Shown: piece after piece, positions 1 through 64,000 of the stretch
How the letters are laid out: each line of letters begins with the position of its first letter
Position numbering within the stretch: the stretch's first letter is position 1
DNA from: Flavobacteriaceae bacterium Ga0077528
Lineage (GTDB): Bacteria > Bacteroidota > Bacteroidia > Flavobacteriales > Flavobacteriaceae
Direction: 5' to 3'
Assembly (NCBI GenBank): GCA_001464475.1
Contig: LNDX01000003.1
Coordinates: 186,001 to 250,000, forward strand
DNA: 64,000 nucleotides
Made by a program: the position numbers and the translations under genes
Notes under the pieces: model-generated
Told to the model about the DNA's origin: nothing
What the model saw: the letters and a program-made list of their open reading frames with translations, nothing else
Databases searched by the model: none

Positions 1-313
1 TATTTGAAACATTTAATTCATAGTGTTCTTTATCAAAATTTATAGTGTCTGGAAGTTTCATTATAAGCTGAATACTATTTGAACTATAAACTTCACTTAT
101 ACTTAAATCTAATCCTGATTTTGATTTAAGTATTTCTTTCAAATATTTTGCTTCAAAAGAATTTCCAGAAGCTTGTATTGTAGTTTTATCATTAAGTACA
201 AAACTTCCTGAGCCTAACTCTACTTGAGAAGGATATGGAATTATAGGTAATTGATTTTGTGAAAAAACAGTGTTGAATATCAATAGTAGTAAAAATAGAA
301 ATTTCTTTTTCAT
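1..313 (-). CDS. Beta-N-acetylhexosaminidase (GH20), N-terminal part, cut by the window edge
   Basis: The reading frame starts at the ATG at 313 and runs open to the window edge, giving about 104 residues. The protein begins with a signal peptide (MKKKFLFLLLLIFNTVFSQ), so it is exported. The mature N-terminus, LPIIPYPSQVELGSGSFVLN, matches the start of the non-catalytic alpha/beta domain (Glycohydro_20b) that precedes the catalytic barrel in GH20 enzymes. Such enzymes release terminal N-acetylglucosamine or N-acetylgalactosamine from chitin-derived or glycoconjugate chains. The catalytic Asp-Glu pair would lie beyond the window and cannot be checked. It is probably transcribed separately from the downstream-reading pyrophosphatase gene, because a strong terminator lies between them. 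Confidence 0.75.
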   Translation of the reverse strand, partial: MKKKFLFLLLLIFNTVFSQNQLPIIPYPSQVELGSGSFVLNDKTTIQASGNSFEAKYLKEILKSKSGLDLSISEVYSSNSIQLIMKLPDTINFDKEHYELNVSN

Positions 314-357
314 GCAATTTTGAATTTATCAATGGCTAAATTTACATAAAAAAAGTC

Positions 358-390
358 AAAAAAAATGCCCCACTTTCGTGAGGCATTTTA
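358..390 (-). terminator. Rho-independent terminator after the membrane pyrophosphatase gene
   Basis: Read on the minus strand, AAAATGCCTCAC pairs with GTGGGGCATTTT across a GAAA tetraloop, with one G-U wobble, and is followed by a run of T. It sits 20 bases past the stop codon of the pyrophosphatase gene. Confidence 0.9.
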
Positions 391-409
391 TATAAAACAT
401 TTTATTCTA

Positions 410-3004
410 TTATTTTAAAGCATCAACTTTAGCTTTTACTTCAGCTTCAGTTCCTTCGATAATTTCTTCAGTTACTTTACCATTGTTTGTTTTAGTGACA
501 GTAGCTTTAACTTTATCATTACTTACTTTTTCCATGATAACTTTAACTGAAATATTTTCTTTTACTTCACCTTTAAATTTACCATTTTCATCGTACATAG
601 CCATACATTTAGCTTTGTCTTCTGCAGAACAACCATTTTTATCGCACATTGCTGCACATTCTTCTTTGGTCATTGTAGCACATTTGCTCATATCACATTT
701 TCCAGCAGCTGCACCTTTAACTTCGCATGAAGCGTTTGTACATCCTTTTTCTTCACACTCTTCTTTGCTCATAGATGCGCATTGTTCAGTTTTAGCACAA
801 CATGAAGCTTTATCAGTTGCTGCACCTACTGTATGCCCACCTAAAATTGGAGCTATTACTAAACCAATTAAACAAGTTAATTTGATTAGGATGTTCATAG
901 ATGGACCTGAAGTATCTTTGAATGGATCACCAACAGTATCTCCAGTTACAGCTGCTTTGTGAGCATCAGAACCTTTGTAAGTCATTTCACCGTTGATTTC
1001 AACACCAGCTTCGAACGATTTTTTAGCATTATCCCAAGCACCACCAGCATTGTTTTGGAACACAGCCCAAAGTACACCAGAAACAGTAACTCCAGCCATA
1101 TAACCACCTAACATTTCAGCGATTAATTGGTTGTTATCTCCGTAAACTAATTTACCCAAAAGTACAATTGCAATTGGAAAACCAATAGTTAAGATTCCTG
1201 GCAACATCATTTCACGTAATGCAGCTTTTGTAGAAATTTCAACACATTTACCATATTCTGGTTTTCCAGTTCCTTCCATAATTCCTGGAATTTCTTTGAA
1301 CTGACGACGTACTTCATAAACCATGTCCATTGCTGCTTTACCTACAGAGTTCATTGCCAATGCAGAGAAAACTACAGGAATCATACCTCCAACAAATAAC
1401 ATTGCTAATACTGGAGCTTTGAAGATGTTGATACCATCAATTCCAGTAAAAGTTACATAAGCAGCAAATAAAGCTAACGATGTTAATGCAGCAGAAGCGA
1501 TTGCAAAACCTTTTCCTGTTGCAGCAGTTGTATTACCAACTGAATCTAAAATATCTGTACGAGTACGAACTTCTTTAGGTAATTCACTCATTTCAGCGAT
1601 TCCACCTGCGTTATCAGAAATTGGTCCGAAAGCGTCAATTGCTAATTGCATTGCAGTTGTTGCCATCATTGCAGAAGCTGCAAGAGCTACACCGTAAAAA
1701 CCAGCGAAAGCATAAGAAGCCCAAATAGCACCAGCAAATAATAATACGGTTGGGAAAGTAGAAATCATACCAGTTGCTAAACCAGCGATTACGTTAGTTC
1801 CTGCACCTGTTGAAGATTTTTGTACGATTGCCAAAACTGGTTTTGTACCTAAACCTGTGTAATATTCAGTTACAGAAGAGATAACTCCACCAACTACTAA
1901 ACCTACAATTGTTGCATAGAAAACTCTCATTGAAGAAATTTCTTTTAATCCTTCACCGTAGAATTCCATTTGCATTACTTCTGGCAACATATATTTTACC
2001 AAAGCAAAACATGAAACAGCTGTTAACGCGATAGAAACCCAGTTTCCAACGTTTAAAGCACCTTGAACTTGTTTTTCTTTAGCATCATCACTTGATATTT
2101 TCACTAACATAGTACCGATGATTGAGAATAAGATTCCGAAACCAGCTATAGCCATTGGTAATAAAATTGGTCCGATTCCACCGAAAGCGTCTTCTATTTT
2201 ACCACCCATGTCTTTAATTACGTAGTTTCCAAGAACCATTGCAGCAAGAACTGTAGCCACATAAGAACCAAATAAATCGGCACCCATACCAGCAACGTCT
2301 CCAACGTTATCTCCAACGTTATCTGCAATTGTAGCAGGATTTCTTGGATCATCTTCTGGAATACCAGCTTCTACTTTACCTACTAAGTCAGCACCAACAT
2401 CGGCAGCTTTTGTATAAATACCACCACCAACACGAGCAAACAAAGCAATAGATTCTGCTCCAAGAGAGAAACCAGCTAGAGTTTCAAGAACGATAGTCAT
2501 GTCTTCTGTAGAAGTCCAAACACCTTTCATGAAATATTGGAATAATATAATAAAGAAACCTGTTAAACCAAGAACTGCTAAACCAGCAACTCCAAGTCCC
2601 ATAACAGTTCCACCACCAAAAGAAACTTTTAATGCTTGTGGTAAACTAGTACGAGCAGCTTGTGTAGTTCTTACGTTAGTTTTTGTGGCAATTTTCATTC
2701 CCATGTTTCCTGCTAAAGCTGAAAAGAAAGCTCCAAAAATAAAAGCCACAACAATTAATATGTGTGTTGTTGGAACTATAAATGAAATTCCAGCTAACAC
2801 AATACTTGCTCCGACTACGAAGAAAGCTAATAATCTGTATTCTGCTTTTAGGAAAGCTAATGCACCTTCATAAATGTAATCTGAAATTTCTTTCATTTTT
2901 CCATCTCCAGCGTCTTGTTTTAATACCCAAGATCTTTTGATTGCCATAAAAGCTAATCCTATTAATGCCATGACTATTGGCACATAAATCATAAATTCAT
3001 TCAT
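410..3004 (-). CDS. hppA: Membrane-bound ion-translocating pyrophosphatase with cysteine-rich C-terminal extension
   Basis: This integral membrane enzyme couples hydrolysis of pyrophosphate to H+ or Na+ export across the inner membrane. Residues 1-729 look like a complete M-PPase with many membrane helices. The pyrophosphate-binding loop region is at 201-248 (DVGADLVGKVEAG, then DNVGDNVGDVAGMGADLFGS). GNTTAATGKG at 490-499 has Ala494 and Gly497 where potassium-independent enzymes carry Lys and Thr, so I infer a K+-dependent enzyme; the pumped ion cannot be decided by eye. Residues 730-864 are an unusual tail with 12 cysteines, followed by a charged, cysteine-free segment. The family is usually about 670-770 residues, so 864 is long. 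Soluble pyrophosphatase is encoded just upstream. A TATGTTTG -7 element precedes the start. Confidence 0.95.
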   Translation of the reverse strand: MNEFMIYVPIVMALIGLAFMAIKRSWVLKQDAGDGKMKEISDYIYEGALAFLKAEYRLLAFFVVGASIVLAGISFIVPTTHILIVVAFIFGAFFSALAGNMGMKIATKTNVRTTQAARTSLPQALKVSFGGGTVMGLGVAGLAVLGLTGFFIILFQYFMKGVWTSTEDMTIVLETLAGFSLGAESIALFARVGGGIYTKAADVGADLVGKVEAGIPEDDPRNPATIADNVGDNVGDVAGMGADLFGSYVATVLAAMVLGNYVIKDMGGKIEDAFGGIGPILLPMAIAGFGILFSIIGTMLVKISSDDAKEKQVQGALNVGNWVSIALTAVSCFALVKYMLPEVMQMEFYGEGLKEISSMRVFYATIVGLVVGGVISSVTEYYTGLGTKPVLAIVQKSSTGAGTNVIAGLATGMISTFPTVLLFAGAIWASYAFAGFYGVALAASAMMATTAMQLAIDAFGPISDNAGGIAEMSELPKEVRTRTDILDSVGNTTAATGKGFAIASAALTSLALFAAYVTFTGIDGINIFKAPVLAMLFVGGMIPVVFSALAMNSVGKAAMDMVYEVRRQFKEIPGIMEGTGKPEYGKCVEISTKAALREMMLPGILTIGFPIAIVLLGKLVYGDNNQLIAEMLGGYMAGVTVSGVLWAVFQNNAGGAWDNAKKSFEAGVEINGEMTYKGSDAHKAAVTGDTVGDPFKDTSGPSMNILIKLTCLIGLVIAPILGGHTVGAATDKASCCAKTEQCASMSKEECEEKGCTNASCEVKGAAAGKCDMSKCATMTKEECAAMCDKNGCSAEDKAKCMAMYDENGKFKGEVKENISVKVIMEKVSNDKVKATVTKTNNGKVTEEIIEGTEAEVKAKVDALK

Positions 3005-3056
3005 AATAAACTAATTAGATAGGTTGTTAATGTTTGTTACTATTTATTAATGTTAA

Positions 3057-3064
3057 CAAACATA
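3057..3064 (-). promoter_or_regulatory. Possible -7 element (TATGTTTG) for hppA
   Basis: On the minus strand TATGTTTG matches the Bacteroidota -7 consensus TAnnTTTG, about 53 bases before the start codon. I see no TTG at the expected -33 distance, and the site lies right after the ppa terminator. Confidence 0.4.
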
Positions 3065-3065
3065 T

Positions 3066-3104
3066 AAAAAAAAAGACAATTTAAATTTATCTAAATTGTC
3101 TTTT
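3066..3104 (-). terminator. Terminator after ppa
   Basis: A perfect 13-bp inverted repeat (AAAAGACAATTTA and its complement) with an 8-base loop is followed on the minus strand by a T run. It lies 14 bases past the ppa stop codon and separates ppa from hppA. Confidence 0.85.
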
Positions 3105-3117
3105 ATTAATAATGTTA

Positions 3118-3651
3118 TTAACTTTTTATACTGAATAATCCTTTTGGTCTATCAGGGATTGCTTCAAAACGATCTACACATTCTCTAATGATTCTGTAGG
3201 CTTCTTTAACATCACCCCAACCTTCTACATCTACTTGCTTGTTTTCTAAATCTTTATAAACTTGAAAGAAATGCTCAATTTCCTTTAACAAGTGTGGATT
3301 GATATCAGATAAATTTTCTAAAGTATTCCATATTGGATCAGAAACAGGAACACAAATTATTTTCTCATCTGGGCCTTTATCATCAGCCATATGGAAAACT
3401 CCTATAGGTTTTACTTCGATTACACAACCAGGAAATGTTGGTTCGTTAATTAAAACTAATACATCTAACGGATCGCCGTCTAATGCTAATGTTTGAGGAA
3501 TAAATCCATAATCTGCTGGATACATCATTGATGAAAATAACATTCTATCAAAACGCATTCTTTTTATAGCAAAATCATATTCATATTTATTTCTACTTCC
3601 TCTTGGAATTTCGATTAAAACATCGAATGTTTTCAATTTATCTGCAGTCAT
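3118..3651 (-). CDS. ppa: Inorganic pyrophosphatase, soluble family I
   Basis: This cytoplasmic enzyme splits pyrophosphate made by biosynthetic reactions into two phosphates, pulling those reactions forward. The 177-residue length fits bacterial family I enzymes. The signature DGDPLDVLVL supplies the metal-binding aspartates, and YPADYGFIPQTLALDGDPLD and the IPRGSRNKYEY segment (substrate-binding Lys/Arg) are all present. It starts at an ATG 25 bases downstream of a near-perfect promoter and ends before a strong hairpin, so it is probably a single-gene transcript. Its neighbour downstream is the ion-pumping pyrophosphatase, so the cell has both a heat-dissipating and an energy-conserving route for pyrophosphate. 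Confidence 0.96.
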   Translation of the reverse strand: MTADKLKTFDVLIEIPRGSRNKYEYDFAIKRMRFDRMLFSSMMYPADYGFIPQTLALDGDPLDVLVLINEPTFPGCVIEVKPIGVFHMADDKGPDEKIICVPVSDPIWNTLENLSDINPHLLKEIEHFFQVYKDLENKQVDVEGWGDVKEAYRIIRECVDRFEAIPDRPKGLFSIKS

Positions 3652-3676
3652 TTTACTTTCTTTTTTTTAAGGGTCG

Positions 3677-3705
3677 CAAAGGTAAGTAATAAAAGAAAAA
3701 AGCAA
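3677..3705 (-). promoter_or_regulatory. Bacteroidota-type promoter for ppa
   Basis: On the minus strand, TTG (3705-3703) is followed after 18 bases by TACCTTTG (3684-3677). This fits the flavobacterial consensus TTG-N17-23-TAnnTTTG exactly, 25 bases upstream of the ppa start codon. Confidence 0.8.
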
Positions 3706-3723
3706 AAGAAATGTATAGTAAAT

Positions 3724-4323
3724 TTACAATTTAATTTTGTTCCTTTTAACCAAATAATAATGCCAAATAACAAATGATGCGAAGGTTCGATAAGGCTTCC
3801 AATGATTAGAAACTTGTTCCATTTCTTCTAGTGATTGACAATTATACAATTCTATTAATGTGTTTTTAATTGCGATATCGCCAAGCGGTACAACATCTGG
3901 TGACTGAAGACAAAACATTAAATAAACTTCAATACTCCAATTTCCGACTCCTTTGACTTTGATTAATTCTTGTCGGATTTGCTGTTCGGATTTGGATGAA
4001 AAGCTATCAAAATTAATTTCGTTGGAAAGTACTTTGGATGCTAAATCTTTGATATAAACTATTTTTTGTCGAGATAAACCGCATGATTTTAATTCATCAT
4101 CTGAAGAATAATAGATGTTTTCTGGTGTGATTTTCTTGAAATAATTTTCTAGTTTAACATAACATGCTTTGGCAGATTCTATTGAAACTTGTTGCTCAAG
4201 AATAATATGACACATCGAAGCAAATCCTTCTTGGCGCTTTTGAATAATTGGATGACCGTAAGTATCAAGAATAAATTTTAAAGTTTCATCTTTAGAAGTC
4301 AGAAATTCAACAACTTGCTCCAT
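3724..4323 (-). CDS. DNA-3-methyladenine glycosylase, AlkA-like HhH-GPD protein
   Basis: This 199-residue protein belongs to the helix-hairpin-helix/GPD glycosylases, which flip out and excise damaged, typically alkylated, bases. The hairpin is LIKVKGVGNWSIEVYLMF, with the KGVG-W pattern typical of AlkA types, and the following VPLGDIAIKNTL provides the expected catalytic aspartate. It lacks the four-cysteine iron-sulfur loop of endonuclease III, which argues for the AlkA/MAG branch. It is shorter than E. coli AlkA (282 residues), having no N-terminal TBP-like domain. It lies 21 bases downstream of the DUF5686 gene and may be co-transcribed with it. Confidence 0.82.
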   Translation of the reverse strand: MEQVVEFLTSKDETLKFILDTYGHPIIQKRQEGFASMCHIILEQQVSIESAKACYVKLENYFKKITPENIYYSSDDELKSCGLSRQKIVYIKDLASKVLSNEINFDSFSSKSEQQIRQELIKVKGVGNWSIEVYLMFCLQSPDVVPLGDIAIKNTLIELYNCQSLEEMEQVSNHWKPYRTFASFVIWHYYLVKRNKIKL

Positions 4324-4344
4324 AATTAAAGAAACTAGATTGAA

Positions 4345-6831
4345 TTAAAAATAGAAACCAAATTCTCCTTTAATTGTAAAATTATTTGTTCCTGGAATGT
4401 CTCTGTAATTTCCTCTCCAGCTAGCATCAATTCGGAAAACTTTAAATATGTTTCCGATTCCTACACTGTATTCCCAATAAGGTTGCTTTGGTGCTTTGTA
4501 TACTAATCCTGAGGCATTAATTAATTGATTTTCATTGGAAATAGAACCATAAACTCCTCTTACTCCAATAATTTCTCTCCAATTAAGTTTTCGCATCAAT
4601 GGAATTCTAGATAGTAATCTTCCTTGAAAATTATGATCCCATTGTAAAGTAGCATATTCGTCGGAAACAAACTCGTAAAAATTTAAATTATTAAAGGTGT
4701 TGCCAATAATGAAATAAGTTTGATTTCCGGGAATTACACTCATCAATCCAAGTGGCACTTGTCCGAAAGTTTTACCTAGTTCCATAGTTAAGTTTGTTCT
4801 TCCTAATGGTCCTATTGTTATTGGTTGTTTATAATATAATTGTAGTTTACTATAATCAAAATCACTATCTATTAATCCTTTAAATCCTTGACTGTAATTT
4901 ACAAAAAAGCGACTATACGGACTATCTACATTAAGACGTTCTACTCCGTAACCTACTGTTTTTCGTCCAGGAGTATATTCTACTTGAAGATTAACCTCAG
5001 ATTGTTTTACTTCACTTTTAGTTGTTGTATAAGTATCATCAGAATAATAATCTAAACTAAATGTTGGTGAAGCTGATTCTAGAGTTCGATAAGAAAATCC
5101 TGTTTTAAAAATTAAATTTTTTATAGGCTCTATTTCAACAGAAGCCATGGTAAGATTGATATTAGTTAATTTTCCATTATTCCCAGAAGCAAATAAAGCA
5201 GAAGATGCAAAACTTCTTCCTAAAACATCATTTGTTGTTGTTAAACTGGCTCCAATTTGCTCTACATCTCTTCTATTTCCGGCCTCAACAATAATTCGTC
5301 TTTTAGAATCCACCATCCATTTTCCTGACAAACCATATTTGAATTTATTATCATCAAATCCGTAAGCAGTATAACCTTGGAAACGCCATTTATCGTTTGG
5401 TCCGAAATAGGTTCTTCCACCAACACGAACACGAATTCCTTCTACAACATTAAATCCGAATGTTGAAAAAATAGGTCCGAAATCTATATTCCCTTTTTGT
5501 ATATATCCGCTTCCTAAAATGGTAACAAGATTATACATTTGCTTGAATTTTTTAACCGTTTTTAAGGTATCAAGCATTTTGTACACTCCAATTTCATCTT
5601 TATTTAGTTTCTCAAATCGGTTTTCTTCCCAATATTCATCTGACTTGGTGTAAACTGCATTATCAATAAAATTGACTTCTTCTTTATAAAACTTATCAGG
5701 TTTTACTTCGTTAAATTTATGATTTCTCACTAAAGTTGTTCGTTTTCCATAAACACCTTTAGATTCTTCTTTTTTGTTGATTGCAAAATCTGACATCATG
5801 TAATCTCTTGTAAGGAGAAAAACAGAATCACTTACTACTTCAAATTCTTGCTCAATATAAATATCTTTTACCCAGTTAATATTAGCACTTTTAGAAACTG
5901 CCATATTGATGGTTTTGATAGCATAAGTAGAATCATTAACCCAAAAATCTCCTTTAAAAGTTAATTCATTTTTTCTTCTTGGATAAAACACAATGTTGTA
6001 ACACCATTTATTATCAATAAAGGAGCTGTCTCTTAATACATAATTATAAACATCTATCCCAGTTGTTGATAATGGACTTGTAAAGCTTTTATCAAAAAAA
6101 GTTAAGTGATTATTATAGATATTGTAATCGTTGTAAAGGTCTTTAATGAAAGTGTTTACACCATCTCCATTTCCTAAACCTGAGTTTTTATTGGCTTTGA
6201 TAATTGATTTTTCCTTCTTTAATTTATTATCACCATAGACATCATACATAGATTCGTTGATAAAAATAGGCAAATAGGTTTTCCCTGTAACTTTAGAAGT
6301 ATCTACTTTATTGAAAACAAACTCCATTCCTTTGAAGATTTTTTGCTTCATAAAAGCACTATCTATGGTATTCAAATCAAATTCAACTTTCTCGTATTTT
6401 TCGTATTGATATTGATCAAACATACGCAAGCCATTCTTTCTTTTTCTTTCCCAAATTTTTCTCAGAATATCTAATGCTGGATTATTTTTCTTTGATGTTT
6501 TTCCTTTGTAAATAACAACTTCTTGCAACATTTCCTCTTCATTCAAAACCACTTTCATGTTGTAAGTCACCAGCTTTTCTAAATCCACATCTTTAGTAGT
6601 AAAACCAACGAAAGCTACTACTAATGTTGTATAATTTTTTGATGATTCTAAGTAAAACTTACCGTTTTCATCACTAACAGTTCCTTCGTTAGAACCTTTA
6701 AACACGATATTTGCATAGGAAACTGGTTGGTTTTTCTTATCAACAACAACTCCACTTACTTTTGTTTGAGAAAAAACAAAAGAAGAAAAAAGAAGAAAAA
6801 GAACTATAGAAAAAGATATTTTTTTAAGCAT
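4345..6831 (-). CDS. DUF5686 outer-membrane protein with carboxypeptidase-like regulatory domain
   Basis: I place the start at the ATG at 6831 (828 residues), because it gives a proper signal peptide (MLKKISFSIVLFLLFSSFVFSQ). An upstream ATG at 6873 falls inside the pdhB terminator hairpin. After the signal comes a CarboxypepD_reg-like beta-sandwich (VSGVVVDKKNQPVSYANIVF, about mature residues 5-80), as found in TonB-dependent receptors. Next is the DUF5686 region beginning NPALDILRKIWERKRKNG. The C-terminal third is rich in alternating beta-strand patterns and ends in GEFGFYF, as expected of an outer-membrane barrel. Function is unknown; the family is widespread in Bacteroidota. No plug domain of a TonB receptor is visible. 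Confidence 0.8.
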   Translation of the reverse strand: MLKKISFSIVLFLLFSSFVFSQTKVSGVVVDKKNQPVSYANIVFKGSNEGTVSDENGKFYLESSKNYTTLVVAFVGFTTKDVDLEKLVTYNMKVVLNEEEMLQEVVIYKGKTSKKNNPALDILRKIWERKRKNGLRMFDQYQYEKYEKVEFDLNTIDSAFMKQKIFKGMEFVFNKVDTSKVTGKTYLPIFINESMYDVYGDNKLKKEKSIIKANKNSGLGNGDGVNTFIKDLYNDYNIYNNHLTFFDKSFTSPLSTTGIDVYNYVLRDSSFIDNKWCYNIVFYPRRKNELTFKGDFWVNDSTYAIKTINMAVSKSANINWVKDIYIEQEFEVVSDSVFLLTRDYMMSDFAINKKEESKGVYGKRTTLVRNHKFNEVKPDKFYKEEVNFIDNAVYTKSDEYWEENRFEKLNKDEIGVYKMLDTLKTVKKFKQMYNLVTILGSGYIQKGNIDFGPIFSTFGFNVVEGIRVRVGGRTYFGPNDKWRFQGYTAYGFDDNKFKYGLSGKWMVDSKRRIIVEAGNRRDVEQIGASLTTTNDVLGRSFASSALFASGNNGKLTNINLTMASVEIEPIKNLIFKTGFSYRTLESASPTFSLDYYSDDTYTTTKSEVKQSEVNLQVEYTPGRKTVGYGVERLNVDSPYSRFFVNYSQGFKGLIDSDFDYSKLQLYYKQPITIGPLGRTNLTMELGKTFGQVPLGLMSVIPGNQTYFIIGNTFNNLNFYEFVSDEYATLQWDHNFQGRLLSRIPLMRKLNWREIIGVRGVYGSISNENQLINASGLVYKAPKQPYWEYSVGIGNIFKVFRIDASWRGNYRDIPGTNNFTIKGEFGFYF

Positions 6832-6854
6832 AATACTATTTGCGAATTTTTGGT

Positions 6855-6892
6855 AAAAAAAAAGCTTCATCAAGATTTCTCCGATGAAGCTT
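6855..6892 (-). terminator. Terminator after pdhB
   Basis: Minus-strand hairpin with 10-bp perfect arms (AAGCTTCATC and its complement) around an 11-base loop, followed by a T tract. It lies 18 bases beyond the pdhB stop and overlaps the false 5' extension of the DUF5686 frame. Confidence 0.85.
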
Positions 6893-6910
6893 CAAATATA
6901 ATAGATTATA

Positions 6911-7888
6911 TTATTTGTACATTACTTTTTTTACTGCTTTAACAACATCTTGCGCATTTGGCAACCATTCTTTCAATAAAGTTGGTGAATATGGCGCAGG
7001 AGTATCAGCAGTTGTGATTCTTTGAACTGGCGCATCAAGGAAGTCGAATGCTTTATCTTGAACCATATAAGTGATTTCAGAAGCAACACTAGCAAAAGGC
7101 CAAGCTTCTTCAAGAACTACTAAACGATTTGTTTTCTTCACAGAATTGATAATCGCATCATAGTCCATTGGGCGAACCGTTCTTAAGTCGATAATTTCAC
7201 AAGAAATTCCTTCTTTAGCTAATTCGTCAGCAGCAATGAAAGCTTCTTTGATGATTTTACCAAAAGAAACGATAGTTACATCAGTTCCTTCTCTTTTAAT
7301 ATCGGCAACTCCTAATGGAATAATGTATTCACCATCTGGCACTTCACCTTTGTCACCATACATTTGTTCTGATTCCATGAAAATAACTGGATCATTATCA
7401 CGAATTGCTGCTTTCAATAAACCTTTAGCATCATAAACAGTGGATGGAACTACAACTTTTAAACCTGGCGTATTAGCAAACCAATTTTCAAAAGCTTGTG
7501 AGTGTGTTGCTCCTAATTGTCCGGCAGAAGCTGTTGGCCCACGAAAAACCATTGGCATTGGAAATTGTCCAGCCGACATCTGACGCATTTTAGCAGCATT
7601 ATTTATAATTTGGTCAATTCCAACTAATGAAAAGTTGAAGGTCATGTATTCTACAATAGGACGACAACCGTTCATAGCTGAACCAACTGCAATTCCTGCA
7701 AAACCTAACTCAGCAATAGGAGTATCAATCACTCTTTTTGGACCGAATTCGTCAAGCATTCCTTTTGATGCTTTGTAAGCACCATTATATTCGGCAACTT
7801 CTTCACCCATTAAATATACGGCTTCATCGCGACGCATTTCTTCACTCATCGCTTCGGCAATCGCTTCTCTAAATTGTATCGTTCTCAT
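6911..7888 (-). CDS. pdhB: Pyruvate dehydrogenase E1 component, beta subunit
   Basis: This is the beta subunit of the thiamine-diphosphate-dependent E1 of the pyruvate dehydrogenase complex, which decarboxylates pyruvate and passes the acetyl group to lipoyl-E2. The 325 residues cover the pyrimidine-binding fold (MGEEVAEYNGAYKASKGML, with the Glu that activates the cofactor) and the C-terminal transketolase domain (IIDLRTVRPMDYDAI, LEEAWPFASVASEI). It resembles the 2-oxoacid dehydrogenase beta family generally, but closeness to PdhB/mitochondrial PDHB features favours pyruvate over branched-chain substrates. The alpha and E2 genes are not adjacent, so the subunit is encoded as a single gene with its own -7 element and terminator. 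Confidence 0.93.
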   Translation of the reverse strand: MRTIQFREAIAEAMSEEMRRDEAVYLMGEEVAEYNGAYKASKGMLDEFGPKRVIDTPIAELGFAGIAVGSAMNGCRPIVEYMTFNFSLVGIDQIINNAAKMRQMSAGQFPMPMVFRGPTASAGQLGATHSQAFENWFANTPGLKVVVPSTVYDAKGLLKAAIRDNDPVIFMESEQMYGDKGEVPDGEYIIPLGVADIKREGTDVTIVSFGKIIKEAFIAADELAKEGISCEIIDLRTVRPMDYDAIINSVKKTNRLVVLEEAWPFASVASEITYMVQDKAFDFLDAPVQRITTADTPAPYSPTLLKEWLPNAQDVVKAVKKVMYK

Positions 7889-7920
7889 ATATATTGTTTC
7901 TTAAAATCTATTTAGGATAG

Positions 7921-7928
7921 CAAAAGTA
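7921..7928 (-). promoter_or_regulatory. -7 element (TACTTTTG) for pdhB
   Basis: Exact TAnnTTTG match on the minus strand, 32 bases before the pdhB start codon. No clear TTG stands at the -33 distance. Confidence 0.55.
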
Positions 7929-7938
7929 AAAATTTTAT

Positions 7939-7979
7939 TTAGATTATTGGATATTTAGATTGGTAGATTATTAGATTTA
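7939..7979. repeat. Degenerate tandem TAGATTATTGGAT-like repeat
   Basis: The stretch contains three near-copies of TAGATTrTTrGAT-type words in the divergent gap between pdhB and the lipoprotein gene. It resembles other short AT-rich tandem tracts in this window. The rest of the 296-base gap (7889-8184) shows only the pdhB -7 element. Confidence 0.45.
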
Positions 7980-8184
7980 CTATTTTGTTTTTAACGAAAA
8001 CGATGTAATGTATTATTTTAATTGCTTGAATAACATTTAAACTGATTACTCAGAAAATTTCATTCACTCAAAAAATCAAAAAAGAAAACTTTAATTAAGT
8101 GATTAATTTGTTAGATTTGTTTTGATTTAGAATTTTGGCACGGATTATAAATCAGTTCAATCGGTTTATATTAAATTTTAAAAA

Positions 8185-8706
8185 ATGAAAACAAAATTTC
8201 TGATTTTTTTTTTAACTATATTAACAATTTTATCCTGTAAAAAAGATACAGAAAAAATAGACCATAAAAAGAAAAAAAATATCGAAAATAAAATTAAATA
8301 CAAAGTATTATTTCCAGATACAATAATAAAAAACCATTCATATAATGGTGTAATAAAATTTAAAAGTTATTTAGATACAATCACAACAAGTTTTGATGAC
8401 AAATCTAAAATTCGTTATGCTATTTTTTATTTAAAACAAGTAAGCAAAATAGAATCTGATCATAATCTTTTGAAAAAAAACGCAAAAGAATTTGGAGCAG
8501 ACAACAATAATCAAATTTCCTTTTTCGACGTAAAATTTAATAGCTGTGGACTTTTTTACATTGATGGAATTATTAGTGACTTTGTAATAATTGATTTAAA
8601 AAAGAGAGACAAAAAAGGAAAGAAAATGGTTAGATATATTGAAAATGAAGAAAGAGTTATTCACAAAGTTGTTGTGATTGATGAGCCTAAAAATAAAAAA
8701 AAGTAA
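8185..8706 (+). CDS. Putative lipoprotein of unknown function
   Basis: I do not recognise a family. The protein has 173 residues and a lipoprotein signal, with hydrophobic stretch KFLIFFLTILTILSC and Cys18 as the likely acylation site followed by KKDTEK, so it is predicted to be membrane-anchored outside the cytoplasm. The mature part is very rich in Lys, Ile, Asn and Asp, including KKKK runs. Its coding sequence is more A-rich than the flanking housekeeping genes, which would fit a fast-evolving or transferred gene. It stands alone: the neighbours on both sides are more than 290 bases away. Confidence 0.65.
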   Translation: MKTKFLIFFLTILTILSCKKDTEKIDHKKKKNIENKIKYKVLFPDTIIKNHSYNGVIKFKSYLDTITTSFDDKSKIRYAIFYLKQVSKIESDHNLLKKNAKEFGADNNNQISFFDVKFNSCGLFYIDGIISDFVIIDLKKRDKKGKKMVRYIENEERVIHKVVVIDEPKNKKK

Positions 8707-9052
8707 CATATCAAAGTTAGTATCAAACATTTTTATACAATTTAACTATCTAACCTCAATCGCACAGAATAGCATTCCTTATCTCAATATAAAAATAATT
8801 TCAAACAATAATAAAGTTTACAATAATCTGTATCAAAAATTACTTAAATAGATAAGCACTTATTTTCAACTCCATTTGAATTCATCCAAATTTTAATTCA
8901 ACAAAAGTTAAATCTTCTGTTATGGTTTCATGTAATAGCAGCGAAATCGATATAATACTGACTTTTTTTTAAAAAATAGTATGCACGCATACAAATATTC
9001 GAAATATATTTTATACTTTTACGCTCAGAAAAAACTTTTTAAAAAATATATA
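8707..9052. other. AT-rich intergenic stretch with a short inverted repeat
   Basis: This 346-base gap has no open frame of note and no RNA fold that I recognise. It ends in the likely promoter area of etfB, with TACTTTTA at 9014-9021 (7 of 8 to the -7 consensus) and the inverted repeat at 8979-8992. Confidence 0.5.
8979..8992. promoter_or_regulatory. Inverted repeat GTATGC-AC-GCATAC upstream of etfB
   Basis: Perfect 6-bp arms with a 2-base centre, about 60 bases before the etfB start and 20-30 bases upstream of the putative -7 element. Position and symmetry fit a dimeric repressor or activator site, but no regulator is encoded nearby. Confidence 0.3.
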
Positions 9053-9799
9053 ATGAAAATATTAGTTTGCATCAGCCATGTGCCTGATACTACTTCAAAA
9101 ATCAACTTCGTGAATGGCGATTCTGAATTTGATACCAACGGAGTTCAGTATGTTATCAATCCAAATGATGAATTCGGATTAACTAGAGCCATTTGGTTTC
9201 AAGAACAACAAGCAGCTAACGTAACAGTTGTGAATGTTGGCGGACCAGATACAGAACCAACTTTAAGAAAAGCATTAGCTATCGGAGCGAACGAAGCCAT
9301 TCGTGTAAATGCAACTCCAACTGATGGTTTCTTCGTTGCAAAACAATTAGCAGAGGTTGTAAAATCTGGTGGTTATGATTTAGTAATCTGCGGAAAAGAA
9401 TCATTAGATTATAATGGTGGAATGGTTCCAGGAATGTTGGCAGGTTTACTAGGATATAACTTTGTAAATTCAGCTGTTGAAATGACCGTTGATGGAACTT
9501 CTGCAAAAGTAGGAAGAGAAATTGATGGTGGAAAAGAAATCGTTTCTGCATCGTTACCTTTAATTGTAGGTGGACAAAAAGGCTTGGTTGAAGAAAAAGA
9601 CCTACGTATTCCAAATATGAGAGGAATTATGACCGCAAGAACTAAAGTTTTAACTGTACTTGAGCCAGTAGCAGCTGACAATAACACTAAAGCTGTGAAA
9701 TTTGAAAAACCAGCAGCAAAATCGGCAGTAAAATTGTTTTCAGCTGACGATTTAGACGGATTAGTTAGCGCATTACACAACGAAGCAAAAGTTATTTAA
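9053..9799 (+). CDS. etfB: Electron transfer flavoprotein, beta subunit
   Basis: EtfB and EtfA form the FAD/AMP-containing flavoprotein that collects electrons from acyl-CoA dehydrogenases and passes them to the quinone pool. I chose the ATG at 9053 (248 residues), because MKILVCISHVPDTTSKI is the normal family N-terminus; an in-frame ATG 72 bases upstream would add an implausible sequence overlapping the promoter area. The N-terminal Rossmann-like domain and the conserved GGQKGLVEEKDLRIPNMRGI segment near residue 165-190 are present. The etfA gene follows after a repeat-containing 93-base gap and the pair ends in a terminator, so they form a two-gene operon. Confidence 0.95.
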   Translation: MKILVCISHVPDTTSKINFVNGDSEFDTNGVQYVINPNDEFGLTRAIWFQEQQAANVTVVNVGGPDTEPTLRKALAIGANEAIRVNATPTDGFFVAKQLAEVVKSGGYDLVICGKESLDYNGGMVPGMLAGLLGYNFVNSAVEMTVDGTSAKVGREIDGGKEIVSASLPLIVGGQKGLVEEKDLRIPNMRGIMTARTKVLTVLEPVAADNNTKAVKFEKPAAKSAVKLFSADDLDGLVSALHNEAKVI

Positions 9800-9800
9800 G

Positions 9801-9889
9801 AATTAGGATTCTGGAATTGGGATTTATAATCCTTAATCTAAACTCCTAACTCTCAAAATCCTTAATAAAAAAATCCTTAATCCTAAATT
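9801..9889. repeat. AATCC/GGATT-rich hairpin repeat between etfB and etfA
   Basis: The gap consists almost entirely of degenerate copies of TTAGGATT, GGGATT, AATCCTTAA and ACTCCTAA, with the left part roughly complementary to the right part. The same type of tract occurs between fbaA and accD and between mreB and mreC. Confidence 0.6.
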
Positions 9890-9892
9890 ATT

Positions 9893-10861
9893 ATGTCAGT
9901 ATTAATATATGCAGAATCAGCAGACGGAAAATTCAAGAAAGTTGCTTTCGAATTAGCGTCTTATGCAAAAAAAGTTGCCGAATCACTTGGCACAACAGTA
10001 ACCGCTGTAACAGTTAACGCAGGAAATGTTTCTGAGTTATCTAAATATGGTGTAGATAAAGTTTTAAAAGTAACTAACGATAAGTTAGCTAACTTTAACG
10101 CAAAAGCTTACGCAGATGTAGTAAAACAAGCTGCACAAAAAGAAGGCGCAAAAGTAATTGTACTTTCTTCAACAACAGACAGTTTATACCTTGCTCCTCT
10201 TGTATCCGTTGGATTAGAAGCAGGTTTTGCTTCAAATGTTGTTGGATTACCACTATCAACTTCACCATTTCAAGTAAAAAGAACCGCTTTTTCAAACAAA
10301 GCATTCAATATCACAGAAATTTCAACAGATGTAAAAGTACTTTCAATTAGCAAAAACTCTTTTGGTTTAGTTGAAACTGCTTCATCTTTATCTGAAGAAG
10401 ATTTTGCACCAACATTAAATGATGCCGATTTTTCAGTGAAAGTTGAATCTGTAGAAAAAACTACAGGAAAAGTAACTATTGCAGATGCTGACATCGTTGT
10501 TTCTGGTGGACGCGGAATGAAAGGTCCAGAAAATTGGGGAATGTTAGAAGAATTAGCATCAGTACTTGGAGCAGCAACAGCTTGTTCTAAACCAGTATCA
10601 GATATTGGATGGCGTCCTCACAGTGAGCACGTTGGTCAAACAGGAAAACCAGTTGCAAGTAATTTATACATTGCAGTAGGAATTTCTGGAGCAATTCAAC
10701 ACATTGCTGGAATCAACTCTTCTAAAGTAAAAGTGGTTATCAATACTGATGCTGAAGCGCCATTTTTCAAAGTAGCTGACTACGGAATTGTGGGTGATGC
10801 TTTAGATATTGTTCCAAGATTGACTCAAAAATTAAAAGAATTTAAAGCAAATAATAGCTAA
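9893..10861 (+). CDS. etfA: Electron transfer flavoprotein, alpha subunit
   Basis: The alpha subunit carries the FAD of the ETF heterodimer. The 322-residue protein has the N-terminal nucleotide-fold domain and the C-terminal FAD-binding domain. The FAD signature is clear: SGGRGMKGPENWGMLEELA followed by GAATACSKPVSDIGWRPHSE, then GQTGKPVASNLYIAVGISG and GINSSKVKVVINTDAEAPFF. It lies in the same operon as etfB and is closed by a hairpin terminator. Together they link beta-oxidation or amino-acid degradation to menaquinone reduction; no acyl-CoA dehydrogenase gene is in the window. Confidence 0.95.
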   Translation: MSVLIYAESADGKFKKVAFELASYAKKVAESLGTTVTAVTVNAGNVSELSKYGVDKVLKVTNDKLANFNAKAYADVVKQAAQKEGAKVIVLSSTTDSLYLAPLVSVGLEAGFASNVVGLPLSTSPFQVKRTAFSNKAFNITEISTDVKVLSISKNSFGLVETASSLSEEDFAPTLNDADFSVKVESVEKTTGKVTIADADIVVSGGRGMKGPENWGMLEELASVLGAATACSKPVSDIGWRPHSEHVGQTGKPVASNLYIAVGISGAIQHIAGINSSKVKVVINTDAEAPFFKVADYGIVGDALDIVPRLTQKLKEFKANNS

Positions 10862-10884
10862 AAATAAAACTAACTCAAACGTGA

Positions 10885-10927
10885 TAAGCTATCTGAAATT
10901 ATTTTTAGGTAGCTTATTTTTTTTGTT
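10885..10927 (+). terminator. Terminator of the etfBA operon
   Basis: ATAAGCTATCT pairs with AGGTAGCTTAT (one wobble) and is followed by a long T run, 24 bases after the etfA stop codon. Confidence 0.85.
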
Positions 10928-11010
10928 TAAAAAAGAGAAAGTTTTTTGTTACTTTGCAATCAATACAAATACAAAGTATTATTGTTTTCCAAATTTGATA
11001 AAATATAAAA

Positions 11011-11631
11011 ATGAGTTTAGTAAAACTTACCATAAAAGGAATTTCGTACAGTCAAACCCAAAATGGAGCTTATGCCTTGATTTTAAACGAAGTTGATGGA
11101 GAAAGAAAACTACCAATCGTTATTGGAGCTTTTGAAGCACAATCCATCGCAATAGCTTTAGAAAAGGAAATCAAACCTCCAAGACCATTAACGCACGATT
11201 TATTTAAAAGTTTTGCAGACCGATTTGATATAGTAGTTAAACAAGTCATTATTCATAAACTAGTTGATGGTGTGTTCTATTCAAGTATCATTTGTGAAAG
11301 AGACAAAATTGAAGAGATTATTGATGCTAGAACTTCTGACGCTATTGCATTAGCATTGCGTTTTTCTGCACCAATTTTTACCTATAAAAATATTCTTGAT
11401 AAAGCCGGAATTTATTTGAATGCCAATCCATCTGAAACTGAAAATACAGAAGATGAAGGCGCACTTTCAACTCCAGAAACTTTCGGAATTGAAAGCGATT
11501 CAAATGCTGAAAATTCTTATACAAAACTAAGTTTATCTGAACTTCACGAACTTTTAGAAAGCGCTGTTCAAGACGAAGATTACGAAAAAGCAGCAAGAAT
11601 AAGAGATGAAATTTCGAAAAGAGAGTCTTAA
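11011..11631 (+). CDS. Bifunctional nuclease-domain (DUF151) protein with C-terminal UVR motif
   Basis: Residues 1 to about 135 form the BFN/DUF151 domain (KLPIVIGAFEAQSIAIALE, RPLTHDLFKSF, RTSDAIALALR), a fold with reported DNase/RNase activity in some homologues. Residues about 170-206 contain a UvrB/UvrC-type motif (LHELLESAVQDEDYEKAARI), a helical hairpin used for protein contacts. The two are joined by an acidic, low-complexity linker around residues 140-168. This domain order is common in Bacteroidota, but the cellular role is not established. It has its own promoter-like region (GTTACTTTGC upstream) and may be co-transcribed with thyA, 44 bases downstream. Confidence 0.85.
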   Translation: MSLVKLTIKGISYSQTQNGAYALILNEVDGERKLPIVIGAFEAQSIAIALEKEIKPPRPLTHDLFKSFADRFDIVVKQVIIHKLVDGVFYSSIICERDKIEEIIDARTSDAIALALRFSAPIFTYKNILDKAGIYLNANPSETENTEDEGALSTPETFGIESDSNAENSYTKLSLSELHELLESAVQDEDYEKAARIRDEISKRES

Positions 11632-11670
11632 CTCTTAAACTTTTAAACACATAAACTTTTAAACCTTTTT
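11632..11670. repeat. AACTTTTAAAC tandem tract before thyA
   Basis: Near-tandem copies of CTTAAACTTTTAAAC and ATAAACTTTTAAACC fill the gap between the nuclease and thyA stop/start codons. The tract has the same placement as the AATCC-rich repeats but different words. Confidence 0.5.
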
Positions 11671-11675
11671 TCAAA

Positions 11676-12500
11676 GTGAAACAATACCACGATTTAGTAA
11701 AGCACGTTTTAGAAAACGGAACTCAAAAAGGCGACCGCACAGGAACAGGAACCAAAAGTGTTTTTGGTTATCAAATGCGTTTTGATTTAGCTGACGGTTT
11801 TCCGATGGTTACCACTAAAAAGTTGCATCTAAAATCGATAGTTTACGAATTGCTTTGGTTTTTGAAAGGTGATACCAACATAGGCTATTTAAAAGAAAAT
11901 GGCGTAAAAATTTGGGACGAATGGGCTGATGAAAACGGCGATTTAGGTCCAGTTTATGGTCACCAATGGCGCAATTGGAATAGTGAAGAAATCGACCAAA
12001 TTACCGAATTAATTGACACTTTAAAAACCAATCCAAACAGCAGAAGAATGTTAGTTTCTGCATGGAATCCATCGGTTTTACCAGATACATCTAAATCATT
12101 TTCTGAAAATGTTGCCAACGGAAAAGCGGCTTTACCTCCATGTCATGCGTTCTTTCAGTTTTATGTTGCCGACGGAAAATTATCTTGTCAACTATACCAA
12201 AGAAGTGCTGATATATTTCTTGGTGTTCCATTCAATATTGCTTCTTACGCATTATTTACCATGATGATAGCACAAGTTTGTGATTTACAAGTTGGCGAAT
12301 TCATTCATACTTTTGGAGACGCACACATTTATAACAATCATTTTGAACAAGTGGAATTACAATTGTCACGTGAACCAAAACCACTTCCGAAGATGATATT
12401 AAATCCTAATGTGAAAAATATTTTCGATTTTACATTTGAAGATTTCACTTTAGAAGGATATGATCCGCATCCACATATTAAAGGAATTGTTGCTGTATAA
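11676..12500 (+). CDS. thyA: Thymidylate synthase (ThyA type)
   Basis: This cytoplasmic enzyme methylates dUMP to dTMP, using methylenetetrahydrofolate and producing dihydrofolate. The 274-residue protein has the folate/dUMP elements: [31 protein letters not shown], the catalytic Cys156 in [13 protein letters not shown], and [20 protein letters not shown]. It starts with GTG; no in-frame ATG gives a complete N-terminus. The folate partner dihydrofolate reductase is about 1.9 kb further on the same strand, which suits its need for dihydrofolate recycling, though other genes and a terminator intervene. Confidence 0.96.
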
Positions 12501-12509
12501 ATTTAAATT

Positions 12510-13454
12510 ATGAGAAAAATTATTCTTTTCTTTCTGCTTTTCTCTAAAGTAGTTTTTTCACAAGAATCAAACGATAAAATTATTTATTTGGATTCACTTG
12601 GAAATGAATCTTCAGAATTATCATATACACACTACCGAATCATTAAAGATTTCTTTTTAGAAAAACCTTCATATAAAATTGAAGAATATTACAAAACTGG
12701 AAGCTTAAAAAAAGAAGGTGTTTCGCCCACAAAAAACAAAATAATTTATGATGACACTTGGACTTTTTATTTTGAAAATGGCAATAAAAAGGAAGTAATT
12801 TTTTTTAAAAAAGGAAGACCAAGTGGAGAAACAGAAAAATGGTACGTTGATGGCTCAAAAAAGTTAATTGGAGAATACATCCAAGATGATAAAGAATTAA
12901 CTTATGATTTAAAAATATATCAATTTTGGGACACCAAAAAAAACCAAACCGTAGTTAATGGAACAGGAACTTTTAATGAAATTGAGCCATTACATAACTC
13001 CATTGGAAAAGTAAAAGAGGGTTGGAAAGAGGGTGAGTGGAAAGGTCAAGATTTAAATTTAAAAATCTCTTACACAGAATACTATCAAAACGGTAAATTA
13101 ACTTCAGGAAAAAGTATAGATTCATCAAATGTAGAATACGAATATAAAGCTCTTTTTATACCACCTAAACCAAAAAAAGGACTAGAACATTTTTACAAAT
13201 ACATTGAAAAAAACTTTAGAATTCCAAAAAGTTTTGGAAATAATTCTGGAAAAATAATTGTACAATTTTCTATAGAAAAAGACGGCAGAATCACTGACAT
13301 CAAGATACTAAAAGGAGATAATGAAAGTGCAAATAACGAAGCCATTAGATTAATTAATAAATATCCCGATTGGGGAATTGGAGAATTTAGAGGAATTAAA
13401 GTCAAGACTAGTTACAGCATTCCAATCACAATAGAAGCTGCTGAGAATGAATAA
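12510..13454 (+). CDS. Exported protein with MORN-like repeats and TonB C-terminal domain
   Basis: After a signal peptide (MRKIILFFLLFSKVVFSQ) the protein has a middle region of repeated short Gly/aromatic strands (YYKTGSLKKEGV, TWTFYFENGNKKEV, EKWYVDGSKKLIGEY) resembling MORN or antidote-type repeats. The last about 85 residues resemble the TonB C-terminal fold (IPKSFGNNSGKIIVQFSIEK followed by DGRITDIKILKGDNESANNE). Unlike classical TonB it lacks a proline-rich spacer and an uncleaved anchor, so I do not call it an energy transducer. This architecture is common in Bacteroidota with no assigned role. It begins 9 bases after thyA and is probably co-transcribed. Confidence 0.7.
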   Translation: MRKIILFFLLFSKVVFSQESNDKIIYLDSLGNESSELSYTHYRIIKDFFLEKPSYKIEEYYKTGSLKKEGVSPTKNKIIYDDTWTFYFENGNKKEVIFFKKGRPSGETEKWYVDGSKKLIGEYIQDDKELTYDLKIYQFWDTKKNQTVVNGTGTFNEIEPLHNSIGKVKEGWKEGEWKGQDLNLKISYTEYYQNGKLTSGKSIDSSNVEYEYKALFIPPKPKKGLEHFYKYIEKNFRIPKSFGNNSGKIIVQFSIEKDGRITDIKILKGDNESANNEAIRLINKYPDWGIGEFRGIKVKTSYSIPITIEAAENE

Positions 13455-13492
13455 AAAAATCCGCTTAACAAAATTGCCAAACGGATTTTTAA
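13453..13492. terminator. Terminator between convergent genes
   Basis: AAAAATCCG pairs with CGGATTTTT over an 18-base loop, with A and T runs on both sides, so it could act in both directions. It lies at the stop codon of the TonB-C gene and 16 bases past the end of the convergent CBM48-type gene. Confidence 0.7.
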
Positions 13493-13507
13493 ACAAACAA
13501 ACTAAAC

Positions 13508-13804
13508 CTATACTTCTAAAACGCTGTTTTCAGCATTTGCGAATTCATTCCAACGATAGCTATCTGCTTGTGGTTCGTTTATGTAAGAACCATCAACGAT
13601 GTATCTAAATTCAAATGAATTATCTTTTGGTAAATCGAAAGCCGCTTTGAACGTTCCGTTTTTTAACTTAGATAATTCTCCTTCTGATGGATTCCAATTA
13701 TTGAAATCACCAACAACAGCAGTTGTATTTGCTTCTTTTGCTTCTATTGAAAAAGTAACTTTACAAACTGGTTTTGTTTTTATAAATTGTTTCTTAATTG
13801 CCAT
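13508..13804 (-). CDS. Small isoamylase early-set (CBM48-like) domain protein
   Basis: The 98-residue protein is essentially one glycogen-binding/early-set beta-sandwich: VTFSIEAKEANTTAVVGDFN, NWNPSEGELSKLKNGTFKAA, FEFRYIVDGSYINEPQADSY. The conserved GDFNNW and the YxVDG turn are typical of AMPK-beta/CBM48 domains that contact alpha-glucans. No catalytic domain and no signal peptide are present, so it is a free-standing cytoplasmic module of unknown role, perhaps touching glycogen or a glycogen enzyme. It is transcribed divergently from the 2TM/folA genes, and the shared upstream region contains an 18-bp palindrome. Confidence 0.82.
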   Translation of the reverse strand: MAIKKQFIKTKPVCKVTFSIEAKEANTTAVVGDFNNWNPSEGELSKLKNGTFKAAFDLPKDNSFEFRYIVDGSYINEPQADSYRWNEFANAENSVLEV

Positions 13805-13952
13805 AACTATTTCATTTATAGATTAATGCGACAAAGTAAAGGAATAAAAATATAGATTTTACATCGAAATGACGAATTATTATTTTATCATATTTGCTCA
13901 AAAAAACAAGATACATTCTTAATTTTTAAGCAGTTAAATTTTGATATTAAAA

Positions 13953-13970
13953 TAAGAAAACGTTTTCTTA
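13953..13970. promoter_or_regulatory. 18-bp perfect palindrome TAAGAAAACGTTTTCTTA
   Basis: The palindrome sits about 150 bases upstream of the CBM48-type gene and 72 bases upstream of the 2TM gene. Its core GAAAACGTTTTC, with a central CG and flanking A/T tracts, resembles operators of LacI/GalR-type repressors. No such regulator is encoded in the window. Confidence 0.45.
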
Positions 13971-14041
13971 ATAAATAATATCCATTTGTCATTTTTATAA
14001 TTTCAAAAATATTTGTATCTTTAAATTCAAATTTTCGACTT

Positions 14042-14374
14042 ATGAATACAGAACAACACGAAATGTATGAATACGCACGAAGAAGAATTAAACAAAAAAA
14101 AGGATTATATTTTCATTTTGTTTTATTTTTCCTTGGAGGCCTTTTTATATTTGCATTAAATAAATGGATGAATGTTGGAGAACCAACAAATTGGTATATT
14201 TGGGTTATAACAGCATGGTTTTTCATTTTTATTTTGCACTTCATCAAAGTCTTTATAACAGATAGTTTTATGAACAAAAACTGGGAACGAGAACAGATTA
14301 ATCGTTTGATGACCATGCAAGAAAAAAAAATAGAACAACTTAAAAACGAAGTTGAAAATAAAAAAATTGTTTAA
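14042..14374 (+). CDS. 2TM-domain membrane protein
   Basis: This 110-residue protein has two membrane helices (about residues 23-42, YFHFVLFFLGGLFIFALNKW, and 55-77, WVITAWFFIFILHFIKVF) joined by a short Trp-rich loop. The N-terminus is basic and the C-terminal tail coiled-coil-like (REQINRLMTMQEKKIEQLKN). This is the 2TM domain family of Bacteroidota, of unknown function, also found at the N-terminus of LytTR or histidine-kinase-linked proteins. Its stop codon overlaps the folA start (TAATG), so the two are translationally coupled. Confidence 0.8.
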   Translation: MNTEQHEMYEYARRRIKQKKGLYFHFVLFFLGGLFIFALNKWMNVGEPTNWYIWVITAWFFIFILHFIKVFITDSFMNKNWEREQINRLMTMQEKKIEQLKNEVENKKIV

Positions 14375-14829
14375 TGATAACTCTCATAGCAGCTGCGGCT
14401 GAAAATAATGCTTTAGGAAAAGACAATCAATTAGTTTGGCACTTACCTAACGATTTTAAACGTTTCAAACAAATAACTTCTGGTCATTATATCATTATGG
14501 GAAGAAAAACATTTGAAAGTTTTCCTAAACCATTACCCAACAGAACTCACATTATTATTACAAGACAAAAAAACTACAAAGTTGAAGGCTGTCACGTTGT
14601 AAATTCAATTGAAAAAGCAATTGAAATTAGCCCAAAAGACGAAGAGGTTTTTATTATTGGTGGTGCAGAAATATACAACCAATCTATTGATTTTGCTGAC
14701 AAAATTGAACTAACAAAAGTTCATGCGGAAATCAATCTCAATGAATGGGAATTAATTTTTGAAGAATTTCACACCAAAGACGAAAAACATAATTTTGATT
14801 TTACCTTTCAAACTTTTGTGAAAAAGTAA
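14374..14829 (+). CDS. folA: Dihydrofolate reductase
   Basis: The enzyme reduces dihydrofolate to tetrahydrofolate with NADPH and restores the folate oxidised by thymidylate synthase. The 151-residue protein shows the usual elements: IAAAAENNALGKDNQLVWHL at the N-terminus, the substrate-binding acidic residue in LPNDFKRFK, GRKTFESFPKPLPNRTHIII for NADPH binding, and IIGGAEIYNQ. The stop codon of the upstream 2TM gene overlaps its start by one base. It is slightly shorter than E. coli FolA (159). An independent promoter for the next gene follows, so the operon probably ends here. Confidence 0.95.
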   Translation: MITLIAAAAENNALGKDNQLVWHLPNDFKRFKQITSGHYIIMGRKTFESFPKPLPNRTHIIITRQKNYKVEGCHVVNSIEKAIEISPKDEEVFIIGGAEIYNQSIDFADKIELTKVHAEINLNEWELIFEEFHTKDEKHNFDFTFQTFVKK

Positions 14830-14861
14830 TCGCTTTATTAAGATACTTTTAGATTTTGTTT

Positions 14862-14894
14862 TTGATGTTTTGACTTTTATTATTTGTACTTTTG
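14862..14894 (+). promoter_or_regulatory. Bacteroidota-type promoter for the menaquinone methyltransferase gene
   Basis: TTG (14862-14864), 22 bases, then TACTTTTG (14887-14894) fits TTG-N17-23-TAnnTTTG. The start codon follows 20 bases later. Confidence 0.75.
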
Positions 14895-14914
14895 CACCCT
14901 AAAAAGCGCTGAAA

Positions 14915-15646
14915 ATGTCAAAAAATGTTACTCCATATAAAGATTCTACTTTAGGAAAAAAAGAACAAGTTACTCAAATGTTCGATAACATTTCAGGAAA
15001 TTATGATGGTTTAAACCGTGTAATTTCTTTTGGAATTGATGTAAAATGGCGTAAGAAAGTTTTAGATCTTGTAAGTGCAAAAAACCCTGAAAACATTTTA
15101 GACATTGCTACAGGAACTGGTGATTTGGCAATATTAATGACCAAAACTAAAGCCAAAAAAATCATTGGATTAGACATTTCTGCTGGAATGCTTGAAGTAG
15201 GAAAAAAGAAAATTGCTGAAAAAAAATTAGACCATATTATCGACATGGTAATAGGTGATTCAGAAAACATGCCTTTTCCAGACAATCACTTTGATGCAAT
15301 AACCGTTTCGTTCGGAATTAGAAATTTTGAAACACTTGAAAAAGGACTTTCAGAAATCTTGAGAGTATTGAAACCACAAGGGATTTTTGTTATTTTAGAA
15401 ACTTCTGTCCCAGAAAAAACACCTTTCAAACAAGGATATAATTTTTATAGTAAAAATATTTTACCTATCATTGGAAAACTTTTCTCGAAAGACAATGTTG
15501 CCTACGGATATTTATCTGAATCTGCTTCTGTTTTTCCTTATGGTGAGAAGTTAAACAATATTTTGAGGAAAATTGGGTTTATAGATGTTGAAGCAATGCC
15601 ACAAACATTTGGAGTTGCAACTATTTACAAAGCATCAAAAAAATAA
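14915..15646 (+). CDS. ubiE: Demethylmenaquinone methyltransferase (UbiE/MenG family)
   Basis: This class I SAM-dependent methyltransferase performs the last step of menaquinone synthesis. The 243 residues contain the family signatures [19 protein letters not shown] near residue 30, the SAM loop [13 protein letters not shown], and the downstream [16 protein letters not shown]. Flavobacteria use menaquinone rather than ubiquinone, so MenG activity is the likely one although the family is bifunctional. The PorT gene follows 36 bases downstream, an arrangement I recall from other flavobacteria, and may be co-transcribed. Confidence 0.95.
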
Positions 15647-15682
15647 AATAGGTACACTTGATTAAGTTCAAGCTAAATTAAA

Positions 15683-16387
15683 ATGAAGAAACTACTTTAT
15701 ATTATACTATTATTACTTAGCATTACGACGTACTCGCAATCTAAAGGAATTTTTTCTAAAAACCCGATTTTGAATTTAGAAAACTTCGACAAACAGCGAG
15801 TTCATTGGGGTTATTTTTTAGGATTTAATATCTATGATTTTAAAATTGATTATTTAGACACACCAGATGTTGATATTGCAGTAAAACGAAATACTGGTTT
15901 TAATGTTGGTTTAGTTGGAAACCTAAGACTTCATGAACACATTGATTTGAGATTTGAACCAGGTCTTTATTATTCGCAAAGAAATCTAACTTACTCAGGT
16001 TTTACCAAAAAACTTGATGCTGAAAGAGAAGTTAGGTCAACTTATATTGATTTTCCGCTATTAGTGAAATTTTCTTCATTAAGAACTGGAAATATTAGAC
16101 CTTATCTTGTAGGTGGAGTTTCTGCAACATTAAACCTTGCAAGTAATTCAAAATCTTTGGACGATAACTACCAACAGCGTTTTAGAGTGAAACCTTGGAC
16201 ACAAAACTATCAAATTGGTTTTGGAGTTGATTTATATTTAGAATATTTCAAATTCTCACCATCTATTAGAGGTGTTTTTGGCTTGAATGACGAGCTAATT
16301 CGCGACAATAATCCAAATAGTCCTTGGACAGGAAACATCAAATCTATGCAGTCTCGTGGTATTTTTGTGAATTTCACTTTCCACTAA
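15683..16387 (+). CDS. porT: Type IX secretion protein PorT (SprT)
   Basis: This 234-residue protein has a signal peptide (MKKLLYIILLLLSITTYSQ) and then a predicted outer-membrane beta-barrel with alternating strands (VHWGYFLGFNIYDFKIDY, HIDLRFEPGLYYSQRNLTY, YIDFPLLVKFSS, RGIFVNFTFH at the end). The sequence and its place beside ubiE match PorT/SprT, which is needed for type IX secretion and gliding in F. johnsoniae and for gingipain secretion in Porphyromonas. Generic porin-family barrels look similar, so the call rests partly on context. The amylase at the end of the window is a likely client of this secretion system. The stop overlaps that of the convergent methyltransferase gene by four bases. 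Confidence 0.82.
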   Translation: MKKLLYIILLLLSITTYSQSKGIFSKNPILNLENFDKQRVHWGYFLGFNIYDFKIDYLDTPDVDIAVKRNTGFNVGLVGNLRLHEHIDLRFEPGLYYSQRNLTYSGFTKKLDAEREVRSTYIDFPLLVKFSSLRTGNIRPYLVGGVSATLNLASNSKSLDDNYQQRFRVKPWTQNYQIGFGVDLYLEYFKFSPSIRGVFGLNDELIRDNNPNSPWTGNIKSMQSRGIFVNFTFH

Positions 16388-17112
16388 GAATTTCTTTTAA
16401 ATTCACTTAAGAAAATGGCGGTTGCTGTTGCTACATTCAAACTTTCTGTTTGTTGTAAATCACCAAATCTTGGAATAGCCAATCTATCGGAAACTAATTT
16501 TTCTATTTTTTCTGAAATTCCGTTGGCTTCATTACCTAAAACTAAAATTCCTTCTTGAGATAAATTTTCTTTGTAAACGTTTTTTCCATCCATAAAAGTT
16601 CCAAAAATTGGAGTGCTTGCTCTTTTTAGATATTTCTCTAAATCCAAATAAGCTACAGAAACTCTCGAAATCGAACCCATTGTTGCCTGAACTACTTTTG
16701 GATTGTAAACATCAACTGTTTGTTCACTACAAACCATTTGATTAATGCCATACCAATCACACAATCTAACAATTGTACCTAAATTTCCAGGGTCTCTAAT
16801 ATCGTCTAACGCAACTATTAAACCCTTATCATTTCTTGGTTTTTGTTCCGGAATTTGAAATAATGCCAAACAATTATTAGGAGTTGATAAACAAGATATT
16901 CTTTTCAAATCTTGATCCGAAATTTGTGTTTTTTTATCAGAACTTATTGTTTCAAAAATATTCTGTGTCACATACAAATGTTCTAGCACAAAATTTGATT
17001 GTAAGAGTTCTTGGATTACCTTTACACCTTCAGCAATAAACAATTGATGAATTTGTCTGAATTTTTTTTGTTGTAAACTCGTAATTAGCTTTATTTGGTT
17101 TTTACTAACCAT
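16384..17112 (-). CDS. TrmH/SpoU-family RNA 2'-O-methyltransferase
   Basis: This SPOUT-fold enzyme probably methylates a ribose in rRNA (RlmB-like) or tRNA. I chose the ATG at 17112 (242 residues, MVSKNQIKLITSLQQKKFRQ), since this is the normal N-terminus of the RNA-binding substrate domain; a longer frame from 17160 runs into the divergent tamL start. All three SpoU motifs are present: ALDDIRDPGNLGTIVRLCDW, LVLGNEANGISEKI, and IPRFGDLQQTESLNVATATA. In motif 3 the usual Pro before the Gln/Glu run is replaced (RFGDLQQTESLN). Exact substrate cannot be told from sequence. Confidence 0.88.
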   Translation of the reverse strand: MVSKNQIKLITSLQQKKFRQIHQLFIAEGVKVIQELLQSNFVLEHLYVTQNIFETISSDKKTQISDQDLKRISCLSTPNNCLALFQIPEQKPRNDKGLIVALDDIRDPGNLGTIVRLCDWYGINQMVCSEQTVDVYNPKVVQATMGSISRVSVAYLDLEKYLKRASTPIFGTFMDGKNVYKENLSQEGILVLGNEANGISEKIEKLVSDRLAIPRFGDLQQTESLNVATATAIFLSEFKRNS

Positions 17113-17129
17113 AAAAAAATGTACTTTTG
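17095..17129 (+). promoter_or_regulatory. Likely promoter for tamL
   Basis: TACTTTTG at 17122-17129 is an exact -7 element, with TTG at 17095-17097 giving a 24-base spacer, one more than consensus. It overlaps the 5' end of the divergent methyltransferase gene. Confidence 0.55.
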
Positions 17130-17148
17130 AATTAAATTTTCCAACCCA

Positions 17149-19695
17149 TTGAAAAAACACGTTACAAAAATATCATTATTTATTTTAATCGGACTCATAA
17201 TTGTCTCTTGTAATGTCACAAAAAAAGTGCCTGCTGGAAAACGACTTCTTGTTAAAAACGAAATAACCGTTGATAATAAAGAGACCAAGCAAGAAGATGT
17301 GTTTATTCAATTGTATCAAAAACCCAATAGTTCCATTCTTGGCTATCGTTTGCGTTTGAATTTATACAATCTGGCAAAGAAAAACGCCGACACTTCTTAT
17401 GCAAAATGGTTGGCAAAAAAACCTAATCGCAGAAAAAATCTAGCCAAATTACTTTCTGAAAAACAAGTTGATCGCCTTGGAAAATCCTTTTTAGTTTCTG
17501 GATTTAGTAATTTTTTGATGAAAACTGGTGAAGCTCCAGTAGTTTTTGATACAATTAGCACAAAAAAATCCCTTAGAAGATTAGAATCTTTCTACTACAA
17601 CAGAGGTTATTTTGATGTCAAAGCAAATTACACAAGAGATACAAGTGTTTCTAAAAAAATTGGCATTAAATATAATGTTGATTTAAAAAAACCTTACATA
17701 ATTGATTCTCTAAAAACTGTAATTGAAACTCCGGCTCTAGATTCGTTGTATCAAACAAGGAAAAGCAATTCGATTATTAAATCAAATGTACAATACAATA
17801 CAGAAGATTTTAATAATGAAAGAAATAGAATAACCACTCATTTTAGAAACAATGGCGCTTTCCTTTTTCAACAAAATTACATTACTTATAAGCTAGATAC
17901 CATTGACACTAACAAAAAAGTAAATGTAAAATTACTCATAAAAGATTATTCTTACAGAGAAGATGATTCTTCTAAAACCGCTCCTTTTAAATTATATAAG
18001 ATAAGTAAAGTTGCCATTTATACTGACCACACAACCAATAAAAACGATATAAAAATAAAAGATAGTCTAGAATACAAAGACTTTTTCTTGTACAGCGAAA
18101 ACAAATTAAAATACCGTCCAAAAGCAATTACAGATGCTGTTTTCATTACCAAAGGAAGTCTGTATTCTGATAATTCTAATGTGCTTACCACTCGATATTT
18201 GAGTAATCTAAAAGTATTTAACTATCCAACAATTCAATATAAAGTTGACCCTAAAGATGAAAATGCTTTGATTGCAAATATTTTCTTAACTCCAAGAAAG
18301 AAATATACTTTTGGAGCATCTGTAGATTTCACACATTCTAATATTCAAGATTTTGGTATTTCCGGAAACACTTCTATGGGAATTAGAAACGTATTTAACG
18401 GAGCAGAAACTTTTGAACTTGGATTTAGAGGAAACGTTGGTGCATCAAGAGATAATGCTAATCCAAACAATAATTTTTTTAATATATCTGAAATTGGTAT
18501 TGATGCCAAGTTGAATTTTCCGAGAATTTTCTTCCCATTTAATACCGAAAAAATTATTGCAAAAAGTATGATTCCATCCACTTCAATAAGTGTGGGTTTT
18601 GCAAAACAAAGAAACATCGGATTGGACAAACAAAACTTTACGAGTGCTTTTTCCTACAATTGGACACCAACAAGAAATACTGCATTCCGATTTGATATTT
18701 TGAATATTCAATTTGTTAAAAACGTAAACATTGGAAATTATTTCAATATTTATCAATCTTCTTATAATGTTTTGAATCTTTTAGCAAACAACTATTCGAC
18801 TAATCAAGACTATTTCGATAATAATAAATTGATTATTGGATCAGGAACAGATGGTTTTGTAAACGATGCTTTATTTGGTACTTTGTCAAGTTCTATAAGC
18901 GCAAGCGATTTAAAAACCATTAGAAGTATTGAAGAAAGAAGAAAAAGATTAACTGAGAACAACTTGATTTTTGCGACGAATATAAGCTACTCTAAAACCA
19001 CTAGCAAAGGTCTAAACGACAATAGTTTCTATTCGTATAAAACTAAAATTGAATCTGCAGGAAATCTACTTTCAATCTTGGCTAGAGCTTCCAAACAGCT
19101 TGAAAATCAATCTGGCGCCAACACTTTCTTTGAAGTAGAATATTCTCAATACATAAAAGGCGAGTTTGAATTTATTAAACACTGGAATTTTGGCACAAAA
19201 AAAGTTATTGCAATGAGAAGTTTTGCTGGAATAGCTGTTCCTTATGGTAATTCTAATAGTATTCCTTTCTCTCGAAGTTATTTTTCTGGTGGTTCTAACG
19301 ATAACCGTTCTTGGCAACCCTATAGTTTAGGTCCAGGAAGCAGTGGCGCTATCAACGACTTTAATGAAGCCAACATGAAACTAGCTTTTAGTGCGGAACT
19401 TCGATATAACTTATTCGGAAAATTCAACAGTGCGATTTTTACTGATATCGGAAATATTTGGAATGTTTTTGACAATGTTACCGACGAAGCAAATAAATTT
19501 AAAGGATTAGAATCCATGAAAGAACTTGCTGTAGGAACTGGAGTAGGTTTACGATACGACCAAGGTCTTTTTGTAGTGCGATTTGACCTCGGATTTAAAA
19601 CCTATAATCCTTCAAAAATTGAAAATGAAAGATGGTTTAGAGAATTGAATTTTTCTAAATCAGTATTAAATATTGGAATAAATTATCCTTTCTAA
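17149..19695 (+). CDS. tamL: TamL, lipoprotein of the BamA/TamA (Omp85) family
   Basis: The 848-residue protein begins with a lipoprotein signal (KISLFILIGLIIVSC, acylated Cys21), followed by POTRA-like periplasmic domains (GYFDVKANYTRDTSVSKKIG, VQYNTEDFNNERNRITTHFR) and a C-terminal Omp85 barrel with the conserved RSYFSGGSNDNRSWQ segment, the (V)RGF-type motif variant. A lipidated TamA/BamA homologue of this kind is called TamL in Bacteroidota, where it works with a TamB-type protein in outer-membrane assembly. It starts with TTG; the signal peptide would be lost from any later start. No TamB gene lies next to it. Confidence 0.87.
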   Translation: MKKHVTKISLFILIGLIIVSCNVTKKVPAGKRLLVKNEITVDNKETKQEDVFIQLYQKPNSSILGYRLRLNLYNLAKKNADTSYAKWLAKKPNRRKNLAKLLSEKQVDRLGKSFLVSGFSNFLMKTGEAPVVFDTISTKKSLRRLESFYYNRGYFDVKANYTRDTSVSKKIGIKYNVDLKKPYIIDSLKTVIETPALDSLYQTRKSNSIIKSNVQYNTEDFNNERNRITTHFRNNGAFLFQQNYITYKLDTIDTNKKVNVKLLIKDYSYREDDSSKTAPFKLYKISKVAIYTDHTTNKNDIKIKDSLEYKDFFLYSENKLKYRPKAITDAVFITKGSLYSDNSNVLTTRYLSNLKVFNYPTIQYKVDPKDENALIANIFLTPRKKYTFGASVDFTHSNIQDFGISGNTSMGIRNVFNGAETFELGFRGNVGASRDNANPNNNFFNISEIGIDAKLNFPRIFFPFNTEKIIAKSMIPSTSISVGFAKQRNIGLDKQNFTSAFSYNWTPTRNTAFRFDILNIQFVKNVNIGNYFNIYQSSYNVLNLLANNYSTNQDYFDNNKLIIGSGTDGFVNDALFGTLSSSISASDLKTIRSIEERRKRLTENNLIFATNISYSKTTSKGLNDNSFYSYKTKIESAGNLLSILARASKQLENQSGANTFFEVEYSQYIKGEFEFIKHWNFGTKKVIAMRSFAGIAVPYGNSNSIPFSRSYFSGGSNDNRSWQPYSLGPGSSGAINDFNEANMKLAFSAELRYNLFGKFNSAIFTDIGNIWNVFDNVTDEANKFKGLESMKELAVGTGVGLRYDQGLFVVRFDLGFKTYNPSKIENERWFRELNFSKSVLNIGINYPF

Positions 19696-19708
19696 TTTTA
19701 GAAATTAT

Positions 19709-19716
19709 TACTTTTG
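19709..19716 (+). promoter_or_regulatory. -7 element (TACTTTTG) for fbaA
   Basis: Exact TAnnTTTG match 29 bases before the aldolase start codon; no TTG at the -33 distance. Confidence 0.55.
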
Positions 19717-19745
19717 TAAACTTAACTAAAAAACATAACTACAAG

Positions 19746-20813
19746 ATGTCACACAATATCAAACCTGGAGTTGCCACTGGAGATGAAGTTCAAGCAATTT
19801 TTGCTTATGCAAAAGAAAAAGGATTCGCGCTTCCTGCGGTAAACGTAACTGGTTCAAGTACCATCAATGGTGTTTTAGAAACAGCAGCCAAATTAAATGC
19901 ACCTGTTATCATTCAATTTTCTAATGGTGGAGCACAATTTAATGCTGGAAAAGGACTTTCAAATGCTGGCGAAAAATCGGCTATTGCTGGTGGAATAGCT
20001 GGAGCAAAACACGTTCACACTTTAGCAGAAGCTTATGGAGCAACTGTTATTCTTCATACAGATCACTGTGCAAAAAAATTATTACCTTGGATTGATGGTT
20101 TATTAGATGCTTCTGAAAAACATTTTGCAGAAACAGGAAAACCTTTGTATTCATCACACATGATTGACTTGTCTGAAGAACCAATTGAAGAAAATATCGA
20201 AATCTGTAAAACTTATTTAGCTCGTATGAGTAAAATGGGAATGACTTTAGAAATTGAATTAGGAATTACCGGTGGTGAAGAAGACGGAGTTGATAATTCT
20301 GATGTTGATAGTTCTAAATTATACACACAACCTTCAGAAGTTGCTTATGCTTATGAAGAACTTTTAAAAGTTAGCCCAAGATTCACAATCGCAGCTTCTT
20401 TCGGAAATGTTCACGGTGTTTACAAACCAGGAAATGTAAAATTAACTCCAAAAATCTTGAAAAACTCTCAAGAGTATGTTCAAAACAAATTCAATACTGG
20501 TGCTAATCCTGTTGATTTTGTATTCCACGGAGGTTCTGGTTCTACATTAGAAGAAATTAGAGAAGCTATTTCTTATGGTGTGATCAAAATGAATATTGAT
20601 ACTGACTTACAATTTGCTTTCACAGAAGGTATTCGTGATTATATGGTAAACAATATTGAGTATTTAAAAACTCAAATCGGTAATCCAGAAGGTGCTGATT
20701 CACCAAATAAAAAACATTATGACCCAAGAAAATGGGTTCGTGAAGGAGAAGTTACTTTCAACAAAAGATTAGAGCAAGCATTTGCTGATTTAAACAACGT
20801 GAATACTTTATAA
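19746..20813 (+). CDS. fbaA: Class II fructose-bisphosphate aldolase
   Basis: The zinc-dependent enzyme splits fructose-1,6-bisphosphate in glycolysis and runs in reverse in gluconeogenesis. Length (355) and motifs match the E. coli FbaA branch: HTDHCAKKLLPWIDGLLDA with the catalytic Asp and zinc-binding His, EIELGITGGEEDGVDNSDVD, GNVHGVYKPGN and VFHGGSGSTLEEIREAISYG with further zinc and phosphate ligands. It is co-oriented with accD and separated from it by a 74-base hairpin-like repeat. Confidence 0.97.
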   Translation: MSHNIKPGVATGDEVQAIFAYAKEKGFALPAVNVTGSSTINGVLETAAKLNAPVIIQFSNGGAQFNAGKGLSNAGEKSAIAGGIAGAKHVHTLAEAYGATVILHTDHCAKKLLPWIDGLLDASEKHFAETGKPLYSSHMIDLSEEPIEENIEICKTYLARMSKMGMTLEIELGITGGEEDGVDNSDVDSSKLYTQPSEVAYAYEELLKVSPRFTIAASFGNVHGVYKPGNVKLTPKILKNSQEYVQNKFNTGANPVDFVFHGGSGSTLEEIREAISYGVIKMNIDTDLQFAFTEGIRDYMVNNIEYLKTQIGNPEGADSPNKKHYDPRKWVREGEVTFNKRLEQAFADLNNVNTL

Positions 20814-20818
20814 TGTAA

Positions 20819-20878
20819 GATTAAGGATTTGGGATTAAGGATTTTAAAATCCTAATTCTCAGATTCCTAATTCCAAAA
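20819..20878. repeat. AATCC/GGATT-rich hairpin repeat between fbaA and accD
   Basis: The gap can fold into a long imperfect hairpin whose core is the perfect 16-bp palindrome AGGATTTTAAAATCCT (20838-20853). The arms repeat GGATT/TTAAGGATT on the left and AATCCTAATTC on the right. It belongs to the same family as the tracts at 9801-9889 and 25940-26010. Confidence 0.65.
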
Positions 20879-20887
20879 TACAAAATT

Positions 20888-21742
20888 ATGGCTTGGTTTA
20901 AAAGAAAAGAAAAAGGAATTACTACTGCAACTGAGGACAAAAAAGATGTTCCTAAAGGATTGTGGTACAAATCGCCAACAGGAAAAATTATTGATACTGA
21001 CGAATTAGCTAGAAATCTTTGGGTTAGTCCAGAAGACGATTTTCATGTTAGAATTGGAAGTAAAGAATATTTCGAAATTTTGTTCGATAACAACGAGTTC
21101 AAAGAATTGGATGCAAAAATGACATCTAAAGATCCATTGAACTTTGTGGATACTAAAAAATATTCTGACCGATTAAAAGACGTAATGGACAAAACCAAAT
21201 TGAAAGATGCGGTTAGAACAGGCGTTGGAAAATCTAAAGGTAAAGATTTAGTAGTTTGTTGTATGGATTTTGCCTTTATTGGTGGATCAATGGGTGCAGT
21301 TGTTGGAGAAAAAATTGCTCGTGGAATTGATTATTCTATCAAACATAACGTGCCATTTTTAATGATTTCAAAATCAGGTGGTGCTCGTATGATGGAAGCG
21401 GCTTTTTCATTAATGCAATTAGCTAAAACCTCAGCAAAATTAGCGCAATTGGCCGAAGCAAAAATCCCATACATTTCATTATGTACAGACCCAACAACTG
21501 GTGGAACTACAGCATCTTACGCTATGTTAGGTGATATTAATATCGCTGAACCAGGAGCATTAATTGGATTTGCTGGTCCTAGAGTAGTTCGTGATACAAC
21601 AGGTAAAGATTTACCAGAAGGTTTTCAAACATCAGAATTTTTGTTAGAACACGGTTTCTTAGATTTTATCACTCCAAGAAAGGAACTAAAAGACAAAATC
21701 AATCTATACATCGATTTAATTTTGAATCAAGAAATTAGATAG
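20888..21742 (+). CDS. accD: Acetyl-CoA carboxylase carboxyltransferase, beta subunit, lacking the zinc ribbon cysteines
   Basis: AccD and AccA form the carboxyltransferase that makes malonyl-CoA for fatty acid synthesis. The 284 residues show the crotonase-type core: [74 protein letters not shown]. In E. coli AccD four cysteines near the N-terminus hold a zinc ion. Here the matching region reads [11 protein letters not shown] and [11 protein letters not shown], so all four are replaced while the surrounding pattern is kept. The gene follows fbaA and ends in a strong hairpin. Confidence 0.94.
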
Positions 21743-21764
21743 ATTTTAAAAGATATTTAAAAAC

Positions 21765-21798
21765 AAAAAACACAAAGTAATTGCTTTGTGTTTTTTTT
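21765..21798. terminator. Terminator after accD
   Basis: AAAAAACACAAAG pairs with CTTTGTGTTTTTT around a 6-base loop and is followed by more T. The A run on the left means it may also serve the convergent permease gene. Confidence 0.88.
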
Positions 21799-21818
21799 AT
21801 TTATTTATTTTAAACTCC

Positions 21819-21847
21819 GTACTTCTTACTTCTACCTTCGTACTTCC
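21819..21847. repeat. GTACTTC/TACTTCT degenerate tandem tract
   Basis: The words GTACTTC, TTACTTC, TACCTTC and GTACTTC follow each other between the accD terminator and the end of the permease gene, with a period of 7 to 10 bases. Confidence 0.5.
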
Positions 21848-21850
21848 AAA

Positions 21851-23098
21851 TTACATTCCACTACGAATAGCTTCTACTGGATCAAGTTTTGAAGCTGAGA
21901 TTGCCGGTAAAATTCCTGCAATTAATCCAATTATTATGGCTAATCCTGAGCCTAACATAATATTGCTTAAACTCAATACAAACTCAAAGTCGAGAAGTTT
22001 TGTTAAGGTAATTGCAATAATCCAGACTAGAAAAATTCCTATTAATCCGCCAATTAAACACAAGATTACGGCTTCAAATAAAAACTGAAATAAGATGAAT
22101 CTATTTTTAGCACCAAGAGATTTCTGAATTCCGATTAAGTTGGTTCGTTCTTTTACAGAAACAAACATAATGTTGGCTACTCCAAAACCTCCAACTAAAA
22201 GAGAAAATCCTGCAATAACCCATCCACCAAGATTCATAAAACCAATTACACCATCAATTAAATCGGTAAAACCTGAAAAAACATTCACAAAAAAGTTGTC
22301 AATTTCACCAGTTTTAACACCTCTAAACATACGTAGTTTTTGTTTTAAATCGGCTTTGAAGGCTTCCATATCGATGCCTTTTTTAGGTTTGATAACAATT
22401 ACAGGCGTCATCGAATCGTTATTATCGCCATACATTCTTCTAATGAAATTCACAGGAATAAATGCCGAAGTATCATCGTCTCCAAACATTCCGGCGCCTT
22501 GTTTTTTCAACACGCCAATCACAGTGAAACGCTGTCCGTAAAGTCTGATTTCTTTTCCGATGGGATCTAAATTTTCAAAAAGACTATTGGCTAATTCATG
22601 ACCAATTACCGTTACAGCAGCTCCAGAATTCGATTCCGATTCGTTGTAAAAACGTCCATCGGTAAATTCTAAACCTTGAATATCAATAAACTCATAAGAA
22701 ACTGGAACCACATTTACATTACTAACCGATTTCTCTTCATATTTTACGGTTTCCCAACTCAAGAAAATCTGAAAAGCTAATTCTTGTGCGTCTGGAAGTG
22801 ACGTTTTAAGATATTCATATTCGGTGTAAGTCACATCTGGAAATTGCTCTCGCTTCCATCTTGGCACTTCTGAAGGACCAAAACTACCTTTGAACAAATA
22901 AATAGTATTTTTATCTAAACTACTTAACTCCTTTTTGATTTTTTGATCTAAAGAATCGACCGCTGCTAAAACAGCAATGATAGAAAATATTCCAATCGTT
23001 ACTCCAAGCAGCGAAAGAAGTGTACGCAACTTATTGTTTCGCAACGCATTCATTGCAAAACTGAAACTTTCACTCAATAATCGAAGGTAAACAAGCAT
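21851..23098 (-). CDS. MacB-type ABC transporter permease
   Basis: The 415-residue protein has the MacB/FtsX layout: one N-terminal membrane helix (LLSLLGVTIGIFSIIAVLAA, about residues 29-48), a large periplasmic MacB_PCD domain (about 50-275), then three C-terminal helices with the FtsX signature (GVANIMFVSVKERTNLIGIQ, KSLGAKNRFIL, ISASKLDPVEAIRSGM). Such permeases work with a MacB-type ATPase and move lipoproteins, peptides or antibiotics, or act by mechanotransmission. No ATPase gene is adjacent, so the partner must be encoded elsewhere. It points towards accD and away from purH. Confidence 0.88.
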   Translation of the reverse strand: MLVYLRLLSESFSFAMNALRNNKLRTLLSLLGVTIGIFSIIAVLAAVDSLDQKIKKELSSLDKNTIYLFKGSFGPSEVPRWKREQFPDVTYTEYEYLKTSLPDAQELAFQIFLSWETVKYEEKSVSNVNVVPVSYEFIDIQGLEFTDGRFYNESESNSGAAVTVIGHELANSLFENLDPIGKEIRLYGQRFTVIGVLKKQGAGMFGDDDTSAFIPVNFIRRMYGDNNDSMTPVIVIKPKKGIDMEAFKADLKQKLRMFRGVKTGEIDNFFVNVFSGFTDLIDGVIGFMNLGGWVIAGFSLLVGGFGVANIMFVSVKERTNLIGIQKSLGAKNRFILFQFLFEAVILCLIGGLIGIFLVWIIAITLTKLLDFEFVLSLSNIMLGSGLAIIIGLIAGILPAISASKLDPVEAIRSGM

Positions 23099-23297
23099 AT
23101 CGGTTTTATTTTCTAGGTCAAATTTAAGATATTAGTAAATAGAATGATGGAATTGTTACAGAAAATAAAGTGAAATTGTAAGTTGTCATAATATTTTTGA
23201 AAAATCAACTAATAACTATCATTTTATAAACCTAAAAAACATCCAATTTTGTTAAAATATTCTACAAAAAACTAAAATAAAATCCGATAAAAAAAAC

Positions 23298-23305
23298 TAC
23301 TTTTG
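23298..23305 (+). promoter_or_regulatory. -7 element (TACTTTTG) for purH
   Basis: Exact TAnnTTTG match 21 bases before the purH start codon, followed by GCGTGC. No TTG at the -33 distance. Confidence 0.6.
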
Positions 23306-23326
23306 CGTGCTTAACAACACAACACA

Positions 23327-24853
23327 ATGAGCACTACAAAAACAATTCAATCTGCTCTTATTTCTGTATTTGATAAAACGGGATTAGAGCCTATTGTGAA
23401 ACAACTTCACAAACAAAACGCAACTATTTATTCTACTGGAGGAACCGAAGAATTTATTAAAAATCTTGGTATTCCTGTAGTTCCTGTAGAAGATATTACT
23501 GCCTTTCCAGAGATTCTTGGTGGAAGAGTAAAAACATTACATCCTAAAATTTTTGGTGGTATTTTAAACCGTCAAGACAACCCAACCGATGTGGAACAAA
23601 TGAAACAGTTTGAGATTCCGCAAATCGACTTGGTTATTGTTGATTTATATCCGTTTGAAAAAACAGTAGCTTCTGGTGCAAATGAAACCGATGTTATTGA
23701 AAAAATTGATATCGGAGGAATTTCATTAATTCGTGCTGCTGCAAAAAACTTTAAAGACACCGTAATTGTTCCATCAGTTGCAGAATATGAATTGTTCCTA
23801 GGAATGATTACTGAAGGAAACGGCGCTACAACTTTAGAACAAAGAAAATACTTGGCTACAAGAGCATTTCACGTTTCATCAAATTACGATACCGCGATTT
23901 TCAATTATTTTAATACAGAAGATACTTATTACAAAGAAAGTATTGCTAATGGTCAAGTGTTGCGTTATGGAGAAAATCCTCATCAAAAAGGATTCTTCTT
24001 TGGCGATTTTGACGCTATGTTTACCAAACTTCACGGAAAAGAATTATCATATAACAACTTGTTAGATGTTGACGCTGCTGTAAATTTGATTGAAGAATTT
24101 AAAAACAACGAACCAACTTTTGCCATTCTAAAACACAATAACGCTTGCGGATTAGCAACTAGACCAACAATGAAAGAAGCTTATCTTGCTGCTTTAGCCT
24201 GCGATCCAACCTCTGCTTTTGGAGGTGTTTTGATGGCAAACGGTCATATTGATACTGCCACGGCTACCGAAATCAATTCTTTATTTTGTGAAGTAGTAAT
24301 TGCACCAAGTTATGATGCTGAAGCGTTAAATATTCTACAAGAAAAAAAGAACCGAATTGTATTGACAATAAATGATGTACCTTTACCTCAACGCCAAGTA
24401 AGAACTTGTTTAAACGGATTGTTGGTACAAGATAAAAACAACATCACAGATACTAAACAAGACATAAAAAACGTTACTATAACAATACCTACAGAGCAAG
24501 AAGTAGAAGATTTATTGTTTGCTTCTAAAATCTGTAAAAACACCAAGTCAAATACTATAGTTTTTGCCAAAAACAATACTTTAATTGCTTCTGGAACGGG
24601 ACAAACCTCTCGTGTAGATGCTTTAAAACAAGCCATTGAAAAAGCAAACACTTTCGGATTTGATTTACATGGAGCTGTGATGGCAAGCGATGCTTTCTTC
24701 CCATTTCCTGATTGTGTAGAGATTGCAAATCATGCTGGAATTACGGCTGTTATTCAACCAGGAGGTTCTATAAAAGACGAATTGAGCATCAATTATTGTA
24801 ACGAAAATAAAGTTGCAATGGTATTTACAGGAACACGTCATTTTAAACATTAA
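23327..24853 (+). CDS. purH: Bifunctional AICAR transformylase / IMP cyclohydrolase
   Basis: PurH carries out the last two steps of de novo IMP synthesis. The N-terminal MGS-like cyclohydrolase domain (about residues 1-145) has YSTGGTEEFIKNLGIPVVPV and GRVKTLHPKIFGGIL. The C-terminal transformylase domain has LRYGENPHQKGFF, KHNNACGLA with the catalytic Lys-His, CDPTSAFGGVL, and ends SINYCNENKVAMVFTGTRHF. The 508-residue length is normal. It stands between a divergent permease gene and the mre operon, each with its own -7 element. Confidence 0.97.
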   Translation: MSTTKTIQSALISVFDKTGLEPIVKQLHKQNATIYSTGGTEEFIKNLGIPVVPVEDITAFPEILGGRVKTLHPKIFGGILNRQDNPTDVEQMKQFEIPQIDLVIVDLYPFEKTVASGANETDVIEKIDIGGISLIRAAAKNFKDTVIVPSVAEYELFLGMITEGNGATTLEQRKYLATRAFHVSSNYDTAIFNYFNTEDTYYKESIANGQVLRYGENPHQKGFFFGDFDAMFTKLHGKELSYNNLLDVDAAVNLIEEFKNNEPTFAILKHNNACGLATRPTMKEAYLAALACDPTSAFGGVLMANGHIDTATATEINSLFCEVVIAPSYDAEALNILQEKKNRIVLTINDVPLPQRQVRTCLNGLLVQDKNNITDTKQDIKNVTITIPTEQEVEDLLFASKICKNTKSNTIVFAKNNTLIASGTGQTSRVDALKQAIEKANTFGFDLHGAVMASDAFFPFPDCVEIANHAGITAVIQPGGSIKDELSINYCNENKVAMVFTGTRHFKH

Positions 24854-24859
24854 TTTTAT

Positions 24860-24867
24860 TATTTTTG
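24860..24867 (+). promoter_or_regulatory. -7 element (TATTTTTG) for the mreB operon
   Basis: Exact TAnnTTTG match between the purH stop and the mreB start (43 bases upstream of the ATG at 24911). No TTG at -33. Confidence 0.5.
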
Positions 24868-24910
24868 TAGGCTGATAAAAATTTAACAAACTAAACACCC
24901 TTTTTTGAAT

Positions 24911-25939
24911 ATGGGATTTTTTGATTTCATGACCGAGGATATAGCAATTGACCTTGGTACCGCTAATACACTAATCATTCACAACGACAAAGTTGTTATT
25001 GATAGTCCTTCTATTGTTGCAAGAGATAGAATCACTGGAAAAATCATCGCAGTTGGTAAAGAAGCCAACATGATGCAAGGTAAAACCCATGAAAACATCA
25101 AAACCATTCGACCATTAAAAGACGGAGTTATTGCCGATTTTGATGCATCAGAAAAGATGATTAGCATGTTTATCAAAAGTATTCCTGCTTTAAAGAAAAA
25201 AATGTTTACTCCTGCTTTACGTATGGTGGTTTGTATTCCATCAGGAATTACTGAAGTAGAAATGCGTGCGGTAAAAGAATCGTGTGAGCGTGTAAACGGA
25301 AAAGAAGTTTACTTAATTCATGAGCCAATGGCTGCAGCAATCGGTATTGGTATCGATATTATGCAACCAAAAGGAAACATGATTGTTGATATTGGTGGTG
25401 GAACAACAGAAATTGCTGTAATTGCTCTTGGTGGAATTGTTTGTGACAAATCGGTAAAAATTGCCGGTGACGTTTTTACAAATGATATTATCTACTACAT
25501 GAGAACACAACACAATTTATTTGTTGGAGAGACTACTGCAGAGAAAATCAAAATTCAAATCGGTGCCGCTACAGATACTTTAGATTCTCCACCAGATGAC
25601 ATGTCAGTTCAAGGTAGAGATTTACTTACTGGTAAACCAAAACAAGTAGAAGTTTCTTTTAGAGAAATTGCTAAAGCACTAGACAAATCAATTCAACGTA
25701 TTGAAGATGCTGTGATGGAGACTTTATCTCAAACTCCGCCAGAATTAGCTGCCGATATTTATAATACTGGTATTTATTTAGCGGGTGGTGGTTCGATGTT
25801 GAGAGGATTAGATAAACGTATTTCTCTTAAAACAGATTTACCAGTTTACATCGCTGAAGATCCTTTGAAAGCAGTTGTAAGAGGAACAGGTATGGCGTTG
25901 AAAAACATCCCAAAATTTAGAAGCATATTAATTAAATAA
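24911..25939 (+). CDS. mreB: Rod shape-determining actin homologue MreB
   Basis: MreB polymerises under the inner membrane and directs side-wall peptidoglycan synthesis. I chose the ATG at 24911 (342 residues, MGFFDFMTEDIAIDLGTANT); an in-frame TTG two codons earlier adds nothing. Actin-fold motifs are clear: phosphate 1 (IDLGTANTLI), phosphate 2 (IVDIGGGTTEIAVIALGGIV), adenosine loop (GIYLAGGGSMLRGLDKRI). The short hydrophobic/aromatic N-terminus (FFDFM) probably inserts in the membrane. It heads the operon mreB-mreC-mreD-mrdA-rodA, a complete elongasome core, and is separated from mreC by a hairpin-like repeat. Confidence 0.97.
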   Translation: MGFFDFMTEDIAIDLGTANTLIIHNDKVVIDSPSIVARDRITGKIIAVGKEANMMQGKTHENIKTIRPLKDGVIADFDASEKMISMFIKSIPALKKKMFTPALRMVVCIPSGITEVEMRAVKESCERVNGKEVYLIHEPMAAAIGIGIDIMQPKGNMIVDIGGGTTEIAVIALGGIVCDKSVKIAGDVFTNDIIYYMRTQHNLFVGETTAEKIKIQIGAATDTLDSPPDDMSVQGRDLLTGKPKQVEVSFREIAKALDKSIQRIEDAVMETLSQTPPELAADIYNTGIYLAGGGSMLRGLDKRISLKTDLPVYIAEDPLKAVVRGTGMALKNIPKFRSILIK

Positions 25940-26010
25940 AATTCCAATTTTTTTAAATCCCAAATTCCAAATAGCGTTTTAAAATCTATATTGGAATTTG
26001 GAATTTGAAG
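25940..26010. repeat. AATTCC/GGAATT-rich hairpin repeat between mreB and mreC
   Basis: AAATCCCAAATTCCAAATA on the left is nearly complementary to TATTGGAATTTGGAATTTG on the right, with about 15 bases between. It occupies most of the 89-base gap inside an otherwise tightly packed operon. Confidence 0.65.
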
Positions 26011-26028
26011 TTTTATAACTTTTAAAAG

Positions 26029-26856
26029 ATGCAGCAAATATTTAATTTCATATTTAAAAACAGCTATCGTATGCTGTTTTTGCTGCTTATGATAATAGCT
26101 GTTTCTTTAACTATTCAATCGCATTCCTATCACAAAAGTAAAGTTATTAGTTCTGCTAATTTCTTCACTGGAGGTGTTTATGAAATGACTAGCAATGTGG
26201 AAGGTTATTTCAATTTAAAAGTACAAAACGAAGAACTTGCCAAAGAAAATGCTCGTTTGAAAGGATTACTTTTTAATATTAAAGACTCTACTAAAGTCCC
26301 AAATTTAGATTCTATCAAAGGAGTTAAGAAAACTGACATCATTATTTCGAAAGTTATCAAAAACTCTTATAGCAATCAGGTTAACTTCTTGACACTGAAC
26401 TCTGGTTCTAATCAAGGTGTTAAACCAGAAATGGGTGTAATTAATAGTTTAGGAATTGTAGGAGTTGTAGAAAATACCTCAGCAAATTATAGTACTGTAT
26501 TAAGTATTTTAAATACTGAATCTCCTTTAAATGCTAAAGTTAAAAAATCTAATCATATTGGTTCATTAACTTGGAATGGTAAAAATACTGGTTTCGTTCA
26601 ACTAACAGACGTTCCAAGATTGGCAACTGTTAGAAAAGGTGATACTATTGTTACTGGAGCGCAGTCTACCATCTTTCCAGAAAACATCGGAATTGGAACA
26701 ATTGAAAAAATTTACATCGACAATGAAACTAATTTGTATATGATAGACGTAAGACTTTTCAATGATATGACAAGTTTAGGTCACGTATACATTATCAGAA
26801 ATAAAGATAGAGAAGAAATCATTAACTTAGAAAAGAAAACTCAAAAAAATGAATAG
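26029..26856 (+). CDS. mreC: Rod shape-determining protein MreC
   Basis: MreC is a bitopic inner-membrane protein whose periplasmic part contacts PBP2 and activates wall synthesis. The 275 residues show a membrane helix (MLFLLLMIIAVSLTIQSHSY, about 14-33), a coiled coil (NLKVQNEELAKENARLKGLL, about 62-81) and the beta-rich periplasmic core (NQGVKPEMGVINSLGIVGVV, GDTIVTGAQSTIFPENIGIG). The C-terminus is charged (REEIINLEKKTQKNE). It overlaps mreD by 8 bases, which indicates translational coupling. Confidence 0.94.
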   Translation: MQQIFNFIFKNSYRMLFLLLMIIAVSLTIQSHSYHKSKVISSANFFTGGVYEMTSNVEGYFNLKVQNEELAKENARLKGLLFNIKDSTKVPNLDSIKGVKKTDIIISKVIKNSYSNQVNFLTLNSGSNQGVKPEMGVINSLGIVGVVENTSANYSTVLSILNTESPLNAKVKKSNHIGSLTWNGKNTGFVQLTDVPRLATVRKGDTIVTGAQSTIFPENIGIGTIEKIYIDNETNLYMIDVRLFNDMTSLGHVYIIRNKDREEIINLEKKTQKNE

Positions 26857-27355
26857 TGCTATGTTGTTCAATATGGCCCGTTTTATTTTACTGCTTGCGG
26901 TACAAGTTGTTATTTTTAATAATTTCAATTTCTTAGGTTATATCAATCCGTTTCCTTACATCCTTTTTATTATTCTTTATCCAGTTAATGGAAATAAATA
27001 TGCTTTACTAATGTCAAGTTTTTTTCTAGGTATTACGATGGATTTATTTTGTAATTCTGGAGGAGTCCATGCTGCAGCTTGTCTACTATTAGCATTTGTA
27101 AGGCCATCTATTTTTAAATTTTCATTTGGTTTAAGTTATGAATATCAAACTGTTAGACTGAATGATACTTTAACACCAGAGCGTTTTTCATTTATCCTAT
27201 TAGCAGTAATAATTCATCATTTAACACTTTTTGTCCTTGAAGTTTTCACTTTTGAATACCTTTGGGATATTGTTCTTAGAACTATTATTAGCACCATTTT
27301 TACTATAATAATTTGTATCTTAATTATTTACTTAATCAAGCCAAGTAAACGATGA
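26849..27355 (+). CDS. mreD: Rod shape-determining protein MreD
   Basis: This 168-residue polytopic inner-membrane protein has about five hydrophobic helices (ILLAVQVVIFNNFNFLGYIN, FPYILFIILYPVNG, LMSSFFLGITMDLF, FSFILLAVIIHHLTLFVLEV, TIISTIFTIIICILIIYLIK). The SFFLGITMDLFCNSGGVHA motif is typical for MreD. It is required with MreC for elongasome function. The start overlaps mreC by 8 bases and the stop overlaps the mrdA start (ATGA), so the three are coupled. Confidence 0.9.
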   Translation: MNSAMLFNMARFILLLAVQVVIFNNFNFLGYINPFPYILFIILYPVNGNKYALLMSSFFLGITMDLFCNSGGVHAAACLLLAFVRPSIFKFSFGLSYEYQTVRLNDTLTPERFSFILLAVIIHHLTLFVLEVFTFEYLWDIVLRTIISTIFTIIICILIIYLIKPSKR

Positions 27356-29322
27356 GAAAAGCATTATTACCTTCTGTAGTAATTATCGCAGCATCTTTGT
27401 TGTTGCTCCGAATTTTTTATTTGCAAGTTATAGACGACTCTTTCAAACTAAAGTCGGAGAATAACGCCATTAAAATCAAATACGATTATCCCGAAAGAGG
27501 TTATGTATATGATAGAAATGGAAAATTATTAATTGCCAATCAACCATCCTATGATATTATGGTTGTGCCAAAAGATGTAAAAAACATAGATACTTTAGAG
27601 TTTTGTTCACTACTTGATATTAGCAAAGAATTTTTTATCAAAAAAATTAATAAAGCTAAAGTCTATAGCCCAATGCTTCCTTCTGTTTTTTTACCTCAAT
27701 TAAACAAATTGGAATATGCTGCTTTTCAAGAAAAAATTAGAAAATTTGGTGGTTTTTATATTCAAAAACGTTCATTAAGAGATTATCAAGTTGATTATGG
27801 TGCTAATGTTTTTGGTTTTATCACACAAGTAAATGAGAATATTGTAAAGAAGAATCCTTATTATATAGGTGGTGATTTAATTGGAAAACAAGGTATCGAA
27901 CAAAGTTATGAAGAATTCTTAAGAGGTCAAAAAGGTGTAAAATACATTTTAAGAGATAAATTCAATAGAGAAATTGGTTCTTATAAAGAAGGAAAATACG
28001 ATACGATTTCCAAACAAGGAAGTGATTTAACTTTAACTATTGATGGAGAACTTCAAAAATATGGTGAAGAATTAATGATTAATAAATGGGGTGGAATTGT
28101 GGCAATCGAACCAAAAACTGGTGAAATTTTAGCATTAGTAAGTGCGCCAAGTTTTAATCCTGCTTTGTTAGTAGGTAGACAACGTTCAAAAAATTATACT
28201 TTGCTACATAATGATTCTATTGCAAAACCATTATACGACAGAGGTCTTTTGGCAGAATACACACCAGGTTCGCCTTTTAAAATTCTAACTGGATTAATTG
28301 CTTTACAAGAAGGAGTTGTCACTGATAGTACACGATTTTCATGTCATCGAGGTTTTAGTTATGCTCGTGGACGTTTTATGAAATGTCACTGTTCTGGTGG
28401 AGCAGTTCAATTACACAGAGGAATTTATCAATCTTGTAATACCTATTTTTCTAATTGTTATATCAAATTGATTAACAAATACAAAGACCATAGTTATGCA
28501 GTTGACAGATGGGCAGACCATTTAAAAAGTTTTGGTTTAGGCGCTTTTATGGGTTATGATTTACCAATTGGTAAAAAAGGAAACATACCAACCTCTAAAA
28601 CCTATAATAGGGTTTATAATGGTTGGAATTGGGATGGAAAAACAATCGTTTCAAATGCCATTGGACAAGGAGAGGTTTTGATGACTCCTATTCAACTCGC
28701 CAATTTCATGGCTACTGTTGCCAATAGAGGTTATTATTATACACCTCACATTGTTAAGAGAATTAAAGGTAATATTATTGATAAAAAATACAGAACCAAA
28801 CATACTACTACTATTGATAGAAAATATTTTGAGCCTATAATCACAGGTATGAATGCAGTTTATGGTCCAGGCGGAACAGCATCAGGACTTGGAGTTGCAG
28901 GAATTGAAATCTGCGGAAAAACAGGTACAGCAGAGAATTATTTGAAAGTTAATGGTAAGCGTGTAAAACTTCAAGATCACTCGATATTTGTTGCTTTTGC
29001 TCCTAGAGACAATCCAAAAATTGCAATTGCAGTATTTGTTGAAAATGGATATTGGGGTAAACGTTGGGCTGGACCAATTACAACTTTAATGATTGAGAAA
29101 TATTTAAACAAAAAAATCACTAAAGTTGATTTCGAAAAAAGAATGCTAACTGGAAGTTTGAAAGCACAATACGACAAGTTATATCCTAAGAAACATCAAG
29201 ATAGTATTTCATTAATTAATAATAGAATTAAAGATAGTTTAGCAAAAATTAAAAGAACAAGAGATTCAATAAACGGAGTTTTGAAAAAGGAAATAAAAAT
29301 TGATACTTTACAAAATCCCTAG
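27352..29322 (+). CDS. mrdA: Penicillin-binding protein 2 (elongasome transpeptidase)
   Basis: PBP2 cross-links side-wall peptidoglycan, using RodA as its glycosyltransferase partner. The 656-residue protein has one N-terminal membrane helix (LLPSVVIIAASLLLLRIFYL), a pedestal domain with YPERGYVYDRNGKLLIANQP, and a transpeptidase domain with all three active-site motifs: Ser307-x-x-Lys (GSPFK), Ser361-Cys-Asn and Lys523-Thr-Gly (CGKTGTAEN). A charged C-terminal tail of about 60 residues (KIKRTRDSINGVLKKEIKID) extends beyond the fold. It overlaps mreD by four bases and is followed 12 bases later by rodA. Confidence 0.96.
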   Translation: MRKALLPSVVIIAASLLLLRIFYLQVIDDSFKLKSENNAIKIKYDYPERGYVYDRNGKLLIANQPSYDIMVVPKDVKNIDTLEFCSLLDISKEFFIKKINKAKVYSPMLPSVFLPQLNKLEYAAFQEKIRKFGGFYIQKRSLRDYQVDYGANVFGFITQVNENIVKKNPYYIGGDLIGKQGIEQSYEEFLRGQKGVKYILRDKFNREIGSYKEGKYDTISKQGSDLTLTIDGELQKYGEELMINKWGGIVAIEPKTGEILALVSAPSFNPALLVGRQRSKNYTLLHNDSIAKPLYDRGLLAEYTPGSPFKILTGLIALQEGVVTDSTRFSCHRGFSYARGRFMKCHCSGGAVQLHRGIYQSCNTYFSNCYIKLINKYKDHSYAVDRWADHLKSFGLGAFMGYDLPIGKKGNIPTSKTYNRVYNGWNWDGKTIVSNAIGQGEVLMTPIQLANFMATVANRGYYYTPHIVKRIKGNIIDKKYRTKHTTTIDRKYFEPIITGMNAVYGPGGTASGLGVAGIEICGKTGTAENYLKVNGKRVKLQDHSIFVAFAPRDNPKIAIAVFVENGYWGKRWAGPITTLMIEKYLNKKITKVDFEKRMLTGSLKAQYDKLYPKKHQDSISLINNRIKDSLAKIKRTRDSINGVLKKEIKIDTLQNP

Positions 29323-29334
29323 TTTAAGTTAAAA

Positions 29335-30600
29335 ATGAGAAACCAAAGTGTAACCAATAATATCGACTGGATTAGTATTGTCATTTACATTGCATTAGTT
29401 GTAATGGGATGGCTCAATATTTATTCGTCATCATTGTCTACCGTTTCAGAAGATGCTTCTATTTTTGATTTTACTCAAATTTATGGAAAGCAGTTTCTTT
29501 TTATCATTTTCTCTATTCCAATCATTTTTGTGGTTTTATCTGTAGAAGCTAAATTTTATGAAAAGTATTCTATAATTATTTTCGCAGTAGCTCTTTTATC
29601 ATTAATTGGATTATTCCTTTTCGGAAAAACTATTGCTGGCCAGCGTTGTTGGTATGCCATAGGAAGTTTTACCTTACAACCTTCAGAGTTTGCAAAAGCT
29701 GCGACTTCACTAGCTTTGGCTAAATACTTAAGTGATGTTCAGGTTAACTTAAAAGACGTTAATAGGCAAATTCAAGTTTTAATTATCATTTTCCTTCCTG
29801 TAATGTTGATTCTTCCACAACCCGATCCTGGAAGTGCCTTAATTTACAGTGTATTCTTCATAGTACTTTACAGAGAAGGTTTGCCAGGTTGGTATTTACT
29901 TACTGGTTTTATAGCTATAATTTTATTCGTTTTAACTTTAGCAACCAACAACCCATACATTGTAATAGGAATTACTGCTTTAGTATTAATTATAAACTAT
30001 TTTAGAAGTAGATTAGTTGACAGAAACATTATTGCAAGTGCTATTCTTTTGATTGTTATTACTGCTTTTTCATTTTCTGTAAATTTTGTTTTTAACAATG
30101 TGTTCAAACAACACCATAGAGATCGTTTCAATATTTTACTTGGTAAAGAAGTTGATATGAAAGGTGTTGGTTATAACACAAATCAATCTGAAATTGCTAT
30201 TGGTTCGGGAGGATTTTTTGGGAAAGGTTACCTTGAAGGAACACAAACCAAAGGAGGTTTTGTACCAGAACAGCACACCGATTATATTTTTACAACCGTT
30301 GGTGAAGAATGGGGTTTCTTGGGTTCAATCTTTGTAATAGGTTTGTTTGTTGGATTAATACTAAGAGTGATTTATTTAGCCGAACGACAAAAAACAAAAT
30401 TCAGTCGAGTCTATGGCTATTGCGTCGCCGGAATTCTTTTTATTCACTTTTTTGTAAATATAGCAATGGTTGTAGGTGTTTTTCCAACAATTGGGGTTCC
30501 ATTACCTTTCTTTTCATATGGAGGTTCCGGACTTTGGGGTTTTACCATTTTATTGTTTATTTTCTTAAAAATGGATGCTAACAAAGTAAATGAATGGTAG
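29335..30600 (+). CDS. rodA: Rod shape-determining SEDS glycosyltransferase RodA
   Basis: RodA polymerises glycan strands from lipid II in the elongasome. The 421 residues form about ten membrane helices with SEDS signatures: LQPSEFAKAATSLALAKYLS, PQPDPGSALIYSVFFIVLYR (catalytic Asp region), GFVPEQHTDYIFTTVGEEWG, and GVPLPFFSYGGSGLWGFTIL near the end. It is the last gene of the mre operon. The gene ends one base before the convergent nuclease gene ends and no hairpin lies between them, so transcription may run on into the antisense of that gene. Confidence 0.96.
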   Translation: MRNQSVTNNIDWISIVIYIALVVMGWLNIYSSSLSTVSEDASIFDFTQIYGKQFLFIIFSIPIIFVVLSVEAKFYEKYSIIIFAVALLSLIGLFLFGKTIAGQRCWYAIGSFTLQPSEFAKAATSLALAKYLSDVQVNLKDVNRQIQVLIIIFLPVMLILPQPDPGSALIYSVFFIVLYREGLPGWYLLTGFIAIILFVLTLATNNPYIVIGITALVLIINYFRSRLVDRNIIASAILLIVITAFSFSVNFVFNNVFKQHHRDRFNILLGKEVDMKGVGYNTNQSEIAIGSGGFFGKGYLEGTQTKGGFVPEQHTDYIFTTVGEEWGFLGSIFVIGLFVGLILRVIYLAERQKTKFSRVYGYCVAGILFIHFFVNIAMVVGVFPTIGVPLPFFSYGGSGLWGFTILLFIFLKMDANKVNEW

Positions 30601-30601
30601 T

Positions 30602-31429
30602 TTAATTGAAACTCCACGATTTATAATCGCTGCTTTTTTCCAAATTATTTTCAATTTTATCATTCAAACTCGGATAGAAATCAATTCCGGTCATTTTTTC
30701 TATTTCATCAACCGGAACGACAAACTCGTAAAGCGGTTTATTACTATCAACTGCTGGAACCAAAAAGCCTATCATCTTATACTCACTTCTTGAAGTATCT
30801 AATAAAACTTTATAAAAATATTCAGGAACAGCAACATCTTCCCGTCCAATAGTTTTTAAATCATCATTCAAAACACCTCCTGTTACAACATAAATCCCAT
30901 CATATTTTGATGCCCAATAACGAACTTTTTGCTCTAAAGTATTCCAAATACCATTATTGAAATCATTCTTTTGAGGCGAAATATTTGATGTTAAAAAAGT
31001 TTCATCATAAGCTTCTTTAGAAAATTTCATATCACCAGCTGGACATAAATGACCTTTATCATAACCAGAACGTTTGTAATTTCTCCAATCTGCAGAACCA
31101 GTTTTTACCTTTTCATCTTCAATAAAAAAAGGCCTATCATAATCATGGTATGATTTTATTCCTTTAAGTTCATACGCAACCCATTCTGCTTGCTCAAATG
31201 CTTCATTATAGGATAATGTATAATACTTATGCTTTACAACTTGATTAGTTGTTGAAGAAGGCAGAAAATCAAACTCCGTATTATCAGTTTGCATTGAAGT
31301 TTCATTTTTTTCTGTTGAACCAGTTGAAACTTTAGGTTCCAAACTAGAATCTAACTCTTTTCTGCAAGAAACAGTTATTGTAGAAAATATTAGACATAAA
31401 ATGATAGCAAGTACTAAAGAATTTTTCAT
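30602..31429 (-). CDS. DNA/RNA non-specific endonuclease (NUC1 family), lipoprotein
   Basis: The 275-residue protein starts with a lipoprotein signal (MKNSLVLAIILCLIFSTITV then SCRKE), so it is exported and probably anchored. The nuclease domain (about residues 65-270) has the family core YDKGHLCPAGDMKFSKEAYD, a variant of the DRGH active site in which Arg is replaced by Lys while the catalytic His is kept, then SNISPQKNDFNNGIWNTLEQ with the metal-binding Asn. YDGIYVVTGGVL and PEYFYKVLLD are further family segments. Such Serratia-type nucleases degrade extracellular DNA and RNA for nutrients or defence. It is convergent with rodA and divergent from the coiled-coil gene. Confidence 0.9.
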   Translation of the reverse strand: MKNSLVLAIILCLIFSTITVSCRKELDSSLEPKVSTGSTEKNETSMQTDNTEFDFLPSSTTNQVVKHKYYTLSYNEAFEQAEWVAYELKGIKSYHDYDRPFFIEDEKVKTGSADWRNYKRSGYDKGHLCPAGDMKFSKEAYDETFLTSNISPQKNDFNNGIWNTLEQKVRYWASKYDGIYVVTGGVLNDDLKTIGREDVAVPEYFYKVLLDTSRSEYKMIGFLVPAVDSNKPLYEFVVPVDEIEKMTGIDFYPSLNDKIENNLEKSSDYKSWSFN

Positions 31430-31457
31430 AATTTTATAAATTGATTTAACTGTCCTA

Positions 31458-31480
31458 TTTCAACATATAGGTAGTTGAAA
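31458..31480. promoter_or_regulatory. Inverted repeat TTTCAAC-N9-GTTGAAA in a divergent promoter region
   Basis: Perfect 7-bp arms lie midway in the 76-base gap between the nuclease gene (minus) and the coiled-coil gene (plus), a fitting place for a shared operator. No matching regulator is known to me. Confidence 0.3.
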
Positions 31481-31505
31481 CTAATAAATTTAAAACTTAA
31501 CAAAT

Positions 31506-32048
31506 ATGAAAATTAAATTTTTACTTACAGCCATTCTTCTTGTAAGTTTTCAAAACTTTTTTGCACAAGAAACGCCAGTTAAACAAGCTGTTGATTCTGT
31601 CAAACAAAATGTAATAGATGTAGAAAAACAAAGAGCTCTTGAAAAAGAACGTTTAGAAAAACAACTAAAAGAAGAAAAAAAAGCTTTAAAAGAAAAAGAA
31701 AAAGCTGAAGAGAAAGTTGAAAAAGCAGAAAAAGAAGCTAAGAATGCTGAAAAAAAAGCCGAAAAACAACAAGACAAATTAGAAAAAGAACAAAAGAAGT
31801 TTGAAAAAGAGCAAAAGAAATTAGCAAACGCTGAGAAAGATGTTGAAAAAGCTCAAAGTAAAATTGAAAAAGAAAGAAAGAATCTTGAAAAAATGCAAGC
31901 CAAACATGAGAAAGCAATAGCTAAAGGAAAACTTTCTCCAGTTGAAATTGAAAAAGGAAATGTTGCTTTAACAAAACAACAACTTAAAATAAAAGAAGCT
32001 GAAGAAGATTTAGAAAAAGCTCAAAAGAAACTAAAAAAACTTAGATAA
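31506..32048 (+). CDS. Exported lysine/glutamate-rich coiled-coil protein
   Basis: After a signal peptide (MKIKFLLTAILLVSFQNFFA) nearly the whole mature protein (about residues 40-180) is a highly charged alpha-helix with heptad-like repeats of KEKEKAEEKVEKAEKEAKNA and KLEKEQKKFEKEQKKL type. No enzyme domain is visible. The repeat is coding, not a DNA repeat array. A periplasmic rod or spacer is the natural guess; similarity of such sequences in searches is often compositional and not a sign of homology. It has its own terminator and stands between convergent and divergent neighbours. Confidence 0.7.
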   Translation: MKIKFLLTAILLVSFQNFFAQETPVKQAVDSVKQNVIDVEKQRALEKERLEKQLKEEKKALKEKEKAEEKVEKAEKEAKNAEKKAEKQQDKLEKEQKKFEKEQKKLANAEKDVEKAQSKIEKERKNLEKMQAKHEKAIAKGKLSPVEIEKGNVALTKQQLKIKEAEEDLEKAQKKLKKLR

Positions 32049-32081
32049 AAAAAACGCTCCTATATTTAGGAGCGTTTTTTT
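32047..32081. terminator. Bidirectional terminator between the coiled-coil gene and prc
   Basis: AACGCTCCTA pairs with TAGGAGCGTT around a TATT loop, with A and T runs extending the stem on both sides. It lies between two convergent stop codons 48 bases apart. Confidence 0.92.
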
Positions 32082-32096
32082 ATTACTTAAATTCTA

Positions 32097-34370
32097 TTAA
32101 GATTTAATAACTTTTTCTTTTTTCAATTTAGTTGTCAATGCTTTTTTAGTATTTCCTGACTGTAAATCATCAAGAACATGGATTGCCTCTTCAATATAAA
32201 TATCTTTAGAAAGACTTTCATGCCATCTTTCGCGTTTTTCTTTTAGTGTTACATCGGTTTTCATCTGCTCTTCTTCATAAGGCAACGATTTAAACTTAAA
32301 CGCATTTGTATAATCAGCAATTGACTTATACTTTTTATTAGTTTCCTCTAATTGCTTTTGCTCTTGCTTGAATTTGTCAATTTGCAAACTATATACATTT
32401 TCTTCATTACGCTCTTGACGCCATTTAGCATTATCATCAATCAAATTCATTTGCGGATTACTTGCAATACGTTTCTTGCTATTTTGAATAGCCAAATCAT
32501 AATTAGCAGCTTTATTCCAAAGTTTGTAATCAGCAGCTTCTATTTTATCCCAAGGCATTGCATTGTCTACGTCACGTTCACCCATTTTTAAATAAGCATA
32601 ACTATCTGGCATCACAATATCACTGCTTACTCCTTCTAATTGAGTTGAACCTCCATTGATTCTGTAAAACTTTTGAGTAGTGGTTTTTAACGCACCTAAA
32701 TCACCCAAAGTATTACCTCTCACAAACTGATTCAAATCGATAACATTTTGAACGGTTCCTTTACCATAAGTTTGCTTACTTCCTATAATCACAGCACGTT
32801 TATAATCTTGCATTGCTGCAGCCAAAATCTCAGAAGCAGAAGCAGAAAACTCATTGGTCATAATAACTAATGGTCCGTCCCACTCTACTTTAGCATCTTT
32901 ATCATAAAGAACTTCTCTTTTCCCTGCAGCTGATTTAATTTGTACAATTGGTCCTTGCTCAATAAACAATCCGCCAATATCAACTACTGTTTTTAAAGAA
33001 CCTCCTCCATTATCTCTAACGTCAACAATAATTCCTTGAACACCTTCACTTTTCAATCTGGCAACTTCTTGAGCAACATCTTTTCCGGCATCTCTACTGT
33101 CTTTATTTTCAAAATCGATGTAGAATTTTGGTAAATAGATAATTCCATACTTCACACCATTTTTCTCAACTACACTAGATTTTGCATAGGTTTCTTCAAT
33201 TTCAACTTCATCTCTTATAATTGAAATTACTTTAAGCGAACCATCTGTTTTCTTAACAGTAAGACGAACTTCTGTTCCTTTTGGACCTTTTATTTTTTTA
33301 ACGACGTCATCCAAACGCATTCCAACTACATCTACAGGATCGCTATCACCTTGAGCAACTTTAAGAACTACATCGCCTGCTTCTAATTCTTTTCCTCTCC
33401 AAGCTGGTCCTCCAGAAATTAATTCTGTGATTTCAGTGAAGTCATTTTTCTTTTGAAGACGTGCTCCAATTCCTTCTAATTTTCCACTCATACTAACATC
33501 AAAACGTTCTTTTTCGTCTGGTGCAAAATAAGAAGTATGTGGGTCAAATCTAGACGCGATGGCATTTACATAAACCGAAAACCAATCAGAACGATCTAAT
33601 TCTTTACTTATAAAAGTGAAATTTTCATTCAATGATTTTAAAGTACTTTCTCTTGTCTCTTTTTCTAATTGCTCAAATGTTTTTGGTGCGTCATTCTCAG
33701 TTTTAGCAATACTTTCTTGAAACTTTTTCTCCAATTCAGGAGTTAGCTTATCACCCATTTTTAAACGATATTCTTTCAAACGCTCTTCTGGAGATTTATT
33801 TTTATTCTTTTGAATGTCTTCTTGAATTTTTTGTTTTTCAACTAAAGAAGATAATGTTGAGAGCTTCACTTGTTTTCTCCAACGTTCTTTTAAATCAGAA
33901 ACATTTTTAGAATAAGGTGCTTTCTCATAGTCTGTATCAATATCTTCATTAATAGAATAATCAATAGGATTTTCTAATGCAGCTTTATAGTAGCTTTCAC
34001 TTTCTTTCATTCTTTTGATAAGACGTGTATAAGTCAAATCAAAAAAAGTAAGTTGTTTGTTGTTGATTTGATCATCAATCTGTGTTTCGTATTTAGAAAA
34101 CTCATCTATATCTGATTGCAAAAAGAATCTTTTTGATGGATCTAAAGCCGTGATATAATCTTTGTAAACACCTTTAGAAAAAGTATCATCTATTTGAGCC
34201 GGACTGTAATGTCCTTTTTCAATTACATACGTCAATAACTCAATAAGCAATTTATCTTTTTCTGGATCATTTTTATCTTTTGGGATAAAACTCCATAAAC
34301 CAACGGAAAGTGCTAGTACAAGAAGTACTATTTTATAATGTCTTTTCATAAATTGAACTATTGTATTCAT
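32097..34370 (-). CDS. prc: Carboxy-terminal processing (tail-specific) protease Prc
   Basis: This exported serine protease of the S41 family trims or degrades periplasmic proteins and lipoproteins from their C-termini. The 757 residues include an N-terminal anchor (IVLLVLALSVGLWSFI), a long helical N-terminal domain, a PDZ domain (about residues 290-360, RLQKKNDFTEITELISGGPA and GDVVLKVAQGD), the S41 catalytic core with the Ser in TNEFSASASEILAAAMQDYK and the Lys in GSKQTYGKGTVQN, and the DUF3340-type C-terminal domain of the Prc/Tsp branch. It is divergent from surE. Confidence 0.94.
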   Translation of the reverse strand: MNTIVQFMKRHYKIVLLVLALSVGLWSFIPKDKNDPEKDKLLIELLTYVIEKGHYSPAQIDDTFSKGVYKDYITALDPSKRFFLQSDIDEFSKYETQIDDQINNKQLTFFDLTYTRLIKRMKESESYYKAALENPIDYSINEDIDTDYEKAPYSKNVSDLKERWRKQVKLSTLSSLVEKQKIQEDIQKNKNKSPEERLKEYRLKMGDKLTPELEKKFQESIAKTENDAPKTFEQLEKETRESTLKSLNENFTFISKELDRSDWFSVYVNAIASRFDPHTSYFAPDEKERFDVSMSGKLEGIGARLQKKNDFTEITELISGGPAWRGKELEAGDVVLKVAQGDSDPVDVVGMRLDDVVKKIKGPKGTEVRLTVKKTDGSLKVISIIRDEVEIEETYAKSSVVEKNGVKYGIIYLPKFYIDFENKDSRDAGKDVAQEVARLKSEGVQGIIVDVRDNGGGSLKTVVDIGGLFIEQGPIVQIKSAAGKREVLYDKDAKVEWDGPLVIMTNEFSASASEILAAAMQDYKRAVIIGSKQTYGKGTVQNVIDLNQFVRGNTLGDLGALKTTTQKFYRINGGSTQLEGVSSDIVMPDSYAYLKMGERDVDNAMPWDKIEAADYKLWNKAANYDLAIQNSKKRIASNPQMNLIDDNAKWRQERNEENVYSLQIDKFKQEQKQLEETNKKYKSIADYTNAFKFKSLPYEEEQMKTDVTLKEKRERWHESLSKDIYIEEAIHVLDDLQSGNTKKALTTKLKKEKVIKS

Positions 34371-34468
34371 TAATTTTTCTACTAAATTACATAAAAAACT
34401 ATGCCATTAAATTGTGATATCGCATAATTTTTTGTTAAAACCATTGCTATGGCTCAAAGTTATAAAAT

Positions 34469-34503
34469 TTGTAATGGAATAAGTCTTAAAATAATTACTT
34501 TTG
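34469..34503 (+). promoter_or_regulatory. Likely promoter for surE
   Basis: TACTTTTG at 34496-34503 is an exact -7 element, with TTG at 34469-34471 (24-base spacer), 19 bases before the surE start codon. Confidence 0.6.
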
Positions 34504-34522
34504 TTACACAAATAAAATTCAA

Positions 34523-35293
34523 ATGTCTAAAAAACCTTTAATTCTAATAACCAACGACGATAGTATTTCTGCACCAGGAATTCGAACATTAATAGCAGTT
34601 ATGTCTGAAATTGGAGAAGTTGTTGTGGTTGCGCCTGATAGTCCGCAAAGTGCTATGGGGCATGCTATTACTATCAACAACACCTTGCATTTGAATAAAA
34701 TTTCTGCAGAAAATGCTGAGATTTTGGAATACAGTTGTTCTGGAACTCCTGTAGATTGTGTGAAAATGGCTGTAAATGAAATCCTGAAAAGGAAACCTGA
34801 TTTATGTGTTTCCGGAATCAATCACGGTTCTAATTCTTCCATAAATGTAATTTATTCAGGGACAATGAGTGCTGCTGTTGAAGCCGGAATTGAAGGAATT
34901 CCTGCCATTGGATTTTCACTTTTAGATTATAATTGGAATGCCGATTTTGAACAAATCAAACCTTTTGTAAAGAAAATTGCACTGCAAGTTTTAGAACATG
35001 GTTTACCTGATGGAACGGTTTTGAATGTCAATTTTCCTAAATTAAAAACAGATGAAATAAAAGGAATTAAGATTTGTCGTCAAGCGAAAGCTATGTGGCA
35101 AGAAAAATTCGATAAACGAGTAACACCTTTTGGAAAAGAATATTACTGGTTAACTGGCGAATTCATTAATCAAGATAAAGGAGAAGATACTGACGAATTT
35201 GCTTTGGCAAACGGCTACATTTCTATTGTTCCAGTTCAATTTGATTTGACAGCTCATCATGCCATTCAAACATTAAATACTTGGGATTTATAA
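34523..35293 (+). CDS. surE: 5'/3'-nucleotidase SurE
   Basis: SurE is a metal-dependent nucleoside monophosphate phosphatase linked to survival in stationary phase. The 256-residue protein has the metal-binding ITNDDSISAPGI near the N-terminus, VVAPDSPQSAMGHAIT, the YSCSGTPVDCVKMAV segment and SGINHGSNSSINVIYSGTMS. It begins a co-oriented run, surE - small membrane protein - lpxB - NlpC/P60 - comEC, with short gaps, so these may form one operon. Confidence 0.96.
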   Translation: MSKKPLILITNDDSISAPGIRTLIAVMSEIGEVVVVAPDSPQSAMGHAITINNTLHLNKISAENAEILEYSCSGTPVDCVKMAVNEILKRKPDLCVSGINHGSNSSINVIYSGTMSAAVEAGIEGIPAIGFSLLDYNWNADFEQIKPFVKKIALQVLEHGLPDGTVLNVNFPKLKTDEIKGIKICRQAKAMWQEKFDKRVTPFGKEYYWLTGEFINQDKGEDTDEFALANGYISIVPVQFDLTAHHAIQTLNTWDL

Positions 35294-35317
35294 TTTTAGA
35301 TAAAAAATATTATTAAA

Positions 35318-35590
35318 ATGAAGAAAACAGATTTACTTATCGGATTTTTTATTGGGTTGGTTGCTACATTTATAGGTTCTTATTTATTTTTAAAAACCCA
35401 AACCGAGTATGATTTAATAGAAGATTTTTCCATATTAAAAACTGAAGGATTACTTGGAAAAGTTGTGGCGCTTGGAGCTGTTTTAAACATAATAATTTTC
35501 TTCATTTTGTTAAAAAAGAATAAAGAATTTATGGCAAGAGGTGTTGTAATGGCAACAATAATTTTAGCAATAACCACAATGTTCTTATAG
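35318..35590 (+). CDS. Small membrane protein of unknown function
   Basis: The 90-residue protein has three hydrophobic helices (LLIGFFIGLVATFIGSYLFL, VVALGAVLNIIIFFILL, VVMATIILAITTMFL) and a short polar loop. I do not recognise a named family. It lies 24 bases after surE and 5 bases before lpxB, so it is probably translated with them. Confidence 0.75.
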   Translation: MKKTDLLIGFFIGLVATFIGSYLFLKTQTEYDLIEDFSILKTEGLLGKVVALGAVLNIIIFFILLKKNKEFMARGVVMATIILAITTMFL

Positions 35591-35595
35591 TTTAT

Positions 35596-36708
35596 ATGAA
35601 ATATTATATCATTGCTGGAGAAGCATCAGGCGATTTACATGGTTCCAATTTGATGAAAGCATTGTATAAAGAAGATACAAATGCTGACATCCGATTTTGG
35701 GGTGGCGATTTGATGCAAAATGTAGGCGGAACTTTAGTAAAGCACTATCGTGAACTAGCTTTCATGGGATTTGCTGAAGTGGTTATGAATCTAAAAACCA
35801 TTTTAAACAACATCAAAATTTGTAAATCAGACATTGAAAAATTCAACCCAGATGTGATAATTTTTATTGATTATCCTGGTTTTAATATGCGCATTGCAAA
35901 ATGGGCAAAAGAACGAGGTATAAAAACACACTATTATATTTCACCACAAATTTGGGCATGGAAAGAAAGTAGAATCAAAGACATCAAACGTGATTTTGAT
36001 AAACTTTATGTCATTCTTCCATTTGAAAAAGATTTTTATGAAGTAAAACATAATTTTCCGGTAGAATTTGTTGGTCATCCGTTAATCGATGCTATTCATA
36101 ATCGAACTGTTATTGATTCTGAATCTTTTCGAAAAGAACATAAATTAGACAACAAACCGATTATAGCCATTTTACCAGGAAGTAGAAAACAAGAAATTTC
36201 TAAAATGCTTTCGGTAATGCTGAGCGTAGTTGATGATTTTCCAGAGTATCAATTTGTGATTGCTGGCGCTCCAAGTCAGGAATATTCTTTTTATGAAACA
36301 TTTTTAAACAATAAAAACATCAAGTTTATTTCAAATAAAACTTATGATTTATTAAGTAATTCTTATGCAGCTTTAGTTACCTCTGGAACGGCTACTTTAG
36401 AAACGGCTCTTTTCAAAGTCCCAGAAGTGGTTTGCTACAAAGGTGGTTGGATTTCTTATCAGATTGCAAAACGAATTATTACTTTAAAATATATTTCGTT
36501 GGTAAATTTAATAATGGATGAAGAAGTAGTAACTGAATTGATTCAAGAAGAATGCAATCCAAAAAGAATTAAATCTGAATTGACTAAAATTCTTGATGAA
36601 AATCACAGAAAACAGTTACTTAAAAAGTATGATGATTTAGAACAAAAACTGGGCGGAATTGGAGCAAGCGAAAAAACGGCTCATTTGATAGTTAGCGCTT
36701 TAAAATAA
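35596..36708 (+). CDS. lpxB: Lipid-A-disaccharide synthase
   Basis: This GT19 glycosyltransferase joins UDP-2,3-diacylglucosamine and lipid X to make the lipid A disaccharide on the inner face of the inner membrane. The 370 residues carry the family N-terminus YYIIAGEASGDLHGSNLMKA, YISPQIWAWKESRIKDIKRD, FVGHPLIDAI, the PGSRKQEISKML loop and the nucleotide-binding SGTATLETALFKVPEVVCYK. It shows that the cell has an LPS-type outer membrane, in line with lptC in the same window. Confidence 0.96.
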   Translation: MKYYIIAGEASGDLHGSNLMKALYKEDTNADIRFWGGDLMQNVGGTLVKHYRELAFMGFAEVVMNLKTILNNIKICKSDIEKFNPDVIIFIDYPGFNMRIAKWAKERGIKTHYYISPQIWAWKESRIKDIKRDFDKLYVILPFEKDFYEVKHNFPVEFVGHPLIDAIHNRTVIDSESFRKEHKLDNKPIIAILPGSRKQEISKMLSVMLSVVDDFPEYQFVIAGAPSQEYSFYETFLNNKNIKFISNKTYDLLSNSYAALVTSGTATLETALFKVPEVVCYKGGWISYQIAKRIITLKYISLVNLIMDEEVVTELIQEECNPKRIKSELTKILDENHRKQLLKKYDDLEQKLGGIGASEKTAHLIVSALK

Positions 36709-36752
36709 TATTAGCCTCTTTTTATCGTTAAAAATAATAAAGCCCTATTGTT

Positions 36753-37220
36753 TTGAAAAAAATCCTACTACTTTTCACACTACTCATTTTGGTTTCTTCT
36801 TGTAAAACAAGTTCGTCGACTACTAGTTCAAACAATAAATTAGCAGAAAAAATTATAGATGATGCAACAAGTAAAATTGGTTCTCCTTATCGTTTTGGTG
36901 GAACTACAAATGCTGGCTACGATTGTTCTGGATTAGTATTTACATCTTTTAAAAAATATGATTTATCACTTCCTAGAACTTCAAAAGAAATGGCTAAAGA
37001 AGGAAAAATTATTACTAAAAGTAACGCTCAAAAAGGCGATTTAATTTTCTTCAAAACTGGCGGTTCTAGTCAAATTAATCATGTTGGATTAATTGTAGAT
37101 GTTAATCGCGATGATATAAAATTTGTTCATTCTTCTACCAAAAAAGGTGTAATCATTTCTTCAATAACCGAAGATTATTACAGAAAATCCTTTGTTCAAA
37201 TTAATCGAATTTTAGAATAA
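36753..37220 (+). CDS. NlpC/P60 (C40) peptidase lipoprotein
   Basis: The protein starts at a TTG, which gives a full lipoprotein signal (KKILLLFTLLILVSSCKTSS); no ATG would. Residues about 32-155 are an NlpC/P60 cysteine peptidase domain with the triad Cys58 (YDCSGLVF), His in QINHVGLIVDV and His in FVHSSTKKGV. Such enzymes cut bonds next to gamma-D-glutamyl residues in peptidoglycan stem peptides. The 155-residue length matches the Spr/MepS-like small lipoproteins that open the wall for growth. It sits 44 bases downstream of lpxB. Confidence 0.9.
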   Translation: MKKILLLFTLLILVSSCKTSSSTTSSNNKLAEKIIDDATSKIGSPYRFGGTTNAGYDCSGLVFTSFKKYDLSLPRTSKEMAKEGKIITKSNAQKGDLIFFKTGGSSQINHVGLIVDVNRDDIKFVHSSTKKGVIISSITEDYYRKSFVQINRILE

Positions 37221-37265
37221 TTATTTTTTTTGTAGGAATATACTTTTTTGCATACTTTTATAGAA

Positions 37266-39299
37266 ATGAAAGTATTACAATTCCCATTAGTAAGAATAAC
37301 GCTTTGTTTTGTGCTTGGAATAATTTTTTCTCAAATCACAAAACCTAATTTATTATTGCTTTTTATAGCTCTATTACTTTGCATTTTTTCTTTGATTTTT
37401 TTCTATTTCAAAAATAAAAACGACTTAATTCAAAAACCTTTATTTGGATTTGTAGCACTTTTTACTTCTTTCCTAATCGGAATGATTAATTTGAGTATTA
37501 GTAATCAAACGTTGAATAAGAATCATTATTTACATCAAGTAAAAGAAACAGAAAATGAAATTTCTACAGAACTAATTATCAAAGAAAAACTAAAAAACAC
37601 TTTGAATAATGATCGTTATGTTACCGAAATGATTCAATTGAATGGTAAAAAAAGTTACGGTAAAATAATTTTAAATATCAGAAAAGATAGTGTGCTTCCC
37701 ACTATAGAAATTGGTTCTCATTTAATGGTTAATGGTTCTTTCTACAAAAACAGAAAACCAAACAATCCCAATCAATTTGACTATGGAAAGTACCTTGAAA
37801 ATCAGCAAATCTATGCTCAGATTTATGCCGATGTGACCGATATCAAAATCAATCCAATTGTAGATAAAAGCATTTCTTATTATGCAAGTAAACTTCGAAA
37901 TAGGATTATACAAAATCTAGAAAAAAATAATTTTAACAAAACCGAATTAAGTGTTGTTATCGCCTTAATTCTTGGTCAACAACAAGATATTTCTCAAGAA
38001 GTAATTCGTGATTATCAATATGCTGGAGCCGTTCATGTTTTATCAGTTTCAGGTTTGCATGTTGGATGTATTTTATTATTCGTAACCTTTTTACTAACTC
38101 CAATTCCAAATACAAAAAGAGGGTCAATTATTAAATTAGTTCTTGTCATTCTATCACTTTGGACTTTTGGAATATTAGCAGGACTTGCACCATCTGTTGT
38201 TCGTTCGGTAACAATGTTTTCGTTTGTAGCTGTTGGAATGTTTTTAAGACGAAGCATCAATATTTATAACACATTGCTGGTTTCTGCTTTGTTAATCTTA
38301 TTAGTAAAACCTTCTTTTCTTTTTGATATTGGATTCCAATTAAGTTATGTTGCTTTATTTTTTATTGTTTGGCTACAACCGCTCTTAACTTCCATTTGGA
38401 CACCTAAAAACAAAATCATCAACTATTTTTGGGACATAATTACTGTTTCATTTGCCGCTCAGATTGGAACATTTCCTCTAAGTATCTACTATTTTCATCA
38501 ATTTCCAGGATTATTTTTTATTACTAATATTGTAATTCTTCCGGGTTTGAGTGTAATTCTTGGCATTGGAGTTATTGTAATGATTCTTGCTGTATTCAAT
38601 GTTGTATGGATTCCGATGATGAAACTGTTAGAATGGAGCATTTGGTTACTGAACAAGATTATTTCTTGGGTAGCATCGTTTGAAAATTTTATATTTAAAG
38701 ATTTGTCACTCAACTCCTACATGATGTGGTGTTGGTATTTAGTCATCATCGGAATAATTCTTTGGTTCAAAAAACCCACTTTCAAGAAATTGGCATTTAG
38801 TATGATTGCCATTATTGGATTACAACTTGTTACAATTTATGCAAAATATGACAGTCAGAAGAACAGTGAATTTATCGTTTTTAGCAAAAAGAAAGTAACT
38901 ATAATTACAGAAAGACAAGGAAATAAAGTTACGCTTTATAGTAACGATAGCATTCTAAAAACAACTGACGACAATCTTGCTTTAAAATCTTATTTAGTTG
39001 CCAATTTTTGTGAGATTGAAAAGAAAAAAGCTTTGTCAAACTTGTTTTATTTCAAAGACAAGAAAATTCTTTTAATAGATAGTAGTGCCGTTTTTATTGA
39101 AGAAGAAAAACCAGATATTCTATTACTTACAAATTCGCCAAAAGTAAATCTAGAGCGTATCTTTCAATCATGGAAACCTCAACAAGTTGTTGTCGATGCT
39201 ACCAATTATAAAACCTATATCAAAGTGTGGCGAGAAACTTGTAGAAAAGAAAAAATCCCTTTTCATGATACATCAGAAAAGGGATTCTATAAATTATAA
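37266..39299 (+). CDS. comEC: ComEC/Rec2-family DNA uptake channel protein
   Basis: I place the start at the ATG at 37266 (677 residues, MKVLQFPLVRITLCFVLGII) rather than at a TTG six codons upstream. The N-terminal part has helices and a DUF4131-type OB-like periplasmic domain (about residues 20-190). The central Competence domain carries GAVHVLSVSGLHVGCILLFV and LAGLAPSVVRSVTMFSFVAV, with about ten helices. The last about 150 residues look like a residual metallo-beta-lactamase-type domain (DILLLTNSPKVNLERIFQSW, QVVVDATNYKTYIKVW) but lack the HxHxDH metal motif. Homologues pass single-stranded DNA across the inner membrane. The stop directly abuts that of the convergent thioredoxin gene. 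Confidence 0.87.
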   Translation: MKVLQFPLVRITLCFVLGIIFSQITKPNLLLLFIALLLCIFSLIFFYFKNKNDLIQKPLFGFVALFTSFLIGMINLSISNQTLNKNHYLHQVKETENEISTELIIKEKLKNTLNNDRYVTEMIQLNGKKSYGKIILNIRKDSVLPTIEIGSHLMVNGSFYKNRKPNNPNQFDYGKYLENQQIYAQIYADVTDIKINPIVDKSISYYASKLRNRIIQNLEKNNFNKTELSVVIALILGQQQDISQEVIRDYQYAGAVHVLSVSGLHVGCILLFVTFLLTPIPNTKRGSIIKLVLVILSLWTFGILAGLAPSVVRSVTMFSFVAVGMFLRRSINIYNTLLVSALLILLVKPSFLFDIGFQLSYVALFFIVWLQPLLTSIWTPKNKIINYFWDIITVSFAAQIGTFPLSIYYFHQFPGLFFITNIVILPGLSVILGIGVIVMILAVFNVVWIPMMKLLEWSIWLLNKIISWVASFENFIFKDLSLNSYMMWCWYLVIIGIILWFKKPTFKKLAFSMIAIIGLQLVTIYAKYDSQKNSEFIVFSKKKVTIITERQGNKVTLYSNDSILKTTDDNLALKSYLVANFCEIEKKKALSNLFYFKDKKILLIDSSAVFIEEEKPDILLLTNSPKVNLERIFQSWKPQQVVVDATNYKTYIKVWRETCRKEKIPFHDTSEKGFYKL

Positions 39300-39842
39300 C
39301 TAAGCTTTTTTCTTAGTTGCTTTTTTCTTTTTGGTAGCTTTTTTTGCAGTTTTTTGTTCTTCTTCTGTGTAAGGAACAAACTTAGCAACCATTTTATTGG
39401 CTCCATCTAACCATACTGTTGGTCCACCAGCTACATAACCAGTTTCACCTAGAAGCTCAAAACTAGTTTTACCATCAACCGGTGCACCAGCTTTTGCAAT
39501 TCTAACTGAAGGATATCCTCGTATTGCAAAAAATTGTTGCAATTGACTATTTTGAATTTTTAAAGCATCTGATTGTGGAGTTCTCCTTGGAAAATCAAGC
39601 TCTACTAAAACCACATTTTCTTTTGCCCATGCGATAAACTCAGGTGTTTTAAAAACCTCATTTTGCAAACGAATACACCATCCGCACCAGTCACTTCCTG
39701 TAAAAAACAAGAATAATGGTTTGTTTTCAGTTTTTGAAACTGCAATGGCTTCATCGATATTAGTATGCCAAGTTAATTTCTCTTGGGCTTGAATTGTCAT
39801 TGAGGAAACGACAAGTAATAATGTTATAAATAATTTCTTCAT
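39300..39842 (-). CDS. Exported thioredoxin-fold protein with lysine-rich tail
   Basis: The 180-residue protein has a signal peptide (MKKLFITLLLVVSSMTIQA) and a thioredoxin_7-type domain with the CxxC active site in TGSDWCGWCIRLQNEVF and a cis-Pro region GYPSVRI. It is therefore likely a periplasmic thiol-disulfide protein or a reductase of misoxidised partners. Residues 160-180 are a low-complexity Lys/Ala/Thr tail (KKATKKKKATKKKA) resembling histone-H1-like tails, which is unusual for the family. A TATATTTG -7 element lies 14 bases upstream of the start. There is no visible terminator between it and comEC. Confidence 0.88.
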   Translation of the reverse strand: MKKLFITLLLVVSSMTIQAQEKLTWHTNIDEAIAVSKTENKPLFLFFTGSDWCGWCIRLQNEVFKTPEFIAWAKENVVLVELDFPRRTPQSDALKIQNSQLQQFFAIRGYPSVRIAKAGAPVDGKTSFELLGETGYVAGGPTVWLDGANKMVAKFVPYTEEEQKTAKKATKKKKATKKKA

Positions 39843-39855
39843 TTCTTTTTTTTTA

Positions 39856-39863
39856 CAAATATA
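39856..39863 (-). promoter_or_regulatory. -7 element (TATATTTG) for the thioredoxin gene
   Basis: Exact TAnnTTTG on the minus strand, 14 bases before the start codon. The nearest TTG upstream is only 14 bases away, shorter than consensus. Confidence 0.45.
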
Positions 39864-39890
39864 TTCAAAAATAGTACCAAAAAATGTCGG

Positions 39891-41402
39891 CTACTTTACT
39901 TCTTGCATTAGTTTTTTAATTAATGGCGAAATTGCTATTAAAAGTATTCCTGCAACTAAAGCGTAAATTGCTAATTGTTGATAGCCATCTGCATAGGTAT
40001 TTAACTTTTCTAAATTAGTTGCATCTTTGGAAGCTTCTGCAATATTTGCTCCAAGTAAACCTGCAAAATACTGTCCATAAGCAGATGCTAAAAACCACAT
40101 TCCCATAATTACTGCTTGAAGTTTTTGTGGTGATAATTTCGTCATAGCACTCATTCCAATTGGAGATAAACATAATTCACCAAAAGTGATGACAAACCAA
40201 CCAAAAGTGAATAAATTTAGAGATGTTTTTCCATCAGCACCTGCAAAAAACTTTGTGTAATAAAACACCCAAAAACCACCTGCTAAGAATAGAAAACCTA
40301 ATCCAAACTTAACAACAGTATTGGGTTCAATTTTTCTTTTTGCCATCCAAATCCATAAAACGCCAAGTAAAGCTGCAAAAACAATTACAAAAAATGCTCC
40401 TGATGAATTATTTACTCCATTAGGATCAAGTTCAATACCTAACAAATTAGTATTCAAATTATTTGCTGCAAATAAACTTAAAGAACCTCCACTTTGCTCG
40501 TAAAACGCCCAAAAGAAAATGGAAAAAATAATAAATACTAATGCTGCTATAAGTTTTTTGTTTTCAGCTATCGAAAAATTTCGCATTTCATAAAATAAAT
40601 ACAGAATAGAAACTGGTCCAATTATCATCATGAAATAATCTGTATAAACGGTGTTGGCAACCATTAATATTATGATTGGAATTAAAATTAACGACCCAAT
40701 ATAAGTTGCAATTTCATATATTTTTCTTTTAGAATTCTCAATATTTTTAAGTGGAGATAATCCTATTTCGCCCAAACTTTTTTGTGTCTGTGTAAAAGTT
40801 AATAAACTAATAACCATAACTATTGCTGCAAAACCAAAGGCGTAATTCCAACGCAGATTTTCGGGTACAAACCCATGCCAAAGTGTGCCGTTAGCAACTG
40901 CAATGCAAACATATCCGCCAAGTAATGCTCCTAAATTAATTCCGGCATAGAAAAGAGAAAAACCTGCATCACGTCTAATATCATTATCTTTATACAGTTG
41001 ACCAACCATTGATGAAATATTTGGTTTGAAAAAACCTGTTCCAACAATTGTAAAACCAATTCCTGTAAAAAATAAATCTTTTGGGCTAAATGCTAATATT
41101 ACACTTCCAACAATCATCAAAATTCCACCCCAAAAAAGCGATTTTCTCAATCCAAGGATTTTATCGGCAAACAATCCACCAATAAAAGTAAAAGCATAAA
41201 CCCATGCTTGAGTTGCTCCATACTGAAGATTAGCAGTGGTTTCATCCATTTTTAGTTGACTAACCATAAACACTGCTAACATTCCTCTCATTCCATAGAA
41301 ACTAAAGCGTTCCCACATTTCAGAGAAAAACAAATACCATAATTGTTTTGGATATTTTCCTTTAAAGTCTTGAATTTGTTCTATTGACTGATTGATCTCC
41401 AT
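39891..41402 (-). CDS. Proton-dependent oligopeptide transporter (POT/PTR2 family), third of three
   Basis: This major facilitator takes up di- and tripeptides with protons. The 503 residues show the POT signature SEMWERFSFYGMRGM (ExxER at Glu28-Glu31-Arg32), then FIGGLFADKILGLRKSLFWG and GTGFFKPNISSMVGQLY, about 14 helices. Its start lies two bases from the stop of the upstream POT gene, so these two are a transcriptional pair. The three POT proteins differ enough to suggest different peptide preferences. Confidence 0.93.
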   Translation of the reverse strand: MEINQSIEQIQDFKGKYPKQLWYLFFSEMWERFSFYGMRGMLAVFMVSQLKMDETTANLQYGATQAWVYAFTFIGGLFADKILGLRKSLFWGGILMIVGSVILAFSPKDLFFTGIGFTIVGTGFFKPNISSMVGQLYKDNDIRRDAGFSLFYAGINLGALLGGYVCIAVANGTLWHGFVPENLRWNYAFGFAAIVMVISLLTFTQTQKSLGEIGLSPLKNIENSKRKIYEIATYIGSLILIPIIILMVANTVYTDYFMMIIGPVSILYLFYEMRNFSIAENKKLIAALVFIIFSIFFWAFYEQSGGSLSLFAANNLNTNLLGIELDPNGVNNSSGAFFVIVFAALLGVLWIWMAKRKIEPNTVVKFGLGFLFLAGGFWVFYYTKFFAGADGKTSLNLFTFGWFVITFGELCLSPIGMSAMTKLSPQKLQAVIMGMWFLASAYGQYFAGLLGANIAEASKDATNLEKLNTYADGYQQLAIYALVAGILLIAISPLIKKLMQEVK

Positions 41403-41404
41403 AA

Positions 41405-43063
41405 TTAATTGATTCCGTGGTCTTTCATTACTTTATTTAAGTTTTTCACTAGGGCAAACATTAATACAGTTGCAAACATCAACAATCCGAAGTTTACCCA
41501 AAAGAAATTGGCTTTATCGTCGTAAGTATCCCACATACTAGCTAAAACTCCAGATAATTTATTTCCTATTGAAGTTGCTAAAAACCATCCGCCCATCATT
41601 AATGCCGTAATATTTTTTGGAGATAATTTAGAAACAATCGATAATCCCATTGGACTTAGGAACAGTTCTCCGATTGTTATAATTCCGTAATTAGCAACCA
41701 ACCACCAAACGGATACTTTTTCCATTCCATTGTTTCCAATATGAACTGCAGCAACCATTACTAGAACAGATAAAGCTGAAATTAATAATCCGAAAGCGAT
41801 TTTTGTTGGAGTTGATGGTTCTTTTTTTCTGCTTCTTAAAAAGGTAAAAAAGGCAACAACAAGCGGCGTTAATATAATAACCCAACCTGGATTTATAGAC
41901 TGACTTAAATTGGTTGCCCAAATGGAAACTGTCGAACCTTCTTGAGGTAACTTATTTTTTTCAACATTTCTAAAATAAACAGGGTAGTTTACTTCCTTAA
42001 CTACTTTTCCATTTTCTTTTTGAAGTCGGAAACTTGCATCGTATAATTCAGTTGAATCCTTTTTGTATTCTATATCTTTTGCCAATTTTAAATTACTAAA
42101 AACAGCTTGAGTTGTTCCGCTTATTTCTCTATCGGTGTACCTATCTGCCCATGTTGTTAATGCCGAACCATTTAATTTGAAAACTGCCCAAAATAAAATC
42201 ACAACTGCAAATATGGAAAGTAATGCTCCGATTGGTCGTTTTTCCTCCGGTTTTGCTTTGAAATATAAACTACCATAAAAGTAAACTACTGGAAGACAAG
42301 CAAAAATAAAGGCATCTGTACTATCAGAACCAAAAATCGAACTATCTAAATTTACATCAGACTGAACTCCTTTAATCAACCAACCAATAACTCCAAAAAC
42401 CACTGACGGAACTAAAATGTATAATACAATTTTAGAAAATGGCATGTCTCCTTCTTGAATTCCTTTTTTATCGGTTTTATCGCCGTAATGTTTTGTTCCT
42501 AGAAGAAATACGATTACACCGATAAACATTCCTAAACCTGCCGCCATAAAGGCATATTGCCAACCTAATAAAATTTGCAAAGCAGCGCCAAAAAAGTTAC
42601 AAATGAAAGCACCAATATTTATTCCCATATAGAAAATATTGTAACCTTCATCTTTCTTTTCTTTGTATTGCTCATCGTTGTAGAAATTACCTAATAATGT
42701 TGAAATATTGGGTTTGAAAAATCCGTTTCCAAGAATTACTAAAGTCATTGCAACATATAACATTGGTAGACTATGAATTCCCATCATAAAATAACCAGCA
42801 CCCATCATTATTCCACCAATAACAATTGACTTTTTATAACCAAGATATCTGTCGGCAACTAAACCACCAATAAACGGTGTTAAAAACACCAAAGCAATAA
42901 AAGTTCCGTACAAATCGGAAGCTTCTTTCTCTGTCATGGCGAAACCTGCTTCGACATCTTTAAGATACAAAGTAAAAATTCCAATCATTAAATAATAACC
43001 AAAACGTTCCCACATTTCAGATAAAAATAAGTAAGGCAATGCTTTAGGATGACTTTTCCACAT
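41405..43063 (-). CDS. Proton-dependent oligopeptide transporter (POT family) with enlarged loop, second of three
   Basis: The 552-residue protein has the POT signature (SEMWERFGYYLMIG, ExxER at Glu16-Glu19-Arg20) and GNGFFKPNISTLLGNFY. Between two helices, residues about 308-385 form a hydrophilic insertion (DRYTDREISGTTQAVFSNLK, KDSTELYDASFRLQKENGKV) absent from the other two POT proteins in the window, probably on the periplasmic side. This makes it about 50 residues longer than its neighbours. A terminator separates it from the first POT gene, and it is directly followed by the third. Confidence 0.92.
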   Translation of the reverse strand: MWKSHPKALPYLFLSEMWERFGYYLMIGIFTLYLKDVEAGFAMTEKEASDLYGTFIALVFLTPFIGGLVADRYLGYKKSIVIGGIMMGAGYFMMGIHSLPMLYVAMTLVILGNGFFKPNISTLLGNFYNDEQYKEKKDEGYNIFYMGINIGAFICNFFGAALQILLGWQYAFMAAGLGMFIGVIVFLLGTKHYGDKTDKKGIQEGDMPFSKIVLYILVPSVVFGVIGWLIKGVQSDVNLDSSIFGSDSTDAFIFACLPVVYFYGSLYFKAKPEEKRPIGALLSIFAVVILFWAVFKLNGSALTTWADRYTDREISGTTQAVFSNLKLAKDIEYKKDSTELYDASFRLQKENGKVVKEVNYPVYFRNVEKNKLPQEGSTVSIWATNLSQSINPGWVIILTPLVVAFFTFLRSRKKEPSTPTKIAFGLLISALSVLVMVAAVHIGNNGMEKVSVWWLVANYGIITIGELFLSPMGLSIVSKLSPKNITALMMGGWFLATSIGNKLSGVLASMWDTYDDKANFFWVNFGLLMFATVLMFALVKNLNKVMKDHGIN

Positions 43064-43076
43064 AATAATTCAATTT

Positions 43077-43112
43077 AAAAAAACAAACCTACAAGGATTT
43101 CTTGTAGGTTTG
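43077..43112 (-). terminator. Terminator after the first POT gene
   Basis: A perfect 12-bp stem (CAAACCTACAAG and its complement) with a 5-base loop is followed on the minus strand by a T run. It lies 27 bases past the stop of the 43139-44662 gene and just before the next POT gene. Confidence 0.88.
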
Positions 43113-43138
43113 AAAGATATAAAAATATTTTTAAATGA

Positions 43139-44662
43139 TTATCTATCTAATTCAGGAATAACTTCAACATGATCGTTGTGCATTCTTTTTTCTAACCAAG
43201 AACTCAATACAAATAAAATTGCAGCGGCAACTCCTGACATGATTATGAATAATACAAAAAACTCATATAGATTTGTAATTTGAAAACCTAAGAAACTAGT
43301 TGCTCCACCAGTTCCATCTTCTCCACCAGGAATTAAGGCACTTAAAGTTCCAGCAAATTTATTTGCAGCAGCATTTGCTAAAAACCAAGTTCCCATCATT
43401 AAAGATGATAAACGTAAAGGCGCTAATTTTGAAACCATTGATAATCCAATTGGTGATAAACATAATTCGCCAATAGTGTGAATTACATATAAACCTATCA
43501 ACCACCACATAGAAACTTTTTCACCCAATCCTAAACCTTTAACAGCTATAGCAATTACAACATATCCCATAGCTACTAGACCTAGTCCTATTGCCATTTT
43601 CTTTGGAGATGATGGTTCTAATTTTCTTGCATATAAAAATCCCCAAACCATTGTCATAATTGGTGCAAGTGAAATAACAGCTAATGGATTTACAGATTGA
43701 AAATAAGAAGCTGGCATTTCCCATCCAAAAAGTGATCTCTCAGTTTGTCTATCAGCAAATAATGTTAATGATGCACCAGCTTGTTCAAATGCACCCCAAA
43801 AGAAAATTACGAAGAAGGCAAGTATAAAAATCACTGTAATTCTTTGTGTTTCAATTTTAGACAAACTTTTATCACTAAAAATTAAAACTGGCATGGCAAC
43901 CATAGCCCCATAAATAAAGTAGCTTATGATATCAATATCGCTTTTGAACATTTGTTTGAAATTCAACATGAAGAAAATAATTGCGATTGAACCAATTATC
44001 ATTCCGATGCTTTTTGCATCTAATTTTTTAACAGGCAAACCAATATGTTTTCCATCCTCAGAAATAAGATATTTCTTTTGACCCAGAATAAAAGCTACAA
44101 GACCAATTAACATTCCGATTCCTGCTGCTAAAAATCCCCATTTGAAATCCATAGAACCACAAACTAATGGCGAAAAGAAAGCGCCAAGGTTAATTCCCAT
44201 GTAGAAAATGGTAAATGCGCTATCAATTCTTCTATCATTTGCAGGATACAACTGACCAACCATTGTAGAAATATTTGGCTTAAAGAATCCATTTCCAATA
44301 ATGATTGCTGTTAATCCCATCCACATTAATGAAATACCACCATTTGCACCTGCAGCAGCACTAAAAAACATAAAAAATTGTCCAATTGCCATTAACAAAC
44401 CTCCAATAATAATACTTCTTCTATTACCCAAATATTTATCACATAAATAACCACCTAAAAGTGGTGTTAAATATACTAATCCAGTATAACTCCCATATAT
44501 TTGAGAAGCATCAGCATCATTCATTGATAATCCAATAGCCTGATCTGTCATAAATAAAATGAAAATTGCTCTCATTCCATAATAACTGAAACGTTCCCAC
44601 ATTTCTGTGAAAAATAGGAAGTAAAGTCCTTTTGGATGTCCTGTTTTTACCTGTTCACTCAT
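43139..44662 (-). CDS. Proton-dependent oligopeptide transporter (POT family), first of three
   Basis: The 507-residue protein has FFTEMWERFSYYGMRAIFIL (ExxER at Glu20-Glu23-Arg24), YLTPLLGGYLCDKYLGNRRS and IIGNGFFKPNISTMVGQLYP, with about 14 helices and a short charged C-terminus. It lies 31 bases downstream of the dipeptidyl peptidase gene and is likely co-transcribed with it: the peptidase releases X-Pro dipeptides outside the inner membrane and the transporter brings them in. A hairpin closes this unit. Confidence 0.93.
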   Translation of the reverse strand: MSEQVKTGHPKGLYFLFFTEMWERFSYYGMRAIFILFMTDQAIGLSMNDADASQIYGSYTGLVYLTPLLGGYLCDKYLGNRRSIIIGGLLMAIGQFFMFFSAAAGANGGISLMWMGLTAIIIGNGFFKPNISTMVGQLYPANDRRIDSAFTIFYMGINLGAFFSPLVCGSMDFKWGFLAAGIGMLIGLVAFILGQKKYLISEDGKHIGLPVKKLDAKSIGMIIGSIAIIFFMLNFKQMFKSDIDIISYFIYGAMVAMPVLIFSDKSLSKIETQRITVIFILAFFVIFFWGAFEQAGASLTLFADRQTERSLFGWEMPASYFQSVNPLAVISLAPIMTMVWGFLYARKLEPSSPKKMAIGLGLVAMGYVVIAIAVKGLGLGEKVSMWWLIGLYVIHTIGELCLSPIGLSMVSKLAPLRLSSLMMGTWFLANAAANKFAGTLSALIPGGEDGTGGATSFLGFQITNLYEFFVLFIIMSGVAAAILFVLSSWLEKRMHNDHVEVIPELDR

Positions 44663-44693
44663 TTTAATTTGTTTTTAGTTTGTATTTAGTTGA

Positions 44694-46865
44694 TTATAGT
44701 TTCTCTTTTATGTAATTCGTCATTTTATTGTACAACTGAATTCTTGTTTTTCCACCAAATATTCCGTGGTTTTTGTCAGGGTAAATTGCCCAATCAAACT
44801 GCTTATTAGCTTGAACTAGTGCTTCAATCATTTGCATTGAATTTTGAACATGAACGTTATCATCCGCTGTTCCGTGAATTAGTAAAAAGTTACCTTTTAA
44901 TTTACTCACATGATTGATTGGCGAATTGTCATCATAACCACTGGCATTTTCTTGTGGTGTTGTCATGTATCTTTCGGTGTAAATACTATCATAAAATCTC
45001 CAATTAGTAACTGGAGCAACGGCAATTGCCATTTTGAAAACATCTGCACCTTTGAACAAACAATTGCTCGACATGAATCCGCCATAAGACCAGCCAAATA
45101 TACCAATTCTAGATTTATCTACATAAGCATAGCTTCCTATTACTTTTGCAGCATCGATTTGATCTTCAACTTCAAATTTTCCTAACTCTTTTTGAGTACA
45201 TTTCTTGAAAGCTGCACCTTTATAACCTGTTCCACGACCGTCAACACAAGCAATAATATAACCTTGTTGAGACAACATCATGAACCACATATCGTTGGTA
45301 TCTAACCAATTATTAGCTACTTCTTGCGAACCTGGTCCTGAATATTGATACATGAAAACTGGATATTTTTTTGTAGCATCAAAATCTTTTGGCTTAATCA
45401 TCCAAGCATTTAGTTTGTGCCCTTTTTCAGTTGTAAGTTCGAAAAATTCTTTTGTTGGCAAATCATATTTTTTTAATTTTTCAACCAAAGCTGTGTTGTT
45501 TACAATTTCTTGAGCTTGTTTTCCGTCTTTAGAACTATTCAAAGTATAAGTTGGCGGAACAGTTGCACTAGAATAAGTATTAATAAAATAAGTGAAATCT
45601 GGACTAAAAGTCGCTGCATTTGTTCCAACTAGTGAAGATAATTTTACTTTCTTTTTTCCGTCAAGTGAAATTTTATAAACGTCTCTCAAAATAGAACCTT
45701 TCTCTACAGATTGATAGAAAACCGTTTTAGTTTTTTCGTCAAAACCATAATAAGAAGTTACATCCCAATTTCCTTTAGTAACTTGATTTTTTAATTTTCC
45801 GTTTTTATCGTACAAATAGATATGATTGAAACCATCTTTTTCTGATGTCCAAATAAAACTGTTGTCTTTCAAAAATGTTAAATTATCAGTAACATCTACA
45901 TAAGCCTTATCTTTTTCATTCAAAACTACTTTTGGACTAGCTGTAGTTGCATCAACAAAAATCAAATCTAAATTATCTTGATGACGATTAAGAACTTGAA
46001 CTGAAACTAAATTAGCATCGTTAGTCCATTTCATTCTTGCAATATAGAAATCAGAATAATTTCCTAAATTAATTGGTTGAGAAATATTGCCACTTAAATT
46101 ATAAATATGCAATGAAACTAAAGCATTTTTCTCACCAGCTTTTGGATATTTAAACGTTTCTGAAGTTGGATATAAGTCCTTTTTATACAAATCCATTGAA
46201 AATTGTGGCACTTCGCTTTCGTCAAAACGAATGTAAGCTAGTTTTTTACTATCCGTACTCCAATCGAAAGCACGAACAAAAGCAAATTCTTCTTCGTAAA
46301 CCCAATCAGTAATTCCGTTAATAACAGCATTTTTCACACCATCATTAGTAACTCGTGTTGTATTTTTTGAAGCAATATCATAAATGTATAAATCATTTGT
46401 TTTGGCATAGGCAATTTTAGTTCCGTCAGGAGAAAAAGTTGGCTCTTGAACTTGTTCTAATACTTTAGTTAACGCTTTTGATGCAAGGTTATATAAGTAA
46501 TAATCTGCAGTAAAAGAATGACGGAAAATTGAGTTTGAATTATTAGCAATTAAAATTTGCTTTTCATCATTACTAAATACGTAACTATCTATTCCATTAT
46601 CTGATAATTCCTTGAAGTTTTTAGTATCTATTAATGTAGAAACTTTTTTTAGTGTAGCAAAATCATAAAGATCGATTTGCTGGCTTTTTGTAGCTCTATC
46701 AGTATTTAAAACAGTGTACTGATTGGTGTTTTTCATGGATTGCAAGGCGTCCATTCCTTTGGCACGAAAAGCGCCTGTGTAGATTTCTTCAACCGAAATT
46801 TTTTGCTGTGCAACAACAGAAAAAGTTGTTAAAAGAAAGAGCGTAATAATTTTAGTAATTTTCAT
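44694..46865 (-). CDS. Dipeptidyl peptidase IV (S9B)
   Basis: This exported serine peptidase removes X-Pro (or X-Ala) dipeptides from peptide N-termini. It has a signal peptide (MKITKIITLFLLTTFSVVAQ), an eight-bladed propeller domain with WVYEEEFAFVRAFDWSTDSK, whose paired Glu bind the substrate N-terminus, and an alpha/beta-hydrolase domain with Ser593 (GWSYGGF), Asp about 668 (HGTADDNVH) and His about 700 (PDKNHGIFGG). The 723-residue length is usual for bacterial DPP-IV. It heads the cluster that continues with peptide transporters. Confidence 0.94.
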   Translation of the reverse strand: MKITKIITLFLLTTFSVVAQQKISVEEIYTGAFRAKGMDALQSMKNTNQYTVLNTDRATKSQQIDLYDFATLKKVSTLIDTKNFKELSDNGIDSYVFSNDEKQILIANNSNSIFRHSFTADYYLYNLASKALTKVLEQVQEPTFSPDGTKIAYAKTNDLYIYDIASKNTTRVTNDGVKNAVINGITDWVYEEEFAFVRAFDWSTDSKKLAYIRFDESEVPQFSMDLYKKDLYPTSETFKYPKAGEKNALVSLHIYNLSGNISQPINLGNYSDFYIARMKWTNDANLVSVQVLNRHQDNLDLIFVDATTASPKVVLNEKDKAYVDVTDNLTFLKDNSFIWTSEKDGFNHIYLYDKNGKLKNQVTKGNWDVTSYYGFDEKTKTVFYQSVEKGSILRDVYKISLDGKKKVKLSSLVGTNAATFSPDFTYFINTYSSATVPPTYTLNSSKDGKQAQEIVNNTALVEKLKKYDLPTKEFFELTTEKGHKLNAWMIKPKDFDATKKYPVFMYQYSGPGSQEVANNWLDTNDMWFMMLSQQGYIIACVDGRGTGYKGAAFKKCTQKELGKFEVEDQIDAAKVIGSYAYVDKSRIGIFGWSYGGFMSSNCLFKGADVFKMAIAVAPVTNWRFYDSIYTERYMTTPQENASGYDDNSPINHVSKLKGNFLLIHGTADDNVHVQNSMQMIEALVQANKQFDWAIYPDKNHGIFGGKTRIQLYNKMTNYIKEKL

Positions 46866-46998
46866 TTTCTTGATTGATTATAAAACGAGTTCAATTTTAG
46901 TGAAAAATTCCCAAATAATGGCATATTTTTATGTTAAATGCAGTTTTTAGTATTTTTAAATTCCTCCAAAACAAAATATAAGAATTAATTCTAAAGCG

Positions 46999-47006
46999 TA
47001 TCTTTG
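46999..47006 (+). promoter_or_regulatory. -7 element (TATCTTTG) for the HMG-CoA reductase gene
   Basis: Exact TAnnTTTG, 27 bases before the ATG at 47034. It lies inside a TTG-initiated 5' extension of the frame, which is a reason to reject that longer start. A 12-bp AT-rich palindrome AGAATTAATTCT (46981-46992) lies just upstream. Confidence 0.6.
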
Positions 47007-47033
47007 CTAAAAATAAGATATAATCATTTGAAC

Positions 47034-48350
47034 ATGAATAACGCTGTTGCCGGATTTTCAAAACTATCAAAAGAAGATAAAATCAATTGGATTGCTACTG
47101 AATACTTTACCAATCCATCAGAAGCTATTACGACAATAAAACAATATTGGAACAACGATTCTAAATTGCAACAATTGCATGATGAATTTATTGAAAACAC
47201 GATTACAAATTTCTATTTACCAATGGGAATTGCTCCAAATTTTCTAATCAATAACAACTATTATTCGGTTCCAATGGTGATTGAAGAGAGTTCAGTTGTT
47301 GCTGCAGCTGCAAAATCAGCTAAATATTGGAGTACTCGTGGCGGATTTAAAGCAACGGTTTTGAATTCAGAAAAAATTGGACAGGTACATTTTATTTATA
47401 AAGGTGATGTTCAAAAATTAGAAAATTTCTTTAAAGTAACAAAATCAAAATTGGTTGAAGAAACCGAAAACATCACCAAAAACATGCAAAAACGCGGTGG
47501 TGGAATTTTGGATATTGAACTAAGAAATAAAACCAATGAATTAGAAAACTACTTTCAACTGCATGCCACTTTTGAAACGAAAGATTCTATGGGAGCAAAT
47601 TTTATAAATTCTTGTTTAGAGCAATTTGCAAAAACATTAAAAGTAGAAGCTCAAAATTATGATGGTTTTTCTGAAGAAGAAAAAAACATTCAAGTAGTGA
47701 TGAGCATTCTTTCTAATTATGTTCCCAATTGTATTGTTCGTGCTGAAGTTTCATGTAAAATTGAAGATTTAGCCGAAAAGAAAATCGAGAATCCAGAAGA
47801 ATTTGCAGAGAAATTTGTTCAAGCGGTCAAGATTGCAGAAATAGAACCTTTTAGAGCAGTAACGCACAATAAAGGAATTATGAACGGAATTGACTCAGTA
47901 ATTCTTGCAACTGGAAATGATTTCCGAGCTGTTGAAGCTGGCGTTCATGCTTATGCTTCTCGAAACGGAAAATATTCAAGTTTATCTCATGCTAAAATAG
48001 AAAATGGTGTCTTTACTTTTTGGATGGAAATTCCATTAGCTTTAGGAACTGTTGGCGGATTAACTTCATTGCATCCATTAGTGAAAATGGCTTTACAGAT
48101 TTTAGGAAAACCATCGGCACATGAATTAATGCAGATAGTTGCAGTAACTGGATTGGCACAAAATTTTGCAGCTTTGCGTTCGTTAACCACAACTGGAATT
48201 CAAGAAGGACACATGAAAATGCACATTAATAATATTTTGAATCAGTTTCAAACTTCTGATGAAGAAAGAATAATGATTAAAAAGCACTTTGAAAACAACA
48301 CTATTTCTCATGCTGCAGTTGTAGAATTTATTGAAAATTTAAGAAAATAA
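47034..48350 (+). CDS. Hydroxymethylglutaryl-CoA reductase, class II
   Basis: The enzyme interconverts HMG-CoA and mevalonate. I chose the ATG at 47034 (438 residues) because the -7 promoter element overlaps the longer frame. Class II signatures are present: a Glu in VIEESSVVAAAAK, DSMGANFINSC, the catalytic Lys in THNKGIMNGID, an Asp in ATGNDFRAVEAG, GTVGGLTSLHP, and the C-terminal catalytic His in GIQEGHMKMHINN. Class II enzymes are often annotated as degradative, but flavobacteria make isoprenoids through mevalonate, so a biosynthetic role is likelier. A GHMP kinase gene follows after 4 bases. Confidence 0.93.
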   Translation: MNNAVAGFSKLSKEDKINWIATEYFTNPSEAITTIKQYWNNDSKLQQLHDEFIENTITNFYLPMGIAPNFLINNNYYSVPMVIEESSVVAAAAKSAKYWSTRGGFKATVLNSEKIGQVHFIYKGDVQKLENFFKVTKSKLVEETENITKNMQKRGGGILDIELRNKTNELENYFQLHATFETKDSMGANFINSCLEQFAKTLKVEAQNYDGFSEEEKNIQVVMSILSNYVPNCIVRAEVSCKIEDLAEKKIENPEEFAEKFVQAVKIAEIEPFRAVTHNKGIMNGIDSVILATGNDFRAVEAGVHAYASRNGKYSSLSHAKIENGVFTFWMEIPLALGTVGGLTSLHPLVKMALQILGKPSAHELMQIVAVTGLAQNFAALRSLTTTGIQEGHMKMHINNILNQFQTSDEERIMIKKHFENNTISHAAVVEFIENLRK

Positions 48351-48354
48351 TTTT

Positions 48355-49269
48355 GTGAAAAAAGAATTCTACAGCAACGGAAAATTATTAATCACAGGAG
48401 AATATGTGGTTCTTGATGGCGCAAAAGCGTTAGCGTTACCAACAAAATTTGGTCAGAATTTAATTATTGAATCTTCAGAAAATGAAGTTATTCAATGGAG
48501 AAGTCATGACCATGATGGAAGTATTTGGTTTGAAGACACTATCCCATTTTCTAGTATCATTGAGAAGAAAAATTATGATGAAATTCATAACATAAAAAAC
48601 ACACTAATTGAGATTTTGCACGAAGCATATCTTATGAATTCTGACTTTATTACAAATTCAAAAGGTTATAAGATTACAACGGAACTCACCTTTCCTAAAT
48701 TTTGGGGTTTGGGCACTTCTTCTACTCTAATTAACAATATTGCTCAATGGTTAGAAATTGACGCCTACGAATTACTTAAAAGAAGTTTTGGAGGAAGTGG
48801 ATATGACTTGGCTTGTGCTCAAAATGATTCGGCAATTATCTACCAATTAGTCAATGAAAAACCAATAATAGAAAAAATAGCTTTCGAACCTGATTTTACT
48901 GATAAAATACATTTCGTTTATTTGAACAGAAAGCAAAGTAGCAAATCTGCAATTGCTTCATATCTAGACAAACAAGGAGATATTGGGAAAACTGTAAAAG
49001 TAATTGATGCAATTACAAAGACAATTGTAGATGCAACAGGACCAAAAGAATTTGCATTAGCATTACATAAACATGAAATTGAAATGAGTAATGTTTTAGA
49101 ACTTCAAACAGTTCAAGAAGCTTTGTTTGATGATTTTAGTGGAGTTATCAAAAGTCTTGGTGCTTGGGGTGGCGATTTTGTTTTAGCAATTTCTAAAGAA
49201 AACCCAATAGAGTATTTCAACAATAAAGGATACAAGGTAGTGATACCTTATAAAGATATGATATTATAA
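48355..49269 (+). CDS. GHMP-superfamily kinase (GYDIA type), mevalonate-pathway candidate
   Basis: The 304-residue protein starts with GTG, 4 bases after the HMG-CoA reductase stop. It has the GHMP kinase N-terminus FYSNGKLLITGEYVVLDGAK, the ATP-binding motif FWGLGTSSTLINN, and GGSGYDLACAQ, the motif that gives its name to the GYDIA family of Bacteroidota. The substrate is not established. Relatives include mevalonate and phosphomevalonate kinases, and the tight coupling to HMG-CoA reductase suggests a kinase step of the mevalonate pathway. The operon ends in a strong hairpin just downstream. Confidence 0.8.
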   Translation: MKKEFYSNGKLLITGEYVVLDGAKALALPTKFGQNLIIESSENEVIQWRSHDHDGSIWFEDTIPFSSIIEKKNYDEIHNIKNTLIEILHEAYLMNSDFITNSKGYKITTELTFPKFWGLGTSSTLINNIAQWLEIDAYELLKRSFGGSGYDLACAQNDSAIIYQLVNEKPIIEKIAFEPDFTDKIHFVYLNRKQSSKSAIASYLDKQGDIGKTVKVIDAITKTIVDATGPKEFALALHKHEIEMSNVLELQTVQEALFDDFSGVIKSLGAWGGDFVLAISKENPIEYFNNKGYKVVIPYKDMIL

Positions 49270-49273
49270 AACT

Positions 49274-49303
49274 AAAAAATCCCGAATTACTTCGGGATTT
49301 TTT
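49274..49303. terminator. Bidirectional terminator between the GHMP kinase and PpiD-type genes
   Basis: AAAAAATCCCGAA pairs perfectly with TTCGGGATTTTTT around a TTAC loop, between two convergent stop codons. Confidence 0.93.
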
Positions 49304-49326
49304 ATATAATTTTTAGAAAGAATCTA

Positions 49327-51432
49327 CTAATAGAATTCTAATCTATTATCGTCAATTTTTGCATCATTTTTCAATGCTGGGAAAACTCTTCCTGAAGCTT
49401 GACCTGCATTAGCTTTCAATTTGTTTACATAATCGTCATACTTAGGCAATTTTGGTGCTTTAGCAACAGATTTTGTTTTGATAACATAAACTCCAGAATT
49501 TCCTTCGATTGGAGCAGATACTTTATTTGCTGGAGATCCAAAAGCAGTTCCAACTACTTTAGCTTCTAATCCAACATTTGCTAAAACAGCATTATCAACA
49601 GATGCAGCTGGCGCATTTTGAACAGTAGTTGCATTAGCTTTAGCAATTGCTTCTAATGAAGAACCTTTCATTTTAGCCATAATTTTTTCAGCTTTCTTTT
49701 TGTTTTTGATAATACTTTCAACTAATGGTTTAGCTTCTTCAACTGTCATTAGACCTTTTTCGTTGATTTTTTTCAATCTAGCAATGATGTTTCCAACATT
49801 AACAACTTCAAATCTTTTTACGTCACCAACATTAGTATCATCACTGTAAGCCCATTTTATAACTTGTCTTTGATTACCAGCAGCACCAAAAGCTTCATCC
49901 ATTGGTTTAGCTTTTATTGATGGATTTACAGTAAGTTTAGCCGCCTTTGCAACTGTAGCAAAATCTTTACCTGCTGCATCCATTTCAAACTGTGTAGCTT
50001 TTGTAAAAGCTTCGTTTGTTGTTTGCTCTGATGCTTCAATTTTTTGAGCAACAGTAGCTAAACGAATTGCATCTTGCTTATCGGTAACATTAATAATATG
50101 GTAACCAAATTCTGTTTCTGCAATACCAATTTTTCCAACTGGATTATTAAAAACGAAATCTTTATATCCTTTAGCAAAACCAGTTTCTCTAGAGATGAAT
50201 CCCATATCACCACCATTTTGTTGAACAGATGGGTCTTCAGAATTTGTTAATGCCATCATTTGGAACATTGAAGGATTTGCCAAAACTTGAGCTAACAATG
50301 CATCAGCTTTAACTTTAGCTTCTTCTTTAGTTCTTTTTTCTTTTGGAGCAGCTCTTTCAGCACCAACCCAACTAATTAAGATGTGACTAGATTTAACTTG
50401 ATCACCAGCTTTTCTACCCATCACTTTAGAAATGCAGTAGTAGTTTCCGTTGATGTATGGCCCGTAGATTTCACCTGCTGGCAAAGCAAATAATTTATCA
50501 GCATGCTCTGCAGGCAAATTTTGTTTTGTTACATATGTAGAATCGTATGGTTTATCTGAATTTGCAGCAACGAAATCAGCAACATTTGTAGCGTTTCTAA
50601 AACTTGGTAATGTATCGTTTTTACCTGTTTCTTTATTATAAACAACGCTACCTGTTAAAAGTCCGTTGATTTTAGCTTTCATTTCTTCTTCATCTTTTGC
50701 AGATGGTTTGTCTTCAATTAAAACGTATTCAATTTCACGAGTTTCCTCAGATTTGAAACGTTTTTCATTTTTCTTCATGTATTCTAAAATGTCAGCATCT
50801 GTAACTTTTACATCACTATCTTTAATTGTAGAATATAACACAGAAACGTAATCAAAATTTACTTTGTTAGCTTCCAATTCATATTTGAATTTTCCGTCAG
50901 CATTTGTAACATACATTCCAGCTTTGATCATTGAGCTGTAGATTTGGAATTTAGAGTTGATGTCAGCATCTTTTTCTCTATCTTTCATCATCTGAGCTTG
51001 TTCTGGATTATTTTTAAAATATTCTTTAAACTTAGCCAAGTCAAATTTTCCTAATTGATTTAAGAACATTGGATTTTGACCAATATTTGGATCTTTTTTG
51101 AAAAATTCAACAATATGATTATCACTAGTACGAATACCAGCTTTTTCAAATTGCTCATTTATTAAAGCAATTGCAACTTCTTGCTCCCAAACTTGATTAG
51201 CTGCTTGCGTTTGTGTTATAGGTTGTCCGTTTTGTCCGTTCTTTTCAGTATTTGCAACTTTAATTCTAAAGTCTTCAAAAGCAATGTCTTTTCCATTTAC
51301 GCTTCCTACATCATGAGATTGACTTTTGATTCCATTTGAAAACAAATCTTGAATAACAAATGCTAACAAAGCAAGACCAATAACTAATAAAAGTAATCCC
51401 GAGCGCTTTCTAATTTTTTGTAAAACTGCCAT
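49327..51432 (-). CDS. PpiD-type membrane-anchored peptidyl-prolyl isomerase/chaperone
   Basis: The 701-residue protein has one N-terminal membrane helix (RSGLLLLVIGLALLAFVIQD), a SurA_N-like chaperone domain (about residues 35-210), a parvulin domain (about 345-455: KSSHILISWVG, SEDPSVQQNGGDMGFISRE, VGKIGIAETEFGYHIINVTD) and a second parvulin-like C-terminal part. This is the PpiD layout: a periplasmic folding factor at the inner membrane that helps secreted and outer-membrane proteins. It is the last gene before a terminator in the run starting at coaX, though a 108-base gap with a possible own promoter precedes it. Confidence 0.9.
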   Translation of the reverse strand: MAVLQKIRKRSGLLLLVIGLALLAFVIQDLFSNGIKSQSHDVGSVNGKDIAFEDFRIKVANTEKNGQNGQPITQTQAANQVWEQEVAIALINEQFEKAGIRTSDNHIVEFFKKDPNIGQNPMFLNQLGKFDLAKFKEYFKNNPEQAQMMKDREKDADINSKFQIYSSMIKAGMYVTNADGKFKYELEANKVNFDYVSVLYSTIKDSDVKVTDADILEYMKKNEKRFKSEETREIEYVLIEDKPSAKDEEEMKAKINGLLTGSVVYNKETGKNDTLPSFRNATNVADFVAANSDKPYDSTYVTKQNLPAEHADKLFALPAGEIYGPYINGNYYCISKVMGRKAGDQVKSSHILISWVGAERAAPKEKRTKEEAKVKADALLAQVLANPSMFQMMALTNSEDPSVQQNGGDMGFISRETGFAKGYKDFVFNNPVGKIGIAETEFGYHIINVTDKQDAIRLATVAQKIEASEQTTNEAFTKATQFEMDAAGKDFATVAKAAKLTVNPSIKAKPMDEAFGAAGNQRQVIKWAYSDDTNVGDVKRFEVVNVGNIIARLKKINEKGLMTVEEAKPLVESIIKNKKKAEKIMAKMKGSSLEAIAKANATTVQNAPAASVDNAVLANVGLEAKVVGTAFGSPANKVSAPIEGNSGVYVIKTKSVAKAPKLPKYDDYVNKLKANAGQASGRVFPALKNDAKIDDNRLEFY

Positions 51433-51540
51433 TTTTATATATGTTAATTTTTTAATTCAGTTTGCGAAAATACAATTATCTATGAAATAATTATAGTTGA
51501 TATGCTATAATTTACAATAAAATGTGATTTTTTTTTATTC

Positions 51541-52800
51541 TTAGTCGGAAATAGTCATTTTTACTACTTCAATTTTGGTGTTTGTTGCCTCTTCAATCAC
51601 AAAATGAAAGTTGTCAATTGTAATTTGATTGCCTTTTTGCGGAATCTCTTTTGAAGTATTTACTATAAATCCGCCAAGAGTTCCGTAGGAATCATTTTCA
51701 GGAATATTGAGTTTATATTCTTGATTAAGATATTCTACATCTAAACGAGCAGAAAAAAGATAGGAAGTTTCATCTAGTTGTTGTTCTACCAATTCTTCAT
51801 CGCTATCGTGCTCATCTTCAATCTCTCCAAAAAGCTCTTCAATAATATCTTCCACAGTCATTATTCCTGCAGTTCCTCCATATTCATCCAGAATTACTGC
51901 AACACTCTTTCTTTTCTTGGTTAGTAAATTTAAACCATCCTTTATAAAAATAGTTTCAGGCACATACTCAACTGGAATCATTACCGATTTTATACTTCGA
52001 GGTTTTTTAAATAATTCAAAAGAATGAACGTAACCTATAATATCATCTATTGAATTTTGATAAACTAATATTTTTGAATACCCTGTTTTGATAAACAATT
52101 CTCTCAACTCTACCACAGAATCATATATATCTACCGCAACTAGCTCTGTTCTTGGCGTCATAATATCTCTTGCTTTTACACCTGAAAACTCAAGTGCATT
52201 TTGAAATATCTGAATTTCAGAATCAACATCTTCATGGTCTTCAACAGAACTCATTTGTTCGTTTATATAGTTTCCTAATTCTACTTTACTAAAAAATGAC
52301 GGCACATAATCGCCTTCTGTATTAAAGAATTTTTTTAAAATAAAATCAGAAATCCATATGATAAAGGTTGAAATATAATTGAATACTAAATAAAACACAT
52401 AGGTAGGAAATGCAAAAAATTTCATCAAACTATTAGAATAAATCTGAAAAAATACTTTTGGCAAGAATTCTGAAGTCACTAAGATAATTAGCGTTGAAAT
52501 GATTGTTTGAAGTAGAACATTTGAAAATTCAGACAATTGAAATCCGAACGAATTAATCCAATTCATTAACAAATCACCCATAAAAAAACCGTAAACAACA
52601 ATTGCAATATTGTTACCAACAAGCATTGTCGCAATAAATTTGGATGGCTTTTCTGTTATTTTAGTTAAAATTTTAGAAAGGAATGTATCTTGTTTTTTTT
52701 CAATTTCAAGATAGATTTTGTTGGATGAAATATAAGCTATTTCCATCCCAGAGAAGAAAGCAGACAGTAATAAACATATTATGATTACTGTTATTTCCAC
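51541..52800 (-). CDS. CNNM/CorC-family (hemolysin-like) transport protein
   Basis: The 419-residue protein has the DUF21 transmembrane domain (about residues 1-180, SGMEIAYISSNKIYLEIEKK), a CBS-domain pair (about 195-330, ARDIMTPRTELVAVDIYDSV and VAVILDEYGGTAGIMTVEDI) and the CorC_HlyC C-terminal domain (about 335-419, SYGTLGGFIVN). Relatives export magnesium or cobalt. It resembles GldE, but the gldD neighbourhood of gliding genes is absent here. It begins with GTG, and its start shares one base with the stop of the upstream gene (TAGTG). Confidence 0.9.
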   Translation of the reverse strand: MEITVIIICLLLSAFFSGMEIAYISSNKIYLEIEKKQDTFLSKILTKITEKPSKFIATMLVGNNIAIVVYGFFMGDLLMNWINSFGFQLSEFSNVLLQTIISTLIILVTSEFLPKVFFQIYSNSLMKFFAFPTYVFYLVFNYISTFIIWISDFILKKFFNTEGDYVPSFFSKVELGNYINEQMSSVEDHEDVDSEIQIFQNALEFSGVKARDIMTPRTELVAVDIYDSVVELRELFIKTGYSKILVYQNSIDDIIGYVHSFELFKKPRSIKSVMIPVEYVPETIFIKDGLNLLTKKRKSVAVILDEYGGTAGIMTVEDIIEELFGEIEDEHDSDEELVEQQLDETSYLFSARLDVEYLNQEYKLNIPENDSYGTLGGFIVNTSKEIPQKGNQITIDNFHFVIEEATNTKIEVVKMTISD

Positions 52801-53015
52801 TAAGTATTATTTTGATTACCTTGATTATTCTGATTTTTTCTATCTTCAAATTTCTTTGCAAAACGAGTTCTAAAGAAAAAAGTGAAAAAAGCTAATCCAG
52901 CAAGAACAACGCTCAACCATGGTTTTTCGGCATCATTCCATTTAGAAATTGCATCATAAACCATGATGAAACCGATTAGCAAATAAATATATTTTGTTAT
53001 TTTAAGATAGTTCAT
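52800..53015 (-). CDS. Small two-helix membrane protein
   Basis: The 71-residue protein has two hydrophobic helices (IYLLIGFIMVYDAI and WLSVVLAGLAFFTFFF) followed by a basic then Asn/Gln-rich tail (NQNNQGNQNNT). No named family is recognised. It lies 2 bases after lptC and overlaps the CorC-type gene by one base, so it is an integral part of the operon. Confidence 0.75.
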   Translation of the reverse strand: MNYLKITKYIYLLIGFIMVYDAISKWNDAEKPWLSVVLAGLAFFTFFFRTRFAKKFEDRKNQNNQGNQNNT

Positions 53016-53017
53016 GT

Positions 53018-53572
53018 TTAATTATTGTTTTCAACTTCTCCAGTTACACTCTGAGAGTTTATTATTTTAAAATCTTTACTAAAATCTACACCTTCACCAA
53101 AAGAAACTCCTTTTGGATCTGTAAATTTATATCTTTTTTCGGTATAAAACCATTCGTTTTTTTGATCAAAATACAATTGTTCTGTTTCAAATAATTGTCC
53201 TGTTTCATTTGTGATTTTCACACTTCCTTGCAAATCAATTAAATCGGTGTTTTTGAATGTCACAGCGTATTTTGAAGTTACAAAGGTTCGCTTTCCGTTT
53301 TCATCATACAAAGTTACATTTACACCTTTTGGAAATTCTGTAAAAGGAAATTCAACTGCAGCATAATCTAACATCTTATCGCTAATAAGAATAGATTTAA
53401 TTCTACCAGAATCTGTGTATTTAATATTTATAGAATCAGCCTCACCACTTGGAGTAAACTCTGCAAAAGTAGATTTTTGAACTTCTTTAAAATTACTTTC
53501 GCAAGCAAATAGTATAAAAACCACTATTGTAGTAAATGAAAAAAGTAGTGATTTTTTAAACATTAATTGCAT
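53018..53572 (-). CDS. lptC: LPS export protein LptC (lipoprotein form)
   Basis: LptC is the periplasmic bridge component that passes lipopolysaccharide from the LptBFG transporter towards LptA. This 184-residue protein has a lipoprotein-type signal (LLFSFTTIVVFILFACESN), unlike the uncleaved anchor of E. coli LptC, followed by the LptC beta-jellyroll (YAAVEFPFTEFPKGVNVTLY, KYAVTFKNTDLIDLQGSVKI, LFETEQLYFDQKNEWFYTEK). Its ATG at 53572 overlaps the TPR gene stop (TAATG); a second ATG three codons later is possible. None of lptA, lptB or lptFG is in the window. Confidence 0.88.
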   Translation of the reverse strand: MQLMFKKSLLFSFTTIVVFILFACESNFKEVQKSTFAEFTPSGEADSINIKYTDSGRIKSILISDKMLDYAAVEFPFTEFPKGVNVTLYDENGKRTFVTSKYAVTFKNTDLIDLQGSVKITNETGQLFETEQLYFDQKNEWFYTEKRYKFTDPKGVSFGEGVDFSKDFKIINSQSVTGEVENNN

Positions 53573-54819
53573 TACAAAATTACTGTTTGATTAATCCAAC
53601 ATCCGATTTTTACAGATTTTGTATTTGCTTTAGTAGTAATTATTTTCTGCAAATAAGATTTAGACAATTCTTCTGAAGTACCTTTTAATCTTGGCTCAAC
53701 TAAAATTGCTTTTAAAACTGTATCGGAAGCCAATTTGTAAATAGCATTTTTTTCTAAATCATTTGTGCCACATTCTGAAACAGCATTTGCATATAAATTT
53801 CCTAAAAAGATGTAGTATCTTCCATTAGTTGGATTGTTTTCTATTGCAGTAAGTACCATTTCTTTTGATTTTTCTTTATCTGTTGTAGAAAGTATTGATG
53901 CAATTGTGTAGGCCGTAGTTGCTTTAGTCATTTTATCACTTTCTAATTTAACTGACTCCGAAAAGAACTCTATAGCTTTATCTTGTTTGGCTGTATTTAA
54001 ATTGTAGGTTGCAAGATAATAAGCCGATTTAGCAGAAGGTTTTCTAGTATGTAATTCTGTGGCAATCGATTCAAATATTGGAGCGTTTTTACAAGAAACT
54101 GAGAGCATTTTTGCTACAGATTGCAACCAATAAACATCGTTTGTTTTATTTTGGAAATTGTTTTTAGCATGAGAAACAATGTTTTCACAAACCAAAAAAT
54201 CTTTCATAAGAGATTCCATAGAAACAAGAACTCTATCATAAATTTCTTGGTTAGCAGGAACAGTTTCCTTATTCATTTCTATTAATGAAATTACATCTGT
54301 GTATTTGCTTAACAATTTATCGCTAGTAATTGTTGATTTTTCAGCTTTATACTTTTCTACATACAATTGAAGGTAAACAAAAATTGCTTCTGGATCTTGA
54401 AATGTTTTTTTCTGTAACTCAAATGCTTGATCTAATAAGCTATAGATTTCGTTATTGGTTCCAACTTTATTTAAGTACAAAGCCATTGCGCTTTTCTCAA
54501 AGTTCCCATTACTATTGTTTGGAAATGTTTTGTCGTATAATTTAAATAGACCTAGAATTTCGCGAACTTCTTTTTCTTTATCTTCTCTTGAAGCAATCTC
54601 GATGTTATATTGTTGTAATTGCAATCCTAGTTGAAAAGACTTTTCGCTTGAAGTAAGACAAGTCATTTTTATGTCGTTCCAAACTTCTTTTGCTTTAACA
54701 TAATCACTTTCTGATAAATACTTTGCAAGTTTACTTTCTTTATCAGCACAATTCGTTTCTTGAGCAGTTCCAAATTGGAAAGCAAAAATCATTAATAGAA
54801 TAATTAATTTACGTTTCAT
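53572..54819 (-). CDS. Exported tetratricopeptide-repeat protein
   Basis: The 415-residue protein has a signal peptide (MKRKLIILLMIFAFQFGTAQ) and is otherwise helical. TPR-like repeats are clearest at about residues 270-345 (SAYYLATYNLNTAKQDKAIE, TAYTIASILSTTDKEKSKEM, GRYYIFLGNLYANAV). No catalytic domain is seen. Placement between an outer-membrane protein gene and lptC suggests a periplasmic scaffold role in envelope assembly, but this is inference. Confidence 0.78.
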   Translation of the reverse strand: MKRKLIILLMIFAFQFGTAQETNCADKESKLAKYLSESDYVKAKEVWNDIKMTCLTSSEKSFQLGLQLQQYNIEIASREDKEKEVREILGLFKLYDKTFPNNSNGNFEKSAMALYLNKVGTNNEIYSLLDQAFELQKKTFQDPEAIFVYLQLYVEKYKAEKSTITSDKLLSKYTDVISLIEMNKETVPANQEIYDRVLVSMESLMKDFLVCENIVSHAKNNFQNKTNDVYWLQSVAKMLSVSCKNAPIFESIATELHTRKPSAKSAYYLATYNLNTAKQDKAIEFFSESVKLESDKMTKATTAYTIASILSTTDKEKSKEMVLTAIENNPTNGRYYIFLGNLYANAVSECGTNDLEKNAIYKLASDTVLKAILVEPRLKGTSEELSKSYLQKIITTKANTKSVKIGCWINQTVIL

Positions 54820-54837
54820 GCTAATTGAGATTTAAAA

Positions 54838-56136
54838 TTAGTTGTATTTTCTTTTAATAAACCATCTATCGTTAAGAGATAATCCAATGCTAAAGTTCAT
54901 GTAATGTTCTCTGACTAATCCTCTATTTTGAGTTCCTCTATTTCCTAGTTCGAAACCTACATTTACATTTGAGAAAGCTCCTCTTAGTGGCAAACCTAAT
55001 CCAATTGTAACTGCCGCATCTTCTATAGGTTGGTTGTTAATTACCAAACCAGTATTTTCAAATCTAAAACCACCACGATACACTACTCTTTCAAAGTAAT
55101 TTGAAAATGACTTATAATTTGGAATATAATAACCTCCTACAGTAAATCTTGTAGCATTTTCGTAGGTTACATTATCGATATCATTAAATCTATTCCCAAA
55201 ATTACTTGTTCCTTGAAAAGTAAGTTCTGAACCAACAATCCATTTTTTTGTATCACCAATACCTAATCCGAAAGAAAATTTAGAAGGCATTTTTAATTTC
55301 GTATCTGCTACTTGAATCTCTACTTCATCATCAACGGTATCTAAAACACCATTAGCAGATTGAACAATTGCTATAAATCTTTCATTATTTAAAGTAATTG
55401 TTGCTTCTGGCGAATAAGTTAGACTAGAAAAAAGAGAAATATTTTTATATAATTTAGTGTTGTAAGAGATCCCTGTATTAAAATTCACTCCACTGGCAGA
55501 CGACGAATTAGTTTCTCTAGTACTGTATTGCACTTGCTCATATATATTTGACGAATTTAAGGTAAACTGTGTCGATAAGCTTCTAGTGTCTATTTTTCCA
55601 AAATTGTATTGTACATCTGCACCAATACTCAAGTTTTTAGCTAATTGATATCCAAAACCAAAGAAAACCTTGTTTAATCCCCCAGAACCTTTATAAAAGT
55701 TATCCGTTCTATTATAGTTAACAATGTTATTTTCATTAGAATATTCAGAATTTCTAATATTATATCCAACAGATGAATAAGGAATTAATCCAAAACCAAG
55801 ACCTAATTTTTTTAAAGGTATACCAACTGCAAGATAATCAAGAGTGGTACGTTGTGCTTTTTCTTCTTTCTGATTTGTTTTCAATTGATTTGCTGAAAAA
55901 GTACCTCCAACAGTAAAAGAAGTATATTTCAAACTAGAATACATTGCAGGATTCTGAAGATTGATGTGAATACTATCTGGAACTATAGCTAAACCTGCCA
56001 TAGAACGATTTTCTATTGTACCTCTAAATCTAACATCGCCAATTCCGTAGAATGAATAGGGAGAAGATGTTCCTTCTTGAGCAAATGAAACTAGCGAAAA
56101 AAGTAAACAAACGCTTACTATAATTTTTTTAATCAT
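54838..56136 (-). CDS. OmpP1/FadL-like outer-membrane protein
   Basis: The 432 residues comprise a signal peptide (MIKKIIVSVCLLFSLVSFAQ) and a long barrel of alternating strands, ending with SIGLSLNDRWFIKRKYN. The start of the mature part, SSPYSFYGIGDVRFRGTIEN followed by RSMAGL and NPAMYSSLKYTSFTVGG, is typical of FadL/PorV-like barrels in Bacteroidota. Substrate is unknown; FadL proteins take up hydrophobic compounds and PorV shuttles type IX substrates. Its start overlaps the coaX end by 8 bases, so it is translated with coaX. Confidence 0.78.
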   Translation of the reverse strand: MIKKIIVSVCLLFSLVSFAQEGTSSPYSFYGIGDVRFRGTIENRSMAGLAIVPDSIHINLQNPAMYSSLKYTSFTVGGTFSANQLKTNQKEEKAQRTTLDYLAVGIPLKKLGLGFGLIPYSSVGYNIRNSEYSNENNIVNYNRTDNFYKGSGGLNKVFFGFGYQLAKNLSIGADVQYNFGKIDTRSLSTQFTLNSSNIYEQVQYSTRETNSSSASGVNFNTGISYNTKLYKNISLFSSLTYSPEATITLNNERFIAIVQSANGVLDTVDDEVEIQVADTKLKMPSKFSFGLGIGDTKKWIVGSELTFQGTSNFGNRFNDIDNVTYENATRFTVGGYYIPNYKSFSNYFERVVYRGGFRFENTGLVINNQPIEDAAVTIGLGLPLRGAFSNVNVGFELGNRGTQNRGLVREHYMNFSIGLSLNDRWFIKRKYN

Positions 56137-56860
56137 TGTTATTATATTGAAAAGTTTGGTTCAAACTTTCTAAAAGAAAATTTGGATTGGCAAATATGGT
56201 ATTTTTTAATCGTTCAGCCAAAAAAACTGCGTCTCCACCAGTTAAAATTATGATAAAGTTATCATTTTTATCTAAAACAGAGTTAATAAAACCTTCAATT
56301 TCAAAAGAAACACCATTAATAACACCAGAATGAATGGATTGTGTTGTCGAATTTCCAACAATATCGATAGGTTTTTCTTTTTTTAATAACGGCAATTTAG
56401 CAGTGTAATTGTGCAAAGATTCGTATCTCAATCTTATTCCAGGCGATATAGCTCCGCCTAAATAATTATCATTTGAATCAATAAAATCATAGGTAATACA
56501 AGTTCCAGCATCAATAACCAATCTGTTTTTTTTCGGAAATTGGAGAACGGCGCCTGATGCAAGAATCATTCTGTCGATGCCTAAGGTTGATGGAGAAGCA
56601 TAAAGATTATTAAAAGGAAACTTACTTTCTTTAGTAATGAAATAAACATTTAGTCCTGAATCTAATGTCAAAAAATCACTTTTTTCTAGTTTCCCAACCG
56701 ATGCTACTACTAAAATACTGATTTCTGAAAAATTTTTTATGACTTTTTTCAATGATATTTGCCAATCTTCATAGGCTATTATTTCTTTTTTCAAAAGCGT
56801 ATTCTGTTCAAAAACAGCCGCTTTGATTTGTGTATTTCCCACATCGATGACTAAAAGCAT
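56129..56860 (-). CDS. coaX: Type III pantothenate kinase
   Basis: CoaX phosphorylates pantothenate in the first step of coenzyme A synthesis. The 243-residue protein has the ASKHA-fold motifs MLLVIDVGNTQIKAAVFEQN (phosphate 1), GIDRMILASGAVLQFPKKNR, DAGTCITYDFIDSNDNYLGG (phosphate 2) and GAISPGIRLRYESLHNYTAK LP-type pantothenate-binding residues. It is the first gene of the coaX-lptC-ppiD run, with a TAACTTTG -7 element 19 bases upstream. Confidence 0.94.
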   Translation of the reverse strand: MLLVIDVGNTQIKAAVFEQNTLLKKEIIAYEDWQISLKKVIKNFSEISILVVASVGKLEKSDFLTLDSGLNVYFITKESKFPFNNLYASPSTLGIDRMILASGAVLQFPKKNRLVIDAGTCITYDFIDSNDNYLGGAISPGIRLRYESLHNYTAKLPLLKKEKPIDIVGNSTTQSIHSGVINGVSFEIEGFINSVLDKNDNFIIILTGGDAVFLAERLKNTIFANPNFLLESLNQTFQYNNND

Positions 56861-56879
56861 ATTTTTAAGTTTAGAGTTG

Positions 56880-56887
56880 CAAAGTTA
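56880..56887 (-). promoter_or_regulatory. -7 element (TAACTTTG) for the coaX operon
   Basis: Exact TAnnTTTG on the minus strand, 19 bases before the coaX start. No TTG stands at the -33 distance; the divergent tRNA promoter is only about 30 bases away. Confidence 0.5.
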
Positions 56888-56913
56888 CAAATAGATTTTT
56901 TTTAAAAATTGTT

Positions 56914-56943
56914 TTGGATAAATTAAAAATCGTTCTATATTTG
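56914..56943 (+). promoter_or_regulatory. Bacteroidota-type promoter for tRNA-Phe
   Basis: TTG (56914-56916), 19 bases, then TATATTTG (56936-56943) fits the consensus exactly. The tRNA begins 39 bases further. Confidence 0.78.
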
Positions 56944-56982
56944 CACCCGCAATCAAGTAGCAGTAATGCTTTAAATTGTAAA

Positions 56983-57055
56983 GGTACCTTAGCTCAGATG
57001 GTAGAGCAATGGACTGAAAATCCATGTGTCCCTGGTTCGATCCCTGGAGGTACCA
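56983..57055 (+). tRNA. tRNA-Phe (anticodon GAA)
   Basis: A full cloverleaf can be drawn by eye. The acceptor stem is GGTACCT/AGGTACC, the D arm GCTC/GAGC, and the anticodon stem ATGGA/TCCAT around the loop CTGAAAA, giving GAA. The T arm is CCTGG-TTCGATC-CCTGG with a T-T mismatch at its central pair (51-63), and the discriminator base is A. The 3' CCA is not encoded (the sequence continues CAAAA), so it must be added afterwards. It has its own promoter and terminator. Confidence 0.95.
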
Positions 57056-57056
57056 C

Positions 57057-57087
57057 AAAACCCGAATAGCAATATTCGGGTTTTTTG
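57057..57087 (+). terminator. Terminator after tRNA-Phe
   Basis: CCCGAATA pairs with TATTCGGG around a GCAA tetraloop, extended by A and T runs, starting two bases after the tRNA. Confidence 0.93.
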
Positions 57088-57107
57088 TTTTAAAAAATCT
57101 GATAAAT

Positions 57108-57143
57108 AAAAAAAGCATCAATTAATGACTTGATGCTTTTTTT
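57108..57143 (-). terminator. Terminator after the AsmA-family gene
   Basis: AAAAGCATCA pairs perfectly with TGATGCTTTT around a 10-base loop, with a T run on the minus strand. It lies three bases past the stop codon. Confidence 0.88.
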
Positions 57144-57145
57144 AT

Positions 57146-59881
57146 TTAAGGCTTTACTATTTCAGGATTTGTATCATCATATTCTGTTTCTTCAATATCC
57201 TCTCCTTTTCTTCCAAGTTTTACTTTTGGATTTTCTTGAGTACCTGTAACTATTAATGGAATCCCGATGATTCCTAATGGTGGTAATCCAAGGCGCATTT
57301 TAATATTCAATTTTCCGTCAAAACTTGTTGTTCCTTCAATCCTTGGTCGGAATCCTGCTACTTTAAATTTGAATCTTTCGATTGTAATTATATTGTTTTT
57401 TACAGTTGTTTTAATATCAACTTTGGACAAATCAGGATTTTTTATGGCATCTTTACCCGTTTTCTTACTTACAGCTCCAAACATTTTAAACCCTTTCATC
57501 TTTACATTTTTCACAGATAGAGTTCCGCCACCTTTTAATGAAGGATAAATGGGTTGCATTGCATTATTCAATTTTCCACCAACTTTGTATTCTAATGAAA
57601 CTATTCCCTCTGCACTTTCTGCAGCTGAAGCCATTTCTCTGAACATTTTAACTTCGTTGTAAGCACGTTTTACATCAAAATCTTTAGCTAGTACTTCAAA
57701 CTCAAAAAAAGCTTTTTCTGGTGATTCACTTCCGTAAATAACATCCATATTTACATTGGAACCAATAATATCAAAACCAGATTTTTTCAATTGCAGTTTT
57801 CCGTTGTTGATTGTTACATTTCCTTTAAGATTTTGCATTTTCAATTCTTTAAAATCAACTTTTTGAGCCAAACAATTAAATTGCAAATCAAGATTTGGTG
57901 GAATAATTACAACTCCAGTCGCAACTGTTGTTGGATTGTTCTCAGCTTGATTTTTTGCTGAATTAGACATGAATTCGTCAATATTAATATAGTTAGCGTT
58001 GATGTTGAAATTCCCTTTTAAAACACCTTTTTCTGAAAGAACAAAATCAATAACATTCTGCATGTATCCGTCCATTTTAAAATCGGATTGACCATAAACA
58101 GCAGAGAAGTTATTGAAATTCATTTTGTCTTGATTGAAAACAAATTCACCTTCTTTTATAACAAATTGTTTTGGCAAATATTCAGAACTAGTTTTTATGT
58201 TTCTTAAAAGTAGTGTTCCTTTATTATTCAACCTATTGTAATTTCCAGCTACTGCATCGGCTTGAGATCCTTTGAAAGCAACATCTGCTTTTATGTAACC
58301 TTGTAAGTCAAGGCCTTTTTGTGAAAATACTTTATAAATTTTGGCTAAATCCAATTCGCCTTTTGCGACTATATCATATTTGACATTTTCTAGATTTTCT
58401 AGATTTGCAGTCACATATACTGGTTTTCCTTCAAAATTGAAAGAAGCTGGCTTTATGGCAACTTTTAAATCTTTTAACGAACCTGTATTGTCTGAAACAT
58501 CAGCTAAAACATTTATATTAGTTATTGGATTAGGGTAATAATCTGTTTTGATATAACCATTTTTGAATAAAACTTTTCCTTTGGTTATAGGAACAATTTT
58601 ATTTTTTGAATCATAAACACCTTTAGAATTGACATCCAAATTTAATTGCCCTTTCAAATCCATATTTTGGATTCCAATAGCTTTATCTAATTTGGCTAAA
58701 TCTATTGCTGTTTTTATTCTAGCATCTATTTTAGGACTTGATAAACCTTCTGATTTTATAATCGCTTTTACATAATCTTTTCCAACATTAAAAAAAACAG
58801 AATCGATGTTGACCTTCAATCTTTCTGTATCTAATGAAGGTAGTTTTGTGTCAAAATTCAAAAATATATTTGAAGCTGGAAGAGGTGTTTCTTTATGATT
58901 AATCTCACCTTCTCTAATTTTCATATTGAAAGCTAAATCTGGTTTTTCATTTGTAGAAGCTATATACTTTCCTTTTAGAGTCAATAGTAAATCTGTACTT
59001 CCTTTAACTTTTGTTTTCTCTAACCATGTAACATAAGCTGGTGGCAATGCTGTAAAAAAGTCATTCAATTTACTATTATGTGATTTGACATTAAAATCTA
59101 AATCATAACCATTTTTCAGGAAATCTAACTTTCCTATAAACTCAATTGGAAGTTTATTTACTTTTAAATTATTTTCTTCAAAAATAAAGGAAAGCGAATT
59201 GGTATTGATTTTTGTAATCAAATCAGCATTTACTTTTTTATTTTTAAGATATTGATCTTCACCAAAAGTGAAATTAAAATCATCGATTTTAGCTTCGGTT
59301 TTTAAGTCAAATACAGCTTTATCTAAATCACCTTTCCCTTGATAATTAAATCCTTTAGCATTGATTAGAATTTTTGTTGATTTATCATCATAAACTAAAT
59401 GACTATTTTTTATAGAAATTTTATCCAATCGTATAGCCGTAGATGCCGTGTCTTTAGAAACTTTTTTGTTTTCAGAGACGTATACATTGTAGTTTGCTTC
59501 TCCTTTTTCATTAACTTTTACGTTCATAAAAGCATCAGAAAGATATATTTCATCAATAGTTACTTTTCCGTCAAAGATTAAATCTTTAAGGTTAATCCCG
59601 AAAGCAATTTCGTTTGCAGAAACTAATGTGTCTTTTTTGAATGGTTCGGAACCTTTTAAACTAAATTTTTCAAGCGATAAAGTTAATGATGGGAAATGAT
59701 TGAAAAATGAAAGATTTGCTTCTTTAAAATTTAGTTCACCTTTTAGATTTTCATTTGCAAAACTTTTAATTTCTTTTTCAATTTTATCTGGAAAGATTAT
59801 TGGAAACAGAAACATTCCTAACAATAAAATTGCGATTGAAATTCCTAAAATTTTTAAAGATTTTACTACTATTTTCTTCAT
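57146..59881 (-). CDS. AsmA-family envelope protein
   Basis: The 911-residue protein has an N-terminal membrane helix (ILGISIAILLLGMFLFPIIF, about residues 12-31) and a very long periplasmic beta-rich part. An AsmA-type N-terminus (FANENLKGELNFKEANLSFF, NHFPSLTLSLEKFSL) and an AsmA_2-type C-terminal region (NGKLQLKKSGFDIIGSNVNM, DVIYGSESPEKAFFEFEVLA) are visible. Proteins of this group are thought to form bridge-like grooves that carry phospholipid between inner and outer membrane. It is single-gene, with a palindromic -7 region upstream and its own terminator. It is not the DUF490 TamB that would pair with TamL. Confidence 0.88.
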   Translation of the reverse strand: MKKIVVKSLKILGISIAILLLGMFLFPIIFPDKIEKEIKSFANENLKGELNFKEANLSFFNHFPSLTLSLEKFSLKGSEPFKKDTLVSANEIAFGINLKDLIFDGKVTIDEIYLSDAFMNVKVNEKGEANYNVYVSENKKVSKDTASTAIRLDKISIKNSHLVYDDKSTKILINAKGFNYQGKGDLDKAVFDLKTEAKIDDFNFTFGEDQYLKNKKVNADLITKINTNSLSFIFEENNLKVNKLPIEFIGKLDFLKNGYDLDFNVKSHNSKLNDFFTALPPAYVTWLEKTKVKGSTDLLLTLKGKYIASTNEKPDLAFNMKIREGEINHKETPLPASNIFLNFDTKLPSLDTERLKVNIDSVFFNVGKDYVKAIIKSEGLSSPKIDARIKTAIDLAKLDKAIGIQNMDLKGQLNLDVNSKGVYDSKNKIVPITKGKVLFKNGYIKTDYYPNPITNINVLADVSDNTGSLKDLKVAIKPASFNFEGKPVYVTANLENLENVKYDIVAKGELDLAKIYKVFSQKGLDLQGYIKADVAFKGSQADAVAGNYNRLNNKGTLLLRNIKTSSEYLPKQFVIKEGEFVFNQDKMNFNNFSAVYGQSDFKMDGYMQNVIDFVLSEKGVLKGNFNINANYINIDEFMSNSAKNQAENNPTTVATGVVIIPPNLDLQFNCLAQKVDFKELKMQNLKGNVTINNGKLQLKKSGFDIIGSNVNMDVIYGSESPEKAFFEFEVLAKDFDVKRAYNEVKMFREMASAAESAEGIVSLEYKVGGKLNNAMQPIYPSLKGGGTLSVKNVKMKGFKMFGAVSKKTGKDAIKNPDLSKVDIKTTVKNNIITIERFKFKVAGFRPRIEGTTSFDGKLNIKMRLGLPPLGIIGIPLIVTGTQENPKVKLGRKGEDIEETEYDDTNPEIVKP

Positions 59882-59894
59882 TTAACAATTGAAA

Positions 59895-59914
59895 TATAAC
59901 TTTGCAAAGTTATA
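59895..59914. promoter_or_regulatory. 20-bp palindrome TATAACTTTGCAAAGTTATA over the asmA promoter
   Basis: The palindrome has perfect 10-bp arms and places an exact TAACTTTG -7 element on both strands. The minus-strand copy (59912-59905) is 23 bases before the AsmA-family start. The plus-strand copy would read towards the end of the amylase gene. Confidence 0.5.
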
Positions 59915-59918
59915 GTAT

Positions 59919-59952
59919 AAAAAAGACCCTTCAAAATTATGAAGGGCCTTTT
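59919..59952 (-). terminator. Terminator after the amylase gene
   Basis: GACCCTTC and GAAGGGCC pair with one mismatch around an 8-base loop, with a T run on the minus strand, 33 bases past the amylase stop. Confidence 0.75.
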
Positions 59953-59984
59953 AGAAAATTCTATTTTAAACTAACTCAACAAAA

Positions 59985-62879
59985 TTATTCTTTTATTAAT
60001 CTCAAAGTTTTTTCACGATTATTTGCATCAGAAACTTTAACGATATAAACACCTTTCGTTAAATCTTCAATTGAAAAACTATCGTTTATTGAAGTGCTTG
60101 AGAACGATTTCACTAATTGTCCTGTGATAGAATAGATTTGAACTTTCTCTACCAAAGTATTAATTGTGAAATAAGTTGAAGCTGGATTTGGAGACAACGC
60201 TACAAAATCTAAAGCATCAAATGTATCATTATTAAGAAGAGCTCTGTTTCCAAAAACTCTGTATCCACCTGGCTCAATACTAATATTCATATTAACATCT
60301 GTAACATTAAAAGTGGTATTATCCATTAGATTTGCCCAAGTTCCAGTGAACGGAAATCCTCCAACAACATTGTAAGTATTATCAGAAAAATTAGTCAAAA
60401 CAAAAACATAACTTAAAGCAGAGGTTTGAGTTTGGCTTGTCCAAACATCTAATCTAGGACGCCCTGTGTTTCCAATATTCCAAGCATAAGTTCCATTTTC
60501 AAAAACATTTTCAGTTTTTTTCATGTCTATCATTTTTGCCCAACTATTGTAAATAGCACTTCTATTTGTATCTGTTAACCAGTTTCCAGTCCATTGAGGT
60601 TGTGGTTTGGTGTCTAATTTGCAACCATCATTAAACTGAACAGAACCATTGCTGCATGTAAATAATGAATATTCCCATCCAAGATCTCCAAAATGCCAGA
60701 TCATTTTTGGTCCAGGAACAAGAAAAAGAACTGAACCCATTGCTTGAAGTCTTTGATGCACTTTGTTAAGATTGCCAAAAGTTTGTCCAGCTTCATTTAA
60801 AGCTTTATAAGCAACTCTTTCTTCATCATGGCTTTCTGCATAACCTATAAATCGGTCTGTCGCATCTGCTATTCCTGAAATATCTGCAAAATTACCTTTC
60901 AACAAATTAGCATACGGATCTGTCATTTTTCTCCACTGCATAATACCTTTTGTATCACCTGAACGAAGATAATTCGCCCATTCTACTTCTTCTGTGTATG
61001 ATCCACCATTTCCTAAGTGTTCAAAAATCACAAGAAAATTAGGATCAACTTCCCATTGTTTGTCGGCATACCATTTCATTTTTGCTACTCTATCTGAACG
61101 ATATCCATTAGTACAAGCTTCTTGTCCACCAGCTACGTTTGATGGGCACTGTTGTGTAAAACCTTTGGTTAAATCCCATCTGTAACCATCAATTTTAAAC
61201 TCTTGAATCCAATATTTTATTGTTGCAACTGAATACGCATTTGTTAAATTATCTGGTTCTCTAAAATGATTTAAATCACTACCAACACTATAAGAGTGCA
61301 TAGCATCTTGGTTTATATAAGGATTTTCAGACGATACTCTTGATCCAGTAGAATTTGCCCATCCATCATTATCAGAATCTAACATCCACATTCTTTCAAG
61401 AGGAGAACGACCAAAAACGTGATTTAATGCTAAATCTAAAATAACTGCGATTCCATTTTGATGGCACAAATCAATAAACTCTTTAAGTTTTGTAGGAGGC
61501 CCATAACGTTTGTCTAAAGCCATATGAAAAACTGTATTGTAACCCCAGCTCATATTTCCTTCAAACTCCATTACAGGCATTATTTTGATTGCATTGATTT
61601 TAAGATTTCTAAAATAATCTATTTTATTAATTAAATCTTGATAAGTTCTATTTGCATCAAAATCACGAACTAATACCTCATAAAAAACTAAATCTTTCTT
61701 TTTTGGCTTTACAAAATTTGTAGTAGCACTACTCCAATTATAAGTAAATAAAGTATTAGATCCTGTCTGAAGAACAGTTACTTCTCTCTCTTGACCTGGT
61801 GCAATTGTTGCATATACAGGAAGCCCAGGAAAAGCACCAAGTGATATAATTTCTGGATCATCAAAAGGAGACAATACCAATTTAGAATATGGATCTGCGG
61901 TTTTAACAATTGCTGGAGAATTTGCAGGTCTGTTTGTATTATCACACACCCAATATTGATAAGCATATACTTGATTTGGAGTTAATCCTGTAAGTTCTAA
62001 CCAAAATTTACCTGTTGTAGGATCTTTTTTCATAGCATATGCAGTTGTAGGAGACCAGTTATTGAAACTACCTGCCACATATACAAAATCTTTAAATGGC
62101 GCATTTAAAACTAACGTTGCTTTGGTTGCATCAGATGAATCATAGTTTATACCATCAACTAAGCCAGCTGTTAATGGCTCACTTATTATTCCTGGATTAA
62201 CAATAACAGTAAACCTTTTAGTCACAGTTGTAGTTCCTAATGTAGCTGAAACAACATATACTTTAGTTGTAGTCACATTTGTGTCACCACAAGTAAAAAA
62301 TGATGTTGCTGCAGTTGGACATGTAATTGGAACACCATTAGCCGTTACAGAATAAGTAGCATTGCCACCTGTGTTTGAGGCTACAATACTTACATTAGCT
62401 CCTGAATTGATAATAGTATTGCTGTTCTCTAGAGGAGAGATTAAAGACATTTGAAAAGCGCCGACTTCTGAAGTGATATCTTGAGATTTTTTATCCCCAC
62501 TTCCATCTTTTGCTTTAATTAAAAATCCTATTTTACCAATACCAGTTCTGTTGTAAAAAGTATTTGGCACAAAAGTTATAGTATAAGTATCATTACCAGA
62601 ATTATAGGTAAGTCTATTAGTTTCACTAGAACTTGTCCATGTACCATTAGTTGGACAATCCTGAATATTAGCGTCACTAGCGTCAAAGCTCCAAGCCCAA
62701 AGATATAGTGCATTATTAGATACACCCCAAGTAGATTCATTAATACTACTTCCATTAAAAGTAATAGTAATTGATTGATTTTCTTCAAAAACTGCAGGTG
62801 CAATTGTATAAGTTACTGTTTGTTGTTGTGCAAAAACAATAACTGGAAATAGTAAGCATAATAGTAAAAATCTTTTCAT
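59985..62879 (-). CDS. Secreted GH13 alpha-amylase with type IX secretion sorting domain
   Basis: The 964-residue protein has a signal peptide (MKRFLLLCLLFPVIVFA), N-terminal beta-sandwich modules and an early-set/CBM48-like module (about residues 255-330, FVYVAGSFNNWSPTTAYAMK). The GH13 barrel follows (about 385-790) with the four family regions: DLALNHVF, GYRWDLTKGF with nucleophile Asp569, IFEHLG with acid/base Glu620, and ESHDEER with Asp685. The last about 75 residues are a type A sorting domain (LSPNPASTYFTINTLVEKVQ, LVKSFSST, GVYIVKVSD). It probably breaks down starch outside the cell after export by the type IX system. It lies downstream of a SusE-type gene. Confidence 0.94.
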   Translation of the reverse strand: MKRFLLLCLLFPVIVFAQQQTVTYTIAPAVFEENQSITITFNGSSINESTWGVSNNALYLWAWSFDASDANIQDCPTNGTWTSSSETNRLTYNSGNDTYTITFVPNTFYNRTGIGKIGFLIKAKDGSGDKKSQDITSEVGAFQMSLISPLENSNTIINSGANVSIVASNTGGNATYSVTANGVPITCPTAATSFFTCGDTNVTTTKVYVVSATLGTTTVTKRFTVIVNPGIISEPLTAGLVDGINYDSSDATKATLVLNAPFKDFVYVAGSFNNWSPTTAYAMKKDPTTGKFWLELTGLTPNQVYAYQYWVCDNTNRPANSPAIVKTADPYSKLVLSPFDDPEIISLGAFPGLPVYATIAPGQEREVTVLQTGSNTLFTYNWSSATTNFVKPKKKDLVFYEVLVRDFDANRTYQDLINKIDYFRNLKINAIKIMPVMEFEGNMSWGYNTVFHMALDKRYGPPTKLKEFIDLCHQNGIAVILDLALNHVFGRSPLERMWMLDSDNDGWANSTGSRVSSENPYINQDAMHSYSVGSDLNHFREPDNLTNAYSVATIKYWIQEFKIDGYRWDLTKGFTQQCPSNVAGGQEACTNGYRSDRVAKMKWYADKQWEVDPNFLVIFEHLGNGGSYTEEVEWANYLRSGDTKGIMQWRKMTDPYANLLKGNFADISGIADATDRFIGYAESHDEERVAYKALNEAGQTFGNLNKVHQRLQAMGSVLFLVPGPKMIWHFGDLGWEYSLFTCSNGSVQFNDGCKLDTKPQPQWTGNWLTDTNRSAIYNSWAKMIDMKKTENVFENGTYAWNIGNTGRPRLDVWTSQTQTSALSYVFVLTNFSDNTYNVVGGFPFTGTWANLMDNTTFNVTDVNMNISIEPGGYRVFGNRALLNNDTFDALDFVALSPNPASTYFTINTLVEKVQIYSITGQLVKSFSSTSINDSFSIEDLTKGVYIVKVSDANNREKTLRLIKE

Positions 62880-62895
62880 AGCGTAGATTTGATTT

Positions 62896-62939
62896 AAAAA
62901 AACACATTCTCGACTACTTTCATAAATCGAGAATGTGTT
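62896..62939 (-). terminator. Hairpin between the SusE-type and amylase genes
   Basis: Perfect 13-bp arms (AACACATTCTCGA and its complement) enclose a 13-base loop, with a T run on the minus strand. It lies 13 bases past the SusE stop and just before the amylase start, so it may end or weaken transcription within the locus. Confidence 0.85.
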
Positions 62940-62951
62940 ATTATTTATGTA

Positions 62952-64000
62952 TTATATTGGCATTAATCTCAAGTTGTAGTTAGCAGAATTTCTGATATCT
63001 AAAACAACTTTATAATTACCTGCTGTAGGAACTTTCATGTTTCCTCCATTCAATTTTATTTTGTATTGACCACCTGTAGTAGTATTTTCAGTATTACCTG
63101 ATAATGTTCCCATTTTCACAGACCAATCATCTTTTAAACGAATTAAAAACTCATCATTAGTCAATGCTAAATCTAAAGTATACATTTGATAATATGGAGA
63201 TGAAGGATTTTCATCAAAAGTTAAATACGTAGGTGAACCCCAACCATTTGGTGTAGCTTGACCAATAATTGCAACTTGTCTTTTGCCAATTGAATAAGTA
63301 TTAGCATTCCAATTCACTGTCAAGAAGTAAGTTCCAGCACCTTCAGTTGGCTTGATGTCTTTTCCTCCAGATTGAACTAAAGTTGTAAAAGTATTTGGGT
63401 TTTCAGCAATATCTCCTTTATCTCCAGACCATGCTGGAACTGGACAAAATTTAAATGCTGGGTTTGAGACATCCATCCATACAAAACCTTCATATTTTCC
63501 ATCATTTCCAGCAGAAAATAACTTAGCTACATTTACATTATCTGGAGACCAATCATTTCCATAACCACTAGCACTTTGATATCCTCCTGGCACATATAAT
63601 CTTTCAAATTCATCAAAAGTATCATAAGGAGTAGCTGTGATAGTGACTTCATTAGAAACAGCGCTAACACCATTAGTTGAGCTTGAGAGTTGAGTTGATG
63701 GTTTCCCTATAATTCTTAATTTAAAACTACCTGATGTTCCTATTGAACCTCCTGCGCTCAATAACAAGTTATTCAAAATTCTTTCTGTAACTGCTTTTTC
63801 ATTTACGTCTGCATCAGAGCTGTAAGTTCCTAAAACAATTGCTTGTGAAGAATTTGAAAAACTTTCTGTACTCTTAACTGCTTGCAATGAATAAGTTATA
63901 GATGCAGAAAAACCAAAGTTGGCTGAAGACCATTTTGAAGTAAATGCTGTATTTCCTGCTGTTGAACCAGTTAAATTAAAACTTCCTCCTGCAGGTGAAG
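62952..64000 (-). CDS. SusE-type starch-binding outer-membrane protein, 5' part beyond the window
   Basis: The frame is open through the window edge, so the N-terminus (lipoprotein signal and first residues) is missing; a TTG at 63887 is internal, not a start. About 349 residues are visible. The first part is the SusE N-terminal Ig-like domain (SFNLTGSTAGNTAFTSKWSS, NLLLSAGGSI). It is followed by two starch-binding-like domains: RLYVPGGYQSASGYGNDWSP with NVNVAKLFSAG, and QVAIIGQATPNGWGSPTYLT with FLIRLKDDWSVKMG. In starch-utilisation loci SusE binds alpha-glucan at the cell surface and works with SusCD, expected upstream outside the window. Confidence 0.88.
   Translation of the reverse strand, partial: SPAGGSFNLTGSTAGNTAFTSKWSSANFGFSASITYSLQAVKSTESFSNSSQAIVLGTYSSDADVNEKAVTERILNNLLLSAGGSIGTSGSFKLRIIGKPSTQLSSSTNGVSAVSNEVTITATPYDTFDEFERLYVPGGYQSASGYGNDWSPDNVNVAKLFSAGNDGKYEGFVWMDVSNPAFKFCPVPAWSGDKGDIAENPNTFTTLVQSGGKDIKPTEGAGTYFLTVNWNANTYSIGKRQVAIIGQATPNGWGSPTYLTFDENPSSPYYQMYTLDLALTNDEFLIRLKDDWSVKMGTLSGNTENTTTGGQYKIKLNGGNMKVPTAGNYKVVLDIRNSANYNLRLMPI

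Follow-up and report, generated by a model that had tools for sequence, protein, structure and literature searches.

The GYDIA-family GHMP kinase encoded just downstream of HMG-CoA reductase (HMGR) in the window (the whole 64,000-nucleotide stretch of Flavobacteriaceae bacterium Ga0077528 DNA that was analysed) very probably serves, as judged from sequence comparisons, as the phosphomevalonate kinase (PMK) in a mevalonate pathway whose other steps are all accounted for. In the pathway that we propose, HMGR would form mevalonate, a divergent mevalonate kinase (MVK) encoded on contig C38 would convert it to mevalonate 5-phosphate, and the GYDIA kinase would use ATP to phosphorylate this product again, giving mevalonate 5-diphosphate (the PMK reaction, EC 2.7.4.2). 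The MvaD enzyme, also encoded on C38, would then decarboxylate mevalonate 5-diphosphate to IPP, from which IDI would produce DMAPP. The observations behind this scheme are gene content, co-location, presence and absence across genomes, a GHMP fold and conserved motifs, and from them we infer the substrate and the reaction of the GYDIA kinase. An earlier note on this DNA had suggested a mevalonate or phosphomevalonate kinase that fills a missing step; the suggestion is supported, with PMK favoured over MVK because a different gene occupies the MVK step in each of the 35 sampled genomes that carry GYDIA, and because most of the profile and motif comparisons lean to PMK, even though the nearest solved structures are those of MVKs.

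Mevalonate-pathway genes in the genome

On C38 the genome (3.45 Mb in 52 contigs, 99.99% complete) has adjoining genes for MvaD, an MVK-like kinase and a UbiA prenyltransferase, and it carries HMGS on C11 and IDI on C8. The best curated family for MvaD is TIGR01240 (156.8 bits, cut-off 171.35), while the phosphomevalonate decarboxylase model gives 86.2 bits against a cut-off of 475. The MVK-like protein scores 59.1 bits with TIGR00549 (E 4.6e-16, cut-off 163.05), matches the S. aureus MVK 2x7i (E 1.7e-7) and has the GGGG end motif of MVKs, and HMGS scores 278.3 bits with TIGR01835 (cut-off 360.35). Since these scores lie below the curated family cut-offs, MvaD, MVK and HMGS of this genome are, at the level of sequence, divergent too; IDI, with 133 bits, is above its cut-off of 105.8.

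The PMK model TIGR01220 had no match in this genome at E ≤ 0.001, and neither isopentenyl phosphate kinase (IPK; searched in this genome only) nor Dxr was found in it. The animal-type PMK family PF04275 was likewise unmatched in this genome, an absence that is uninformative as none of the control genomes gave a match either. The remaining PF00288 proteins are a galactokinase and a homoserine kinase. Among the steps from HMGS to IDI, PMK alone is unmatched, and the GYDIA kinase is the one unassigned GHMP kinase seen. A further, undetected kinase is possible because the PF00288 search misses divergent GHMP members, having recovered neither GYDIA nor MvaD. The inventory that the earlier note had called for to find the missing kinase therefore leaves its proposal standing: the TIGR01220-type PMK is absent, the MVK and MvaD on C38 are divergent, and the complete set of standard kinases that it had named as evidence against itself was not found elsewhere in the genome, given the lack of any TIGR01220 match.

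Distribution across Bacteroidota

Seven models were searched in 247 Bacteroidota genomes from 43 families, which gave GYDIA in 35, HMGR in 57, a strong MvaD in 39, a full-length PMK-like gene in 4, Dxr in 212 and the flavobacterial MVK in 35. The 35 genomes with GYDIA over the cut-off are exactly the genomes without Dxr, and they are also exactly the genomes with the flavobacterial MVK (profile of alignment A4, described below), the MVK matches of one family, f5, being weaker (E 2.8e-55 to 1.9e-31) and one of the matches (G162) crossing one TGA. The 39 genomes with a strong MvaD are these 35 and four others (G066, G159, G227 and G235), and a full-length TIGR01220-type match occurs in these four and in no other genome, so that the GYDIA and PMK sets show no overlap. 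There are also 18 HMGR genomes with neither a strong MvaD nor GYDIA, all of which have Dxr, and GYDIA thus tracks MvaD and not HMGR alone. In each of the 35 GYDIA genomes, where MVK and MvaD are both present, the GYDIA kinase is the sole PMK candidate found; TIGR01220 also gives a weak, partial match in G088, one of the 35 (E 1.6e-4, positions 2-156). Since all 35 are without Dxr, the GYDIA enzyme should be essential in such genomes.

The 35 GYDIA genomes sit in three of the 43 families (27, 3 and 5 genomes), so the profile reflects few independent events. Even so, families f16 and f23 with their PMK genomes are informative, since every other genome sampled in these two families has neither a strong MvaD nor a full-length PMK-like gene.

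These counts depend on how matches were admitted. PF22700, used for MvaD, matches 162 of the 247 genomes at E ≤ 0.001, with 99 over the Pfam cut-off, and it also matches controls such as E. coli and B. subtilis; we counted the 39 with E < 1e-29, which score at least 105.9 bits, the next best being 35.9. The other 60 over the cut-off score at most 35.9 bits, cover part of the model and were taken for other GHMP kinases. A second weak PF22700 match is present in the genome of the window. TIGR01220 matches 14 of the 247 genomes, of which the four covering the model were counted (G066 as two stretches) and the other ten are partial (best E 1.1e-6 to 6.5e-4); no match attains its cut-off of 165.7 bits, either in the 14 controls or in the 247 genomes, and this holds for the four genomes with PMK-like genes too. 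NF040656, the GYDIA model, matches 39 of the 247 at E ≤ 0.001, and 35 of these are over its cut-off; three of the matches below it coincide with the PMK-like gene (G159, G227 and G235), and that in G035 is a 160-aa frame. Dxs (TIGR00204) was rejected as an indicator of the MEP pathway, since its matches extend to all 247 genomes at E ≤ 0.001 (214 over its cut-off) and do not separate the pathways; Dxr was used instead.

The HMGR and GYDIA kinase gene pair

Both open frames lie where the earlier note had placed them, 4 bases apart (48351-48354) on the same strand (Table 1). HMGR scores 296.8 bits with TIGR00532, above the cut-off of 259.95, which places it in the class II family, and 315.8 bits with PF00368. 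Its sequence contains Glu in EESSVVAAA, Lys in HNKGIMNG, Asp in GNDFRA and His in EGHMKMH, which we take to be the class II catalytic residues. The word "degradative" in the name of TIGR00532 seems a poor fit here, since a genome without Dxr should need mevalonate for its isoprenoids.

Table 1. Coordinates of the gene pair, of the kinase motifs and of candidate transcription signals in the window.
Feature	Position	Strand	Remarks
TATCTTTGC, candidate Bacteroidota -7 promoter element	46999-47007	+	weak motif match
Class II HMG-CoA reductase (HMGR)	47034-48350	+	ATG start, 438 aa; TIGR00532, PF00368
GYDIA-family GHMP kinase, most likely PMK	48355-49269	+	GTG start, 304 aa; NF040656
Motif 1, NGKLLITGEY (residues 8-17), GHMP Lys10	48376-48405	+	G9, K10, E16, Y17 invariant 27/27 (A1)
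Motif 2, GLGTSS ATP phosphate loop (residues 118-123)	48706-48723	+	G118, G120, S122 invariant 27/27
GSGYD (residues 147-151), putative catalytic Asp151	48793-48807	+	G147, S148, G149, D151 invariant 27/27
Motif 3, GAWGGD (residues 269-274)	49159-49176	+	ends in Asp like PMKs, unlike MVKs
Terminator-like hairpin with T run	49273-49304	+ (reads on both strands)	14 pairs, loop 4

To describe the pairing in other genomes, we use 48 GYDIA relatives taken from genome contigs, two of which (L036 and L078) start at a contig edge. A HMGR frame lies upstream on the same strand in all 46 informative loci, and the pairing is therefore no accident. The distance, measured between longest open frames, is at most 210 nt in 42 of the 46, the exceptions being L040 (695 nt), L076 (2342 nt), L077 (827 nt) and L079 (1208 nt); the 4-base spacing itself varies among relatives and is not conserved. 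Start codons could be compared at 43 of the 48 loci (39 ATG, 2 TTG, 1 GTG and 1 ACA), leaving out L067, L072, L075, L078 and L080, where the match does not run from residue 1.

Among the 35 sampled GYDIA genomes, HMGR and GYDIA lie within 1.2 kb of each other (between match ends) in 27, distributed by family as 26 of 27 in the family of this genome, 0 of 3 in f2 and 1 of 5 in f5. HMGR of one genome (G107) is on a separate contig, and GYDIA there falls in an MvaD-MVK-UbiA group, some 4.7 kb away from MvaD. In the four PMK genomes, three consecutive genes encode MvaD, the PMK-like protein and a long HMGR; the one long HMGR that was scanned is a HMGR-MVK fusion, and in the other three the matching stretch aligns with the MVK half of this fusion.

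Family, motifs and fold of the GYDIA kinase

The kinase matches NF040656 over residues 4-303 (profile positions 1-299 of 299) with 420 bits against a cut-off of 225. NCBIfam types this "GYDIA family GHMP kinase" as "hypoth_equivalog" and the model carries no substrate, in agreement with the statement of the earlier note that the family has none assigned. For residue conservation, alignment A1 holds 27 GYDIA rows (the window protein, 8 of the 48 related loci and 18 others; L103 and L104, with an unclear start, and many others, mostly near-duplicates, are left out) and A5 holds 35, of which 34 come from the 48 loci and one is the window protein. The comparison sets are A2 with four PMK-like proteins, A3 with four fused MVKs and A4 with two flavobacterial MVKs.

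Motif 1 aligns to PGKLILLGEY of the PMK-like proteins, and GSGYD, the source of the family name, aligns to their GSGxDIA; Asp151 is presumably catalytic, as in other GHMP kinases. The end motif (GxGG-D) has Asp in 27 of 27 GYDIA rows of A1, 35 of 35 of A5 and 4 of 4 PMK-like rows, and Gly in its place in all four fused and both flavobacterial MVKs, so that GGD occurs in none of the six MVK rows. The solved structures 1k47 and 3k17 carry the same Asp as GYDIA. Since GYDIA, the PMK-like rows and these two structures have Asp and the MVK rows Gly, the GGD end would appear diagnostic of PMK. Thirty further MVK loci (L111-L140) all have GSGGGG, and they are not counted as evidence as this motif was used to pick the frame.

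The predicted structure of the GYDIA kinase (pLDDT 92.1, pTM 0.88) gives us confidence in a GHMP-kinase fold, and this modelled fold together with motifs 1-3, including the loop, the Lys and the Asp, places the protein in the GHMP kinase superfamily, while the Pfam GHMP domains gave no match to the window protein, searched as a single sequence, at E ≤ 1. Foldseek ranks MVKs first (E 3.5e-15 to MVK), and the VIA-align Z scores of 3k17 (24.4), MVK (24.2), a heptokinase (24.2) and PMK (23.6) are tied. We therefore rejected the fold as a judge of substrate, with PMK, MVK and sugar kinases tied and the fold indicating a GHMP kinase only.

Phosphomevalonate kinase or another role

With hhalign the GYDIA profile scores 103 (98.2%) against the PMK-like proteins, 53 (91.4%) against the fused MVKs and 40 (65.3%, 138 columns) against the flavobacterial MVKs, a rough ranking as A2 and A3 have four rows each and A4 two. 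The PMK-like proteins are themselves closer to the fused MVKs (144, 99.3%) than to GYDIA. NF040656 gives 26.6-35.4 bits on the four PMK-like proteins, and the list of 21 families for the single fused HMGR-MVK protein that was scanned does not include it. TIGR00549, the mevalonate kinase model, gave no match to GYDIA at E ≤ 0.001, which leaves the protein outside that family as modelled. Among solved structures the GYDIA profile finds the M. jannaschii mevalonate kinase 1kkh/1vis first (E 3e-8), with the PMK 1k47 at E 0.02, and among 14 control genomes the only NF040656 match is in M. jannaschii, below the cut-off. In a tree of 56 proteins GYDIA forms its own clade (99/98), placed weakly beside MvaD (63/91) and not with PMK; the tree was set aside as a judge of substrate, the deep branch between families being supported at 63/91 only.

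These comparisons bear most directly on an exchange of the two kinase steps, in which GYDIA would be the mevalonate kinase and the GHMP kinase on C38 the phosphomevalonate kinase. The nearest solved structure to GYDIA, by profile and by Foldseek, is indeed a mevalonate kinase, and GYDIA adjoins the enzyme that forms mevalonate. However, the C38 protein has a TIGR00549 match (below cut-off), the 2x7i match and the GGGG end, whereas GYDIA has the GGD motif of PMKs and higher profile scores to the PMK-like proteins than to the MVKs, and we consider such an exchange improbable. All readings other than PMK or these swapped roles are, taken together, less probable still.

One of them is a modified route through phosphomevalonate decarboxylase and IPK, with GYDIA acting on, say, another isoprenoid or a sugar. 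Such routes are described for archaea and some Chloroflexi in PMC9385802, and the fold matches of GYDIA include sugar kinases. This genome has no IPK match, though, and its MvaD scores best as a diphosphomevalonate decarboxylase and falls far short of the phosphomevalonate decarboxylase cut-off (both scores given above); GYDIA over the cut-off is moreover absent from the four genomes with a PMK-like gene and MvaD. We regard a modified route as very improbable. A further reading, in which GYDIA is co-transcribed with HMGR but is itself only a degenerate or regulatory member of the GHMP group, would suit its separate clade and the lack of Pfam GHMP matches. It is hardly credible, given that residues K10, G118, G120, S122 and D151 show no variation across the 27 aligned rows and that every one of the 35 sampled genomes without Dxr has the gene, including 8 in which HMGR is not within 1.2 kb.

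Relation to known enzymes and earlier work

The closest known counterpart in role, if the PMK assignment is right, is the Gram-positive-type PMK (TIGR01220; 1k47/3gon; 3k17 by profile), which has in common with GYDIA the GHMP fold, the GEY of motif 1, GSGxDIA and GGD, as well as the same proposed place between MVK and MvaD. GYDIA differs in being beyond the reach of the TIGR01220 model, in its length (304 aa vs. 342-359 aa for the four PMK-like proteins) and in forming its own tree clade. The M. jannaschii mevalonate kinase has the same fold and is the best profile and Foldseek match, but it ends in GGGG where GYDIA has GGD. NF040656, which the kinase matches over its full length, is the family itself, and the substrate is proposed here. 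It is conceivable, though we would put it forward only tentatively, that GYDIA is a PMK lineage derived separately within the GHMP group and recruited by those Bacteroidota that lost the MEP pathway, its GGD having arisen by convergence and not by descent from canonical PMKs.

The organism names of the closest relatives in the 48-locus set are Flavobacterium, the genus of F. johnsoniae, whose own genome is not among the named loci of that set. F. johnsoniae is said to have a general mevalonate pathway whose kinases are distantly related to known ones, reportedly the result of Hayakawa and co-workers. That Hayakawa et al. (2017; PMID 28442346) studied the mevalonate-pathway enzymes of this species is stated in PMC8431678. 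They may have assayed the GYDIA orthologue of F. johnsoniae, and if their PMK is that orthologue, then the function is already proved; PMK activity of a GYDIA protein has probably been demonstrated in a related species. Among the papers covered by our literature search, none was found that names a GYDIA protein as PMK, and "GYDIA" as a whole word occurred in two papers which, by title and abstract, are not on enzymes.

In PMC4026382, E. anophelis, F. branchiophilum and Flavobacteriaceae generally are reported to have the mevalonate enzymes except PMK, and it is suggested that another GHMP kinase could replace PMK, with homoserine kinase and galactokinase genes named. The gap as described there would be closed if the GYDIA kinase is the PMK, and a substrate would be proposed for a database family still typed "hypoth_equivalog". 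The metabolism concerned is ordinary isoprenoid metabolism, and the result is annotation repair rather than new biology.

Candidate transcription signals

The earlier note had given the pair a common promoter and terminator, and of these the terminator-like stem bears up while the promoter is a weak candidate. The element TATCTTTGC agrees with the Bacteroidota -7 motif, and six chosen upstream regions, three of them nearly identical to the window, show a TANNTTTG site, but the window contains 25 copies of TANNTTTGC where 21.9 would be expected; assigning a promoter to the gene pair is a guess from sequence. HMGR and GYDIA would be expected to be co-transcribed. A hairpin search over 46600-49500 returned two sites of this kind, the two strands of the one stem downstream of the kinase gene, against 1.0 expected; the stem is a fair terminator candidate. 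Because it reads on both strands, the hairpin may also serve the convergent gene at 49327-51432.

Additional observations on GYDIA loci and isoprenoid pathway genes

The profile search gave a Dxs-like match with an E-value of 6.3e-137 in the genome carrying the window (G000), and across this genome and 26 other sampled genomes of its family, f1, the values range from 2.9e-112 to 6.7e-146, with Dxr, our marker for the MEP pathway, missing from the same genomes. DXP has a role in pyridoxal phosphate or thiamine synthesis, and the Dxs-like gene in these Dxr-less genomes is perhaps retained for one of these. Eighteen sampled genomes (e.g., G013, G072, and G195) have HMGR and Dxr, but lack a strong MvaD match (E below 1e-29), GYDIA or a PMK-like gene.

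Among the loci related to the window GYDIA gene, L047, L060, and L078 carry a Flavobacterium-like GYDIA gene (58–75% identity) on contigs titled as Bifidobacterium breve or Klebsiella pneumoniae MAGs. Since the gene is Flavobacterium-like and HMGR lies upstream of it in L047 and L060, the titles or bins of these contigs are probably mistaken.

HMGR is split into shorter ORFs in L040 and L079 (Flavobacterium covae CP067379.1), as is the GYDIA frame in L079; these breaks are probably sequencing errors, because the mevalonate pathway should be essential. In two loci from one genus of family f5, L103 (G064, contig C33) and L104 (G158, contig C11), the conserved GYDIA start lacks ATG, GTG or TTG, and an ATT or ATC codon occupies the aligned start-methionine position, as placed by eye against the GYDIA alignment. 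This codon may possibly serve as a rare start, by analogy with infC, which is known for one.
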